From assembly GCA_017554235.1 (NCBI GenBank), contig JAFZIV010000005.1, positions 1 to 46,074 on the forward strand: DNA of 46,074 bases, given 5' to 3'. Shown here piece by piece: positions 1-46,074 of the stretch. A program made the translations under genes and the position numbers. Positions within the stretch are counted from its first letter, which is position 1. Each line of letters begins with the position of its first letter. Under the pieces are notes generated by a model, which did no database searches, had not been told where the DNA came from, and saw nothing but the letters and a program-made list of their open reading frames with translations. Origin of the DNA: Selenomonadaceae bacterium (GTDB lineage Bacteria; Bacillota; Negativicutes; Selenomonadales; Selenomonadaceae).

Positions 1-2100
1 ACTTCCGCTGTTCGTAATGGTATCGTTTCCTCCAACTGCGTAAATCGTAGCACCGTTGGTTTCATTCGTGTACTTATCGCCTTTGGCAGTCAACGTTACC
101 GGCGTCAGACTTTCTGTCAGCATTATTACATTGTCTTTGATTTCAAAGGTTTTATCCGCACCGTCTTTTACAGTTATGGAACTCTTGCCAACTGCAAATA
201 TCATATTCGCGCCGCTCTTTACCGATTTACTAATAGTTCCCGACGTAATTTGAATTGAATCGTCGCCGCTAAAACCTACGATAGTATCTTTTTCATCACC
301 ACTTGCATATTGAATCAAGTTGCTATTGCCATTGGTGTAAATGATGTCGTTTCCTGCGCCGCCTATCAGCGTATTGTTTGCAGAACTCGCGCTTATGCTG
401 ATTTTATCAGCACCTGCTCCACCGTCTATGTACACATTGCTTGCTGTATTCGTTATTGTATCATTACCAGCTATTCCATAAATCGTTGCGGCAGTATCCT
501 CATTGACATATTTATCTGCATTTGCAGTTAATGACACCGGCTTTAAGCTTTCTTTCAGAGTGATTACATTGTCATTAACCTCAAGAGACTTATCTGCACC
601 GTCTTTTATCGTTATGACATTATTTTTATCAGAATCGACTGTTACAAGTAAATTCACCCCGCTTTTTACAGTCTTGCTGATTTTGCCAGTAATCTTAATG
701 GAATCGTCGCCGCTGAATCCAACAATAACGTCTTTGCCTTGTCCTGTCGCATACTGAATCAAATTGCCGTTGCCATTGGTGTAAATGGTATCGTTGCCTT
801 TGCCGCCAATCAGCGTATTGTTTGCAGAACTTGCGCTTATGCTAATTTTATCTGCATCTGCGCCGCCGTCTATGTAAACATTCGTGCCGCTATTCGTGAT
901 TGTGTCATTTCCTGCCATTCCGTAAATTGTAGCGGCAGAATCTTCATTGACATATTTATCTGCACCTGCGGTTAATGTCACAGGCTTTAAGCTTTCTTTT
1001 AACGTAATTACATTGTCATTAATTTCAAGAGATTTATCCGCACCGTCTTTTATTGTGATAACATTGGACGTTCCCGAGCCGACTGTTACCAAAACATTTG
1101 CGCCGCTCTTTACAGACTTGCTGATTGTCCCGTTAATCTGGATTGAGTCATCGTCGCTAAAGCCTACGATAACGTCTTTTCCGTCGCCTGTCGCATACTG
1201 AATCAGATTGCCTTTGCCATTGGTGTAAATGGTATCGTTGCCTTTGCCGCCAATCAGCGTATTGTTTGCAGAATTTGCGCTTATGCTAATTTTATCAGCA
1301 TCTGCGCCGCTGTCTATGTACACATTGTTTGCAATATTCGTGATTGTGTCATTACCAGCTATTCCATAAATCGTAGCGGAATCATCTTCATTGACATGTT
1401 TATCTGCATTCGCGGTTAATGTCACTGGAACAATATAATCAATCGGTGTTATCATAATTACATTGTCTTGAATATTAAGGGACTTATCCGCGCTATCTTT
1501 TACAGTTATCGAACTTGAACCTACTGCAAACACCATATCTTTTCCGCTTTTTACCGACTTGCTAATCTTCCCTGACGTTAATTTAATTGAGTCATCTCCG
1601 TTGAATCCTACGATTACGTCTTTACCATCGCCATTAGCATACCGAATCAGATTGCCTTTTCCATTAGTGTAAATAGTATCGTTACCTTCGCCGCCAATCA
1701 GCGTCGCATTTTCAGCTTTGCTCCCAAGCGAAATTTTATCCGCTCCTGCTCCGCCGTCTGCAAATACGTTGATTCCACTCGCCGTTATGGTATCGTTGCC
1801 TGCGTCTCCTCTTATTGTCGTTTCATCGCCACTATCATAAATCTTGTCATTGCCTTCGCCGGCAGAAATACTCACACTGTTTCCGCTATTATTAATAGTG
1901 TCTGCTCCACCTAAGCCGCTAATTATCGCACTGTTAGCTCCATTATTAAGGCTATCCGTTCCCGCCGTTCCTTTAATCGTTGGAATCGTAAACAGCCTGA
2001 ATACATTATCTTGAATTGTTACATCCTTATTCGCAATTCCTTCGACCGTGATTTTATTACTGCCGACTGTTAAGATAATATTCGCGCCGCTAACCGCCGT
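1..2100 (-). repeat. 444-bp (148-aa) tandem modules in the RTX-like gene
   Basis: The word CCATTGGTGTAAAT occurs at 329, 773 and 1217, and with one change at 1661, so the period is exactly 444 bp (148 codons). Bases 1-328 match the corresponding part of the next module. Each module encodes an RTX turn (LIGGKGNDTIYTNG), a stretch of type IQYATGDGKDVIVGFSG, and a beta-rich segment with ITIKDGADKSLE and NVITLKESLKPVTL. The unit around 1661-2100 is more diverged. The array continues past the left edge, so its copy number is unknown. Confidence 0.85.
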
Positions 2101-5100
2101 TGTATTAATAGACCCTGACGTAATTTTAATGGAATCGTCCTCGCCAAATCCCTTTATAATATCGTTGCCGTCGCCTGACGCGTAGGTATAAAGAACGCCG
2201 CTCGTAACACTGCTGTATATTGCATCGTTACCTGTGCCGCCGCTTACGGTATACTGTGCAGAACCTTGAATCGTAATTTTATCTGCGCCACCATTGCCGT
2301 AAACTGCGCAGGTATCATCATCAGAATTTGCTATAATCGTATCGGCTTTACTTGTACCGCTAACTGCTGTCACACTGTCAGGTACAACGATTGATTTACC
2401 TGCCGACGTAATTGTTGCCCAGCTACCTGATACTACAGTATCGGTATCATCACCACTGGGAATAGTATCATCGCCGCCCGAGCCTGTATCCTTGCCGCCG
2501 CCTGCTACCGTAACGATTTTTACCGACGAAAGGCTAGCCGCACCTTGCAGAGTAATTTTGCCAGTACCTGCCGTTACAACTAAATTACCGCCGCTCTTTG
2601 TCGTGCTGTACTTCGTGCCGCTGATAATAAGCGTATCACTTCCGCCAACACCCAAAATAACGTCGTTGCCGTCTCCCGCCGCGTACTGATAAACGTTTCC
2701 ACTGTTATGCTTGGTAATAGTTCCGTCGTACTCATTTTGATTGATAATGGTATCGTCGCCCGTTCCACCGTTAATCGTCAAGCCTTTGTTTACGCATTTG
2801 ATTGTAGTTTCTTCTCCGTCTGACCAAAACCAATCTGTAGGATTAAATTGCAATACAATAGAATCATTACCTGCGCCGCCACTGAGTGAGTTGTAATTTC
2901 CTCCATGAATGGAAACATCATAATCATATGAACTCCCATTGAAAAGGGTATCGTTGCCGTCGCCGCCGCTTATCGTCACGTAGTTGCTACCGTAAATGCT
3001 AAGATAGTCATTGTCTGCGTCGCCGTTAGCAAGTACACTGTCACCGGTTCTTACCCAATACTCTTCATCGCCATTCATTGAACGACGATGCCCCTGACCA
3101 ATATGGATATTGTCTTTTCCGTTGCCGCCGTTTATCGTAACCTTTGATCCGTGATTATAAATTTCATCATCGCCGGCACCACTGTTTATCGTGACATTTT
3201 CGCCGCCATTATAAATATCATCATCGCCTGCGCCGCCCGTTATCGTAACCTTTGATCCGTGATTTTCAATGTAATCATCGCCTACATCGCCGTTTATCGT
3301 GACATTTTCGCCGCCATTAGAAATATCATCATCGCCTGCGCCAACACTTATTGTTACTTTATTGGCATAATTTGATATACTGTCGGCATTGGCAGTTCCA
3401 GTGACTACTGTGTTACTTGTGCCATTTCCTTTAGCGACACCCATAACAGACGCAGGTGCATCGAATTTTCCGTTGACGATTTTGTAACTGCCTTTAGAAC
3501 TTATCAAATTCCCGTAAGAGTCTACAAGAGTTTTGCTATTAGTATTGGAAACTGTCCCGCTGAATCCTGTACCAATCATAATACAATCATAACGCGTACT
3601 GATATTTGCGGAAGTATTTGCCTTGCTTGCCTTAAACGTCGCGCCGCTAATCGTGACATTGCTCGTGCTGTCAAAGAGATAATTTACGTCCGAACTGTAA
3701 CGGACGCTGATATTGTCTCCTGCACCCGCAACTATCGTAGTATCTTCATTGAAAATCTCTTGTATAGTGATAACGTCAGCACCTGCACCGCCGTTAATCG
3801 AAACTTTGTTATTTCCTCCAATTTCATTAATGGTTATAGTGTCAGCACCTGCACCGCCGCCTATCGTAGCATAGCTTGTCTGCTCATAATCAATAAGCTT
3901 GTCGATAGAAATTAAATCTGCGCCGTCGCCGCCGTCAACTTTAACGGTAGAATTATAAACTGCCGAGTCCCAACGCTCTGGATTACCGTTAATCTTGATA
4001 GTATCATTGCCAACGCCGCCATCGATTGTAACGGAGGAATGATACATAACAGCCCATTGTTCATTGGTTACGTTAATTAAATCGTTACCGTCGCCGCCGT
4101 CAACTTTAACTGTAGCTGATTGGATTACAGAACCCTCAGACCTGTTAATGTAAATGGTATCGTCACCAGTACCGCCGCTAAATGTTGCTTGCCCGTCCTG
4201 AAATCCGCCTTCAATGCTAATTTTATCAGTACCGTCACCACCGTCAACTTTAAGCGTTGAATCGTAAATGGCAACTACATTCTTCGACGTGATATTAATT
4301 GCGTCATTGCCTTTACCAGCATTCAACGTAACATTTGAACCCTGTATAGCAATTCTCTCATCGACATTACTTGAGAAATTAATAACGTCATCATCATCGC
4401 CGCTGTCTACGCTAATAGTTGAAAGGTACGTATTAAATTCATTAGACGTAAAGTCAATCTTATCTTTGCCCGCTCCAGTATTAATTCTCAAATCAGATTT
4501 TTCAACGAGTCCATTGACACTAACTTTGTCCGCCCCAGCTCCGCCGTCAACTTTAACACTGGATTGATACATTCCACTTAAATTAACGGTATCATTGCCC
4601 GCGCCGCTATTGATAGTGATAAGAGCAGTGTGCATTCCGCCATCGCTATCATTTGAAATATTTACAAAATCGTTACCGCCGCCGACATTTGCTTGAAGTG
4701 TGGTCATATGCATAGGAGACCATTCGTTACCTACGATATTAAGAGTATCGTTGCCCGCGCCGCTGTTAAACGTTACATTGGAATTGTAAAGCGCGAGTCC
4801 TATTTTATTTCGTATTTCGGTATAATTGTCGCCTTCGCCAATATCAACATTTAAGGTAGACTCCTCGATACCATACCATTGATTAGCAATAATTTTAAGC
4901 GTATCGTTGTCTGCGCCGCCGTAAACTTCAACGGAAGATTTAAGAATCGCAGTGCCGCCATTGTCATAAGTGTGAACGTTGATTTGGTTATTACCTTCGC
5001 CACCGTTCAACGTGACTTGAGAATTCTCTATTGCCACCCATTCGTTGGTGGTAACGTTAATAATATCGTCGCCTGTGCCGCCGTTGATGCTTGCTTTAGA

Positions 5101-7473
5101 TGCCCCAATTTTGTCATTCAAATCAATTTCGTCGTTGCCGTTCCCGCCATCAATCGTTGCTTTGGATTCGGCAATATTACCAAATTTAATGATGTCTGCG
5201 CCATTGCCGCCATTTGCTTGAAGGGTTGAATTCCCACTTGCAGAACCACGTTCATTGGCAACATCAATCGTATCATTGCCTTCGCCGCCGTTGAGGGTTA
5301 CTTCAGCTGCTCCCATTCCGCCCTTCCAATTAATTTCGTCGTTGTCGTTACCGCCGTCAATGAGCGTCTTAGATGAACTAATGTCACCATTAATCGAAAC
5401 TTTATCAGCACCTTCACCGCCATAGACATTAAGCGTCGATTCATGAACAGCGGGGTAATCGATTGCGTTCAAAACAATGGTGTCATTGCCCTTTCCAGCG
5501 TTCAATGTAACATTTGAGTTAGCAATAACAATGCCCTCATTGGCATTAGTTGAAAAAGTCATAACATCGTCATCATCGCCGCTATCTATGCTGACTGTGG
5601 AAAGGTGCGTATTGAATTCATTAGATGTAAAGTCAATCGTATCTTTACCGACACCGGCGTCAATTTTCAGCAAAGAACCTCCGACAAGTCCATTAATGTC
5701 AAATTTATCAGTACCTTCACCGCCATAAACTTCGACAGAGGAGTTATATATTGCGCATGCACCTTGTGACGAATCAATACGGACGGTATCATTTCCACCT
5801 CCGCCATCTATAGTGAGTTGAGCGATATGAATTACAGAACTGCCGATATTAACTGAATCATTACCGCCGCCGACAGAAACAGCACGTGAAACTTGATATA
5901 CGGAGGATACTTTGACTACATCAGCACTGCTCGTACCGTTGGCAGTCATAATGCTATCAGCCACAACGGTTGAGTTTCCTGACGACGTAATCGTTGCCCA
6001 GCCGTCAGTTACGATATCGTCGCCGCCGGTCAAGGTGCCTTGAATTATAGTAGAAATATTTGCCGCGTCCTTCAAAGTGATTGTGCCGTTATCTGTGGTA
6101 ATAATCAAGTCATCACCGCTGATTAAAGTAGAATAATTTTCGCCTACATCAATGCTATCACTTGCCACAACGCCGTAAATGACATTTGAACCGCCGCCAA
6201 CTTTAATGTAATTATTTTCTCCAGTAATGTAAATGGTATCGTTGCCGTCTCCCGCAGTGATAGAGTTGCCGCCTTCACTACCGACACTTACCAAATTATT
6301 TCCTGCGCCTGCGTCAACCGTAACACGCTCGCCCGTAACAACGACTGAATCATTGCCCGCGCCCGCGTAAATTGTACTGTCATTTCCATTGTAAAGGTTG
6401 ATTGAGTCATCGCCTGCGCCAGCCTCAATATAAAATTTTTCTCCGTCGCCGTTAATTGTATCTTTGCCTGAACCGGTTTTGATATTCTTTTCATTCCAGT
6501 TATTTGCGTAGACGCTGACAAAGTTTGCACCTGCGCCCGCATCAATCACGCCGTAATTGCTGTAAATGGTATCGTTGCCGTCTCCTGCAGTAATGTTGCC
6601 GCCGACTACACTGTCACTGCCGCTACCCGACAAGCTGATAAGATTATTTCCCGCGCCTGCAGAAATTTCATTAGCCCATTTGTGCGCGTAAATTGTATCG
6701 TCGCCACTTCCGGCGGAAATTGTGCCTTGACCTATGTCGATTAAGTTATTGCCGCCACCCGCATTAACGCTATCATAAACATCATCAATATAAATCTTAT
6801 CGGCACCATCGCCTGAAGTAACGGTATTCATACTGCTGGTAAGACTTACGAAATTTTTACCTGCGCCCGCGTTAATTACGTTAAGTTGAGCTCCGTAAAT
6901 AGTGTCATCGCCGCTACCTGAATTAATGGTGCTTGACCAGCCGGTTACGCTGACTAAGTTTGCACCGTCGCCAGCCTCAATCGAATTGTTCGCCGAACCC
7001 GTAGCAAAAATTTTATCGGCATCTTTACCGGCACTTATGGTATTACCTCTGCTATGATCGCCGCCGTCAACAGAAATATAATTAGCTCCTTCACCGGCTT
7101 TAACAAAAGTATTTCCATGCGTGTAAACGGTATCCGCGCCATCGCCTGCAGTAACAGTGTTGCTGGTAGTCCAGCCGCCCAAACTGACGTAATTGTTACC
7201 GCTACCGGCATTAACTGCATTTTCAGTGTTGATGTCGCCAACATTGAAAAAGATTCGGTCATCACCGCCTAGAGCATTAACCGTGACTCTTGAGCCGCCA
7301 TTACTGGTAATAGTATCGTCATCTTCAGTTCCGGTTACTACCGTATCGTTTAAGCTGTTACTAATGACGGCGAAACGCTGAATTTCAAAATGAACCTTTT
7401 CCATAGATTCAACCACACGATGAGAATAATTCACGCTGGACTTGCGCTTAATCTCCAAAAGATAATCTTTCAT
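1..7473 (-). CDS. Giant RTX-like repeat protein (partial, C-terminus beyond the left edge)
   Basis: The minus-strand frame opens at an ATG (7471-7473) behind a strong GGAGGAGG site and stays open to base 1, giving 2491 codons without a stop. The start reads MKDYLLEIKRKSSVNYSHRV, with no Sec signal. Almost everything after about residue 45 is glycine/aspartate repeat of the hemolysin-type calcium-binding kind (GGxGNDTI, AGDGADTI, GGKGNDTIYTNG). RTX proteins of this build usually leave the cell by type I secretion through a C-terminal signal, which here would lie outside the window; no transporter genes are visible. The first ~480 residues are short RTX units, the middle has units with longer spacers, and the last part seen consists of 148-residue modules. 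Likely a secreted or surface adhesin-like protein; the exact role is unknown. Confidence 0.85.
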   Translation of the reverse strand, partial: MKDYLLEIKRKSSVNYSHRVVESMEKVHFEIQRFAVISNSLNDTVVTGTEDDDTITSNGGSRVTVNALGGDDRIFFNVGDINTENAVNAGSGNNYVSLGGWTTSNTVTAGDGADTVYTHGNTFVKAGEGANYISVDGGDHSRGNTISAGKDADKIFATGSANNSIEAGDGANLVSVTGWSSTINSGSGDDTIYGAQLNVINAGAGKNFVSLTSSMNTVTSGDGADKIYIDDVYDSVNAGGGNNLIDIGQGTISAGSGDDTIYAHKWANEISAGAGNNLISLSGSGSDSVVGGNITAGDGNDTIYSNYGVIDAGAGANFVSVYANNWNEKNIKTGSGKDTINGDGEKFYIEAGAGDDSINLYNGNDSTIYAGAGNDSVVVTGERVTVDAGAGNNLVSVGSEGGNSITAGDGNDTIYITGENNYIKVGGGSNVIYGVVASDSIDVGENYSTLISGDDLIITTDNGTITLKDAANISTIIQGTLTGGDDIVTDGWATITSSGNSTVVADSIMTANGTSSADVVKVSSVYQVSRAVSVGGGNDSVNIGSSVIHIAQLTIDGGGGNDTVRIDSSQGACAIYNSSVEVYGGEGTDKFDINGLVGGSLLKIDAGVGKDTIDFTSNEFNTHLSTVSIDSGDDDDVMTFSTNANEGIVIANSNVTLNAGKGNDTIVLNAIDYPAVHESTLNVYGGEGADKVSINGDISSSKTLIDGGNDNDEINWKGGMGAAEVTLNGGEGNDTIDVANERGSASGNSTLQANGGNGADIIKFGNIAESKATIDGGNGNDEIDLNDKIGASKASINGGTGDDIINVTTNEWVAIENSQVTLNGGEGNNQINVHTYDNGGTAILKSSVEVYGGADNDTLKIIANQWYGIEESTLNVDIGEGDNYTEIRNKIGLALYNSNVTFNSGAGNDTLNIVGNEWSPMHMTTLQANVGGGNDFVNISNDSDGGMHTALITINSGAGNDTVNLSGMYQSSVKVDGGAGADKVSVNGLVEKSDLRINTGAGKDKIDFTSNEFNTYLSTISVDSGDDDDVINFSSNVDERIAIQGSNVTLNAGKGNDAINITSKNVVAIYDSTLKVDGGDGTDKISIEGGFQDGQATFSGGTGDDTIYINRSEGSVIQSATVKVDGGDGNDLINVTNEQWAVMYHSSVTIDGGVGNDTIKINGNPERWDSAVYNSTVKVDGGDGADLISIDKLIDYEQTSYATIGGGAGADTITINEIGGNNKVSINGGAGADVITIQEIFNEDTTIVAGAGDNISVRYSSDVNYLFDSTSNVTISGATFKASKANTSANISTRYDCIMIGTGFSGTVSNTNSKTLVDSYGNLISSKGSYKIVNGKFDAPASVMGVAKGNGTSNTVVTGTANADSISNYANKVTISVGAGDDDISNGGENVTINGDVGDDYIENHGSKVTITGGAGDDDIYNGGENVTINSGAGDDEIYNHGSKVTINGGNGKDNIHIGQGHRRSMNGDEEYWVRTGDSVLANGDADNDYLSIYGSNYVTISGGDGNDTLFNGSSYDYDVSIHGGNYNSLSGGAGNDSIVLQFNPTDWFWSDGEETTIKCVNKGLTINGGTGDDTIINQNEYDGTITKHNSGNVYQYAAGDGNDVILGVGGSDTLIISGTKYSTTKSGGNLVVTAGTGKITLQGAASLSSVKIVTVAGGGKDTGSGGDDTIPSGDDTDTVVSGSWATITSAGKSIVVPDSVTAVSGTSKADTIIANSDDDTCAVYGNGGADKITIQGSAQYTVSGGTGNDAIYSSVTSGVLYTYASGDGNDIIKGFGEDDSIKITSGSINTTAVSGANIILTVGSNKITVEGIANKDVTIQDNVFRLFTIPTIKGTAGTDSLNNGANSAIISGLGGADTINNSGNSVSISAGEGNDKIYDSGDETTIRGDAGNDTITASGINVFADGGAGADKISLGSKAENATLIGGEGNDTIYTNGKGNLIRYANGDGKDVIVGFNGDDSIKLTSGKISKSVKSGKDMVFAVGSSSITVKDSADKSLNIQDNVIMITPIDYIVPVTLTANADKHVNEDDSATIYGIAGNDTITNIANNVYIDSGADADKISISANSANNTLIGGKGNDTIYTNGKGNLIQYATGDGKDVIVGFSDDDSIQINGTISKSVKSGANVLVTVGSGTSNVITIKDGADKSLEINDNVITLKESLKPVTLTAGADKYVNEDSAATIYGMAGNDTITNSGTNVYIDGGADADKISISASSANNTLIGGKGNDTIYTNGNGNLIQYATGQGKDVIVGFSGDDSIKITGKISKTVKSGVNLLVTVDSDKNNVITIKDGADKSLEVNDNVITLKESLKPVSLTANADKYVNEDTAATIYGIAGNDTITNTASNVYIDGGAGADKISISASSANNTLIGGAGNDIIYTNGNSNLIQYASGDEKDTIVGFSGDDSIQITSGTISKSVKSGANMIFAVGKSSITVKDGADKTFEIKDNVIMLTESLTPVTLTAKGDKYTNETNGATIYAVGGNDTITNSGS
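4268..5739 (-). repeat. Diverged internal duplication within the RTX-like gene (offset 1179 bp)
   Basis: About 290 bp near 4268-4560 are recognisably repeated near 5447-5739. Matched anchors (ATTCAACGTAACATTTGA at 4321 and its counterpart at 5500; ATTAGACGTAAAGTCAAT at 4441 and its counterpart at 5620) are both 1179 bp (393 codons) apart. The copies differ at many positions, so the duplication is older than the 444-bp modules. Confidence 0.7.
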
Positions 7474-7525
7474 AAAAAAAATCCTCCTCCTTGAAAAATG
7501 AAAATTTTAACAAAACCTTATTGCA

Positions 7526-7554
7526 ATTATAATCGAAAAAATTTTTAATTTCAA
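7526..7554 (-). promoter_or_regulatory. Sigma-70-type promoter of the RTX-like gene
   Basis: Read on the minus strand, TTGAAA (7549-7554) and TATAAT (7526-7531) are separated by 17 bp. The -10 box lies about 50 bp upstream of the start codon at 7473, leaving a short A/T-rich leader with the GGAGGAGG site. Confidence 0.6.
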
Positions 7555-7635
7555 ATAGTAGGCGAAAAAATTTTTTGATAATTAAAAAACGTGTCAAATT
7601 ATTTCAACGTAAATGTTTCACTACTTTTTATACGC

Positions 7636-7671
7636 AAAAAATCCCCTGACATTATGACAGAGGATTTTTTT
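7636..7671 (-). terminator. Rho-independent terminator after tRNA-Arg
   Basis: AAAAAATCC ... GGATTTTTT with an inner CTG/CAG pairing forms a hairpin with A and T tracts on both sides. It lies directly downstream of the minus-strand tRNA and separates it from the RTX-like gene promoter. Confidence 0.65.
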
Positions 7672-7694
7672 ATATAATCAAATTATTTTCTAAG

Positions 7695-7771
7695 TGGTGC
7701 GATTGGCGCGATTCGAACGCGCGACCTACTGCTTAGGAGGCAGTTGCTCTATCCTGCTGAGCTACAACCGC
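7695..7771 (-). tRNA. tRNA-Arg (anticodon CCT)
   Basis: The minus strand folds as a complete tRNA: acceptor GCGGTTG/CAATCGC (one G-U pair), D arm GCTC/GAGC, anticodon arm ACTGC-CTCCTAA-GCAGT, T arm GCGCG-TTCGAAT-CGCGC, discriminator A and an encoded CCA at 7695-7697. The anticodon CCT reads the arginine codon AGG. It lies downstream of the EF-G-like gene in the same direction. Confidence 0.95.
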
Positions 7772-7782
7772 TTTTTTAATTA

Positions 7783-7841
7783 AGAATTTAGAATTAAGAA
7801 TTGTGAATTACTATTCACTATTCACTAACTACTATTCACTA
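7783..7841. repeat. Simple intergenic repeats (AATTAAGAATT and ACTATTCACT)
   Basis: Between the EF-G-like gene and the tRNA are direct repeats of AATTAAGAATT-like and ACTATTCACT-like words. The same ACTATTCACT words recur at about 10846-10880, upstream of the DnaK-like gene. No coding or hairpin function is evident. Confidence 0.5.
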
Positions 7842-7843
7842 AA

Positions 7844-9904
7844 CTATTTTTCAGCTGATTTAGCTTTGTGTTCTTCAATAATTTTTTCGGCAAGTTTATC
7901 AGGCATAGGTGAGTAATTAGAAAACTTCAAGCTGTAAGAGCCGCGCCCTTGAGTTTGACTGCGAAGGTCGGTAGCATATTTGTAAAGTTCAGATTCAGGA
8001 ATAAGTGCCTTGACTTCCGTCATACCTTTACCCTTAGGATCAGTTCCGAGAACGCGACCGCGTTTAGAATTGAGGTTGCCGATAATGTCGCCCATGTAGT
8101 TATCAGGGATAACAACGGAAATTTCGTCAATCGGTTCAAGCAAAATAGGTTTCGCGGCAAGTACACCCTTTTTAATTGCAATAGCTGTAGCCGTTTTGAA
8201 AGCCGCTTCGCTGGAATCAACTGGATGGTAAGAACCGAAATAAAGGTCTACGATAACGTCAACAACAGGATAGCCCGCGATAACGCCTTCCGCCAAAGTT
8301 TCATTAGTACCTTTTTCGACAGCAGGGAAATATTGACGCGGAACTGTACCGCCGACAATACTTTCTTTGAAGACGTTACCATTGCCGGTTCTTGCAGGGT
8401 CTCTGTTAGGTTCAATTCTCAACCAAACATCGCCGTATTGTCCGTGACCGCCGGATTGTTTCTTGTGTTTACCTTGAACTTCAACTTTCTCACGAATCGT
8501 TTCACGATAAGCTACACGAGGTTCACCAAATGCCATTTGTACGTTGAATTTACGCTGAATTTTATCGCTAAGAATATCAAGATGAAGTTCACCAACTCCG
8601 TACAAAATAGTTTGTCGGGTCTCTTGATTCTTGACAAGCTTAATTGTCGGGTCTTCATCTTGTTGACGCCTAATCGCCGTAATAACTTTATCTTCTTCGC
8701 CCTTTTTGATAGAAGAAACAGCCATTGCCAACATAGGCTCGGGATAATTTACGCGCGGATATTTAATCGCCGCAGATTTTTCGCAAAGTGTATCGCAAGT
8801 TTTCGCCGCTGAAAGTTTCGACGTTACGACAATGTCACCGGCATGAGCAATTTCCATAGGAATTTGTTTTTTACCTTGCATGGTGAAAATTCCGCTGATT
8901 CTCTCTTGTCCTTCGTAACCTTCGCCGTAAAGCTGATAAGTTGCGTCGCCTTTCATATCGCCGGAGAAAATTCTTATGTAAGACATTCTTCCAACAAACG
9001 GGTCAACCATCGTCTTGAAAATCTGTGAACTGAATGCGTCAGTTATCTTACGTTCAACAGCTTCATCGTTATTCGGATTTACACCGCTGAAAGTTTTGTA
9101 ATCAGGTGACGGGAAATATTCTACAACGTTATTCAAAAGTTTGTCAATACCAACATTTTGAACAGCAGAACCTACGAAGACGGGGAAAACTTTTGCCTGC
9201 TTAATACCTTCGGCAAGAGCTCCTGAAATTTCTTTTGGGTCAAGATTATCAGTTTCGCCTTCAAGATATTTTTCCATTAAGTCATCGTTGAACTCGGCAA
9301 CGCTGTCAAGCATTTCAAGTTTAGCTTCTTCGACTTCGTCTTCAAGGTCAGCGGGAATTGCGTCACCTGCAATTAAATCCACAACGCCTTTGAAAGAATT
9401 TTCTTTGCCGATAGGAATTTGAACGGGAACAACGGCGTTACCAAATTTGCTACGGAGTTCTTCTAAAGCCTTGTGAAAATCTGCGTGTTCGCGATCCATT
9501 TTGTTGATAAAAAATGCGCGAGGTAAATTCAAATTTTCGGCAAGTGCCCAAGCTTTTTCCGTTTCGACTTCGACACCGGCATTGGCGGCAACGATTATCA
9601 ATGCGGAATCAGCGGCGGCAAGTGCGCCTTGAACTTCTGCAACGAAGTCGGGATAACCAGGCGTATCAATGAAATTTATTTTACAATCTTTCCATTCAGT
9701 AACGGCAAGTGCATCACTGATAGTCATTTTGCGTTTAGTTTCTTCTGCCTCGTAGTCAAGAAGGCTTGTACCGTCATCAACCTTGCCAAGACGTTTTACC
9801 GCACCGCTGTTAAAAATGCAGGCGTCAAGAATGCTGGTCTTACCGGTCTTGCCATGTCCGACTACTGCGACATTTCTTATAAATTCGCTTGCGTATTCCT
9901 TCAT
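7844..9904 (-). CDS. Elongation factor G-like GTPase (EF-G paralogue type)
   Basis: A 686-residue translational GTPase with the EF-G domain order. GTPase motifs are the P-loop GHGKTGKT (16-23), KMTIS (59-63) as switch I in place of the usual RGITI, DTPG (80-83), NKMD (134-137) and a G5-like GSA. Later EF-G domains are recognisable (GGHGQYGDVWLRIEP; SYSLKFSNYSPMP at the C-terminus). The altered P-loop (canonical GHVDAGKT) and switch I suggest the EF-G-like paralogue family rather than the main translocase, which usually lies next to rpsL/rpsG/tuf. Members of that family are GTPases of uncertain role. The gene starts with ATG behind GGAGG and is followed by tRNA-Arg. Confidence 0.85.
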   Translation of the reverse strand: MKEYASEFIRNVAVVGHGKTGKTSILDACIFNSGAVKRLGKVDDGTSLLDYEAEETKRKMTISDALAVTEWKDCKINFIDTPGYPDFVAEVQGALAAADSALIIVAANAGVEVETEKAWALAENLNLPRAFFINKMDREHADFHKALEELRSKFGNAVVPVQIPIGKENSFKGVVDLIAGDAIPADLEDEVEEAKLEMLDSVAEFNDDLMEKYLEGETDNLDPKEISGALAEGIKQAKVFPVFVGSAVQNVGIDKLLNNVVEYFPSPDYKTFSGVNPNNDEAVERKITDAFSSQIFKTMVDPFVGRMSYIRIFSGDMKGDATYQLYGEGYEGQERISGIFTMQGKKQIPMEIAHAGDIVVTSKLSAAKTCDTLCEKSAAIKYPRVNYPEPMLAMAVSSIKKGEEDKVITAIRRQQDEDPTIKLVKNQETRQTILYGVGELHLDILSDKIQRKFNVQMAFGEPRVAYRETIREKVEVQGKHKKQSGGHGQYGDVWLRIEPNRDPARTGNGNVFKESIVGGTVPRQYFPAVEKGTNETLAEGVIAGYPVVDVIVDLYFGSYHPVDSSEAAFKTATAIAIKKGVLAAKPILLEPIDEISVVIPDNYMGDIIGNLNSKRGRVLGTDPKGKGMTEVKALIPESELYKYATDLRSQTQGRGSYSLKFSNYSPMPDKLAEKIIEEHKAKSAEK

Positions 9905-9947
9905 ATAAAATTAACCTCCAAATTTATTTCCAAAAACTAATATTTGT

Positions 9948-9977
9948 ATTCTATCAAAATTTTTATTATCCTGCCAC
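9948..9977 (-). promoter_or_regulatory. Possible promoter of the EF-G-like gene
   Basis: On the minus strand GTGGCA and TAGAAT are 18 bp apart, about 45 bp upstream of the start codon. The -35 match is only four of six, so this is tentative. Confidence 0.3.
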
Positions 9978-10107
9978 GCAGATTTTTTAATTTTATGGCG
10001 ACGTAAAAAAATTTTTGTGGTACAATTACGCGCGAAAATTTTTGAAGGTAAATTTCAATTAAAGTAGAATTTTTTTTATTTCAAGAAATATTTTTTGGGA
10101 GGCTACT

Positions 10108-10803
10108 TTGGAGGACAAATTTTTTACCGAACGTGTGCTTGACGTTATTAAAAATAATTTGTTTGAAATAAGGAAATTATTTTTCAATATGGATGATTGC
10201 GTTTCAAAGAAAGATTTTAATCAGTCGCAAAGTCAACTTTCTGACGCGCAGGGTTCGATTGAAAAGTTGCAAAATGTCCGCTCGCAACTCGAAAAGGAAA
10301 TTTCCAACAAAAATTTTGAAGTCATAGATTTATTGCGGCAAAATTCCGATTTGAACAGTGACTTAGAGCGGCAGTTTGAAGAGATTGAACGCCGTGAAGA
10401 AAAATTAAATTCTGCGCGGTCGCAAATTGAAGAGTTGCTTTCATCGTTGGAAGAAAAAAAGCGGCAACTTATTGAACAATCTGCGCGGCTGAATTATTAT
10501 GCAGAAAATTATTCTGAACTTGAAAAAGCGTATCAATCTTATAAAAATTTGCCGGACGAGTTAAAGATTTCGCTTTCAGAAATTTTTGGAGTAAGTGATA
10601 CTGCAACAAATTTTATGGCAAGTCTGTTGAAGGAAGGGCATTTGGAAATGCTTTTTGAGTACATAACAGACGCGCTTGAAGTCGGCGAGCCTGATGATGA
10701 TGTTGAAAATTTGTTGAGGATTTTTGATTTTGCATTCAAGGCGGCAAATGGAGTAAGTAACAGTGATATGACGATTGAAATTCAAGCTGATATTAATGGA
10801 TAG
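10108..10803 (+). CDS. Coiled-coil protein, first gene of the Hsp70-like cluster
   Basis: A 231-residue protein starting at TTG (10108) behind GGGAGG. Residues ~40-135 are a continuous charged heptad region rich in Glu, Gln, Ser and Leu (QSQLSDAQGSIEKLQNVRSQ), strongly suggesting a long coiled coil. Residues ~145-220 form a separate helical C-terminal part (LPDELKISLSEIFGVSDTA, then LLKEGHLEMLFEYITDAL). There is no signal peptide or membrane segment. I do not recognise the family. It precedes the DnaK-like gene by 91 bp on the same strand and, like the third gene of the cluster, has coiled-coil architecture, so a joint role is plausible but unproven. Confidence 0.75.
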   Translation: MEDKFFTERVLDVIKNNLFEIRKLFFNMDDCVSKKDFNQSQSQLSDAQGSIEKLQNVRSQLEKEISNKNFEVIDLLRQNSDLNSDLERQFEEIERREEKLNSARSQIEELLSSLEEKKRQLIEQSARLNYYAENYSELEKAYQSYKNLPDELKISLSEIFGVSDTATNFMASLLKEGHLEMLFEYITDALEVGEPDDDVENLLRIFDFAFKAANGVSNSDMTIEIQADING

Positions 10804-10880
10804 GGCTAAGGGCTTAGGGGATAGTAAGTAGTTACCAGTATCTTTTCACTATTCACTGTTTACTATTCACTATTAACTAA
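10801..10880. repeat. Simple repeats between cluster genes (GGGCTAAGGGCTTAGGGG; TTCACTATTCACT)
   Basis: The gap between the coiled-coil gene and the DnaK-like gene holds G-rich AAGGGCTTAGGGG repeats and then ACTATTCACT/TTTACTATTCACT repeats like those at 7783-7841. No terminator with a T-tract is visible, so read-through into the DnaK-like gene is possible. Confidence 0.45.
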
Positions 10881-10894
10881 AAGGAGAAAATTTT

Positions 10895-12472
10895 ATGGGT
10901 AAAGAAATTGGAATTGATTTAGGGACGACAAATACAGTTGTATCCTACGTAAACAAAAGTGGCAGGATTCGCGCTCTGCGTTATGATAAAAGTGAAATTA
11001 TTCCGTCCGTGTTGTATTTTCGCACACCTGACGAATATTTTATAGGTGGCACTGCGAAAAAACTTTTGACGCAAAATCCTGCGGCAGGTATAGCAAATTT
11101 CAAAACTTCCATAGGTGATTCGCAACGCCAAGAAATTACCGCTGAAAATGGCGAAATAATTTCCTTGCGGGCGCGTGATGCCGCTAAACTTTTTCTGAAT
11201 AAAATTGTGCAGGGTATTGAAGCTAAACTCGTCAAGGAATTTGGAGCGGCGGCAGGTTGTATCGACCGCGCAGTTATCACTGTTCCTGCAAATTTCAGTT
11301 CGACTGAAAAAAGTGCCGTTAAAAATGCCGCAAGTGATGCCGGTCTGGAAAATGTTAAACTTGCCGCTGAACCTACTGCCGCTGCCGTTGCTTATGAAAA
11401 TTCTAAGGGCGAAGATACCGAAGAAATTATTTTGGTTTACGATTTTGGCGGAGGTACTTTCGACGTTTCAGTTATACAAAAAGTTCGCGGCACATTTGAA
11501 GAGATTACGACGGGTGGCGATAAACATTTAGGCGGAAATGTTTTGACTGAAAAGATTGCCGAAAAAATTTTGGCTGACGTTAATGAAAAATTTTCTACGG
11601 AATTTCCTGCCCACGAAGATGAATTTGACGAAGATTTTCATAAAATTTCTGCCGCTGATTATCGATTGAATATGAGCGAAATTTGGCGCACCGCTAACCT
11701 TATCAAAGAGGATTTGTCCGAAGATGAAAACGCCGAAGAATTTTTCAATATTGCGTTGCCCGACGGTAAGTCAGATACTTTTGAATTTACTCTGACGCGC
11801 GAGGAACTCGAAAGGCTTATAGGCGAATACATTAGCCGCACTGTCGAAATTACTATACGAACTATTCAAACTGCGCGGGAAAAAGGCATTGAAAAAATTG
11901 ACAGAATTGTTTTGGCTGGCGGCAGTTCAAATATTCCGCTTATCAAAAAATGTTTAGAAGATAGCCTGCAGAATCAAGATATAATTTTCAGCGATGACGT
12001 GTCCACTTTGATTTCACGCGGTGCAACGATTCTTGCGGGACGGTATGCGGAAATGGATAAACTTACCAAGCCGATTACAACCGTGCAAATGGGAATTACT
12101 GCCGCCGAAGGCATGGAGTTTGAAAAATTCCAATTGTTAATTCCCGAAGATGAACCGTTGCCTTGTACGAAAAAGCGGACGTTTTATCTTTCACGTGACA
12201 ATCAGCGCAGATTGGAGATTGATTATTACGAGCGCGACATTAAAAATTATCCCGATTCAAAATACGGTTACGACAAGGGCATTGAGCAAATTGATTCTCT
12301 TGTAATTGACAACTTGCCGCCAGATTTAAAAGCTGGTGAAGTGAAAGTTGAAGTTACGTTTACCGCGCAGATTGACGGCAGTCTTGACATTAATGTTGAG
12401 TTAAAAAATCTTGACGATGAAAAAATTAGTCAAGGCGGCGTAACTTTCTCTAAGAAAAGCGATTTAGAATAA
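10895..12472 (+). CDS. DnaK-like Hsp70 family ATPase lacking the C-terminal lid
   Basis: A 525-residue Hsp70-family protein, ATG behind AAAAGGAG. ATP-binding signatures are intact: phosphate 1 IDLGTTNT (7-14), a lysine at residue 70 as in DnaK, phosphate 2 VYDFGGGTFDVSV (181-193), LAAEPTAAAVAY (156-167) and the adenosine motif VLAGGSSNIPLIK. A beta-type substrate-binding domain follows from about residue 390. The protein then ends, about 100 residues shorter than typical DnaK, so the helical lid and disordered tail are missing. It is a specialised Hsp70 rather than the housekeeping DnaK, which normally sits with grpE and dnaJ; neither is here. The downstream gene begins 43 bp later. Confidence 0.85.
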   Translation: MGKEIGIDLGTTNTVVSYVNKSGRIRALRYDKSEIIPSVLYFRTPDEYFIGGTAKKLLTQNPAAGIANFKTSIGDSQRQEITAENGEIISLRARDAAKLFLNKIVQGIEAKLVKEFGAAAGCIDRAVITVPANFSSTEKSAVKNAASDAGLENVKLAAEPTAAAVAYENSKGEDTEEIILVYDFGGGTFDVSVIQKVRGTFEEITTGGDKHLGGNVLTEKIAEKILADVNEKFSTEFPAHEDEFDEDFHKISAADYRLNMSEIWRTANLIKEDLSEDENAEEFFNIALPDGKSDTFEFTLTREELERLIGEYISRTVEITIRTIQTAREKGIEKIDRIVLAGGSSNIPLIKKCLEDSLQNQDIIFSDDVSTLISRGATILAGRYAEMDKLTKPITTVQMGITAAEGMEFEKFQLLIPEDEPLPCTKKRTFYLSRDNQRRLEIDYYERDIKNYPDSKYGYDKGIEQIDSLVIDNLPPDLKAGEVKVEVTFTAQIDGSLDINVELKNLDDEKISQGGVTFSKKSDLE

Positions 12473-12515
12473 GAAAACTACAAGATAAAAGTTAATAATG
12501 GAGGTAAATTTTTAT

Positions 12516-14711
12516 ATGGAATTTATGGATTTGATAGGTTTAGGCGGTCTCTTGGGACTGCTGGGATTTTTAGGAAAATGCGGTATTACTGAAAAGGTTG
12601 ACGAGGTTAAAAGCGACGTTGCTAAGAATACCGAACAGATTGAAAGTCGAATCAAAAATGTTGAGAAAATTGCCGCTGATGCTAATCGTAAGGCGCAGGA
12701 CATAAGCAACGATAATCAGCACTTCGCTACGAAAATCGATACTGATAATTTGTCTAAACGTATTAGCGAGGTTGCAAGTGGTGGCGACAATGAAAAAATT
12801 TCTTTCCTTGAAAGTAAGCTCGAGGAAGTTTTAAATACCAATGCCGCATTGCAACAGCGCATAGATACTCTTGAAGGCAACAACTTCGATGAATCTATTC
12901 AGCGATTAACTGAAAGCGAAAAAAATTTTGACGGCAATTTCTCAATAATTGATGAGCGTCTGAAAATTTTTGACGGCAACTTTAAAGCGATTATTAACAA
13001 CTTCAAAAGTTTTGAAGAGCGCATAAAAACTTTGGAAGATCGTCCCGTAGAATCCGCCGATGATGATTCTGCGTCCGATGAGGATTCCACCGGTAAATTT
13101 GAGGAGCGTTTAGGCACTGTTGAGGAAGAATACGCGGACTTCATGAAAAAAGTTGAAGAGTTCAACGCGGCTCTCCAAAAACATCATGTCGCGCTTGTCC
13201 AGTGGAAAAATAATTTTGTCGCGATACAGAATAGTTTTAACGCCGTTCAATCTAACTTCGACGAAAATAAAAAAGTTTTCATCGCTCTTCAAAGTCGGCT
13301 TGACGCGCAGGAAAAACTTTTCGATGAATTCAAATCTAAGTTTGACTCACAAGAAGGTTTATCTGATTCCGTTCAACAGAATTTTGACGAGCATAAACAA
13401 TCTTTAGCAGATATTCAAAGCCGTCTTGATGAACAAGAAAAACTCTTCGACGAATTTAAATCTAAGTTTGATTCGCAAGAAGGTTTATCTGATTCCGTTC
13501 AACAGAATTTTGATGAGAATAAACAATCTTTAGCAGATATTCAAAGTCGGCTCGACGCGCAGGAAAAACTGTTCGACGAATTTAAATCTAAGTTTGACTC
13601 ACAAGACAGTTTATCTGATTCCGTTCAACAGAATTTCGACGAAAATAAACAATCTTTAATTGTCATTCAAAGTCACCTTGACGAACAGGAAAAACTTTTC
13701 GACGAATTTAAATCTAAGCTTGACGCGCAGGACGGATTGCTTGATTCCGTTCAACAAAATTTTGATGAGAATAAACAGTCTTTAGCGAATATTCAAAGTC
13801 ACCTTGACGCGCAGGAAGAAACCCTCGACGACATTAAATCTAAGCTTGAAGTACAGGACAGCGTGCTTGATTCTTCGCAAAAGAATTTCAATGAGCATAA
13901 GGAATTGTTAGTAGCCCTTCAAAGTCGCCTTGATTCGCAGGGAATTATGCTTGACGGCTTTAAAACTAAATTTGACGAGCAGGAAACTTTGATTGATTCT
14001 TTCCAAAAAAATATTGCAGAGTTTGAAAAAGTTTTTGAATCCTTTAAAGAAGATACCTTCTTGACGATTGAGAATTTTGACATTAAGCCGACGGGCAGAA
14101 TTTTCTTCACGAATAAGCCCGACGAAGTTTTTAAAAATCTCAAAATCGCCAGCAACCTTTCAGGAATAACTTCTTTCCTTGAAGGTTCCAATTACGATAA
14201 GAAGGGAAATTTCATTCGCATAGTAGAAAATTACCGTCAAAATCTTAAAAAAGTTACAGACAAAATGCGCCGCAAAAAATTTAATGAAGACGCACTTTCA
14301 GAGGAAGTCACGGAAGCATTTTTCAATACGCTTTCAAAATTTTTCTTGGCGACGATTCCAATTTCAATTTATCGCGGAGCGCGTCAAGAAACGCTTGAAG
14401 GACTTGATGAAAATATTCAAAGCGAAGAATTTAAATTTTATTCAACTTTCCTCACGAAAGTTAATGAATATCTTGCCGCATGTCAAGTTTATACCGCGTC
14501 CGTTTTGCCTAAAACTGCAATGACTTCCGATGACGTTGACAGAATGAGCGTAACTCGTAAGGAAACAGCTAATGAAACGGAAGATAATTTGATTGATGAA
14601 GTTGAACGCCTGCCGTATTATATGGATTATATGACTGAAGGCGGCGAGGTTGAAAATTTCTGCTCCGAAGGTAAAATGGTTGTCCTCAAATTCGACGGTG
14701 GCGCACAATGA
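12516..14711 (+). CDS. Large coiled-coil protein with six 42-residue repeats, between two Hsp70-like genes
   Basis: I place the start at ATG 12516 (731 residues). The in-frame ATG at 12498 overlaps the GGAGG at 12500-12504, which is well placed for 12516. The N-terminus has a short glycine/leucine-rich hydrophobic stretch (LIGLGGLLGLLGFLG), possibly a membrane or packing segment. Residues ~40-510 are coiled coil, including six 42-residue units (261-512) of the type RLDAQEKLFDEFKSKF. The last ~210 residues are a different, folded-looking domain (FLATIPISIYRGARQETLEG, then VENFCSEGKMVVLKFDG at the end). The stop overlaps the start of the next gene (ATGA), so translation is probably coupled. I do not recognise the family. 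A scaffold or exchange-factor-like partner for the adjacent Hsp70 proteins is an inference from position only. Confidence 0.8.
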   Translation: MEFMDLIGLGGLLGLLGFLGKCGITEKVDEVKSDVAKNTEQIESRIKNVEKIAADANRKAQDISNDNQHFATKIDTDNLSKRISEVASGGDNEKISFLESKLEEVLNTNAALQQRIDTLEGNNFDESIQRLTESEKNFDGNFSIIDERLKIFDGNFKAIINNFKSFEERIKTLEDRPVESADDDSASDEDSTGKFEERLGTVEEEYADFMKKVEEFNAALQKHHVALVQWKNNFVAIQNSFNAVQSNFDENKKVFIALQSRLDAQEKLFDEFKSKFDSQEGLSDSVQQNFDEHKQSLADIQSRLDEQEKLFDEFKSKFDSQEGLSDSVQQNFDENKQSLADIQSRLDAQEKLFDEFKSKFDSQDSLSDSVQQNFDENKQSLIVIQSHLDEQEKLFDEFKSKLDAQDGLLDSVQQNFDENKQSLANIQSHLDAQEETLDDIKSKLEVQDSVLDSSQKNFNEHKELLVALQSRLDSQGIMLDGFKTKFDEQETLIDSFQKNIAEFEKVFESFKEDTFLTIENFDIKPTGRIFFTNKPDEVFKNLKIASNLSGITSFLEGSNYDKKGNFIRIVENYRQNLKKVTDKMRRKKFNEDALSEEVTEAFFNTLSKFFLATIPISIYRGARQETLEGLDENIQSEEFKFYSTFLTKVNEYLAACQVYTASVLPKTAMTSDDVDRMSVTRKETANETEDNLIDEVERLPYYMDYMTEGGEVENFCSEGKMVVLKFDGGAQ
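13296..14051 (+). repeat. Six tandem 126-bp (42-aa) coiled-coil repeats
   Basis: Units begin at 13296, 13422, 13548, 13674, 13800 and 13926, each 126 bp. The consensus starts RLDAQEKLFDEFKSKFDSQ and ends NFDENKQSLADIQS. Forty-two residues are exactly six heptads. Units 1-3 are nearly identical; units 5 and 6 are more diverged, suggesting recent expansion at the 5' side. Confidence 0.9.
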
Positions 14712-16207
14712 AAACTTACGTCGGAATAGACTTGGGCGCGTGTGATATTAAGGCGGCAAAAATTTCTCCGCAAACTAAACGTATTCAGCCAATCAAGTTG
14801 AATATGAACATTGCGGGAGGTTTTGCCTTGCCGTCCGCGATTCTCTACGATTACATTAACGGTTCGATTGAAGTCAAAATTGGTGACGGCGCACGAGCCA
14901 GCGTTGACATTGACAATAAAATTTCGCATTTGACGCCTAAGCTTGCCAGTAAATCGTGGAGCAAGTTTATTCCCAATCTTAACCGCAAAATTTCTGCCGC
15001 CGATGCTTTAACTGATATGTTTGCAAAAATTTGGCGGAATATTTCCAAGCAAGCTGCGCGGGATGAAAATTTTGACGTGACAATTACCGTGCCTCCTGCC
15101 TTTTCCGACGTACAGAAAAAAATTATTCGACAAGCCGCGATTAATGCTGATATTCCAATTTCGACAATTATAACCACGCCTTTTGCAGAAATTTTTTCTT
15201 GCGATGAACTGATTGAGACGGACGCCGCGCAGATTGTTTTAATTTTCGACTTCGGCGGTACAATGCTTGATGTTAATCTTTTCAAAATTGAGCGCACTAA
15301 AAATTTCAACGTGACGACACTTTCGGCGGCGAATCTCAATTACGGCGGCTTAAATATTGATTACGCGATTTTGCGAAATGTTTTTATGACGAAGTACGCA
15401 GACAACGTAAGAATTTTTCTGACGAATCCTTATGAATTGATGACGCTGATTGAAAGTATGAAGAAAGAAATTTTTATCGACGAAGAGGAAATTTCTACAG
15501 GCAGTTTGATTGACGACAGAGGAAAACTTTATGAATTTGAATTGACGCGGCAGGAAATTTTTTCGGCGATTGATAAAGACGAGATTAAACCCAAAATTAT
15601 TTCGTTGCTTGATGATTTACTTGACGACGCGGGAATTTCTCCCCAAAAAGTTAATGCAGTAAAAATTTTTGGTGGCACTTCAGCGGTAGATTATTTTTCA
15701 GATATTCTGCAAAGTTATTTCGGCGAAGAAATTTTTGACGGAGATATTGAGCGTGACGAAATTACTTTAAGTGCGGCGATCGGTGCGGCTAAGTATCGTG
15801 AGCTTACCAATGAAGAAAATCTGCGCGTCAAGGTAAAAAATCTCACATCAGGCGGAATTTACATTCAGCGCGGCGAAAAATTTTTACGTTGCATAAAGCG
15901 TAATGAAATGCGCGGATTCATGACACCGTATAAGCCGTTGTATGTTGACGAGCTGATAAAAAATCATTGGCGGCTGTCGATTTATCAAAGTTTCAGCAAT
16001 GAAGTTGAATTGTCCGCAGACAACGGCGACGCGGTTTATATCGGAGACGTTAAGCTAACTGCTCATCTGTACACGTCTACGCAAGCGATTTTGTTTAAGA
16101 TGAAAATCAATGCGTCGGGACAACTTTGCATAAAATTTTTTGAAGACTACAAAACTAAAATAAACTTAGTTGAAGAAAAAATTTTAAAGTTCAGCAATCA
16201 ACAATAA
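14708..16207 (+). CDS. Divergent Hsp70-like protein, possibly a pseudo-ATPase
   Basis: A 499-residue protein whose ATG overlaps the preceding TGA. The Hsp70/actin fold is recognisable: phosphate 1 region GIDLGACDIKAAK (6-18), ITVPPAFSDVQKKIIRQAA (126-144), phosphate 2 region FDFGGTMLDVN (180-190) and adenosine-like KIFGGTSAVDYFSD. Key residues are changed. The TT of IDLGTTN is AC, the third glycine and threonine of DFGGGTFD are T and M, and the EPTAAA motif is TPFAEI. The C-terminal ~110 residues are short and beta-rich, without a lid. ATP hydrolysis may be weak or lost while nucleotide binding remains possible. The pairing with an intact Hsp70-like gene two positions upstream suggests a catalytic/regulatory pair. 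Confidence 0.75.
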   Translation: MKTYVGIDLGACDIKAAKISPQTKRIQPIKLNMNIAGGFALPSAILYDYINGSIEVKIGDGARASVDIDNKISHLTPKLASKSWSKFIPNLNRKISAADALTDMFAKIWRNISKQAARDENFDVTITVPPAFSDVQKKIIRQAAINADIPISTIITTPFAEIFSCDELIETDAAQIVLIFDFGGTMLDVNLFKIERTKNFNVTTLSAANLNYGGLNIDYAILRNVFMTKYADNVRIFLTNPYELMTLIESMKKEIFIDEEEISTGSLIDDRGKLYEFELTRQEIFSAIDKDEIKPKIISLLDDLLDDAGISPQKVNAVKIFGGTSAVDYFSDILQSYFGEEIFDGDIERDEITLSAAIGAAKYRELTNEENLRVKVKNLTSGGIYIQRGEKFLRCIKRNEMRGFMTPYKPLYVDELIKNHWRLSIYQSFSNEVELSADNGDAVYIGDVKLTAHLYTSTQAILFKMKINASGQLCIKFFEDYKTKINLVEEKILKFSNQQ

Positions 16208-16331
16208 AAGTCAACTATCTTTTGATTAATTCTTACCTTTCACCGTGTTTAGTGGAAGGAAATTTTTTTTGCGCGTAGAAAATGAATTTGGGATTTTTTA
16301 TAGAAAAAAACATTTAAAGGAAGGTGATTTT

Positions 16332-16754
16332 ATGCTTGAGCAATTATTTAACGCGCCGAATTTTAATTACCTGCCGCGTGGGATGACTGCGGCGACAATG
16401 CGTCACGAGGTTATCTCTCACAATATCGCTAACGTAAACACGCCAAATTATCGCAAAAGTGCAGTAGAATTTGAAGAACTTTTAGCGAAGGAACTTTACG
16501 GCGAAGATACCGGCGGAAAGTTACAAATGGTTCGTACCAACGACGCACATTTACCGGCGCAACATTTACCGATTCACGCAACGCCGACTATGGTACAAGA
16601 CAACACCACGATTATGCGCGAGGATCAAAATAACGTCGATATTGATATTGAAATGGCAACTCTTTTAAAGAATCAGATGTATTTCAATGCGCTGGCAAGT
16701 CAAATGCGCGGTCACGTTACCAAAGTTCGTAACGTCATAACCAGCAATACTTAA
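16332..16754 (+). CDS. flgB: Flagellar basal-body rod protein FlgB
   Basis: 140 residues from ATG 16332, chosen because AAGGAAGGTG lies just upstream and the protein then starts MLEQLFNAPNFN as FlgB does; the frame is open upstream from a GTG at 16245 but that extension is not FlgB-like. The rod-protein N-terminal motif is clear (MRHEVISHNIANVNTPNYRK), and the C-terminal helix (MATLLKNQMYFNALASQMRG) matches the family. FlgB forms the proximal rod with FlgC. It is first in flgB-flgC-fliE-fliF-fliG. Confidence 0.95.
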   Translation: MLEQLFNAPNFNYLPRGMTAATMRHEVISHNIANVNTPNYRKSAVEFEELLAKELYGEDTGGKLQMVRTNDAHLPAQHLPIHATPTMVQDNTTIMREDQNNVDIDIEMATLLKNQMYFNALASQMRGHVTKVRNVITSNT

Positions 16755-16769
16755 GGCAGGTAAAATTTT

Positions 16770-17219
16770 ATGAGTATGTTTATGGGGATTGATACGGCGG
16801 CTTCAGGATTGACTGCCGAACGTCTCAGAATGGATGTAATTTCAAACAATATCGCCAACGCCAATACTACCCGTACAGAAAACGGCGGCGCATATCATCG
16901 GCGTTTTGTCGTATTCAGCCCGCGTGACAGAAAGCCCGAATCTTTCGAGCAAGCATTGTTGAAGGCTACCGGCGGCAAAAAAACTGTCGGCGAAGGTGTC
17001 CGCGCAGTTGCGATTATGGAAGATCAACAGCAAGGTCCGCTTGTTTACGAACCCGGTCATCCCGATGCAAATGCTGACGGATATGTTGAAAAGCCAAATG
17101 TTAATATTGTTTCCGAAATGGTCGATATGATAACGGCACATCGTGCTTACGAGGCAAATGCAACTACGATCAACGCCGCAAAGTCTATGTTTTCTAAGGC
17201 GTTGGAAATCAGCAGTTAA
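16770..17219 (+). CDS. flgC: Flagellar basal-body rod protein FlgC
   Basis: 149 residues, 15 bp after flgB. It has the rod-family N-terminal motif (RLRMDVISNNIANANTTRT) and the typical FlgC C-terminus (VSEMVDMITAHRAYEANATT). FlgC is a proximal rod subunit exported by the flagellar type III system and assembled between the MS ring and the distal rod. Confidence 0.95.
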   Translation: MSMFMGIDTAASGLTAERLRMDVISNNIANANTTRTENGGAYHRRFVVFSPRDRKPESFEQALLKATGGKKTVGEGVRAVAIMEDQQQGPLVYEPGHPDANADGYVEKPNVNIVSEMVDMITAHRAYEANATTINAAKSMFSKALEISS

Positions 17220-17253
17220 TTTCAAAAAATTTTCTGTGCACTTATAAAAATTC

Positions 17254-17283
17254 TTGACGCTGATTGTTTTAATAGCGTATAAT
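17254..17283 (+). promoter_or_regulatory. Sigma-70-type promoter upstream of fliE
   Basis: TTGACG (17254-17259) and a perfect TATAAT (17278-17283) are 18 bp apart, in the 192-bp gap between flgC and fliE. It could give fliE-fliF an extra, non-flagellar-sigma transcript. No sigma-28-like box was seen. Confidence 0.55.
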
Positions 17284-17314
17284 TCTTTCAGATTATTTAC
17301 AGATTTGTTTTTAG

Positions 17315-17347
17315 CCAAAAAATTTTTTGTACTATCAAATTTTTTGG
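17315..17347 (+). promoter_or_regulatory. Perfect 11-bp inverted repeat in the fliE leader
   Basis: CCAAAAAATTT (17315-17325) and AAATTTTTTGG (17337-17347) are perfect inverted repeats with an 11-nt loop. They lie between the promoter at 17254-17283 and fliE. This may be an RNA hairpin or a protein-binding site; it lacks the T-run expected just after a terminator stem. Confidence 0.45.
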
Positions 17348-17411
17348 TAGAAATTATTTTATCAAGTGTTATAATAAGGCTCGGTTAGATTTTTAAAGAC
17401 GAGGTGACGTA

Positions 17412-17714
17412 ATGGAGATAGCACCGCTGGAAATGACGCCCGTAAAAATGAGTGCGCAAAGTCATTTGGGCGAAAAGAAAGTAGAAGAGCCGGTTAAAAG
17501 TTTCGGTGAACTTTTGACTGACGCTTTAAAGAAAACCAATGAACTGCAGTTGGAATCAGACAAATTGAATGCCGCTTTGGCGGCGGGAAGAATTGAAGAC
17601 GTATCTCAAGTTATCGTTGCATCCCAAAAAGCAGATCTTTCAATGCAACTTGTGCTTCAATTAAGAAATCGCGCTACTTCCGCATATCAGGAAATTATGC
17701 GAATGCAGGTTTAA
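17412..17714 (+). CDS. fliE: Flagellar hook-basal body protein FliE
   Basis: 100 residues, the usual FliE length. The C-terminal half carries the family signature (VSQVIVASQKADLSMQLVLQ, then LRNRATSAYQEIMRMQV at the end). FliE joins the MS ring (FliF) to the proximal rod. It is preceded by GAGGTGACGTA and followed by fliF after 86 bp. Confidence 0.95.
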   Translation: MEIAPLEMTPVKMSAQSHLGEKKVEEPVKSFGELLTDALKKTNELQLESDKLNAALAAGRIEDVSQVIVASQKADLSMQLVLQLRNRATSAYQEIMRMQV

Positions 17715-17800
17715 TCTAAGGATTTAGGCTTCAGGTATCTACACAGGGAAGGGAAGACCTGAAAGCTGATCACAGGCTGTTCCGAAAGGACTGAGTTTAT

Positions 17801-19423
17801 TTGGCAGCTTGGAAAGAGCGATTCCTGGAACTGTGGAACAGGTATTCAAAAACACAACGAGCAATCGCGATAGGTGCGATTGTAGCAATCTTAGCAGCAA
17901 TTTTAGGGATCAGTTTTTGGTATGGCAGTAAGCCCGATATGGTGCCGCTTTACACAAACCTTGAAACGAAAGACGCCGGCGACGTGGTAAACAATCTGCG
18001 CGAAATTGGAGTTCAATATAAGGTTGAAGAGGGCAGACGCGGCACAACGGTTTATGTTCCCGCTACTCAAGTTCATGATGTACGCTTGGAACTTGCGTCA
18101 GCAGGTCTTCCGCGCGGCAACAAAGGCTTTGAACTTTTTGACGACAGCAAATTAGGCGTCACGGAATTTCAAAACAGAATTAATTATATTCAAGCATTGC
18201 AGGGCGAATTGACACGGACGATTGAACAAATTGACGCTGTACAAAAGGCGCGTGTTCATATAGTTTTGCCGGAAGACAGTCTTTACAAGAAAAATGAAAA
18301 ACCTGCTACCGCGTCAATTATGTTGATGTTGGGCAGGGATTCTAAGCTTACCTCCGCAGAAGTCAAAGGCATTGTCAATTTAGTGGCGCATAGTGTTCAA
18401 GGTCTTACACCGGAAAATATTACTGTTGTCGACGAAGCGGGAAATATTCTTAACGAAAATTTATCTGACAGCGAAAACAGAGAGCGTGAGTCGAATCAAC
18501 GCGCATTGAATCAAATTGAACTTACAAATCGTGTGCGTGACAGTATCCAACAAAATATTCAAACTTTGCTTGATAATTCGTTGGGGCGCGGTCAAGCATT
18601 TGTGCGCGTAAGTGTCGAGCTTGACTTCGACGAAAGAAAGGTTGACAGACAAACTTTTACGCCGGTTGTCGACGAGTCAGGTATAATTCGCAGTCAACAG
18701 GACGTTAGCGAAACTTATAACGGACGTTCCAATATGCCGGGCGGTCCCGCAGGTGTACAAGGTAATGTCCCCGGTTACGTCGCAGAAGACAGAAATGCTA
18801 ACGCCGAATATGAGCGCAAAGAGTCTACTAAAAATTATGAAGTCAATGAAGAAAATCAGCAAATAGTTTCGTCGCCCGGAGCTATCAGTCGTTTAACTGT
18901 TGCGGTCTTAGTGAATGATACAATGACGGCAGACCAACAGGAAAATCTTATGCGTGTTGTAAGTTCGGCGGCAGGTATTAACGAGGCACGCGGTGACGTG
19001 ATTTCGGTTGAACCTTTACCGTTTAGTACTGAAATACGCGACAGGCAGGCGGCTGAAGAAGCGGCTGAACAAAAACGTCAAGACAGGATTCTTTACATGG
19101 AATTTGGAGCATTGATTTTATTTACCGCTCTGTTGCTTGGCGGATTCCTGATGTACCGCCGTAAAAGACAGCAGGAGCGTGCGGCAGAGGAAGCCGCTAT
19201 ACGTGCCGAAGAAGAAGCGCGTAAAGCTGAAGAAGAAAAACAGCGGCGTATCGAAGAAGAACAACGCGCTCGTGATATTGAGGAAGACCTTATTGAAGAT
19301 GAAGGTTTAACGCCGGTTGAAAGACAGCAACGCGATGAAAAACAAGCTATTCTCAAGATGATTGATGAAAAGCCTGCAGATGTCGCAATGCTTATCAAAA
19401 CTTGGTTGGCGGAAGACGAGTAG
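17801..19423 (+). CDS. fliF: Flagellar MS-ring protein FliF
   Basis: 540 residues, starting at TTG 17801 behind GAAAGGA. An N-terminal membrane segment (IAIGAIVAILAAILGISFW) is followed by the secretin-like ring-building domains (VEEGRRGTTVYVPATQVHDV; RAFV-type segment GQAFVRVSVELDFDE). A second membrane segment lies near residues 430-450 (FGALILFTALLLGGFLMYR). After it come a charged Glu/Arg-rich cytoplasmic region and a C-terminal FliG-binding tail (MLIKTWLAEDE). FliF forms the MS ring in the inner membrane. Full length for the family. Confidence 0.95.
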   Translation: MAAWKERFLELWNRYSKTQRAIAIGAIVAILAAILGISFWYGSKPDMVPLYTNLETKDAGDVVNNLREIGVQYKVEEGRRGTTVYVPATQVHDVRLELASAGLPRGNKGFELFDDSKLGVTEFQNRINYIQALQGELTRTIEQIDAVQKARVHIVLPEDSLYKKNEKPATASIMLMLGRDSKLTSAEVKGIVNLVAHSVQGLTPENITVVDEAGNILNENLSDSENRERESNQRALNQIELTNRVRDSIQQNIQTLLDNSLGRGQAFVRVSVELDFDERKVDRQTFTPVVDESGIIRSQQDVSETYNGRSNMPGGPAGVQGNVPGYVAEDRNANAEYERKESTKNYEVNEENQQIVSSPGAISRLTVAVLVNDTMTADQQENLMRVVSSAAGINEARGDVISVEPLPFSTEIRDRQAAEEAAEQKRQDRILYMEFGALILFTALLLGGFLMYRRKRQQERAAEEAAIRAEEEARKAEEEKQRRIEEEQRARDIEEDLIEDEGLTPVERQQRDEKQAILKMIDEKPADVAMLIKTWLAEDE

Positions 19424-19500
19424 AACTTAGGGGGTTAGGGAATAAAAATTTCCTACCCCTATTAAATTTTTTAACTGAATAAAATTTTTATTATTTAGAT

Positions 19501-19600
19501 TTACTTTCTCTTTGACGCAAAGAGAAAGTAACAAAGAGAAACAGTCCGCTGAAATCGCATCCGGCGATTTGCGCGGACGGGCGCACGTCCTTGTGCGCCT
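19501..19600 (+). repeat. Three-hairpin intergenic repeat element, copy A
   Basis: Three consecutive hairpins: TTACTTTCTCTTTG/CAAAGAGAAAGTAA with loop ACG (19501-19531); GTCCGC/GCGGAC enclosing AAATCGC/GCGATTT (19544-19578); GGCGCAC/GTGCGCC with loop GTCCTT (19580-19599). The same arrangement occurs at 32832-32928 with different arm sequences that keep pairing. It lies between fliF and fliG and may act as a transcript-end or mobile repeat. Confidence 0.7.
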
Positions 19601-19648
19601 CAATCATACCAACACAAACTTAAAAATTAAACACGGAGGCGATTTTTT

Positions 19649-20680
19649 ATGCCGGCAATGCCAGATATGTATGGTGAGCCACGCGAAATGACGGCACACG
19701 AAAAGGCGGCAGTTTTTTTCATAGCGATTGGCGGAGAATATGCCGCAAAACTTTTTGAACATATGGACGACGACGAAATAGAAAGTATTACGTTGGAGAT
19801 TGCAAACAATAAGCAAGTCAGTGCCGAACAAAAATCAGAAGTCATTTCTGAATTTTATCAAATGGCTATGGCTAGCGATTACATTTCGACAGGCGGTCTT
19901 GAATACGCGCAGAATGTTTTGGAAAAAGCACTCGGTTCAGATCGCGCTATGGATATTCTTAACCGCTTGACTACCAGCTTGCAAGTGCGTCCCTTCGACT
20001 TTTTACGTAAAACAGATCCTTCGCAACTTATGACATTTCTACAAAATGAACACCCGCAGACTATTGCGTTGGTTATGGCTTACCTTGAACCCGACCAAGC
20101 CGCTATCGTTATGAGTGGTCTTGCTCCCGAATCGCAAGCGGACGTTGCAAAACGTATCGCGATGATGGACAGAACTTCACCTGATATTATTCGTGAAGTC
20201 GAAAGAGTTTTGGAAAAGAAACTTTCCGCAATGCTCAATCAAGATTTTACGACTGCTGGCGGTATTCCTGCTGTTGTCGAAGTTTTGAACCGCGTCGACC
20301 GTACAACAGAAAAAGCCATTATCGAACAGTTGGAAATGGACAATCCCGAACTTGCAGAAGAAATCAAAAAGCTTATGTTCGTTTTCGAGGACATTGTACT
20401 TTTGGACGATCGTTCACTGCAGATGGTTTTGCGCGAAGTCGATACAAAAGATTTGTCGCTTGCTATGAAGGCTACACCGCAGGAAGTCGCCGAAAAGATT
20501 TTCAAGAATATGTCCAAGCGTGCCGCAGATATGTTGCGTGAAGAACTTGAATATATGGGACCCGTCAAGATTCGTGACGTTGAAGAAGCTCAAATGAAAG
20601 TCGTCAATATTATTCGTACTCTCGAAGACAAAGGCGAAATCGTTATCGCACGCGGTCAAGGCGATGAAATGTTAGTCTAA
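19649..20680 (+). CDS. fliG: Flagellar motor switch protein FliG
   Basis: 343 residues with ATG behind GGAGG. It contains the conserved EHPQTIALVMAYL motif of the middle domain and a C-terminal torque-generating domain with alternating charges (FVFEDIVLLDDRSLQMVLRE; LMKATP-like LAMKATPQEVAEKIFKNMS). FliG sits on the cytoplasmic face of the MS ring and couples ion flow to rotation. It is the last flagellar gene of this block; fliH, fliI and fliJ, usual downstream neighbours, are absent here, and a terminator follows. Confidence 0.95.
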   Translation: MPAMPDMYGEPREMTAHEKAAVFFIAIGGEYAAKLFEHMDDDEIESITLEIANNKQVSAEQKSEVISEFYQMAMASDYISTGGLEYAQNVLEKALGSDRAMDILNRLTTSLQVRPFDFLRKTDPSQLMTFLQNEHPQTIALVMAYLEPDQAAIVMSGLAPESQADVAKRIAMMDRTSPDIIREVERVLEKKLSAMLNQDFTTAGGIPAVVEVLNRVDRTTEKAIIEQLEMDNPELAEEIKKLMFVFEDIVLLDDRSLQMVLREVDTKDLSLAMKATPQEVAEKIFKNMSKRAADMLREELEYMGPVKIRDVEEAQMKVVNIIRTLEDKGEIVIARGQGDEMLV

Positions 20681-20744
20681 TAAAAAAATTTTTTAAAACA
20701 AAAACCTCCCGTTATTAAACGGCATTTCTGACTGTAGTCAAAAT

Positions 20745-20788
20745 AAAAAACTTCCGATATGATATAAATCAGATGGAAGTTTTTTTTA
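20745..20788. terminator. Bidirectional terminator between fliG and the opposing gene
   Basis: AAAAAACTTCC ... GGAAGTTTTTTTT forms a long hairpin with T-tracts in both directions, between converging fliG (plus) and the minus-strand gene ending at 20847. Confidence 0.75.
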
Positions 20789-20846
20789 TTTATCGCAAGA
20801 ACAACATAGAACTGAAAAAACATACAATCAGTTTTGGAAATTTTTT

Positions 20847-21659
20847 TCAAAATTTTATTCCCAAATCCCATTCACTGGGCCAAAAAGTTTCCGCCATATC
20901 AAGTACAGGTGCAACCAATTCACGGACATTTAAAATTCTATTCAACTTCAAATTTTCACCTTCCATTACAAATTCAAATTTAAAATCAAGACTTCCCCAC
21001 ATTTTACCATAACTTGAATTGTCACCAAAAATTTTTACGTCGGCGATTACGCGACCTGTTTCGACGGAAACTTTTTTAATTTCGAAATGCAACGCCTTCA
21101 AAAGTTTACCGAGTTCAACTCCGCAAAAATCTATAGGATGCGCTGTAAAACTTTTCGGCGGCACTAAATTTTTGTCGAAGTAAGCATTCATCGTGCGCTT
21201 TACAAAACCAAGATGAATACTACGAAATTTTTCATTGTAAAATCTTAACGCTGTTGAACCAAATTTGAAAAGTAAATCGTGCGGGTACATCTTATGAAAT
21301 TTTTCGCAATTTATAGCAAGTTCGTCTATGACTTCGTCGTAACCTTCATTTAAAAATTTATCAACGTCAACGTGCGCCGTCAAATCTTCCAAATTTTTTT
21401 CGTTAATCGCATTACGCATTTTTTCAATCGTCGCTTTACACTCATCTTCATAAAAAATTCCATTTACAATCATACACAAAGGTTCAACGCAATGTTCCCA
21501 AGAAAAAGCACCACGTTTATTTTCCGGCAATGTTTTTATGAAATCAGAAATTTCTTCGTAATTCTTTTTAATCTCCTCATTAGAAAGATTTTGCACATTA
21601 TTTAACGTGTAATAAATTTTTTTTACAATTTCATCTTTTTTATTTTCCAAATTATTCAC
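20847..21659 (-). CDS. Protein of unknown function downstream of mutS
   Basis: 270 residues, starting at GTG with an AAAGG site located in the end of mutS; only 5 bp separate it from the mutS stop, so it is probably co-transcribed. It is soluble, with an N-terminal helical, Lys/Glu-rich half (ENKKDEIVKKIYYTLNN) and a C-terminal half with beta-like content (GSLDFKFEFVMEGENLKLNR, ending in FWPSEWDLGIKF). No signal peptide, membrane segment or catalytic motif is recognised. The position after mutS does not by itself suggest a repair role. Confidence 0.7.
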   Translation of the reverse strand: MNNLENKKDEIVKKIYYTLNNVQNLSNEEIKKNYEEISDFIKTLPENKRGAFSWEHCVEPLCMIVNGIFYEDECKATIEKMRNAINEKNLEDLTAHVDVDKFLNEGYDEVIDELAINCEKFHKMYPHDLLFKFGSTALRFYNEKFRSIHLGFVKRTMNAYFDKNLVPPKSFTAHPIDFCGVELGKLLKALHFEIKKVSVETGRVIADVKIFGDNSSYGKMWGSLDFKFEFVMEGENLKLNRILNVRELVAPVLDMAETFWPSEWDLGIKF

Positions 21660-21664
21660 AACCT

Positions 21665-24241
21665 TTAACGTTCAGGAGATAATTTTTTCTGCAACTCGTA
21701 AAGTTTATTCATGGCCTCGATTGGTGTCAACGTCATAACGTCCAATTTCAAAAAATCTTCTATGTCAGGCACCATAAATAAATTTTGCATAGACGGAGGA
21801 TTTTTTACAGGTTTTTCAACTTTTACAGGCTCATTTTTCTCCAATGATTTTAAAATTTCTTCTGCGCGTTTCATCACCGAATTAGGCAATCCCGCCAATT
21901 TTGCAACTTGAATGCCGTAAGATTTATCCGCGCCGCCATTTTTAATTCTCCGCAGAAAAATAATTTCGTTGCCGCGCTCTTTCACCGCAACTGAAAAATT
22001 TTCTATTTTATCGGAAGTATCGGCTAAATCCGTTAATTCGTGATAATGCGTCGCAAAAAGCGTTTTAGCTTTAATTTTTTTGTCAATGTATTCAACAACT
22101 GCTCGGGCAATGCTCATTCCGTCAAAAGTGGAAGTCCCGCGCCCGACTTCGTCCAAAATTATTAAACTTTTATTCGTCGCAAATTTTAAAATTTGTGCAA
22201 CTTCATTCATCTCAACCATAAAAGTCGATTGACCGCTTACAATATCGTCGCCAGCTCCAATTCTTGTAAAAATTCTGTCTACAGGAGAAATATTTGCCGC
22301 CGCTACAGGAATAAAGCTTCCGGCTTGAGTCATCAAAGTTATCAGCGCAACTTGCCGCATATAAGTAGATTTTCCCGCCATATTCGGTCCTGTAATAATC
22401 ATCAGCGAACAACGATTAGGATTTAAATTCGTGTCATTAGGCACAAAAAGTTCATTCGTCAAAATTCTTTCAACCAACGGGTGTCTACCGTCTTTAATTT
22501 GAATTTTTCCTTCAAAATTTAAATCAGGACGCACATAATTATTTACGCTTGCAACTTCCGCTAAACTCGCCGTTACGTCAATTAAAGCAATTCTTTTAGC
22601 AGTTTCTTGAATTTGCGGCAGACGAAGTTTAATTTTATCGCGAACTTGGCAAAAAAGATTATATTCAAGCGTTACAATTTTTTCTTGTGCGCCCAAAATT
22701 TTTGTCTCAAAATCTTTTAATTCTTGCGTGACATATCTTTCGGCATTTGATAAAGTTTGCTTACGAATATAATTTTCAGGAATTTTTGACGCGCCGCTGT
22801 GTCGAACTTCAATATAGTAGCCGAAAACTCGATTGTAACCGACTTTCAATGAACGAATCCCCGTACGAATTTTTTCCTTTTCCTCAAATTCTTGTAAAAA
22901 TCCTCGACTATCAGCAGAAATTTTCCTGTACTCGTCAAGGTCTTCATTGTAGCCGTGATTAATAATTCCACCGTCACGAATTGTCAGCGGAGCTTCTTCA
23001 GAAATTGCGCGGTCAATCAGTTCAATTTCTTCGGAATAATCGTTAAGCCCGTCGCGACAAGCCAATAAAATATCCGAAGAAACATTTTCCATAGCGGCAA
23101 AAATTTTAGGCAGCGTGCTTAAAGAAATTTTCAAAGCGGTTAAATCGTGTGCATTAGCAGAACCAACTTCAATTTTTGTCATTAATCTTTCGATGTCACG
23201 AATTTCTTTTAAAATTTCGCGCAGATTTTTACGCAGATTAAAATTTTTGAAAAGCTCTTCTACGGCGTCTAAGCGTCGATTTATGGCGTTGACTTCGATT
23301 AATGGATTTTCTATCCAACGACGCAATAAACGCGTGCCTAAAGGCGTTTTAGTTGAATCTAAGACAGCGTACAAAGTATTTTTCTTTGAACCGTCGCGCA
23401 AATTTTTAATTACTTCCAAATTTCGCAAAGTAGACGCGTCAAGAATTAAATGGTTGCTTACGTCAAGGCGCGTAAGTTTTGATAAATGATTTAAATCGGT
23501 GCGTATGGTGTTGTGCAGATAATTCAGCAAAAGTTCAACTGAAATCTGCGCGGATTCAGCAACAGGAAAATCTTTTTCAGAAAAATGTTTCGTGAGAAAA
23601 TCAGATTTTTTTTCGCATTCTACATTTGTAAAAATGCAAGCGTCAAGTTTAGCGTCTGAAAAATTTTTAAGAGATTTTATAAAGCTTAAATCACCGGCAA
23701 TTAAAATTTCGTGCGGAGAAAGTCTGTAAAGTTCATCGAAAAGATTTTGAACGCGGTTTTTTCCTTCGTAAAGACAATAAAAAATTTCGCCCGTCGAGAC
23801 ATCTGCGCCGCTTAGAGCAATTTCTTCATTTTTTTCAAGAATCAGCGTCAAATAATTATTTGAAGAAATTGTTAAAGCGTCATCAGTTAAAATTGTGCCG
23901 GGCGTGACAATTTTTGTAACTTGTCTGTCAGTTAAGCCTTTAGCCTTAGGATCACCGATTTGGTCGACGACTGCGACGCGATAACCTTTATTTACTAATT
24001 TTTGAAGATAAGGTTCTACGGCGTGTGCAGGAACGCCGCACATTGGAACATCTTGACGGTGAGTCATAGTCAAGCCGAGTTCATTTGACGCAATTTTAGC
24101 ATCATCGTTAAACATTTCGTAAAAATCGCCTAAACGAAAAAATAAAAGCGCGTCAGGATTTTTAGCTTTCGCCGCATTATACTGTTGCATCATTGGCGTT
24201 GGCGTTAAATTTTTTGCGCTTGAAGAATTTTTGTTATTCAA
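21665..24241 (-). CDS. mutS: DNA mismatch repair protein MutS
   Basis: 858 residues, the usual MutS1 length, starting at TTG 24241. Evidence for this start is the usual ~12-15 residues before [12 protein letters not shown]. The mismatch-sensing FYE motif is at 40-42 (LGDFYEMF), the Walker [10 protein letters not shown] at 618-626, Walker [16 protein letters not shown] and the FATHYHEL motif follow. MutS recognises mispairs and starts methyl- or nick-directed repair with MutL. No mutL is adjacent; the next gene is an unknown. Upstream, 26 bp away, is the metalloprotease gene on the same strand. Confidence 0.97.
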
Positions 24242-24267
24242 TTAATCAACTCTTTTAATTTTTAAAT

Positions 24268-26115
24268 TTATTCTTCAATGAAAATTTTATTCTGATAATC
24301 TGCGCGGTAATTTGTAGTAGTATTTTCGTATTTGATAGAGAAATGGGAAGGTTGTCCCTCAATGTTCAAAGTGCCGCCGTCTGTGAATGCGGCATTAACG
24401 CCGTTATCAGTAAACTGCACGGAGGAAATTGCATCTAACGTAATATCACGAAGTATAACGCTGTCTTGACTTTCGGCGTTATGAATTGTATCTTTTCCGC
24501 CGTCAAAAGAGTAATTAAAAGTATCAGCACCAGTTCCGCCGAAAAGTTCATCGTTGCCGCGAAGTCCGCCCCAAAGATAACTTCCGGCATTGCCTGCACG
24601 AATGACATTATTTTCGTAATTTGCGCCGAAAAGTATTTCGTAATTATTACCGTCGTAAAAATTTTTGCCGTCAACTTCACCTGCATTAGCCGACATATGA
24701 GCGTAAGCATTACCCACCGACGTGTTAAAAGTTACCAATTTACCTCGAACGTCACGAATATTTATGCCTGTTTCTTCATCGGAAAATATACAAAGATCGT
24801 TAAGAGATGTAGAAATTCCTGCGTCTACAAAGTTTGCATTGTAATTAATCGTGTCGTCTTCAGTGTAGTTTGTGATAACTTCATCATTTCCGTTGTAGTC
24901 GAAAGTTTGTGCTTGATTCGGATCGCCGACAATCGCTGTGGTGTTCAAACTTTGCTTGGCAATGAAACGCATTAACATATCACCAGCAGTGTAAGCATAG
25001 TCGCCGCCTGTACCTGACTCAAAATTTAAAGCTTTCGACAAAGTGTCTGAATCGTTTACAAGCATCTTGATATCGTCGCGCGCACCGCTGTTATAATCGT
25101 CGTCACCTTGTACCAAATCCGCAATGCCTTCAGTGAAAAATTGCGGCATATTTCGTTTAAACATGCCTTTAGAAAGCATCACTACGTGAACCATTTCATG
25201 AGCAATTACGCGATCTAAAAATTCCAGAATATTGCCGGTCTCGTCAGTGACTAAACCGTTGGGATTATTTGAATCCATACGCCCGTTATTGTTGATGTTA
25301 ATTGCTAAAGTTATGAAATTTGCAGGTAAAGAATCTTCTCTGCGCAGATAAGTTACAGCCGACGCGCCGTCAATTTTTCCGCGTGCAATGAATTTTATTT
25401 CAATGGTTTGTCCGTCAAGCGCAAGCCCAAGAGAATCATAGTCAAGTTTTGCGGCTTCACGCAACCACCACGTATTTAAACCTTTCAGTGTAGTTTGAAT
25501 GGCACTTTTCATTTGTCCAAAAGTCGGCGAAGTCTTTTTAAAAACTAAATCGTCAGATAACTTATCTTCAATTAAATAATAACCGTTTTCGTCCAAAGTG
25601 TTCAAGTCTACTTGGTAACGAGAATCGTAGAGGAGTTCTTCACCATCATCTTCCGAACTTTCGCAGTCAACAACAGTAGTAAAACTGTCTGGCCATTTGA
25701 CGTAGAAGGTAAAAGATTTTCCGTCATTTCCCGTGTAAGTTATCGGCGTCGTTGAACCGGGTGTAGGAAGTGTTGCGGAGGACATATCGCCATATTCAGG
25801 GACAATGTCAGCGGCATTCTTTATGGAAGAACCGCCAGCATTAAAGCCCGTAATTGCGCCGGTGTCTGCGTTGTAATCATTTTCCGCGCCGATAACAATT
25901 CCGGTAGCTTCCTTTAAGCGCGTATCAGTGTCGGGATAAGTTTCAGTGTCTGCCAATTTATTTTTAAGGTCTTTGACGACTTCTTCAAGACTTGAATAGG
26001 TCGTGGATTGCCTAACCGCGTCATCAAGTGCAATGCGCCCAATTTGAGAATCGTAATGCGCGTAATTCGTTAATGCGCTCATAAAATTTTTAATGGTTTC
26101 AACAGATGTTGACAA
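24268..26115 (-). CDS. Zinc metallopeptidase with C-terminal RTX-like repeats (flagellinolysin-like)
   Basis: 615 residues from TTG 26115. An upstream in-frame ATG (26145) is less likely because GGAGAGG (26121-26127) lies between the two and the predicted transcript start falls near that ATG. The gluzincin motif HEMVH is at 306-310, with a second-glutamate motif FFTEGIADLVQGDDD about 20 residues on (Glu 329). That combination, together with the GxRDD-like segment after it, resembles the peptidase domain of flagellinolysin, a flagellin-embedded protease. Here it is not inside flagellin; it carries a C-terminal Gly/Asp RTX segment (GGLRGNDELFGGTGADTFNY). No Sec signal is present, so type I secretion is likely. 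Substrate unknown. Confidence 0.75.
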   Translation of the reverse strand: MSTSVETIKNFMSALTNYAHYDSQIGRIALDDAVRQSTTYSSLEEVVKDLKNKLADTETYPDTDTRLKEATGIVIGAENDYNADTGAITGFNAGGSSIKNAADIVPEYGDMSSATLPTPGSTTPITYTGNDGKSFTFYVKWPDSFTTVVDCESSEDDGEELLYDSRYQVDLNTLDENGYYLIEDKLSDDLVFKKTSPTFGQMKSAIQTTLKGLNTWWLREAAKLDYDSLGLALDGQTIEIKFIARGKIDGASAVTYLRREDSLPANFITLAININNNGRMDSNNPNGLVTDETGNILEFLDRVIAHEMVHVVMLSKGMFKRNMPQFFTEGIADLVQGDDDYNSGARDDIKMLVNDSDTLSKALNFESGTGGDYAYTAGDMLMRFIAKQSLNTTAIVGDPNQAQTFDYNGNDEVITNYTEDDTINYNANFVDAGISTSLNDLCIFSDEETGINIRDVRGKLVTFNTSVGNAYAHMSANAGEVDGKNFYDGNNYEILFGANYENNVIRAGNAGSYLWGGLRGNDELFGGTGADTFNYSFDGGKDTIHNAESQDSVILRDITLDAISSVQFTDNGVNAAFTDGGTLNIEGQPSHFSIKYENTTTNYRADYQNKIFIEE

Positions 26116-26147
26116 AAATACCTCTCCTTTAATGTTAAGTTGCATTT

Positions 26148-26176
26148 ATTTTACACGCAAGAAAAAATTTTTGCAA
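26148..26176 (-). promoter_or_regulatory. Promoter of the metallopeptidase gene
   Basis: On the minus strand TTGCAA (26171-26176) and TAAAAT (26148-26153) are 17 bp apart. Transcription would start near 26141, downstream of the ATG at 26145, which supports translation from TTG 26115. Confidence 0.5.
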
Positions 26177-26287
26177 TATCGGAGATTTCTATTAGGAACT
26201 GTTGGTAAAATCAAAGTTAAAAAAATTTTTATTATTGAGAAGACCAAAAAATTTACAAAACGCTTTCGTGATAGCTGGGAAATTTCA

Positions 26288-26316
26288 TTGACATATCTTT
26301 CGACAATCTATAAAAT
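26288..26316 (+). promoter_or_regulatory. Promoter upstream of the HEARO-like RNA and rny
   Basis: A perfect TTGACA (26288-26293) and TAAAAT (26311-26316) are 17 bp apart. The next plus-strand features are the structured RNA at 26435-26729 and rny at 26819, either of which it may drive. The rest of 26177-26434 shows only A/T-rich sequence and a CCGATCGG palindrome near 26380. Confidence 0.5.
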
Positions 26317-26434
26317 ATTATGGAATTTGAATTTCGTGACTTATATAAATTAAAAAACCGAGACGGGCATAAATTAACCGATCGGTATAAATTTTGTTGA
26401 CTTATTCGATTAATCATAAAGTGAAATAGATTGT

Positions 26435-26729
26435 GTCAATAACCCGACGCCTGTAGAGGCGGGAGCTTTTTCGGCTCTTATTGACTAGCCTTAGTCGAAA
26501 GACTACGTTGTTTATGTTATCACACCTATGGACGATGCTCTAATCTGTAGCTCTGTGCAGGCTCTGTAAAAGTTCTGACGGGTAGGAACGGTCAACCTGA
26601 TGTGTTCGTTTACGACAAGCATTTACAACATTGGCGAAGGGCAACTAACTCCTTAGGGAGGGACAGGACTTGTGAGTACCTGTCAACGGCGATTCATCCC
26701 CCACTTGCAGAAGTGGGGGAATTCTCGCC
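26435..26729 (+). ncRNA. HEARO-like structured RNA (IscB omega-RNA type), no adjacent nuclease gene
   Basis: A ~295-nt non-coding segment with many nested pairings. GTCAATAA (26435-26442) pairs with TTATTGAC (26478-26485), enclosing CGCCT/AGGCG and GAGC/GCTC as a three-way junction. Next are TAGTC-GAAA-GACTA (26492-26505), GTTC/GAAC (26572-26589), a core word ACATTGGCGAAGG, CTCC/GGAG, GACAGG/CCTGTC (26662-26684) and a terminal hairpin GGCGA...CCCCCACTT/AAGTGGGGG...TCGCC (26688-26729). The same skeleton recurs at 45759-46074 with different stem sequences. The layout and core words fit my memory of the HEARO motif, the guide RNA of IscB elements; no covariance search was possible. No IscB gene is adjacent: rny begins 90 bp on. 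Confidence 0.6.
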
Positions 26730-26818
26730 AATTAAGGTTAAAGTTGACAAAATGCCCTCTCAAGGATTTTTTAGCGTAATGGCGCAATGAGTCAGATTAA
26801 TTCTAAAAATTTCAGGGG

Positions 26819-28363
26819 GTGTGGATCATTGCTATTACAATCGCGGCTGCCATTGTTGCAATAATTTTAGGCGCAATAGGAGGATATGCCGCAAGAAAAC
26901 GTACTGCGGAGGCGCAAATTGGTTCCGCTGAAGAAGAAGCACGAAGAATTTTAGCTGAAGCTCAAGAAAAAAGTAATGCTGAAAAAAAAGAAGCAGTTTT
27001 GGAGGCTAAAGAAGAGATTCACAGAATGCGACAGGAATTGGACAAAGATACTAAGGAACGCCGCAATGAATTGGCGCGTCAAGAAAAGCGCGTTGTTCAA
27101 AAGGAAGAGAATCTCGATAAAAAAATGGATTCTCTTGAAAAAAAAGAAATTCTTCTAAGCAAAAAAGAGGCTCGTCTTAACGAATCGCAGGCAAAACTTG
27201 ACGCCATGCAGGAAAAGGAAGATGCCGAAATGGAACGTATTGCGGCACTTTCACGCGACGAGGCTCGTACCATTATAATGACGGAAGTCGAGGAAGGCTT
27301 AAAGCATGATAAGGCTATCCGTATTAAAGAATATGCCGCGCAGGTTAAAGAGGAAGCCGACAAGAAAGCGCGAGACATTTTAAGCATTGCAATTCAACGT
27401 TCCGCCGCAGATCACGTTGCCGAAACTACTGTATCAGTTGTAGAGTTACCCAGCGACGATATGAAAGGCAGAATAATCGGTCGTGAAGGGCGCAACATTC
27501 GGACGCTTGAAACTTTGACGGGAGTCGACTTGATTATTGATGACACGCCGGAAGCGGTTATACTTTCAGGATTTGACCCCGTAAGGCGCGAAGTTGCCCG
27601 CGTTGCTCTGGAAAAATTAATTTCCGACGGAAGAATACATCCTGCGCGAATTGAAGAAATGGTTGATAAAGCCCAGCGTGAAGTTGAATCGCGTATGAAG
27701 GAGACGGGCGAACAAGCAACTTTCCAAGTTGGTGTACACGGCATTCATCCCGAACTTGTAAAACTTTTAGGAAGGTTGAAATACCGCACAAGTTACGGGC
27801 AAAATGTTTTAAATCACTCAATCGAAGTTGCTAAACTTGCAGGAATTATGGCTAGTGAATTGGGCGTCGACGTTAATTTGGCGAAACGTGCAGGTTTGCT
27901 CCACGATATTGGCAAGGCTGTTGACCATGAAGTTGAAGGACCGCACGTCACGATTGGCGCAGATTTAGCTAAACGTTATCGCGAAAATAAAGTTGTCGTC
28001 AATGCGATTGCGTCACATCATGGAGACGTTGAGGCTACAAGCGTTGAGGCGGTATTGGTTGCCGCCGCTGATGCTGTATCTGCCGCAAGACCGGGCGCAC
28101 GTCGTGAAAGCCTTGAAATGTATCTTAAGCGTCTGAAAATGCTTGAAGAAATTGCAGAATCTTTTGAAGGTGTCGAAAGATGTTTTGCAATACAGGCGGG
28201 ACGTGAAGTCAGAATTATGGTTAAGCCCGACAAAATCGATGATCTTGAAGCGGTAACTTTGGCACATGATATTGTTAAACGAATTGAAAAGGAGCTTGAT
28301 TATCCCGGACAGATTAAAGCAACTTTGATTCGTGAAACGCGCGTTGTCGATTATGCTAAATAA
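26819..28363 (+). CDS. rny: Ribonuclease Y
   Basis: 514 residues starting at GTG 26819 behind CAGGGGG. Domain order matches RNase Y: an N-terminal membrane anchor ([20 protein letters not shown]), a long Lys/Glu-rich coiled coil (to ~200), a KH domain ([20 protein letters not shown]) and an HD metal-dependent phosphohydrolase domain ([25 protein letters not shown]). RNase Y starts mRNA decay at the membrane in Firmicutes. In many of these genomes it lies beside ymdB and spoVS; here those are 4.6 kb downstream. Confidence 0.97.
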
Positions 28364-28397
28364 ATTTTTTAACGCATTTAAAAGGGGGTTCAAGCGT

Positions 28398-28922
28398 ATG
28401 TTTAGTTTTTTTAAGAGGGAGAAAAAGCCCAATACCGATGCCGGAAAATTATTGGCGGCGATTCTTGTGGTGTATCCTTCTGTGCAGTCAGTCACCTATG
28501 ATTCCAAAAGTGATATGCTTGAACTTTCTTTTGCGTTGAAAGGGAAATTTTCACACGAAGACTTTGAGAAATTTTTAAGCCACATTGCCGAATCGATAGA
28601 AACTTTTCATCACATCGAAGGACTTGGGCGAGCTAAGATTGAACTTGACGTTGAAGGAGTATTCGGCACTTGCTTTTTAAATGTGCGGCGCGAAATGTCT
28701 ACGTTTACTTGCAGAGAACTTTCTTTGTTGACGGAGCTTGCGGAAAATTATTTTGGTGAAAATCTGATTGAAGAGACTGACAGCGAAATAGCCGACGAAG
28801 ATTACATAATGGCGCAGGAAGATTATCTTGAACAGTGCTTGAATAATATTCGACAGCTTAGGATTGAGGGAAGATTGGTAGGCGTCCGTGAACAGGAACG
28901 CGTTGTAATTTATGCACGTTGA
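28398..28922 (+). CDS. Protein of unknown function downstream of rny
   Basis: 174 residues from ATG 28398, chosen because GGGGG lies about 10 bp upstream; the frame extends further upstream and overlaps the end of rny, but without a ribosome site. It begins basic (MFSFFKREKKPNTDAGKLLA), has a mixed alpha/beta centre, and ends acidic-to-basic (YIMAQEDYLEQCLNNIRQLR, VREQERVVIYAR). No signal peptide, membrane segment or motif is recognised. Close spacing suggests transcription with rny. Confidence 0.7.
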   Translation: MFSFFKREKKPNTDAGKLLAAILVVYPSVQSVTYDSKSDMLELSFALKGKFSHEDFEKFLSHIAESIETFHHIEGLGRAKIELDVEGVFGTCFLNVRREMSTFTCRELSLLTELAENYFGENLIEETDSEIADEDYIMAQEDYLEQCLNNIRQLRIEGRLVGVREQERVVIYAR

Positions 28923-28944
28923 TTAAATTTTGAGGGGTGAAATT

Positions 28945-30135
28945 ATGGCGTATAACTTTGAATATTTTGCACCGACGCGAATAATTTTTGGCAGGAATAC
29001 GGAAAATAAAGTTGCCGATTGGATAAAATATTATGGCGGCAAAAGAGTCCTTCTTCATTACGGCGTTAAAAGTGCGATACAATCCGGGCTTATTGCTCGT
29101 GTAAAAAATTTGTTGGACAAGGCGGGAATTTTCCACGTTGAATTGGGCGGCGTTGTACCTAATCCCAAACTTAGCAAAGTTCGCACGGGTGTTGCACTCG
29201 GAAATTTGGATCAGATAGATTTTCTGTTAGCAGTTGGCGGCGGCAGTGTAATTGATTCTGCAAAGGCGATTGCTTACGCATTAGCTGAACCTGATTACGA
29301 TGTATGGGATTTATATGAACATACGCGAAAGGCTAAGGCGTGTTTACCGATTGGCGTAATTTCTACGACGGCTGGTTCAGGCAGTGAGATGAGTCGAAGT
29401 TCCTCAATAACGAATGATGACAATAACTCCAAGCGAATCTATAAAGGAAATTTATGCCGTCCTAAGTTTGCGATACTCAATCCCGAATTGACTTTTACTT
29501 TGCCGGATTATCAGACGGCTTGCGGTTGCGTGGATATTCTTATGCACACTATGGAAAGATATTTCACGCAGGGCGGCAATATGGAAATTACGGACAGCAT
29601 TGCCGAAGGATTGATGCGGACGGTTATTCACAATGCAAAAATTTTAGTGGAAAATCCTGTTAATTACGATGCCCGCGCAGAAATTATGTGGGCAAGCAGT
29701 CTTTCACATAACGGCTTAACAGGTTGCGGAAATGACGGCGGAGATTTTGCAAGCCACGCATTGGAACATGAACTTAGCGGAATGTTCGGAGTTTCTCATG
29801 GTGCAGGGCTTGCGGCGATATGGGGAAGTTGGGCGCGTTACGTTTACAAAAATTGTCTGCCGCGTTTCAAAAAAATTGCTGTAAATGTGATGAACGTCGA
29901 CGAAGTTGGAAGCGATGAAGAAATTGCGTTGAAAGGTATTGAAGCGGTTGAAAATTTCTTCCGTGAAATTAATATGCCCACGTCGATTAAAGGCTTGGGA
30001 ATTGCTCCTACAGATCAACAAATTTCAGATATGGCTTACAGATGTGCAGTTGCGGTCGGCGGAAGTCGCGGTTCGGCTAAAAAATTGCACGAAGAAGATA
30101 TGATTAAAATTTATCAAGCGGCTAATAAAGAATAA
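28945..30135 (+). CDS. Iron-containing alcohol dehydrogenase (butanol dehydrogenase-like)
   Basis: 396 residues from ATG 28945, behind GAGGGGTG. The NAD(P)-binding signature VGGGSVIDSAKAIAYA and the STTAGSGSEMS motif are clear. Metal ligands of the family are present: Asp and His in GCVDILMHTMERYF, His in HALEHELSG and His in GVSHGAGLAAIWG. Such enzymes reduce aldehydes or ketones to alcohols. Within this cluster it could make a polyol for the adjacent cytidylyltransferase pathway, but a general fermentative role is equally possible. A terminator follows. Confidence 0.88.
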   Translation: MAYNFEYFAPTRIIFGRNTENKVADWIKYYGGKRVLLHYGVKSAIQSGLIARVKNLLDKAGIFHVELGGVVPNPKLSKVRTGVALGNLDQIDFLLAVGGGSVIDSAKAIAYALAEPDYDVWDLYEHTRKAKACLPIGVISTTAGSGSEMSRSSSITNDDNNSKRIYKGNLCRPKFAILNPELTFTLPDYQTACGCVDILMHTMERYFTQGGNMEITDSIAEGLMRTVIHNAKILVENPVNYDARAEIMWASSLSHNGLTGCGNDGGDFASHALEHELSGMFGVSHGAGLAAIWGSWARYVYKNCLPRFKKIAVNVMNVDEVGSDEEIALKGIEAVENFFREINMPTSIKGLGIAPTDQQISDMAYRCAVAVGGSRGSAKKLHEEDMIKIYQAANKE

Positions 30136-30193
30136 ATTTAATTACATAAGATAATTTTGGTTTGATTCAACAGAATAAATAATTTGCAATCCC

Positions 30194-30231
30194 AATAAAT
30201 TGCTTTATTTTGATTAAGCAATTTATTTTTT
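30194..30231 (+). terminator. Terminator after the alcohol dehydrogenase gene
   Basis: AATAAATTGCTT (30194-30205) and AAGCAATTTATT (30216-30227) form a perfect 12-bp stem, followed by a T run to 30231. Confidence 0.75.
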
Positions 30232-30264
30232 TGAAGGAAATTAAAATTTTTGAGGTGAATTTTT

Positions 30265-31596
30265 TTGGTTAAAGTAATTACTTACGGTACTTTCGATTTG
30301 TTTCACGAAGGGCATTACAGGCTTTTGAAAAGAGCTAAAGAACTCGGCGATTATCTTATCGTTGGTGTTACTACGGAGACTTTCGATAAAAACAGAGGAA
30401 AGCTCGGCGTAGTTGATTCATTGGTTACAAGAATTGAAAATGTAAAAAACACGGGATTTGTTGACGAAATTATTGTAGAAGAATATGTCGGACAAAAATT
30501 TAGCGACGTGCAAAGATATAACGTTGATATTTTCGCAATAGGTTCAGATTGGGTCGGCGAATTTGATTATCTTAAAGATTATTGCAAAGTAGTTTATCTT
30601 GAGCGTACAAAAAATATTTCCAGCACATTTTTAAGGCAAACAAAGTACAAAGTTAAGCGAATCGGAATTATAGGCAACGGAAGAATTGCTGAAAGATTTA
30701 TGCCCGAATCAAAATTGGTAAGCGGTTTAAATGTGCAAAATGTTTATAATCCTCGCTTTGAAAGTGCTAAACGTTTCGCCGATAAATGGGACATAAATCC
30801 TTATGACGATTTGGAAAAATTTTTTGAGTCAATAGATTTGGTTTACATTGCCTCGCCGCACGAAACGCATTACGATTACATAAAATCTGCCTTAGAACAC
30901 GGTAAACATGTACTTTGTGAAAAGCCTATGGTCTTAAAGCAAAGTCAAGCGGAGGAACTTTTCAATTACGCGCATGAAAATAAATTGGCGTTATTTGAGG
31001 GAATAAAGACAGCTTATTGTCCGGGATTTCGTAAAATGCTCGGCATTGCACGGAGCGGGAAAATTGGAAATATCCGCAACGTCGAAGCTTGTTTCACCAA
31101 ACTTGAAAAGCCTTATACACGCGAATTGACTAATCTTAAATTTGGCGGAAGCTTTACCGAACTCGGAAGTTATGTTATCCTGCCCATACTCAAGTTATTT
31201 GGTACGGAATTTGAAACACTGACTTTTGATTCGATAAATGCGGAAAACGGGCTTGATTTATTTACGAAAGCGTCGTTTCGTTATCCCAACGGCATTGCTA
31301 CGGCAACTTGCGGCTTGGGCGTAAAATCTGAAGGGCGGCTTTTAATTTCCGGCACTAAGGGATATATTATTGTTCCTGCCCCGTGGTGGAAGACTACTGA
31401 TTTTGAAGTTCATTACGAAGACCCGAATGTTGTAGAAAGATATAATGAACAGTTTTTGGGCGACGGACTCCGCTATGAAATCAGTGATTTAATCGCATAT
31501 CTTAACGGCATAGATTCTACCGACTTTAAATTTTCTTATAAAGAATCCATTGTTATGGCGAGTATTATGGAAAAATTTCTTGCAACGTCACGGTAA
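30265..31596 (+). CDS. Cytidylyltransferase-oxidoreductase fusion protein
   Basis: 443 residues from TTG 30265, behind GAGGTG. Residues 1-125 are a glycerol-3-phosphate cytidylyltransferase-type domain: TYGTFDLFHEGHYRLLKRA with the HxGH motif at 14-17, GSDW at 93-96 and ISSTFLR at 118-124. Residues ~131-443 are a Gfo/Idh/MocA-type oxidoreductase: Rossmann RIGIIGNGRIAERF and the CEKPMV motif. The fusion suggests two consecutive steps on one substrate, such as reducing a sugar or polyol phosphate and activating it as a CDP derivative. The LicD-family gene downstream fits a phospho-polyol or phosphocholine-like surface modification. Exact substrate unknown. Confidence 0.85.
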   Translation: MVKVITYGTFDLFHEGHYRLLKRAKELGDYLIVGVTTETFDKNRGKLGVVDSLVTRIENVKNTGFVDEIIVEEYVGQKFSDVQRYNVDIFAIGSDWVGEFDYLKDYCKVVYLERTKNISSTFLRQTKYKVKRIGIIGNGRIAERFMPESKLVSGLNVQNVYNPRFESAKRFADKWDINPYDDLEKFFESIDLVYIASPHETHYDYIKSALEHGKHVLCEKPMVLKQSQAEELFNYAHENKLALFEGIKTAYCPGFRKMLGIARSGKIGNIRNVEACFTKLEKPYTRELTNLKFGGSFTELGSYVILPILKLFGTEFETLTFDSINAENGLDLFTKASFRYPNGIATATCGLGVKSEGRLLISGTKGYIIVPAPWWKTTDFEVHYEDPNVVERYNEQFLGDGLRYEISDLIAYLNGIDSTDFKFSYKESIVMASIMEKFLATSR

Positions 31597-31621
31597 AAAT
31601 TTTTTTGAAAGGTAATTTTAT

Positions 31622-32749
31622 ATGGAAAATTATAATCAAAATTTGATTCGGCAGAATGAATTGCTGGCAAATCAGAATAAAATGCTTAGTCAGATAAACG
31701 AATTGATGTTGCGTCAAAATAAAATCATTCAACAGCAGGGAGAACTTTTAAATTCTGCTCATACACGCGAAACATTTGTAGAAAATATAGATCGTGATGA
31801 AATGCGTAACGGTTTTTTAGTGACGAGTCATAGAAAAAAATTGTGGAATGTCCAAATTGGATTGATTAACGAATTTGCGCGAATCTGTAAAAAATATAGT
31901 CTGAAATGGTTTGCTTACGGCGGAACTTTGCTCGGTGCTGTGCGTCACAAAGGATTTATTCCTTGGGATGATGATGTTGATGTAGCCATGTTTCGTCCTG
32001 ACTATGAAAAATTTAAAAAAATTGTTATGCCGGAACTTCAACCACAATTTAAACTTGATAACTGGTATAATTATCGCCTTGAAGCCGACGAGTATGAGTA
32101 TTCAGAGGAAGAAAAAAATAATCTGCCTTTAATCACCATTGAGCAAACTAGGAAATATCCTATGTGGTGGCCTTGTCGTCCGATGATTCGGATAATAGAT
32201 CGTCGAACTACTATGGTAGATTTAAGTATAAGAAAGAAACTTTACTCGGGAATTTGGATTGATGTATTTCCATTTGATGTTGTACCTCCAATATCAGATG
32301 AAAAACGCGCAAAAGATTTTGAGGTTAGAAAAACTTTGCACATAGCGTCAAGTTTTCCGACAGATTTTAAAGAAGCCGCTGATAATGGCTCGTTGAAGAT
32401 AATCTCGAAAGAAGATATGTATAAATTTCTCAAAATGCCTTATCGACAAAGAGGAATGGTGCTTGACGATCTCAACGAAAAAGCTTTTGTTAATCCGGAA
32501 AGAGTCGCAGAAATACAAAATTATTGGTTAAATAATAAAAGGTTTTCCTTTGATAAGAAAGCTTTGGATAAAATAACTTATTTGCCATTTGAGAAAATAC
32601 AAATTCCTGTGCCGGTTGGTTGGGAACATTGCTTAACGTCGGAGTACGGTAATTGGCGCAAGATGAAAATAACTCATGCGCATTCTTCAGAATACAGTGT
32701 CGATATTCCCTACACCGAATACTTTGCCAAGTCACCGTTTATGCGATAA
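31622..32749 (+). CDS. LicD-family phosphotransferase
   Basis: 375 residues with an N-terminal Gln/Asn-rich coiled coil (1-45; IRQNELLANQNKMLSQINEL) and a LicD domain. The signature GTLLGAVRHKGFIPWDDDVD (101-120) carries the Gly, Arg-His and triple-Asp residues of this nucleotidyltransferase-fold family. LicD proteins transfer phosphocholine or phospho-polyols from CDP donors to surface glycans. It follows the cytidylyltransferase fusion by 25 bp, so the donor is probably made by that protein. Confidence 0.85.
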   Translation: MENYNQNLIRQNELLANQNKMLSQINELMLRQNKIIQQQGELLNSAHTRETFVENIDRDEMRNGFLVTSHRKKLWNVQIGLINEFARICKKYSLKWFAYGGTLLGAVRHKGFIPWDDDVDVAMFRPDYEKFKKIVMPELQPQFKLDNWYNYRLEADEYEYSEEEKNNLPLITIEQTRKYPMWWPCRPMIRIIDRRTTMVDLSIRKKLYSGIWIDVFPFDVVPPISDEKRAKDFEVRKTLHIASSFPTDFKEAADNGSLKIISKEDMYKFLKMPYRQRGMVLDDLNEKAFVNPERVAEIQNYWLNNKRFSFDKKALDKITYLPFEKIQIPVPVGWEHCLTSEYGNWRKMKITHAHSSEYSVDIPYTEYFAKSPFMR

Positions 32750-32831
32750 AGTTTTATTAGAAATTTTATGATTTAAAAGATTTAGGAGTAGTTGGGAAAA
32801 TTCAAGTTGGAAAATTTTTTATTTATTAAAT

Positions 32832-32928
32832 CTACTTTTCTTTGGCGCAAAGAAAAGTAGCAAAAGAAACAGCCCGCAACCTTCGCATCACGCTCAGGAT
32901 GCGGGCGGGGTGCGCGTCCTTGCGCACC
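32832..32928 (+). repeat. Three-hairpin intergenic repeat element, copy B
   Basis: Same architecture as 19501-19600. CTACTTTTCTTTG/CAAAGAAAAGTAG with loop GCG (32832-32860); CCCGC/GCGGG enclosing CGCATC/GATGCG (32873-32909); GGTGCGC/GCGCACC with the identical loop GTCCTT (32909-32928). Arms differ from copy A but remain fully paired. It lies between the LicD gene and ymdB. Confidence 0.7.
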
Positions 32929-32992
32929 TCTTCTTTTCACTGACTTTATAAACACTATTTAAAGAAATTCCGCTAACAATGGAGGAAAAATT

Positions 32993-33775
32993 TTGCGTAT
33001 ATTAATGGTTGGTGATATTTTTGGACGCGCAGGCAGAAAATGTTTTTGTGCCATTACGAAGAAGCTTAAGCGCGAAAAAAATATTGACGTGGTAGTTGTC
33101 AACGGCGAAAATGTAGCGCACGGAAAAAGCTTGACGCAGGCGACTTTTGACGAAATTTTATCGAGCGGAGCAGATATTATAACGACGGGCAATCACGTAT
33201 GGGATCGTAAAGACGTAATTGACCTTTTGGAGCGGGAGCCGTTTTTGATACGTCCCGCTAATTTTCCCGAAGGTGCGCCCGGCAAAAGTTTTTGTATCTA
33301 TCCTTACCGCGCAAAAAATATCGGCGTGATAAACTTAATTGGGCGAACTTTTATGCAACCCGTAGATTGTCCATTTGCCCGTGCAGAAGAAATCTTGAAG
33401 GCGATTAAACGCGACTGTGATATAATTTTGGTAGACTTTCACGCGGAGACGACTTCTGAAAAGGCGGCTATGGGTTACTTCCTTGACGGTAGAGTTACGG
33501 CTGTTGTCGGCACGCATACGCACGTTCAAACTGCTGACGAAAGAATTTTGCCCAATGGAACGTCTTTTATAACTGATTTAGGTATGGTCGGACCGCTTAA
33601 CTCAATTATAGGTATGAAAACTGAACAAGTCATCGAAAAATTTTTGACTTGTCGTCCCACCAAATTTGAAGTTGAGGAAGAGCCTCCTTACATTTACTGC
33701 GCGGTTATAATTGAAATTGACAATGCTACAAATCACGCAATAAAAATTGAGCGCGTCAACATTTTGGAAAAATAA
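32993..33775 (+). CDS. ymdB: YmdB-family metallophosphoesterase
   Basis: 260 residues from TTG 32993 behind GGAGG. It has the family's metal-binding motifs: MVGDIFGRAGRK, VVVNGENVAHGK, TTGNHVWDRKD, VDFHAETTSEK and VVGTHTHVQTADE. Homologues are 2',3'-cyclic-nucleotide phosphodiesterases that, in Bacillus, affect RNA turnover and multicellular behaviour. It is usually next to rny and spoVS; here spoVS is still downstream. Confidence 0.92.
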   Translation: MRILMVGDIFGRAGRKCFCAITKKLKREKNIDVVVVNGENVAHGKSLTQATFDEILSSGADIITTGNHVWDRKDVIDLLEREPFLIRPANFPEGAPGKSFCIYPYRAKNIGVINLIGRTFMQPVDCPFARAEEILKAIKRDCDIILVDFHAETTSEKAAMGYFLDGRVTAVVGTHTHVQTADERILPNGTSFITDLGMVGPLNSIIGMKTEQVIEKFLTCRPTKFEVEEEPPYIYCAVIIEIDNATNHAIKIERVNILEK

Positions 33776-33973
33776 GTTGACAGTTATGTTATGTCGAGTT
33801 TAAAAATTCAACGATAAAGTGAAGGATTTTTTATATATTTGAAGAATTAATACCAAAGGAAGACAATAATTGGTTTAACAAATAAATTCATTTCAAGCCA
33901 GATTTCCTTAAATTGTATAAAGGGTCTACTCTGTGAATAGATTCAGCATTTTGTTTAATGCTTATAAAATTTA

Positions 33974-34117
33974 AAAGCCGGAGGGCTTTGTACTCGACAA
34001 ATATTACGAAAGGAGAAGGCTACTAGATGAATTAACAGACGAGAACTAAAAATGGTAAAGTCTGCTTGACTCATCTTGACATAGACACGGGTGATATTTG
34101 TCTAAAAGTGACTATGT
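33974..34117 (+). ncRNA. Structured leader of spoVS (possible cis-regulatory RNA)
   Basis: The 365-bp gap before spoVS contains a hairpin AAAGCC-GGAG-GGCTTT (33974-33989) and three nested pairings: GACAAATAT (33996-34004) with ATATTTGTC (34094-34102), AGATGA (34025-34030) with TCATCT (34071-34076), and CAGAC (34036-34040) with GTCTG (34060-34064). A competing hairpin ACATAG (34079-34084) with CTATGT (34112-34117) crosses the outermost helix, as in RNA switches. A separate hairpin AGCATT/AATGCT lies at 33945-33962. I do not recognise a known riboswitch class. The rest of 33776-33944 shows nothing clear. Confidence 0.5.
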
Positions 34118-34140
34118 TTTAAGTAGCAGGTAAAATAATT

Positions 34141-34401
34141 ATGGAAATACTGAAAGTATCGGCTAAGTCCAATCCAAATTCGGTAGCAGGTGCGCTTGCC
34201 GGAGTTATTCGCGAAAGCGGTATAGCAGAAATGCAGGCAATCGGAGCAGGTGCCTTGAATCAGGCAGTTAAAGCGGTTGCCATTGCACGCGGATTTGTTG
34301 CGCCGCATGGTGTTGATCTCATTTGCATTCCCGCGTTTACTGATATTGAAATTGACGGTAGCGAACGTACTGCAATTAAACTTATTGTCGAGCCGCGCTA
34401 A
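34141..34401 (+). CDS. spoVS: Stage V sporulation protein S-like protein (SpoVS)
   Basis: 86 residues, the usual SpoVS length, matching the family throughout: MEILKVSAKSNPNSVAGALA at the start, ESGIAEMQAIGAGALNQAVK in the middle and DIEIDGSERTAIKLIVEPR at the end. A small Alba-like fold protein found in sporulating and non-sporulating Firmicutes. It follows ymdB after a structured leader. Confidence 0.95.
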   Translation: MEILKVSAKSNPNSVAGALAGVIRESGIAEMQAIGAGALNQAVKAVAIARGFVAPHGVDLICIPAFTDIEIDGSERTAIKLIVEPR

Positions 34402-34442
34402 TTTAGAAAGTAGGTTATCTGCTTTGTAGCGAGGTAAGTTTT

Positions 34443-35261
34443 ATGGCAAGCGATTTACACACACATACGAATTTTTCTGACGGCAGTCTAACGCCTGAAG
34501 AACTCTTAGACAAGGCAAAAAATATTGGATTGAAGTACCTTGCCATCACTGATCATGACACGGTTGACGGTGTCAAATACATTTACGAAAATGGGATTTA
34601 TCCCGAAAAAAAATTAAAAATTATTTTCGGTGTTGAGTTCAGCGCATTGAATCCGGATTACGATGTTCACATAGTAGGCTACAATATTGATATTTATAAT
34701 GGTGCGTTGTCCGATATGATTAATGAGATTATAGAGGCGCGTTGGATAAGATTTACCGAGATAATTAAAAATCTGCAAAATAAAAAGTATAACATCAAAG
34801 AAGCTGACGTTTTGCAGGTGACAGGAAGTAGCAGGTCAATAGGCAGAGCGCACATAGCAAGAGCTTTAGTGAAAAAAGGTATGTTTAAAAACTTACGTGA
34901 AGTGTTTGAAAAAATGTTAGGCAAAGGTAAACCTGCTTACGCGCCGCGCTATTTTCCTGAAGTCGATGAAGTTGTTGACGTTATCAGACAAGCCGGCGGA
35001 AAGGCAATGCTGGCTCATCCGGGAATTGTGGGTAGCGATTCACTTGTTGAGGAACTTTGTAGAAAAGTTGACGCGCTCGAAGTTTATTACCCTACGCACA
35101 AGCCGATTGACATTCAAAAATATTTGGGTATCGCAAAAAAATTTAATCTTATGGTCGGCGGCGGCAGTGACTTTCATGGTATAGGCTCAAAGTACGTCGA
35201 CAATCTGGGCGATTACACTATCCCTGATGAAATTGCGGAAAAATTTTTCATTAAGCAGTGA
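34443..35261 (+). CDS. PHP-domain phosphoesterase (TrpH/YciV type)
   Basis: 272 residues. PHP metal-binding motifs are all visible: DLHTHTNFSDG near the start, ITDHDTVDG, FGVEFSA, HIVGYN, GRAHIARAL, MLAHPG and GGSDFHGIG. The family includes 3',5'-nucleoside bisphosphate phosphatase and the 5'-3' exoribonuclease RNase AM. Its place after rny, ymdB and spoVS fits a role in RNA or nucleotide turnover, but that is inference. A terminator follows. Confidence 0.88.
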   Translation: MASDLHTHTNFSDGSLTPEELLDKAKNIGLKYLAITDHDTVDGVKYIYENGIYPEKKLKIIFGVEFSALNPDYDVHIVGYNIDIYNGALSDMINEIIEARWIRFTEIIKNLQNKKYNIKEADVLQVTGSSRSIGRAHIARALVKKGMFKNLREVFEKMLGKGKPAYAPRYFPEVDEVVDVIRQAGGKAMLAHPGIVGSDSLVEELCRKVDALEVYYPTHKPIDIQKYLGIAKKFNLMVGGGSDFHGIGSKYVDNLGDYTIPDEIAEKFFIKQ

Positions 35262-35276
35262 CGTAACATATAAACT

Positions 35277-35311
35277 AAAAATCCCCTCCAAATTAGAAGG
35301 GGAATTTTTTT
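35277..35311. terminator. Bidirectional terminator between the PHP gene and flgD
   Basis: TCCCCT (35282-35287) pairs with AGGGGA (35298-35303), flanked by AAAAA and a T run, between converging genes. Confidence 0.75.
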
Positions 35312-35342
35312 TGGAAAGTTTTTATCTCAACGAGAAAAATTT

Positions 35343-35924
35343 TTAAGCTTCAGCAGTAATCATTTCCGCTGCAAGTGCATCAAGCGGGTTAGTGCCATCA
35401 TTTTCGGCAACTTCTTCAATTATCGAGTAAACATTAGAAATATTACCAATTTCGACGGTATGTTTTTGACCGTCCTCGTCCATAACGACAACTCTTGTAT
35501 TTCCGTCAGCAACAGTGACGCCGGTAATAATTCCGCTTTTTGTTTCAGGAATAAGGGTAAGTTCGCCCTTGTCGTCAGTGGTTTGTACTTGCTCTTCCCA
35601 ATCAATGCCCTTGCCGATCATACTGCTAAGTTGACCAACCAAAACTGAAGTATCCATATTTGAAACAAGCGTGTTAATTTTGCCAAGCGCATCGTTCATA
35701 TTCGTCATTTGCTCCAACGAAGAGAACTGCGCCATTTGCGCTACAAATTCGCTGTTATCTTGCGGATCAAGCGGGTCTTGATTTTCAAGTTGCGTAATGA
35801 GAAGTTTCAAAAACGCATTTTTATCCAAGTCATTGGATTTTTTTTCATCTGTCTTCGACGCCGCATAAGCCGCCGCATCGTAGGTTTTACCGTCAACATT
35901 TATCGTGTTGAGTACATTCGCCAT
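35343..35924 (-). CDS. flgD: Flagellar hook assembly (capping) protein FlgD
   Basis: 193 residues from ATG 35924 behind GGAGGG; an in-frame TTG at 35939 would place the ribosome site inside the gene. The FlgD N-terminal motif is clear (LDKNAFLKLLITQLENQDPL; SEFVAQMAQFSSLEQM). FlgD caps the growing hook. It lies 18 bp after fliK on the minus strand; flgE, the usual next gene, is absent. Confidence 0.93.
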   Translation of the reverse strand: MANVLNTINVDGKTYDAAAYAASKTDEKKSNDLDKNAFLKLLITQLENQDPLDPQDNSEFVAQMAQFSSLEQMTNMNDALGKINTLVSNMDTSVLVGQLSSMIGKGIDWEEQVQTTDDKGELTLIPETKSGIITGVTVADGNTRVVVMDEDGQKHTVEIGNISNVYSIIEEVAENDGTNPLDALAAEMITAEA

Positions 35925-35942
35925 AAAATATCCCTCCAAATT

Positions 35943-38360
35943 TTAAACTTTGTAGTCAACGCCGTCCGTCGAAAGATTTTCATTAACGGGCGTCAATGAG
36001 TCAAGTTCTTCTTCGACTGCTCCTAAATCAATCGTGCCACGATGATTACGTTGCTGTTGATTCTGTTGCCAAGCTTGTTGTCCTTGACCGTTCAATAAAC
36101 CGTCTTCACTAAGCCCTGCGTAAACTTCCACGTCGTCAACCTTAATGCCTTGATCGTTAAGTTCCTGCTTAAGTTGGACGAGAGAATTTTCAATGATTGC
36201 GCGAACCTGCGCGTTATCGCTATAAAAACTTGCCGTAATTGCTCCGCTTGTCCCGACTGAAACTTTCAAAGTCAATTCGCCGAGATGTTCCGGCTTAAGA
36301 TTGATAACCATTTCTGTATTCGTCGCTGAACGAATCATACGCGCTTGCTCGACAATCTGCGCGGGAACGTTAAAATCTTCACGCGGAACTTGTGGAATAT
36401 CAGGAGTTTGTACCTGCGCGGTAGGTTGATTATTCTGCGGATGATTTATCGCCGCCACCACATTGCCCGCAAAATTTTCTGCACCTTCAGGTTGAGTATT
36501 AATTTCCGATGCAATTTCAGAAGTCACCGGCGTAAAATTCTGTTGAAAATTATTTTGCGGCTGATTCTGTTCAAATTGTTGCGAAAAATCTTGCGTTGGC
36601 ATTACGGGCATTGATTCTGAAAGATTATTTTCAACTTGCACATTAACTCCAAGCAAATCGCTCATTGCCTGCTGATTAACATTTTTAGAATCAATCTGTG
36701 GTTGCAAAGAATTTATCTGCGGATTAATTTGCGCACCGAATTGCTGTTGCTGAACCTGCGGCTGTGCTTGCAAAGTCGGTTGAAAATCAGATTGAGGTTG
36801 CAAAGGATTTTGATTCAGTGTAGGTTGAAAATCAGTTTGAGGTTGCAAGTGATTCTGATTTAAAGTCGGTTGAAAATCAGATTGAGGTTGCAACGGATTT
36901 TGATTTAAAGTCGGTTGAAAATCAGTTTGAGGTTGCAAGGGATTCTGATTCATCATCGGTTGAAAATCAGTTTGAGGTTGCAAAGGATTTTGATTCATCA
37001 TCGGTTGAAAATCAGTTTGAGGTTGCAAAGGATTTTGATTCATCATCGGTTGAAAATCAGTTTGAGGTTGCAAGGGATTCTGATTCATCATCGGTTGCAA
37101 ATCAGTTGGAGATTGCAAAGGATTCTGATTCAGTGTAGGTTGAAAATCTGCTTGAGTTTGCAAAGGATTTTGATTCAGTGTAGGTTGAAAATCAGTTTGA
37201 GGTTGCAAAGGATTCTGATTCAGTGTAGGTTGAAAATCAATTTGAGATTGCAAAGGATTCTGATTTAAAGTCGGTTGAAAATCAGTTTGAGGTTGCAAGG
37301 GATTCTGATTCAGTGTAGGCTGAAAATCAGATTGAGGTTGCAAAGGATTCTGATTCAGTGTAGGCTGAAAATCAGATTGAGGTTGCAACGAATTTTGATT
37401 TTCAAGCGGCGTTGAAGGAATATTTAAAGGACGCGGATTAAATTGCGGCTGAATTGTAACAGGTTGGCTTTGTAACGTTTGATTTGATTGCGGCGAAAGA
37501 TTTTGCAGATTTAAATTTTGTGCCGAATCATTTTCCGCTGTCGGACTTTGCCACGTCTTACCGCTCAAAAAGTCTAACATTGCCTGCGCCTTATTATCAC
37601 GTGCTTGCGGCATAATCGACATTAAATTATTTGTCTCAACCGCAACAGGCGTATCCTTAACCGCCAAAAGACTTTCCGTATTCGACGCAAAATAAAATGC
37701 CATATCAGCAGAAGTTGCCAACACGGGAGTTTTATCTTCAATATCTTCAACGTTATCAATATTTTCTCCGCGCAGATTATTAGAAATTGTCGGCGTAGAA
37801 TTTTCCGTAACTTCTTGCTGAATATTATTGACAGGATTAAGCGTAACTTCCTTAGAAAATTTCGGAACATCCTGCGGCGAAGAAACTATTTCGACTTCTA
37901 CATTTTGTAAAATATCTTGCGACTTGTCATCAGCAATTAAAGCTTGAGTGTGTAACGTTGAAGTTGAATTAATCTTTTCGACAACATCTTCAGCGACTGG
38001 TTGAGCATTTTCATTTTGTTGTGAATTTTGCTGTTTAGGCGCGTCCTGCTTTTGATTATTCTTTCCGTGAGAGGATGCCTTAGGCAATGAGTCTACGGAT
38101 TCTGATTCAACACTTTCAGCGACGGCTTGCATTTCATCAGATTGTTGCGAAGGTTGAGTAACCTGTGCGTTAGCCTTATCGAGTGCCGAGCCGAAATTAT
38201 TTTTTTGACTCCGCGAAGAAGAATTTCTTAAACTCTGTCTTGAATTTTTAGCGTCGGAAGGTGCACGAGTTGTGCGTAAAGAATTTTGTGTACGTGATGT
38301 TGAATTTGTTGCCGTAGACCTGTTGGCTATAGACATCAAATTTGCATTTGCGTTTGCCAT
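35943..38360 (-). CDS. fliK: Flagellar hook-length control protein FliK with a long repeat region
   Basis: 805 residues, much longer than usual FliK (about 400-500). The N-terminal ~330 residues are Ser/Asn/Gln-rich and low complexity, then fourteen 15-residue repeats occupy the centre. The conserved C-terminal export-switch domain follows (MVINLKPEHLGELTLKVSV, then LKQELNDQGIKVDDVEVYAG). FliK measures hook length and switches export specificity. The repeats lie in the stretch that serves as the ruler in other bacteria. ATG behind GAAAGGAG. Confidence 0.92.
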   Translation of the reverse strand: MANANANLMSIANRSTATNSTSRTQNSLRTTRAPSDAKNSRQSLRNSSSRSQKNNFGSALDKANAQVTQPSQQSDEMQAVAESVESESVDSLPKASSHGKNNQKQDAPKQQNSQQNENAQPVAEDVVEKINSTSTLHTQALIADDKSQDILQNVEVEIVSSPQDVPKFSKEVTLNPVNNIQQEVTENSTPTISNNLRGENIDNVEDIEDKTPVLATSADMAFYFASNTESLLAVKDTPVAVETNNLMSIMPQARDNKAQAMLDFLSGKTWQSPTAENDSAQNLNLQNLSPQSNQTLQSQPVTIQPQFNPRPLNIPSTPLENQNSLQPQSDFQPTLNQNPLQPQSDFQPTLNQNPLQPQTDFQPTLNQNPLQSQIDFQPTLNQNPLQPQTDFQPTLNQNPLQTQADFQPTLNQNPLQSPTDLQPMMNQNPLQPQTDFQPMMNQNPLQPQTDFQPMMNQNPLQPQTDFQPMMNQNPLQPQTDFQPTLNQNPLQPQSDFQPTLNQNHLQPQTDFQPTLNQNPLQPQSDFQPTLQAQPQVQQQQFGAQINPQINSLQPQIDSKNVNQQAMSDLLGVNVQVENNLSESMPVMPTQDFSQQFEQNQPQNNFQQNFTPVTSEIASEINTQPEGAENFAGNVVAAINHPQNNQPTAQVQTPDIPQVPREDFNVPAQIVEQARMIRSATNTEMVINLKPEHLGELTLKVSVGTSGAITASFYSDNAQVRAIIENSLVQLKQELNDQGIKVDDVEVYAGLSEDGLLNGQGQQAWQQNQQQRNHRGTIDLGAVEEELDSLTPVNENLSTDGVDYKV
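36765..37394 (-). repeat. Fourteen tandem 45-bp (15-aa) repeats in fliK
   Basis: Fourteen units of type NPLQPQTDFQPTLNQ run without gaps. Units 8-10 share MMNQ in place of TLNQ, showing local duplication. The array is entirely in frame with fliK. Confidence 0.9.
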
Positions 38361-38418
38361 AATTATGACGCTCCTTTCTCAAAAAATAGTATCGATATTT
38401 TAGCATAAGCGATTAAAT

Positions 38419-38434
38419 TTTTCTACGTAGAAAA
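38419..38434. promoter_or_regulatory. Perfect 16-bp palindrome between divergent fliK and MATE genes
   Basis: TTTTCTACGTAGAAAA is a perfect palindrome in the 143-bp divergent intergenic region, close to the -35 box of the MATE promoter. It is a candidate operator; no regulator is identified. Confidence 0.4.
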
Positions 38435-38443
38435 TATCTAAAC

Positions 38444-38471
38444 TTGAATTATATTTTTTATATGTTACAAT
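38444..38471 (+). promoter_or_regulatory. Promoter of the MATE transporter gene
   Basis: TTGAAT (38444-38449) and TACAAT (38466-38471) are 16 bp apart, 33 bp upstream of the TTG start at 38504. Confidence 0.45.
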
Positions 38472-38503
38472 GCCACAAATATCAGAATTGGGAGTAGAAT
38501 TTT

Positions 38504-39829
38504 TTGATAAAACTTTCGGATCACTTTGACTATAAAAGATTACTTCGCTTTACTGCGCCGTCAATCGGAATGCTCATCTTTATGTCGATATACAGCGTAG
38601 TCGACGGCTTTTTCGTTTCAAACTTCGTGGGGACAATACCTTTTGCCGCGATAAATTTTGTAATGCCGGCTTTAATGCTGATGAACTTCATAGGATTTTT
38701 ATTCGGCACGGGCGGCGGCGCGTTAATCGCAAAGACAATCGGCGAAGGCAATCGCGTCAAGGCAAATCAAATTTTTTCGATGCTCGTTTACTTGTCATTT
38801 TTTTTAGGAATTTTATTTGCGATTTTTGGAATAATTTATATTGGTGAGGTTGCAAAAATTTTAGGCGCGACGGGAGAATTTCTTGAACAAAGCATAACTT
38901 ACGGGCAAATTGCACTTTTAGCGTTGCCAATGAGTATTTTGCAGTGTGAGTTTCAATGTTTAGCGTCGACGGCAGAAAAACCTAAGCTTGGCTTTTACGT
39001 GACTGTTGCAACGGGTTTAACGAATATTTTTTTGGACGCACTCTTCATAATAACTTTTGGCTGGGGAATTGAAGGTGCGGCGATTGCAACGGCAGTAAGT
39101 GAAGCCATTGGCGGAATTTTGCCGCTGATATATTTCAGTCGTGAAAATTCAAGTTTACTTCGCTTGACGAAAACAAAATTTGACGGCAGAGCATTAATTC
39201 AAACTTGCTCGAACGGTATATCAGAATTACTTTCAAGTATTTCAATGTCAATCATCGGAATGCTTTACAACTGGCAACTTTTAAAATATGCAGGCTCGGA
39301 CGGAGTTGCCGCCTTCGGAATTTTGATATATGCCGCCTTCATTTTTGAAGCAATTTTTATAGGATATTCTATGGGCGTGTCGCCTATAATCAGCTTTAAT
39401 TATGGTGCGAAAAATTATTCAGAATTGAAAAACGTGTTTAAAAAAAGTCTGTTTCTGATTGGAGCATTTGCCGTTATAATGTTTATCAGCGCAGAAAGTT
39501 TAGCGCGTCCGATTGCAAAAATTTTTGTTGAATCAGACGCAAAATTATTGGAAATGACAGTACACGCATTTAGAATTTGTTCATTTGCGTTTTTAATTGA
39601 AGGTTTTACAATGTTTATCTCGTCATTTTTTACGGCACTTAACAACGGATTTATTTCCGCGTTAATTTCAGGACTGCGGACGTTAGTGTTTGAAGTTGGC
39701 GCGGTTTTAATCTTCCCGATTATATGGGGACTTGACGGCGTATGGTTTTCAATGGTCGGCGCGGAGATTATGTCTGTTATTCTTTCCGTCATAATGTTGC
39801 TGATTTATCGCCGCCGTTACAATTATTAA
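38504..39829 (+). CDS. MATE-family multidrug/solute exporter
   Basis: 441 residues from TTG 38504, behind GGGAGTAG. It is hydrophobic throughout with about twelve membrane segments and begins like MATE proteins (RFTAPSIGMLIFMSIYSVVD). The GTGGGALIAKTIGEGNRVKA segment matches the first loop of the family. Such proteins export drugs or metabolites in exchange for Na+ or H+. Monocistronic; a terminator follows. Confidence 0.9.
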   Translation: MIKLSDHFDYKRLLRFTAPSIGMLIFMSIYSVVDGFFVSNFVGTIPFAAINFVMPALMLMNFIGFLFGTGGGALIAKTIGEGNRVKANQIFSMLVYLSFFLGILFAIFGIIYIGEVAKILGATGEFLEQSITYGQIALLALPMSILQCEFQCLASTAEKPKLGFYVTVATGLTNIFLDALFIITFGWGIEGAAIATAVSEAIGGILPLIYFSRENSSLLRLTKTKFDGRALIQTCSNGISELLSSISMSIIGMLYNWQLLKYAGSDGVAAFGILIYAAFIFEAIFIGYSMGVSPIISFNYGAKNYSELKNVFKKSLFLIGAFAVIMFISAESLARPIAKIFVESDAKLLEMTVHAFRICSFAFLIEGFTMFISSFFTALNNGFISALISGLRTLVFEVGAVLIFPIIWGLDGVWFSMVGAEIMSVILSVIMLLIYRRRYNY

Positions 39830-39858
39830 ATCTCTTCGATAAATTTTAGACAATTTAA

Positions 39859-39905
39859 AAGCGTCGATAGGTAAATTTCAAGCCATATCGACGCTTATTT
39901 TTTTT
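39859..39905. terminator. Bidirectional terminator between MATE and exodeoxyribonuclease genes
   Basis: AAGCGTCGATA (39859-39869) and TATCGACGCTT (39886-39896) form a perfect 11-bp stem followed by a T run, between converging genes. Confidence 0.8.
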
Positions 39906-40653
39906 AGAAAATTTCTAACGTTACGGGACAATGATCGCTCCCCAAAATTTGCGGCTCAATGGTAGCAACGGAAATTTTTTCGGCAACGCGATTTGATACC
40001 AAAAAATAATCTATACGCCAGCCGATATTTCTTGCACGCGAATTTGAAAAGTAAGACCACCAAGTATACGCGTCCGCTTTATCAGGATACAAATATCTGA
40101 AAGTGTCAGTAAATCCCGCATTTAAGAGTTCCTCAAATTTTCCGCGTTCCTCATCAGTAAAACCTGCGTTACGGTGATTCGTGTCTGGATTTTTCAAATC
40201 AATTTCCTTATGCGCAACGTTTAAGTCGCCGCAAAGTATAACGGGCTTGACTAAATCCAAATTTTTCAGATATTCGCGGAAATCATTTTCCCATTGCATA
40301 CGGTAATCAAGACGTTCAAGCTTACGGGAATTGGGGACATAAACGTTGACGAAATAAAAATCCGAAAATCCCAGCGTGATGACGCGTCCTTCGTTATCAT
40401 GTTCCTCAATGCCTATACCATAGTTGACGGAGCGCGGTTGAATACGCGTAAAAATTGCCGTGCCGGAATAACCTTTTTTCTGCGCGCTGTTCCAATATTG
40501 CGAATAGCCGTCAAAATCTATGATGGCTTGTCCCTCGTGCATTTTAGTTTCCTGTATCGCAAAAATATCCGCGTCAAAATTTTTGAAAGTCTCGACGAAA
40601 TTTTTTTTAAGACAGGCACGCAATCCGTTTACATTCCACGATACAAATTTCAC
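39904..40653 (-). CDS. xth: Exodeoxyribonuclease III (AP endonuclease)
   Basis: 249 residues from GTG 40653 behind GGGAGGTG. All family motifs are present: FVSWNVNGLRACLKKNF, AIQETKMHEG, CGDLNVAHKEIDLKNP, WRIDYFLVSNRV and GSDHCPVTLEIF at the end. It cleaves DNA at abasic sites in base excision repair and degrades 3' ends. Confidence 0.95.
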   Translation of the reverse strand: MKFVSWNVNGLRACLKKNFVETFKNFDADIFAIQETKMHEGQAIIDFDGYSQYWNSAQKKGYSGTAIFTRIQPRSVNYGIGIEEHDNEGRVITLGFSDFYFVNVYVPNSRKLERLDYRMQWENDFREYLKNLDLVKPVILCGDLNVAHKEIDLKNPDTNHRNAGFTDEERGKFEELLNAGFTDTFRYLYPDKADAYTWWSYFSNSRARNIGWRIDYFLVSNRVAEKISVATIEPQILGSDHCPVTLEIF

Positions 40654-40693
40654 AATTTCACCTCCCGTTTACGCTGATGAAAATTTTTGTCAG

Positions 40694-41869
40694 TTATTTT
40701 CCAAGATAAGCTTTAAGTTTAGCGTAGTTGGAATTTACAATGTTATTAGTCGTATTAATTTTAGTGGCAATTTCCAAATCCTTCAACGCTTCATCATACA
40801 ATCCCATTTTGAAATGGGCAACGGCAATTTCGTTCTGCGCGTCGGCGAAACGGTTTTCAATCTGCAGTGTACGCTTAAAATCTTTAATCGCTCCATCAAA
40901 ATCGTTTTTCATAAGTTTCAATCTGCCGCGATTATAATAACCCGTCTCAAAACCTTCTTTGAATTGTAAAAGTCTGTCATAGGTAGCAATCGCCGCGTCA
41001 AGTTTACCGTTTTTCTCTTGCGCTAAAGCTAAATCCCAAAGTGCGTCAGCATTATAGGGGAGAATGTCAACGGCAGCTTGAAATTCTTCTTCAGCCTTCA
41101 CAAAATCTTTGTTACCGTAATAAATCAGACCGCTACGAACTAAATTTGCCGCTCTTTCTTCCGGCGTATCACCTTCACGATTAATTTGTACAGTTGCGCC
41201 GCTTGAATACATTGCTTGAGCCTGTTGCCACAAAGCTAAAATATCTTGTCCGTAATTATGTCCCGGCGATGCCCATACGCCATTTAAGCCCGTCCATGTG
41301 TGAATATTTCCGTAAACGTCGCGGCGATTGTTTACAATGTGATCATAACGCGGGTCAACATTTTCAAGTTTAGTGGGACGAGTTGAAGTGTAAACTAAAA
41401 GGTGTTGGATATGAGCACGAGCACCAATTTGCGGCGTTGCAAAATAACCACCTTTTACGCCGCCGCCGGTTGTACCGAGTCCGCAATAATTATTTTGATC
41501 CGGCGTAACGTCGCCGCCGTAATTCCAAGTTCCCGTTTCCTTAATCGCTTGACAAAGTGCAATATCAGGACGAATACCTTCAACCGCGCCTTCCTCGTAG
41601 TAATAACGCACAAGGTCTTCAACACTGCAATTAATTTTTGGATTAGGATTGCGCAGAAGTATAAATTTTACCATTTGCTCCTGCGTCGCTACGGGTTCAC
41701 CAAAAATCGTAATGTCGTTGGGATTTTCGCGCAGAATGATTTTTGGAATATCCTTCGCTCCGGCGTCCTCAAGCTGAAATTCGTTGGAGTTTACAGCCTC
41801 CGTGTTTTTACAGCCGATAGCCACGATTACAAACAGAATCGTAAACACTAATTTAAAAAATTTTTTCAT
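40694..41869 (-). CDS. Lipoprotein with glucosaminidase domain and TPR repeats
   Basis: 391 residues. A lipoprotein signal (MKKFFKLVFTILFVIVAIGC) puts the lipidated cysteine at 20. Residues ~60-220 resemble a bacterial glucosaminidase/lysozyme-like domain (IALCQAIKETGTWNYGGDVT, NNYCGLGTTGGGVKGGYF) with a catalytic glutamate expected in KETGTW. From ~235 on are several TPR repeats (AEEEFQAAVDILPYNADALW; YYNRGRLKLMKNDFDGAIKD). Likely a membrane-anchored cell-wall hydrolase whose TPRs recruit partners. Upstream promoter TTGACA/TTTAAT. Confidence 0.85.
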   Translation of the reverse strand: MKKFFKLVFTILFVIVAIGCKNTEAVNSNEFQLEDAGAKDIPKIILRENPNDITIFGEPVATQEQMVKFILLRNPNPKINCSVEDLVRYYYEEGAVEGIRPDIALCQAIKETGTWNYGGDVTPDQNNYCGLGTTGGGVKGGYFATPQIGARAHIQHLLVYTSTRPTKLENVDPRYDHIVNNRRDVYGNIHTWTGLNGVWASPGHNYGQDILALWQQAQAMYSSGATVQINREGDTPEERAANLVRSGLIYYGNKDFVKAEEEFQAAVDILPYNADALWDLALAQEKNGKLDAAIATYDRLLQFKEGFETGYYNRGRLKLMKNDFDGAIKDFKRTLQIENRFADAQNEIAVAHFKMGLYDEALKDLEIATKINTTNNIVNSNYAKLKAYLGK

Positions 41870-41917
41870 CCTTAAACCTCCAATTCTTTAAAGGAAAAAT
41901 TTTTTTAGCATAGAAGT

Positions 41918-41946
41918 ATTAAAAAATAAATTTATGAATCTGTCAA
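41918..41946 (-). promoter_or_regulatory. Promoter of the glucosaminidase lipoprotein gene
   Basis: On the minus strand TTGACA (41941-41946) and TTTAAT (41918-41923) are 17 bp apart, about 50 bp upstream of the ATG at 41869. Confidence 0.5.
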
Positions 41947-41967
41947 CAGTTGAAAGGAGTTGTTTTT

Positions 41968-42429
41968 ATGAAAATTGCAATGGCAAATGATCACGCCGGT
42001 ACGCAACTTAAATACGAGATTAAAAAGTATCTTGAAAGTCAAGGTCACGAAGTAAAAGATTTCGGAACTTACGATGAGGAAGGTTGCGACCTTTCAGATT
42101 TTGTATATCCTGCGGCGTTGGCGGTTGCTAAAGGCGAATGCGATCGCGGAATTTTTGTTGACGGCGTAGGTTACGGCAGTGCGTTGATTGCCAACAAAAT
42201 TTATGGAATTTATGCCGCTGTTTGTCAAGACCCGTTCTGCGCTCAACTCTCACGCGAACATACCGATTCCAACGTTTTGTGTATTGGCGGAAAAATCATT
42301 GGCGGAGCTATCGCTATGGAAATTGTCAAAACGTGGATGAAGACTGAACCGTTGACTGCTGAAAAATATCGTCGCCGCGTTCAAAAAGTTGCTGACATTA
42401 ACAATAAACATTGCGTTCCCGTCAAATAA
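41968..42429 (+). CDS. RpiB/LacA/LacB-family sugar-phosphate isomerase with Asp in place of the catalytic Cys
   Basis: 153 residues from ATG 41968 behind GAAAGGAG; the frame extends six codons upstream but with no site. The family fold is clear: MKIAMANDHAGTQLKYEIKK with the substrate-binding Asp-His, GIYAAVCQDPFCAQLSREHT and DSNVLCIGGKIIG. The segment GIFVDGVGYGSALIANK aligns with ribose-5-phosphate isomerase B GILICGTGxGxSIAANK, putting Asp where the catalytic base Cys usually sits and GVG for GTG. The enzyme may use the Asp, act on another sugar phosphate or be altered in function. Confidence 0.85.
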   Translation: MKIAMANDHAGTQLKYEIKKYLESQGHEVKDFGTYDEEGCDLSDFVYPAALAVAKGECDRGIFVDGVGYGSALIANKIYGIYAAVCQDPFCAQLSREHTDSNVLCIGGKIIGGAIAMEIVKTWMKTEPLTAEKYRRRVQKVADINNKHCVPVK

Positions 42430-42464
42430 CTTTAGCGCAAATTTTAACAGAATATATTTTTATG

Positions 42465-42505
42465 TCAAATTAAAAACGCCGCCGAATTTCGACGGTGTTA
42501 AATTT
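42465..42505 (+). terminator. Terminator after the rpiB-like gene; left copy of a 33-bp direct repeat
   Basis: The 33 bp 42465-42497 include CCGCCG-AATTT-CGACGG (one mismatch) followed by a T-rich stretch. They are identical to 44177-44209. Confidence 0.65.
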
Positions 42506-42518
42506 TTGTGGAGAATTT

Positions 42519-44165
42519 ATGCTTAAAGAAATATTCGACAATGTTCCGATAACTAAAACATTCACTGTTCAGGAAATTAGAGAAATCTTGAATCGTGACT
42601 TTGTAGACTTGATTAACACAAACACTTCCGTTGACCTTACAAAAAATTCAAGCGCATTGACTTCGATTGAAATGGAACAAATCATTTCAGCAGTAAAAAT
42701 CGCTTACCAAAAAATTTTTGAAAGCGACCTTATTGCGCAGAATGCCAAGAACATTATATCCAATTCGTTATTTTGTAGACTTTTGGAGTTATTAATAAAT
42801 TCCACTACGCCAGAACTTTTTTTCATCAAGATTCAACAAGCTTTCACGCCCGCGCAAATTGCCTTCGCGGTTTTATTCTTCGCGAATACTCCAAGAAAAT
42901 CCAAATTAGTTTTAAACTTCTTCTACGAACATCGACATATTTTTCCAAAAAAACAAAACAAAATTCATACGATTGCACTTGAGTACTTTCAAATGCAAGC
43001 CGGTGGAATAAGTAGATTTATATCAAAAATTATTCCCATTTATATGCAACTTGGTTACCGCGTGATTCTTTTCACAGAAGAATACAACCCTGATTTAGAA
43101 TATTCGCTTCCTGCTCCGTCTGAACTTTATAAACGTGTAGTACTAAAATCGCGAGGGAAAATTTTTGAACAGTTAACGGAGTTTGAAAAGTACGTTAAAG
43201 ATTACGAGATTGATTTATTCATAAGTCACAAACATTGGGATGAATTAATCCCGGAGTTACATATTTTATTTTTTAAACTTTGTGGAGTAAAGATAGCATT
43301 TCAAATTCATGGATGCATTACAAAACACGCATTTATTTTTCCAAATGCACCAATTGTATTCAAGAATGTAGATTTTTTAGCAACACTTTCAAGGACTTGC
43401 CAAAAATATTGGGAAAATTTTGGTGTTCGTTCATATTATATTCCTAATCCATTTTCATTGGATCAAAAAGAAATTTTCAATGGACGTAATCCTAAGAAAA
43501 AAACTAATACTATTATATTTGTCGGAGTAATTGTCGAGTGGAAAAATCCGTATGCTGTTTTGCCGATTATAAAAGAAGTCCGAAAAGAAATTCCTGACGT
43601 TAAGCTGAAAATTTTGGGCGAAATATACGATACCAAAATCTTTAGGCAAATGAAAAATTTCATAGTAGAAAATCGTCTTGAAGATAACGTGGAATTTTTA
43701 GGAAATCAAAAAAATATGGGACAATTTTATGAAAACGCAGACGTTATGCTAAGTACTTCGACAGCCGAAGGTTGGGGATTAGCTATTGCCGAAAGTAAAT
43801 TTTATGAGTTGCCGCTAGTATTGTACGAATTGCCAGATACGGAACTTTTGCGCGACGGTAAAGGTTATATTGCAGTGCCGCAGGGCGATTTTAAAGCTGC
43901 GGCGCGGACTATCATAAAAATTTTGACAAATACAGAATTTCGTTGCAAATTGTCTGCAGAAGCGCGGGAAAGCATACAACCATTTATCGATTACGACATT
44001 GCGGGAGCATGGCAAAAAATCTTTGATGATTTAGACAATGATGTAGCCGTTCCTCCGCACAGTGTTGAGAATGAAAAAATTCAAACTTTCCTAGTTGAAG
44101 AAATTTGGCAAGAAAAAATAAAAATTCAAGCATTAGCCGCGCAGATTGAACAGCTAAAAAAATAA
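42519..44165 (+). CDS. Glycosyltransferase, GT4-like, with an N-terminal helical extension
   Basis: 548 residues from ATG 42519 (GGAG site upstream; an in-frame GTG at 42495 lies inside the terminator). Residues ~1-145 are a helical, unrecognised extension. Then comes a GT-B glycosyltransferase: an N-lobe motif QAGGISRFISKIIPIYMQLG and a C-lobe with FVGVIVEWKNPYAVLP and the EGWGLAIAESKFYELPLVLY donor-site region (Glu spacing as in retaining GT4 enzymes). The C-terminus is a short coiled coil. Substrate unknown; probably surface glycan synthesis. It lies alone between two identical terminator repeats. Confidence 0.85.
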   Translation: MLKEIFDNVPITKTFTVQEIREILNRDFVDLINTNTSVDLTKNSSALTSIEMEQIISAVKIAYQKIFESDLIAQNAKNIISNSLFCRLLELLINSTTPELFFIKIQQAFTPAQIAFAVLFFANTPRKSKLVLNFFYEHRHIFPKKQNKIHTIALEYFQMQAGGISRFISKIIPIYMQLGYRVILFTEEYNPDLEYSLPAPSELYKRVVLKSRGKIFEQLTEFEKYVKDYEIDLFISHKHWDELIPELHILFFKLCGVKIAFQIHGCITKHAFIFPNAPIVFKNVDFLATLSRTCQKYWENFGVRSYYIPNPFSLDQKEIFNGRNPKKKTNTIIFVGVIVEWKNPYAVLPIIKEVRKEIPDVKLKILGEIYDTKIFRQMKNFIVENRLEDNVEFLGNQKNMGQFYENADVMLSTSTAEGWGLAIAESKFYELPLVLYELPDTELLRDGKGYIAVPQGDFKAAARTIIKILTNTEFRCKLSAEARESIQPFIDYDIAGAWQKIFDDLDNDVAVPPHSVENEKIQTFLVEEIWQEKIKIQALAAQIEQLKK

Positions 44166-44176
44166 TCGTTTACTTA

Positions 44177-44216
44177 TCAAATTAAAAACGCCGCCGAATT
44201 TCGACGGTGAATTTTT
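44177..44216 (+). terminator. Terminator after the glycosyltransferase gene; right copy of the 33-bp repeat
   Basis: 44177-44209 is identical to 42465-42497 and is followed by ATTTTTTT. The same hairpin CCGCCG-AATTT-CGACGG is used. Confidence 0.65.
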
Positions 44217-44256
44217 TTGCTGATGATTAAAAAATCTGCGCGGAAAATTTAAAAAG

Positions 44257-45576
44257 TTAGCCCGCTGTCTTCTCAAGCGAAATTTTATCGTCGCTATCAA
44301 GCGGAATAATTTTAGGAGTTGCGCCTTCAGTTACGCACTCTTCCGTTACAATAACTTTTCGCGGTTCGCCGGACTTAGGAATTTCATACATAACATCAAG
44401 CATTACGTCTTCAATAATGCCTTTGAGTGAACGCGCTCCTGTCTTACGTTCAATCGCCTTTTTAGCAACGGCAAGTAAAGCATTTTCTTCAAACTCCAAT
44501 TTTACATTGTCCATTGCCAAAAGTTTTTCATACTGCTTAACGGGAGCATTGCGCGGCTCTGTCAAAATTCTATACAAGGAATGCTCGTCTAATTTTTCAA
44601 GCGTACAGATAACGGGAAGGCGTCCGATAATTTCAGGAATTATTCCGTACTTCATTAAATCTTCGGGGCGTACTTGATGAATCAGCTCGTTAAATTTTTC
44701 GTCTGCATCTTCTTTAGCGGGAACGTCGACGCCAAAACCTAAGCTTGCCTCGCCTTTACGAATACGCTTTGCAACAAGCTTGTCAATACCTACAAACGCG
44801 CCGCCGACTATGAATAAAATATTTTTCGTGTCAACTTTAATAGTAGGGGCTTCAGGGTGTTTACGTTGTCCCCGCGCAGTAAATTCTACGACGCTGCCTT
44901 CCAACATTTTCAAAAGTCCCTGCTGAACACCTTCATGACCGGGATCTGCAGTAATAGAATTATTTTCGCCGGACTTACGCGCAATTTTATCGAACTCGTC
45001 AAGATAAATTATGCCGTGTTCAGTCTTTTCAATATCCTGTCCTGCGGCGTAGTAAAGATTTCTTACGGCAACTTCAACGTCCGCACCTACAAAGCCAGCT
45101 TCCGTCAAACTCGACGCATCTGTTACGGCAAAAGGTATATCAAGAAGTTTCGACAAGTGACTAAGCAGAGCAGTTTTACCGCAACCCGTCGGTCCCAAAA
45201 TTATTACGTTGGACTTGTCAATTTCATCATTACCGCCGTTATTTTCCAAATCGTGTTTCATGCGCTTGTAGTGATTGTATGCCGCCACTGACAGAATTTT
45301 TTTGGCGCGTTCCTGCTCAATTATAAATTCGTCAAGATATTCCTTAATGACGTGCGGTTTATTTTTTTCAAGAAGTTCGCCAAGATTACCCGCGAAAGAA
45401 TTTTTTGCGACTTTACGATTTTTTCTTTCGTCCTCTTCAATATAATTATTCAATTCCTTAATGCAATTTTTGCAGACGGCAAAACCTGTATTCGGATCAA
45501 AAATCGGCATATCAATTTGATTTTGAACCTTTACGCGACGTCCGCATAAACTGCAACGGAATGTACCCATTGACAT
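44257..45576 (-). CDS. clpX: ATP-dependent Clp protease ATP-binding subunit ClpX
   Basis: 439 residues from ATG 45576 behind AAGGAG; an in-frame extension to 45657 lacks a site. The N-terminal zinc-binding domain has CxxC pairs at 8/11 and 35/38. The AAA+ core has Walker A GPTGCGKT (128-135), Walker B YLDEFDKI, pore loop GFVG (usual GYVG), RKH motif QRKHPE, a ClpP-docking LGF tripeptide (SLGFGVD), PEIIGRLPV and sensor-2 TGARSLKG. ClpX unfolds substrates for ClpP; no clpP is adjacent. It could be a second ClpX paralogue, given several slightly unusual motif residues. Confidence 0.92.
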   Translation of the reverse strand: MSMGTFRCSLCGRRVKVQNQIDMPIFDPNTGFAVCKNCIKELNNYIEEDERKNRKVAKNSFAGNLGELLEKNKPHVIKEYLDEFIIEQERAKKILSVAAYNHYKRMKHDLENNGGNDEIDKSNVIILGPTGCGKTALLSHLSKLLDIPFAVTDASSLTEAGFVGADVEVAVRNLYYAAGQDIEKTEHGIIYLDEFDKIARKSGENNSITADPGHEGVQQGLLKMLEGSVVEFTARGQRKHPEAPTIKVDTKNILFIVGGAFVGIDKLVAKRIRKGEASLGFGVDVPAKEDADEKFNELIHQVRPEDLMKYGIIPEIIGRLPVICTLEKLDEHSLYRILTEPRNAPVKQYEKLLAMDNVKLEFEENALLAVAKKAIERKTGARSLKGIIEDVMLDVMYEIPKSGEPRKVIVTEECVTEGATPKIIPLDSDDKISLEKTAG

Positions 45577-45668
45577 AAAAAATTTTCTCCTTAAGTTAAA
45601 TTTTAAAATTTCGCATTGATATTTCTGCGCGGCTATGGTAAAATCCTTTTTTGTCAAACATTTAAGAT

Positions 45669-45744
45669 GTCAATAACTCACCGCCTATAGAGGCGGGAGC
45701 AGGGACAGGACTTGTGAGTACCTGTCGACGGCGATTCATCGCCG
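45669..45744 (+). mobile_element. Deletion remnant of a HEARO-like element (5' and 3' ends joined)
   Basis: GTCAATAAC and CCGCCTATAGAGGCGGGAGC match the 5' end of the RNA at 26435. They are joined directly to GGGACAGGACTTGTGAGTAC and CGACGGCGATTCATC, which match its 3' end (26661-26697). The ~200 bp in between are missing, so this looks like an internally deleted copy. Confidence 0.5.
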
Positions 45745-45758
45745 ATTATGGTTAAAAC

Positions 45759-46074
45759 ATCATAGCTAGCCAAACTAGGGTAAAACCAAAATTTGAAATC
45801 GTTGGTTTTCTATGATTAGCCTTTGTTTAGGGAAGAGGGAAAAGGGACGAGGGAAGATTTTTATTCCCTGTTCCCTAATCCCTATTCCCTCACACCTACG
45901 TTACTTGCGAATATATAGGTACCTACGGACGTTAATCCTAATCTGTAGCTCTACGGCTTATGGTTAAACAGTTCTGAGCTAGAGGAACGGTGCTGTAAGC
46001 ATACAAACCGCAAGATAACATTGGCGAAGGATTACTACCCTAGCGGGCGGGGGTCTTAAAGACATTTATGCCCG
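45759..46074 (+). ncRNA. Second HEARO-like structured RNA (truncated at the right edge)
   Basis: Same order of blocks as 26435-26729. ATCATAG (45759-45765) pairs with CTATGAT (45810-45816), enclosing CTAG/CTAG and AAAACCAA/TTGGTTTT as a three-way junction. TAGCC, a much enlarged hairpin (45829-45890), CACACCTA, CTAATCTGTAGCTCT, GTTC/GAAC and the core ACATTGGCGAAGG (46018-46030) follow, then CCC/GGG and GTC/GAC stems. An IscB-type gene would be expected just beyond the edge, but none is visible here. Confidence 0.55.
45829..45890 (+). repeat. Enlarged G-rich/C-rich hairpin inside the second HEARO-like RNA
   Basis: Four AGGGAA-like words (45829-45855) face four TTCCCT-like words (45864-45890), giving two 27-nt arms with few mismatches and an 8-nt loop. 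It replaces the short TAGTC-GAAA-GACTA hairpin of the first copy. Confidence 0.7.

Follow-up and report, generated by a model that had tools for sequence, protein, structure and literature searches.

The leader of the RNase Y gene (rny) in a rumen-type Selenomonadaceae bacterium carries a complete omegaRNA of the HEARO family with no iscB gene beside it. Together with its ends, it probably constitutes a non-autonomous mobile IscB (OMEGA) element, whose omegaRNA would be used in trans by an IscB encoded elsewhere in the genome, and which would be kept or recopied at its locus by this means. The stretch of DNA analysed here, referred to as the window, is 46,074 nucleotides long and corresponds to positions 1 to 46,074 of contig JAFZIV010000005.1. 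Its relevant features are the following.

26288 to 26316, + strand: rny promoter (TTGACA, 17 nt, TAAAAT), 11 of 12 positions, recurring in relatives without the element
26419 to 26434, + strand: putative guide of 16 nt, lying in host leader DNA immediately before the element and placed by its position relative to the HEARO 5' end
26435 to 26742, + strand: the non-autonomous type-B element in its entirety (about 308 nt); left end set by the HEARO start, right end by the shared GGTTAAA
26435 to 26649, + strand: omegaRNA (HEARO, RF02033, 103.5 bits), with compensatory changes
26655 to 26684, + strand: what is left of a type-B iscB start, with its ribosome-binding site and TTG start hairpin, from by-eye comparison with L188, L178, C13 and L174
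26687 to 26729, + strand: right-end hairpin, from the sequence; L174 and the C13 element are laid out alike
26819 to 28363, + strand: rny (RNase Y), the downstream gene (Pfam RNase_Y_N, KH, HD)
45669 to 45756, + strand: mini-element of 88 nt, left end fused to right end with the omegaRNA core deleted (matches 45668-45700 and 45701-45743)
45759 to 46074, + strand: second omegaRNA, of type A and truncated where the contig ends (HEARO match and sequence)

A covariance-model search with the Rfam HEARO family (RF02033) matched positions 26435 to 26649 (+) over the full length of the model (1 to 211 of 211), with 103.5 bits and an E value of 2.3e-20 against a gathering score of 83. A tRNA was the sole further Rfam match at gathering in the whole 46-kb window. 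This result confirms the original prediction, made from the sequence alone, that the region encodes a HEARO or omegaRNA-like RNA. The RNA had been drawn from 26435 to 26729; its start proved exact, but its end did not, as positions 26650 to 26729 are not omegaRNA but the iscB-start remnant and the right-end hairpin.

The Rfam structure was followed across the window copy and four other type-B omegaRNAs, one from contig C44 of the same genome, one from G012 and two from G041. In these five sequences, 83.7% of 295 pair cells were standard, compared with 28-44% when the pair partners were slid by one to three columns. Two-sided (compensatory) changes occurred in six pairs, a number reached by 12 of 500 shuffles, and the percentage paired was reached by 39 and the further pair types by 324 of 500. 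The long helix holds three of the six two-sided changes, all three in the window copy. Since only five sequences were aligned, the compensatory changes support, but do not prove, constraint on the structure of type-B omegaRNAs. In the window copy, 10 of the 59 pairs of the model are non-standard, and a terminator-like stem lies within the 5' part of the omegaRNA (26448-26461); both points weigh against the reading favoured here.

Beyond the omegaRNA, the TTG of the iscB-start remnant is directly followed by TGA, and the right-end hairpin lacks a T-run; the element is without a gene. The terminal GGTTAAA, which ends at 26742, is common to the IscB element of contig C13 in the same genome and to the mini-element, in unrelated flanks. 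The left end and the terminal CAATTAAGGTTAAA also match those of the C13 element, an iscB carrier. No match to RRXRR, the IscB N-terminal family, was found on the whole contig of the rny element, in line with the absence of an adjacent iscB gene noted at the outset; an autonomous element was therefore not found at this place. Judged by its sequence, the rny element is a nuclease-less derivative, with both ends as in a full IscB element and the gene missing.

The copy at 45759, with which the rny element had been said to share its core, matched the HEARO model below gathering (45759-46038, 74.9 bits; 45798-46038, 67.9 bits). It is a real HEARO RNA, as predicted, but a weaker one and of another subtype (A). 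The mini-element adjoins it. Long hairpin inserts of two kinds were also seen in one loop region of the omegaRNA (L010, L016, L019, L021, L022, L023, L024 and C13). The insert of C13 stands in place of the core, and the pattern looks as if small repeats nest there.

The genome (2.27 Mb in 65 contigs, 94% complete) contains 24 HEARO copies of at least 66 bits, 19 of them above the cut-off; three weak matches (L025-L027, 21.7-23.4 bits) were left out. Three of the 24 copies have RRXRR directly after them (within 30 nt), two (C44 and C46) reach the end of their contig while still within a type-B iscB start, one (C10) precedes an internally deleted iscB, one is the copy at 45759 cut by the contig end, and 16, the rny element included, are without iscB. 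The remaining copy, on contig C65 (L024, about 16972 to the contig end), is directly followed by a frame that by eye resembles the start of TnpB rather than of IscB. A search for iscB elsewhere in the genome, proposed with the original prediction, returned five RRXRR matches, three in open frames (C47, 389 aa; C58, 432 aa; C13, 432 aa) and two in frames interrupted by TAG (C54) or TGA (C59). As the HNH domain is also present in C58, C13 and C47 (the last of these truncated by the end of its contig), these are IscB rather than IsrB. The presence of IscB genes elsewhere in the same genome lends plausibility to the suggested action in trans.

One of these loci is the C13 IscB element (L031, contig C13, about 78078-79597, 1520 nt). 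It encodes an IscB of 414 aa with a TTG start, of type B, the subtype of the rny element, and this protein aligns with IscB chains of known structure (best E 4.3e-29), the presumed catalytic residues of RuvC and HNH looking intact in the alignment. Upstream of the gene, the element keeps its left-end hairpin and the final portion of the omegaRNA, but an AT-rich hairpin stands in place of the core; no HEARO match was found there in a genome search at E up to 1. A guide-less nuclease and nuclease-less guides of the same subtype therefore coexist in one genome. The loss of the omegaRNA core by this IscB while guide-only elements of its subtype exist is the strongest argument for guides acting in trans, which they would do with IscB from elsewhere. 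Contig ends truncate another two type-B copies, and a complete type-B element may thus also exist.

The proposed history starts with an internal deletion that would have removed iscB and retained the complete omegaRNA and both ends. The omegaRNA would then be transcribed with the rny leader, downstream of the rny promoter, and processed, and the host bases directly 5' of the left end would act as its guide. An IscB from elsewhere in the genome would bind it in trans and, once loaded, would cut element-free copies of the locus, with the result that the element would be kept or recopied. In favour of this history speak the strong HEARO match, the compensatory changes of the window copy, the iscB-start remnant with the shared right end, the IscB genes elsewhere, the C13 IscB lacking its omegaRNA core, the many copies without iscB in this genome and the genus, and the clean insertion of the sister element L003 described below.

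Across the genus (66 genomes), 60 HEARO matches occur in 14 genomes, and 10 RRXRR matches, five above the cut-off, in six genomes. Seven HEARO matches lie 27-30 nt before RRXRR and an eighth at 570 nt, leaving 53 of the 60 without RRXRR within 30 nt. In nine of the 14 HEARO-bearing genomes no RRXRR match was found, a figure that incomplete drafts can inflate, and many copies may accordingly be idle, a further point against the favoured reading. A search confined to Y1 transposases gave no match in the 94% complete genome of the rny element, so that no enzyme for IS200/IS605 mobilisation was found there; this absence weighs against the favoured reading. Y1 transposases were found in seven of the 66 genomes, two of which (G010 and G035) are among the 14 with HEARO. 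In another genome, the frame of an IscB element (L196, G022:C47) is, by eye, open through the right end into a ruvA-like gene start.

The rny element could instead have arisen from an IscB element by deletion and, no longer in use or mobile, persist neutrally in the rny leader. Such a fossil would fit the single copy at the rny site, with no relative having the element there, the visible damage to several HEARO copies (the 45669-45756 mini-element, C10 and C13) and the persistence of HEARO in genomes without an RRXRR match. We consider it rather unlikely in view of the full-length model match, the three long-helix pairs of the window copy with compensatory changes on both sides, and the IscB genes of the same genome.

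The surroundings of the element bear on the non-autonomous mobile element reading and on a further alternative. The omegaRNA had been credited with a promoter of its own at 26288-26316. The site is real, but it is the rny promoter: the same promoter precedes rny with a leader of about 40 nt in the element-free L061, L063-L067, L071, L073, L146 and L148, and with a longer leader in the element-free L141-L143. The omegaRNA consequently sits in the rny leader, and the reading of 26288-26316 as its own promoter was rejected. Longer rny leaders of other sequence are found in L060, L062 and L068. Judging from the named relatives of its rny (the best 80 of 569), the host stands close to rumen Selenomonadaceae including Quinella. 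A comparison of the rny flanks by BLAST and by eye showed that, in the three closest relatives, about 115 nt of unrelated AT-rich DNA separate the two flanks before homology to the right one starts again near TTGACA; the insertion thus does not look clean, and involved either an accompanying deletion or DNA gained by the relatives. The non-clean empty site weighs against the favoured reading.

Among the 61 other genus genomes with an rny match, some on short contigs, none has HEARO on the rny contig; 12 have it on other contigs. An old domestication at rny was rejected on this count, and the idea of a domesticated element affecting rny does not hold in a conserved form, although the element may exert a recent, lineage-specific influence on rny expression. 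The alternative of a cis-acting structure, altering rny expression through leader folding, attenuation or processing and kept for that, could draw on the sense-strand position of the element between the rny promoter and the gene and on the terminator-like stem within it. It appears improbable, since none of the 61 other rny-bearing genomes has the element and the family precedes many unrelated genes.

For the non-autonomous element proposed here, the guide would correspond to positions 26419-26434, assuming the 16-nt length that we take from the IscB literature. The left flank of the element (own AAGTGAAATAGATTGT) has a homologue in L141-L143, with 3 to 5 mismatches of 16 by eye. As these relatives are element-free, the putative guide is host leader DNA, and its predicted position is upheld both by this homology and by the HEARO 5' end. 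No other site within one mismatch was found in the genome, and at two mismatches three genomic sites were counted against six for a reversed control; a guide aimed at another chromosomal place was rejected on these grounds. A 20-nt version searched exactly against a viral contig collection gave no match, which is weak evidence against a viral target. The right flanks of the type-B elements disagree, and no type-B target motif could be derived from them or from the empty site of the C13 element, whose neighbours by eye are presumably pncB and aroE; this too weighs against the favoured reading. It is hardly conceivable that a cutting-deficient relative uses the stand-alone guide as a regulator, like TnpB-derived repressors: several stand-alone guides and IscB genes do share one genome, but even with one mismatch allowed the guide finds no other place in the genome, its 20-nt version has no exact viral match, and the presumably catalytic residues look intact in the C13 IscB alignment.

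The type-A sister elements display another kind of placement. Of the 60 genus HEARO matches, 50 were fetched (all 24 from the same genome and 26 of 36 from relatives), and 28 type-A right ends were picked by eye. Not counted were seven copies with iscB (L005, L011, L019, L170, L177, L184 and L188), five of type B (L015, L016, L021, L174 and L178) and ten with a damaged, cut or unclear right end (L012, L014, L018, L020, L023, L024, L185, L187, L192 and L193). Type-A orphans measure 295-413 nt, with in addition a 190-nt remnant (L182), and their right ends are related, often CGCGCATATTTG. Directly after the right end stands ATGA in 27 of 28 cases and GTGA in one (L010); the junction was chosen partly by the ATGA that follows, which makes the 28/28 motif count circular and the open-frame count less so. 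A frame of at least 100 aa is opened at the junction in 22 of the 28, and the other six frames measure 2 to 43 aa. In this window only, the background amounts to 93 of 665 ATGA or GTGA sites, or 6 of 53 outside genes (11-14%), and the excess at type-A junctions has a binomial value below 1e-13, given the by-eye selection of the 28. At least three of the 22 frames (L004, L182 and L183) have a better start a few codons inside.

Examples of type-A elements abutting a gene-start ATGA are L001, L002, L003, L006, L008, L009 and L013 in the same genome and L173, L175, L180, L182, L186 and L195 in relatives. Seven of ten downstream proteins pass the curated NCBIfam cut-off (RelA/SpoT, RsmE family, 2-oxoacid:acceptor oxidoreductase alpha, MurG, NirJ1-type radical SAM, HslV and beta-Ala-His dipeptidase); one matched CCA-nucleotidyltransferase models below every cut-off, and those after L007 and L008 gave no NCBIfam match. 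With Pfam, five of seven downstream proteins were over the cut-off, namely Hfq (L018, which is outside the 28 counted right ends), FHA (L008), WbsX, trypsin/PDZ and a periplasmic binding protein, and no family was over the cut-off for the proteins after L007 and L017. One type-A omegaRNA (L014, contig C54) stands directly before two tRNA-Val genes and not at a protein start.

The empty site of L003 is exact. Four near relatives (L206-L209) read AAGGAGGAGAARAA directly followed by ATGAGC, and the genome of the rny element reads AAGGAGGAGAAAGA, the element and then ATGAGC, with no loss and no duplication; 18 of the 19 relatives printed align at this site, the exception being L219. Here the ribosome-binding site of the host falls within the guide, and the start codon is the motif. 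The terminal hairpin would place a purine-rich site 8-11 nt from the start in seven of the 22 cases (L003, L007, L010, L017, L172, L186 and L190), where a site was counted if it scored 5 or more of 8 and the hairpin left a bridged spacing within that range, in counts made without a shuffled control. L006 reaches these numbers with a site that is not purine-rich, and the other 14 of the 22 do not fit or are unclear. Before hfq (L018, contig C4), the leader AAAGGAGAAATTTTCAGAA occurs on both sides of the omegaRNA element, the right copy being one base longer, and its repetition would restore the ribosome-binding site of hfq.

A broader, tentative view, which we regard as possible, is that of a split RNA-guided system in rumen Selenomonadaceae, with few IscB proteins, at least one of them guide-less, and mobile stand-alone omegaRNAs mainly at gene starts. 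The type-A motif would be the start codon (ATGA or GTGA), the guide would be the displaced host ribosome-binding site, and the hairpin-bridged site of the element would replace it, such that murG or relA/spoT would tolerate the insertion, and reversion would expose the allele to cutting. The rny element would be a type-B offshoot of this system lodged in a leader.

The rny element resembles the HEARO RNA (RF02033), the omegaRNA of IscB, in its full-length model match and structure, and differs from HEARO RNAs with IscB in that only an iscB-start remnant, and no iscB gene, follows the omegaRNA. Stand-alone omegaRNAs were reportedly described with IscB in the 2021 work of Altae-Tran et al.; they are alike in having a guide RNA away from the nuclease gene with presumed action in trans, whereas the present genome has an IscB of the matching subtype that is itself intact but lacks the core of its omegaRNA. 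HEARO insertion before ATGA or GTGA is said to have been noted in the 2009 work of Weinberg et al. The sister type-A elements likewise end directly before these motifs, but in this genus the motif is mostly a gene start, often after a purine-rich stretch and the hairpin, and the rny element itself lies away from a gene start. With stand-alone omegaRNAs and insertion before ATGA or GTGA reportedly already described, the rny finding is a further case of a known kind. Elements of the IS200/IS605 type have non-autonomous MITE/PATE-like derivatives, with ends kept, the internal gene deleted and many copies. The elements described here share all three traits, but their cargo is a complete guide RNA and the genome has no Y1 transposase.

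In the part of the literature surveyed, only a small number of HEARO nucleases are accompanied by TnpA, and the HEARO RNA is matched in 65% of the 5' regions of these nucleases (PMC9755519), and HEARO RNAs of Limnospira were set aside along with intron remnants (PMC8400943). The surveyed portions, including those of PMC9755519, PMC13180657 and PMC8400943 and leaving the founding papers outside their scope, hold no mention of the start-codon placement of HEARO elements, which is no claim of its absence in print. What could be new is the separation of guide from nuclease, together with the preference for start codons.

Guide sharing can be tested concretely in this genome, which holds both an intact IscB whose omegaRNA is deleted and elements of its subtype that carry only a guide. 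Should the guides act in trans, a single nuclease would maintain many gene-less elements. Finally, the sister elements where housekeeping genes start would illustrate a way for a transposon to insert into such genes and leave them active.
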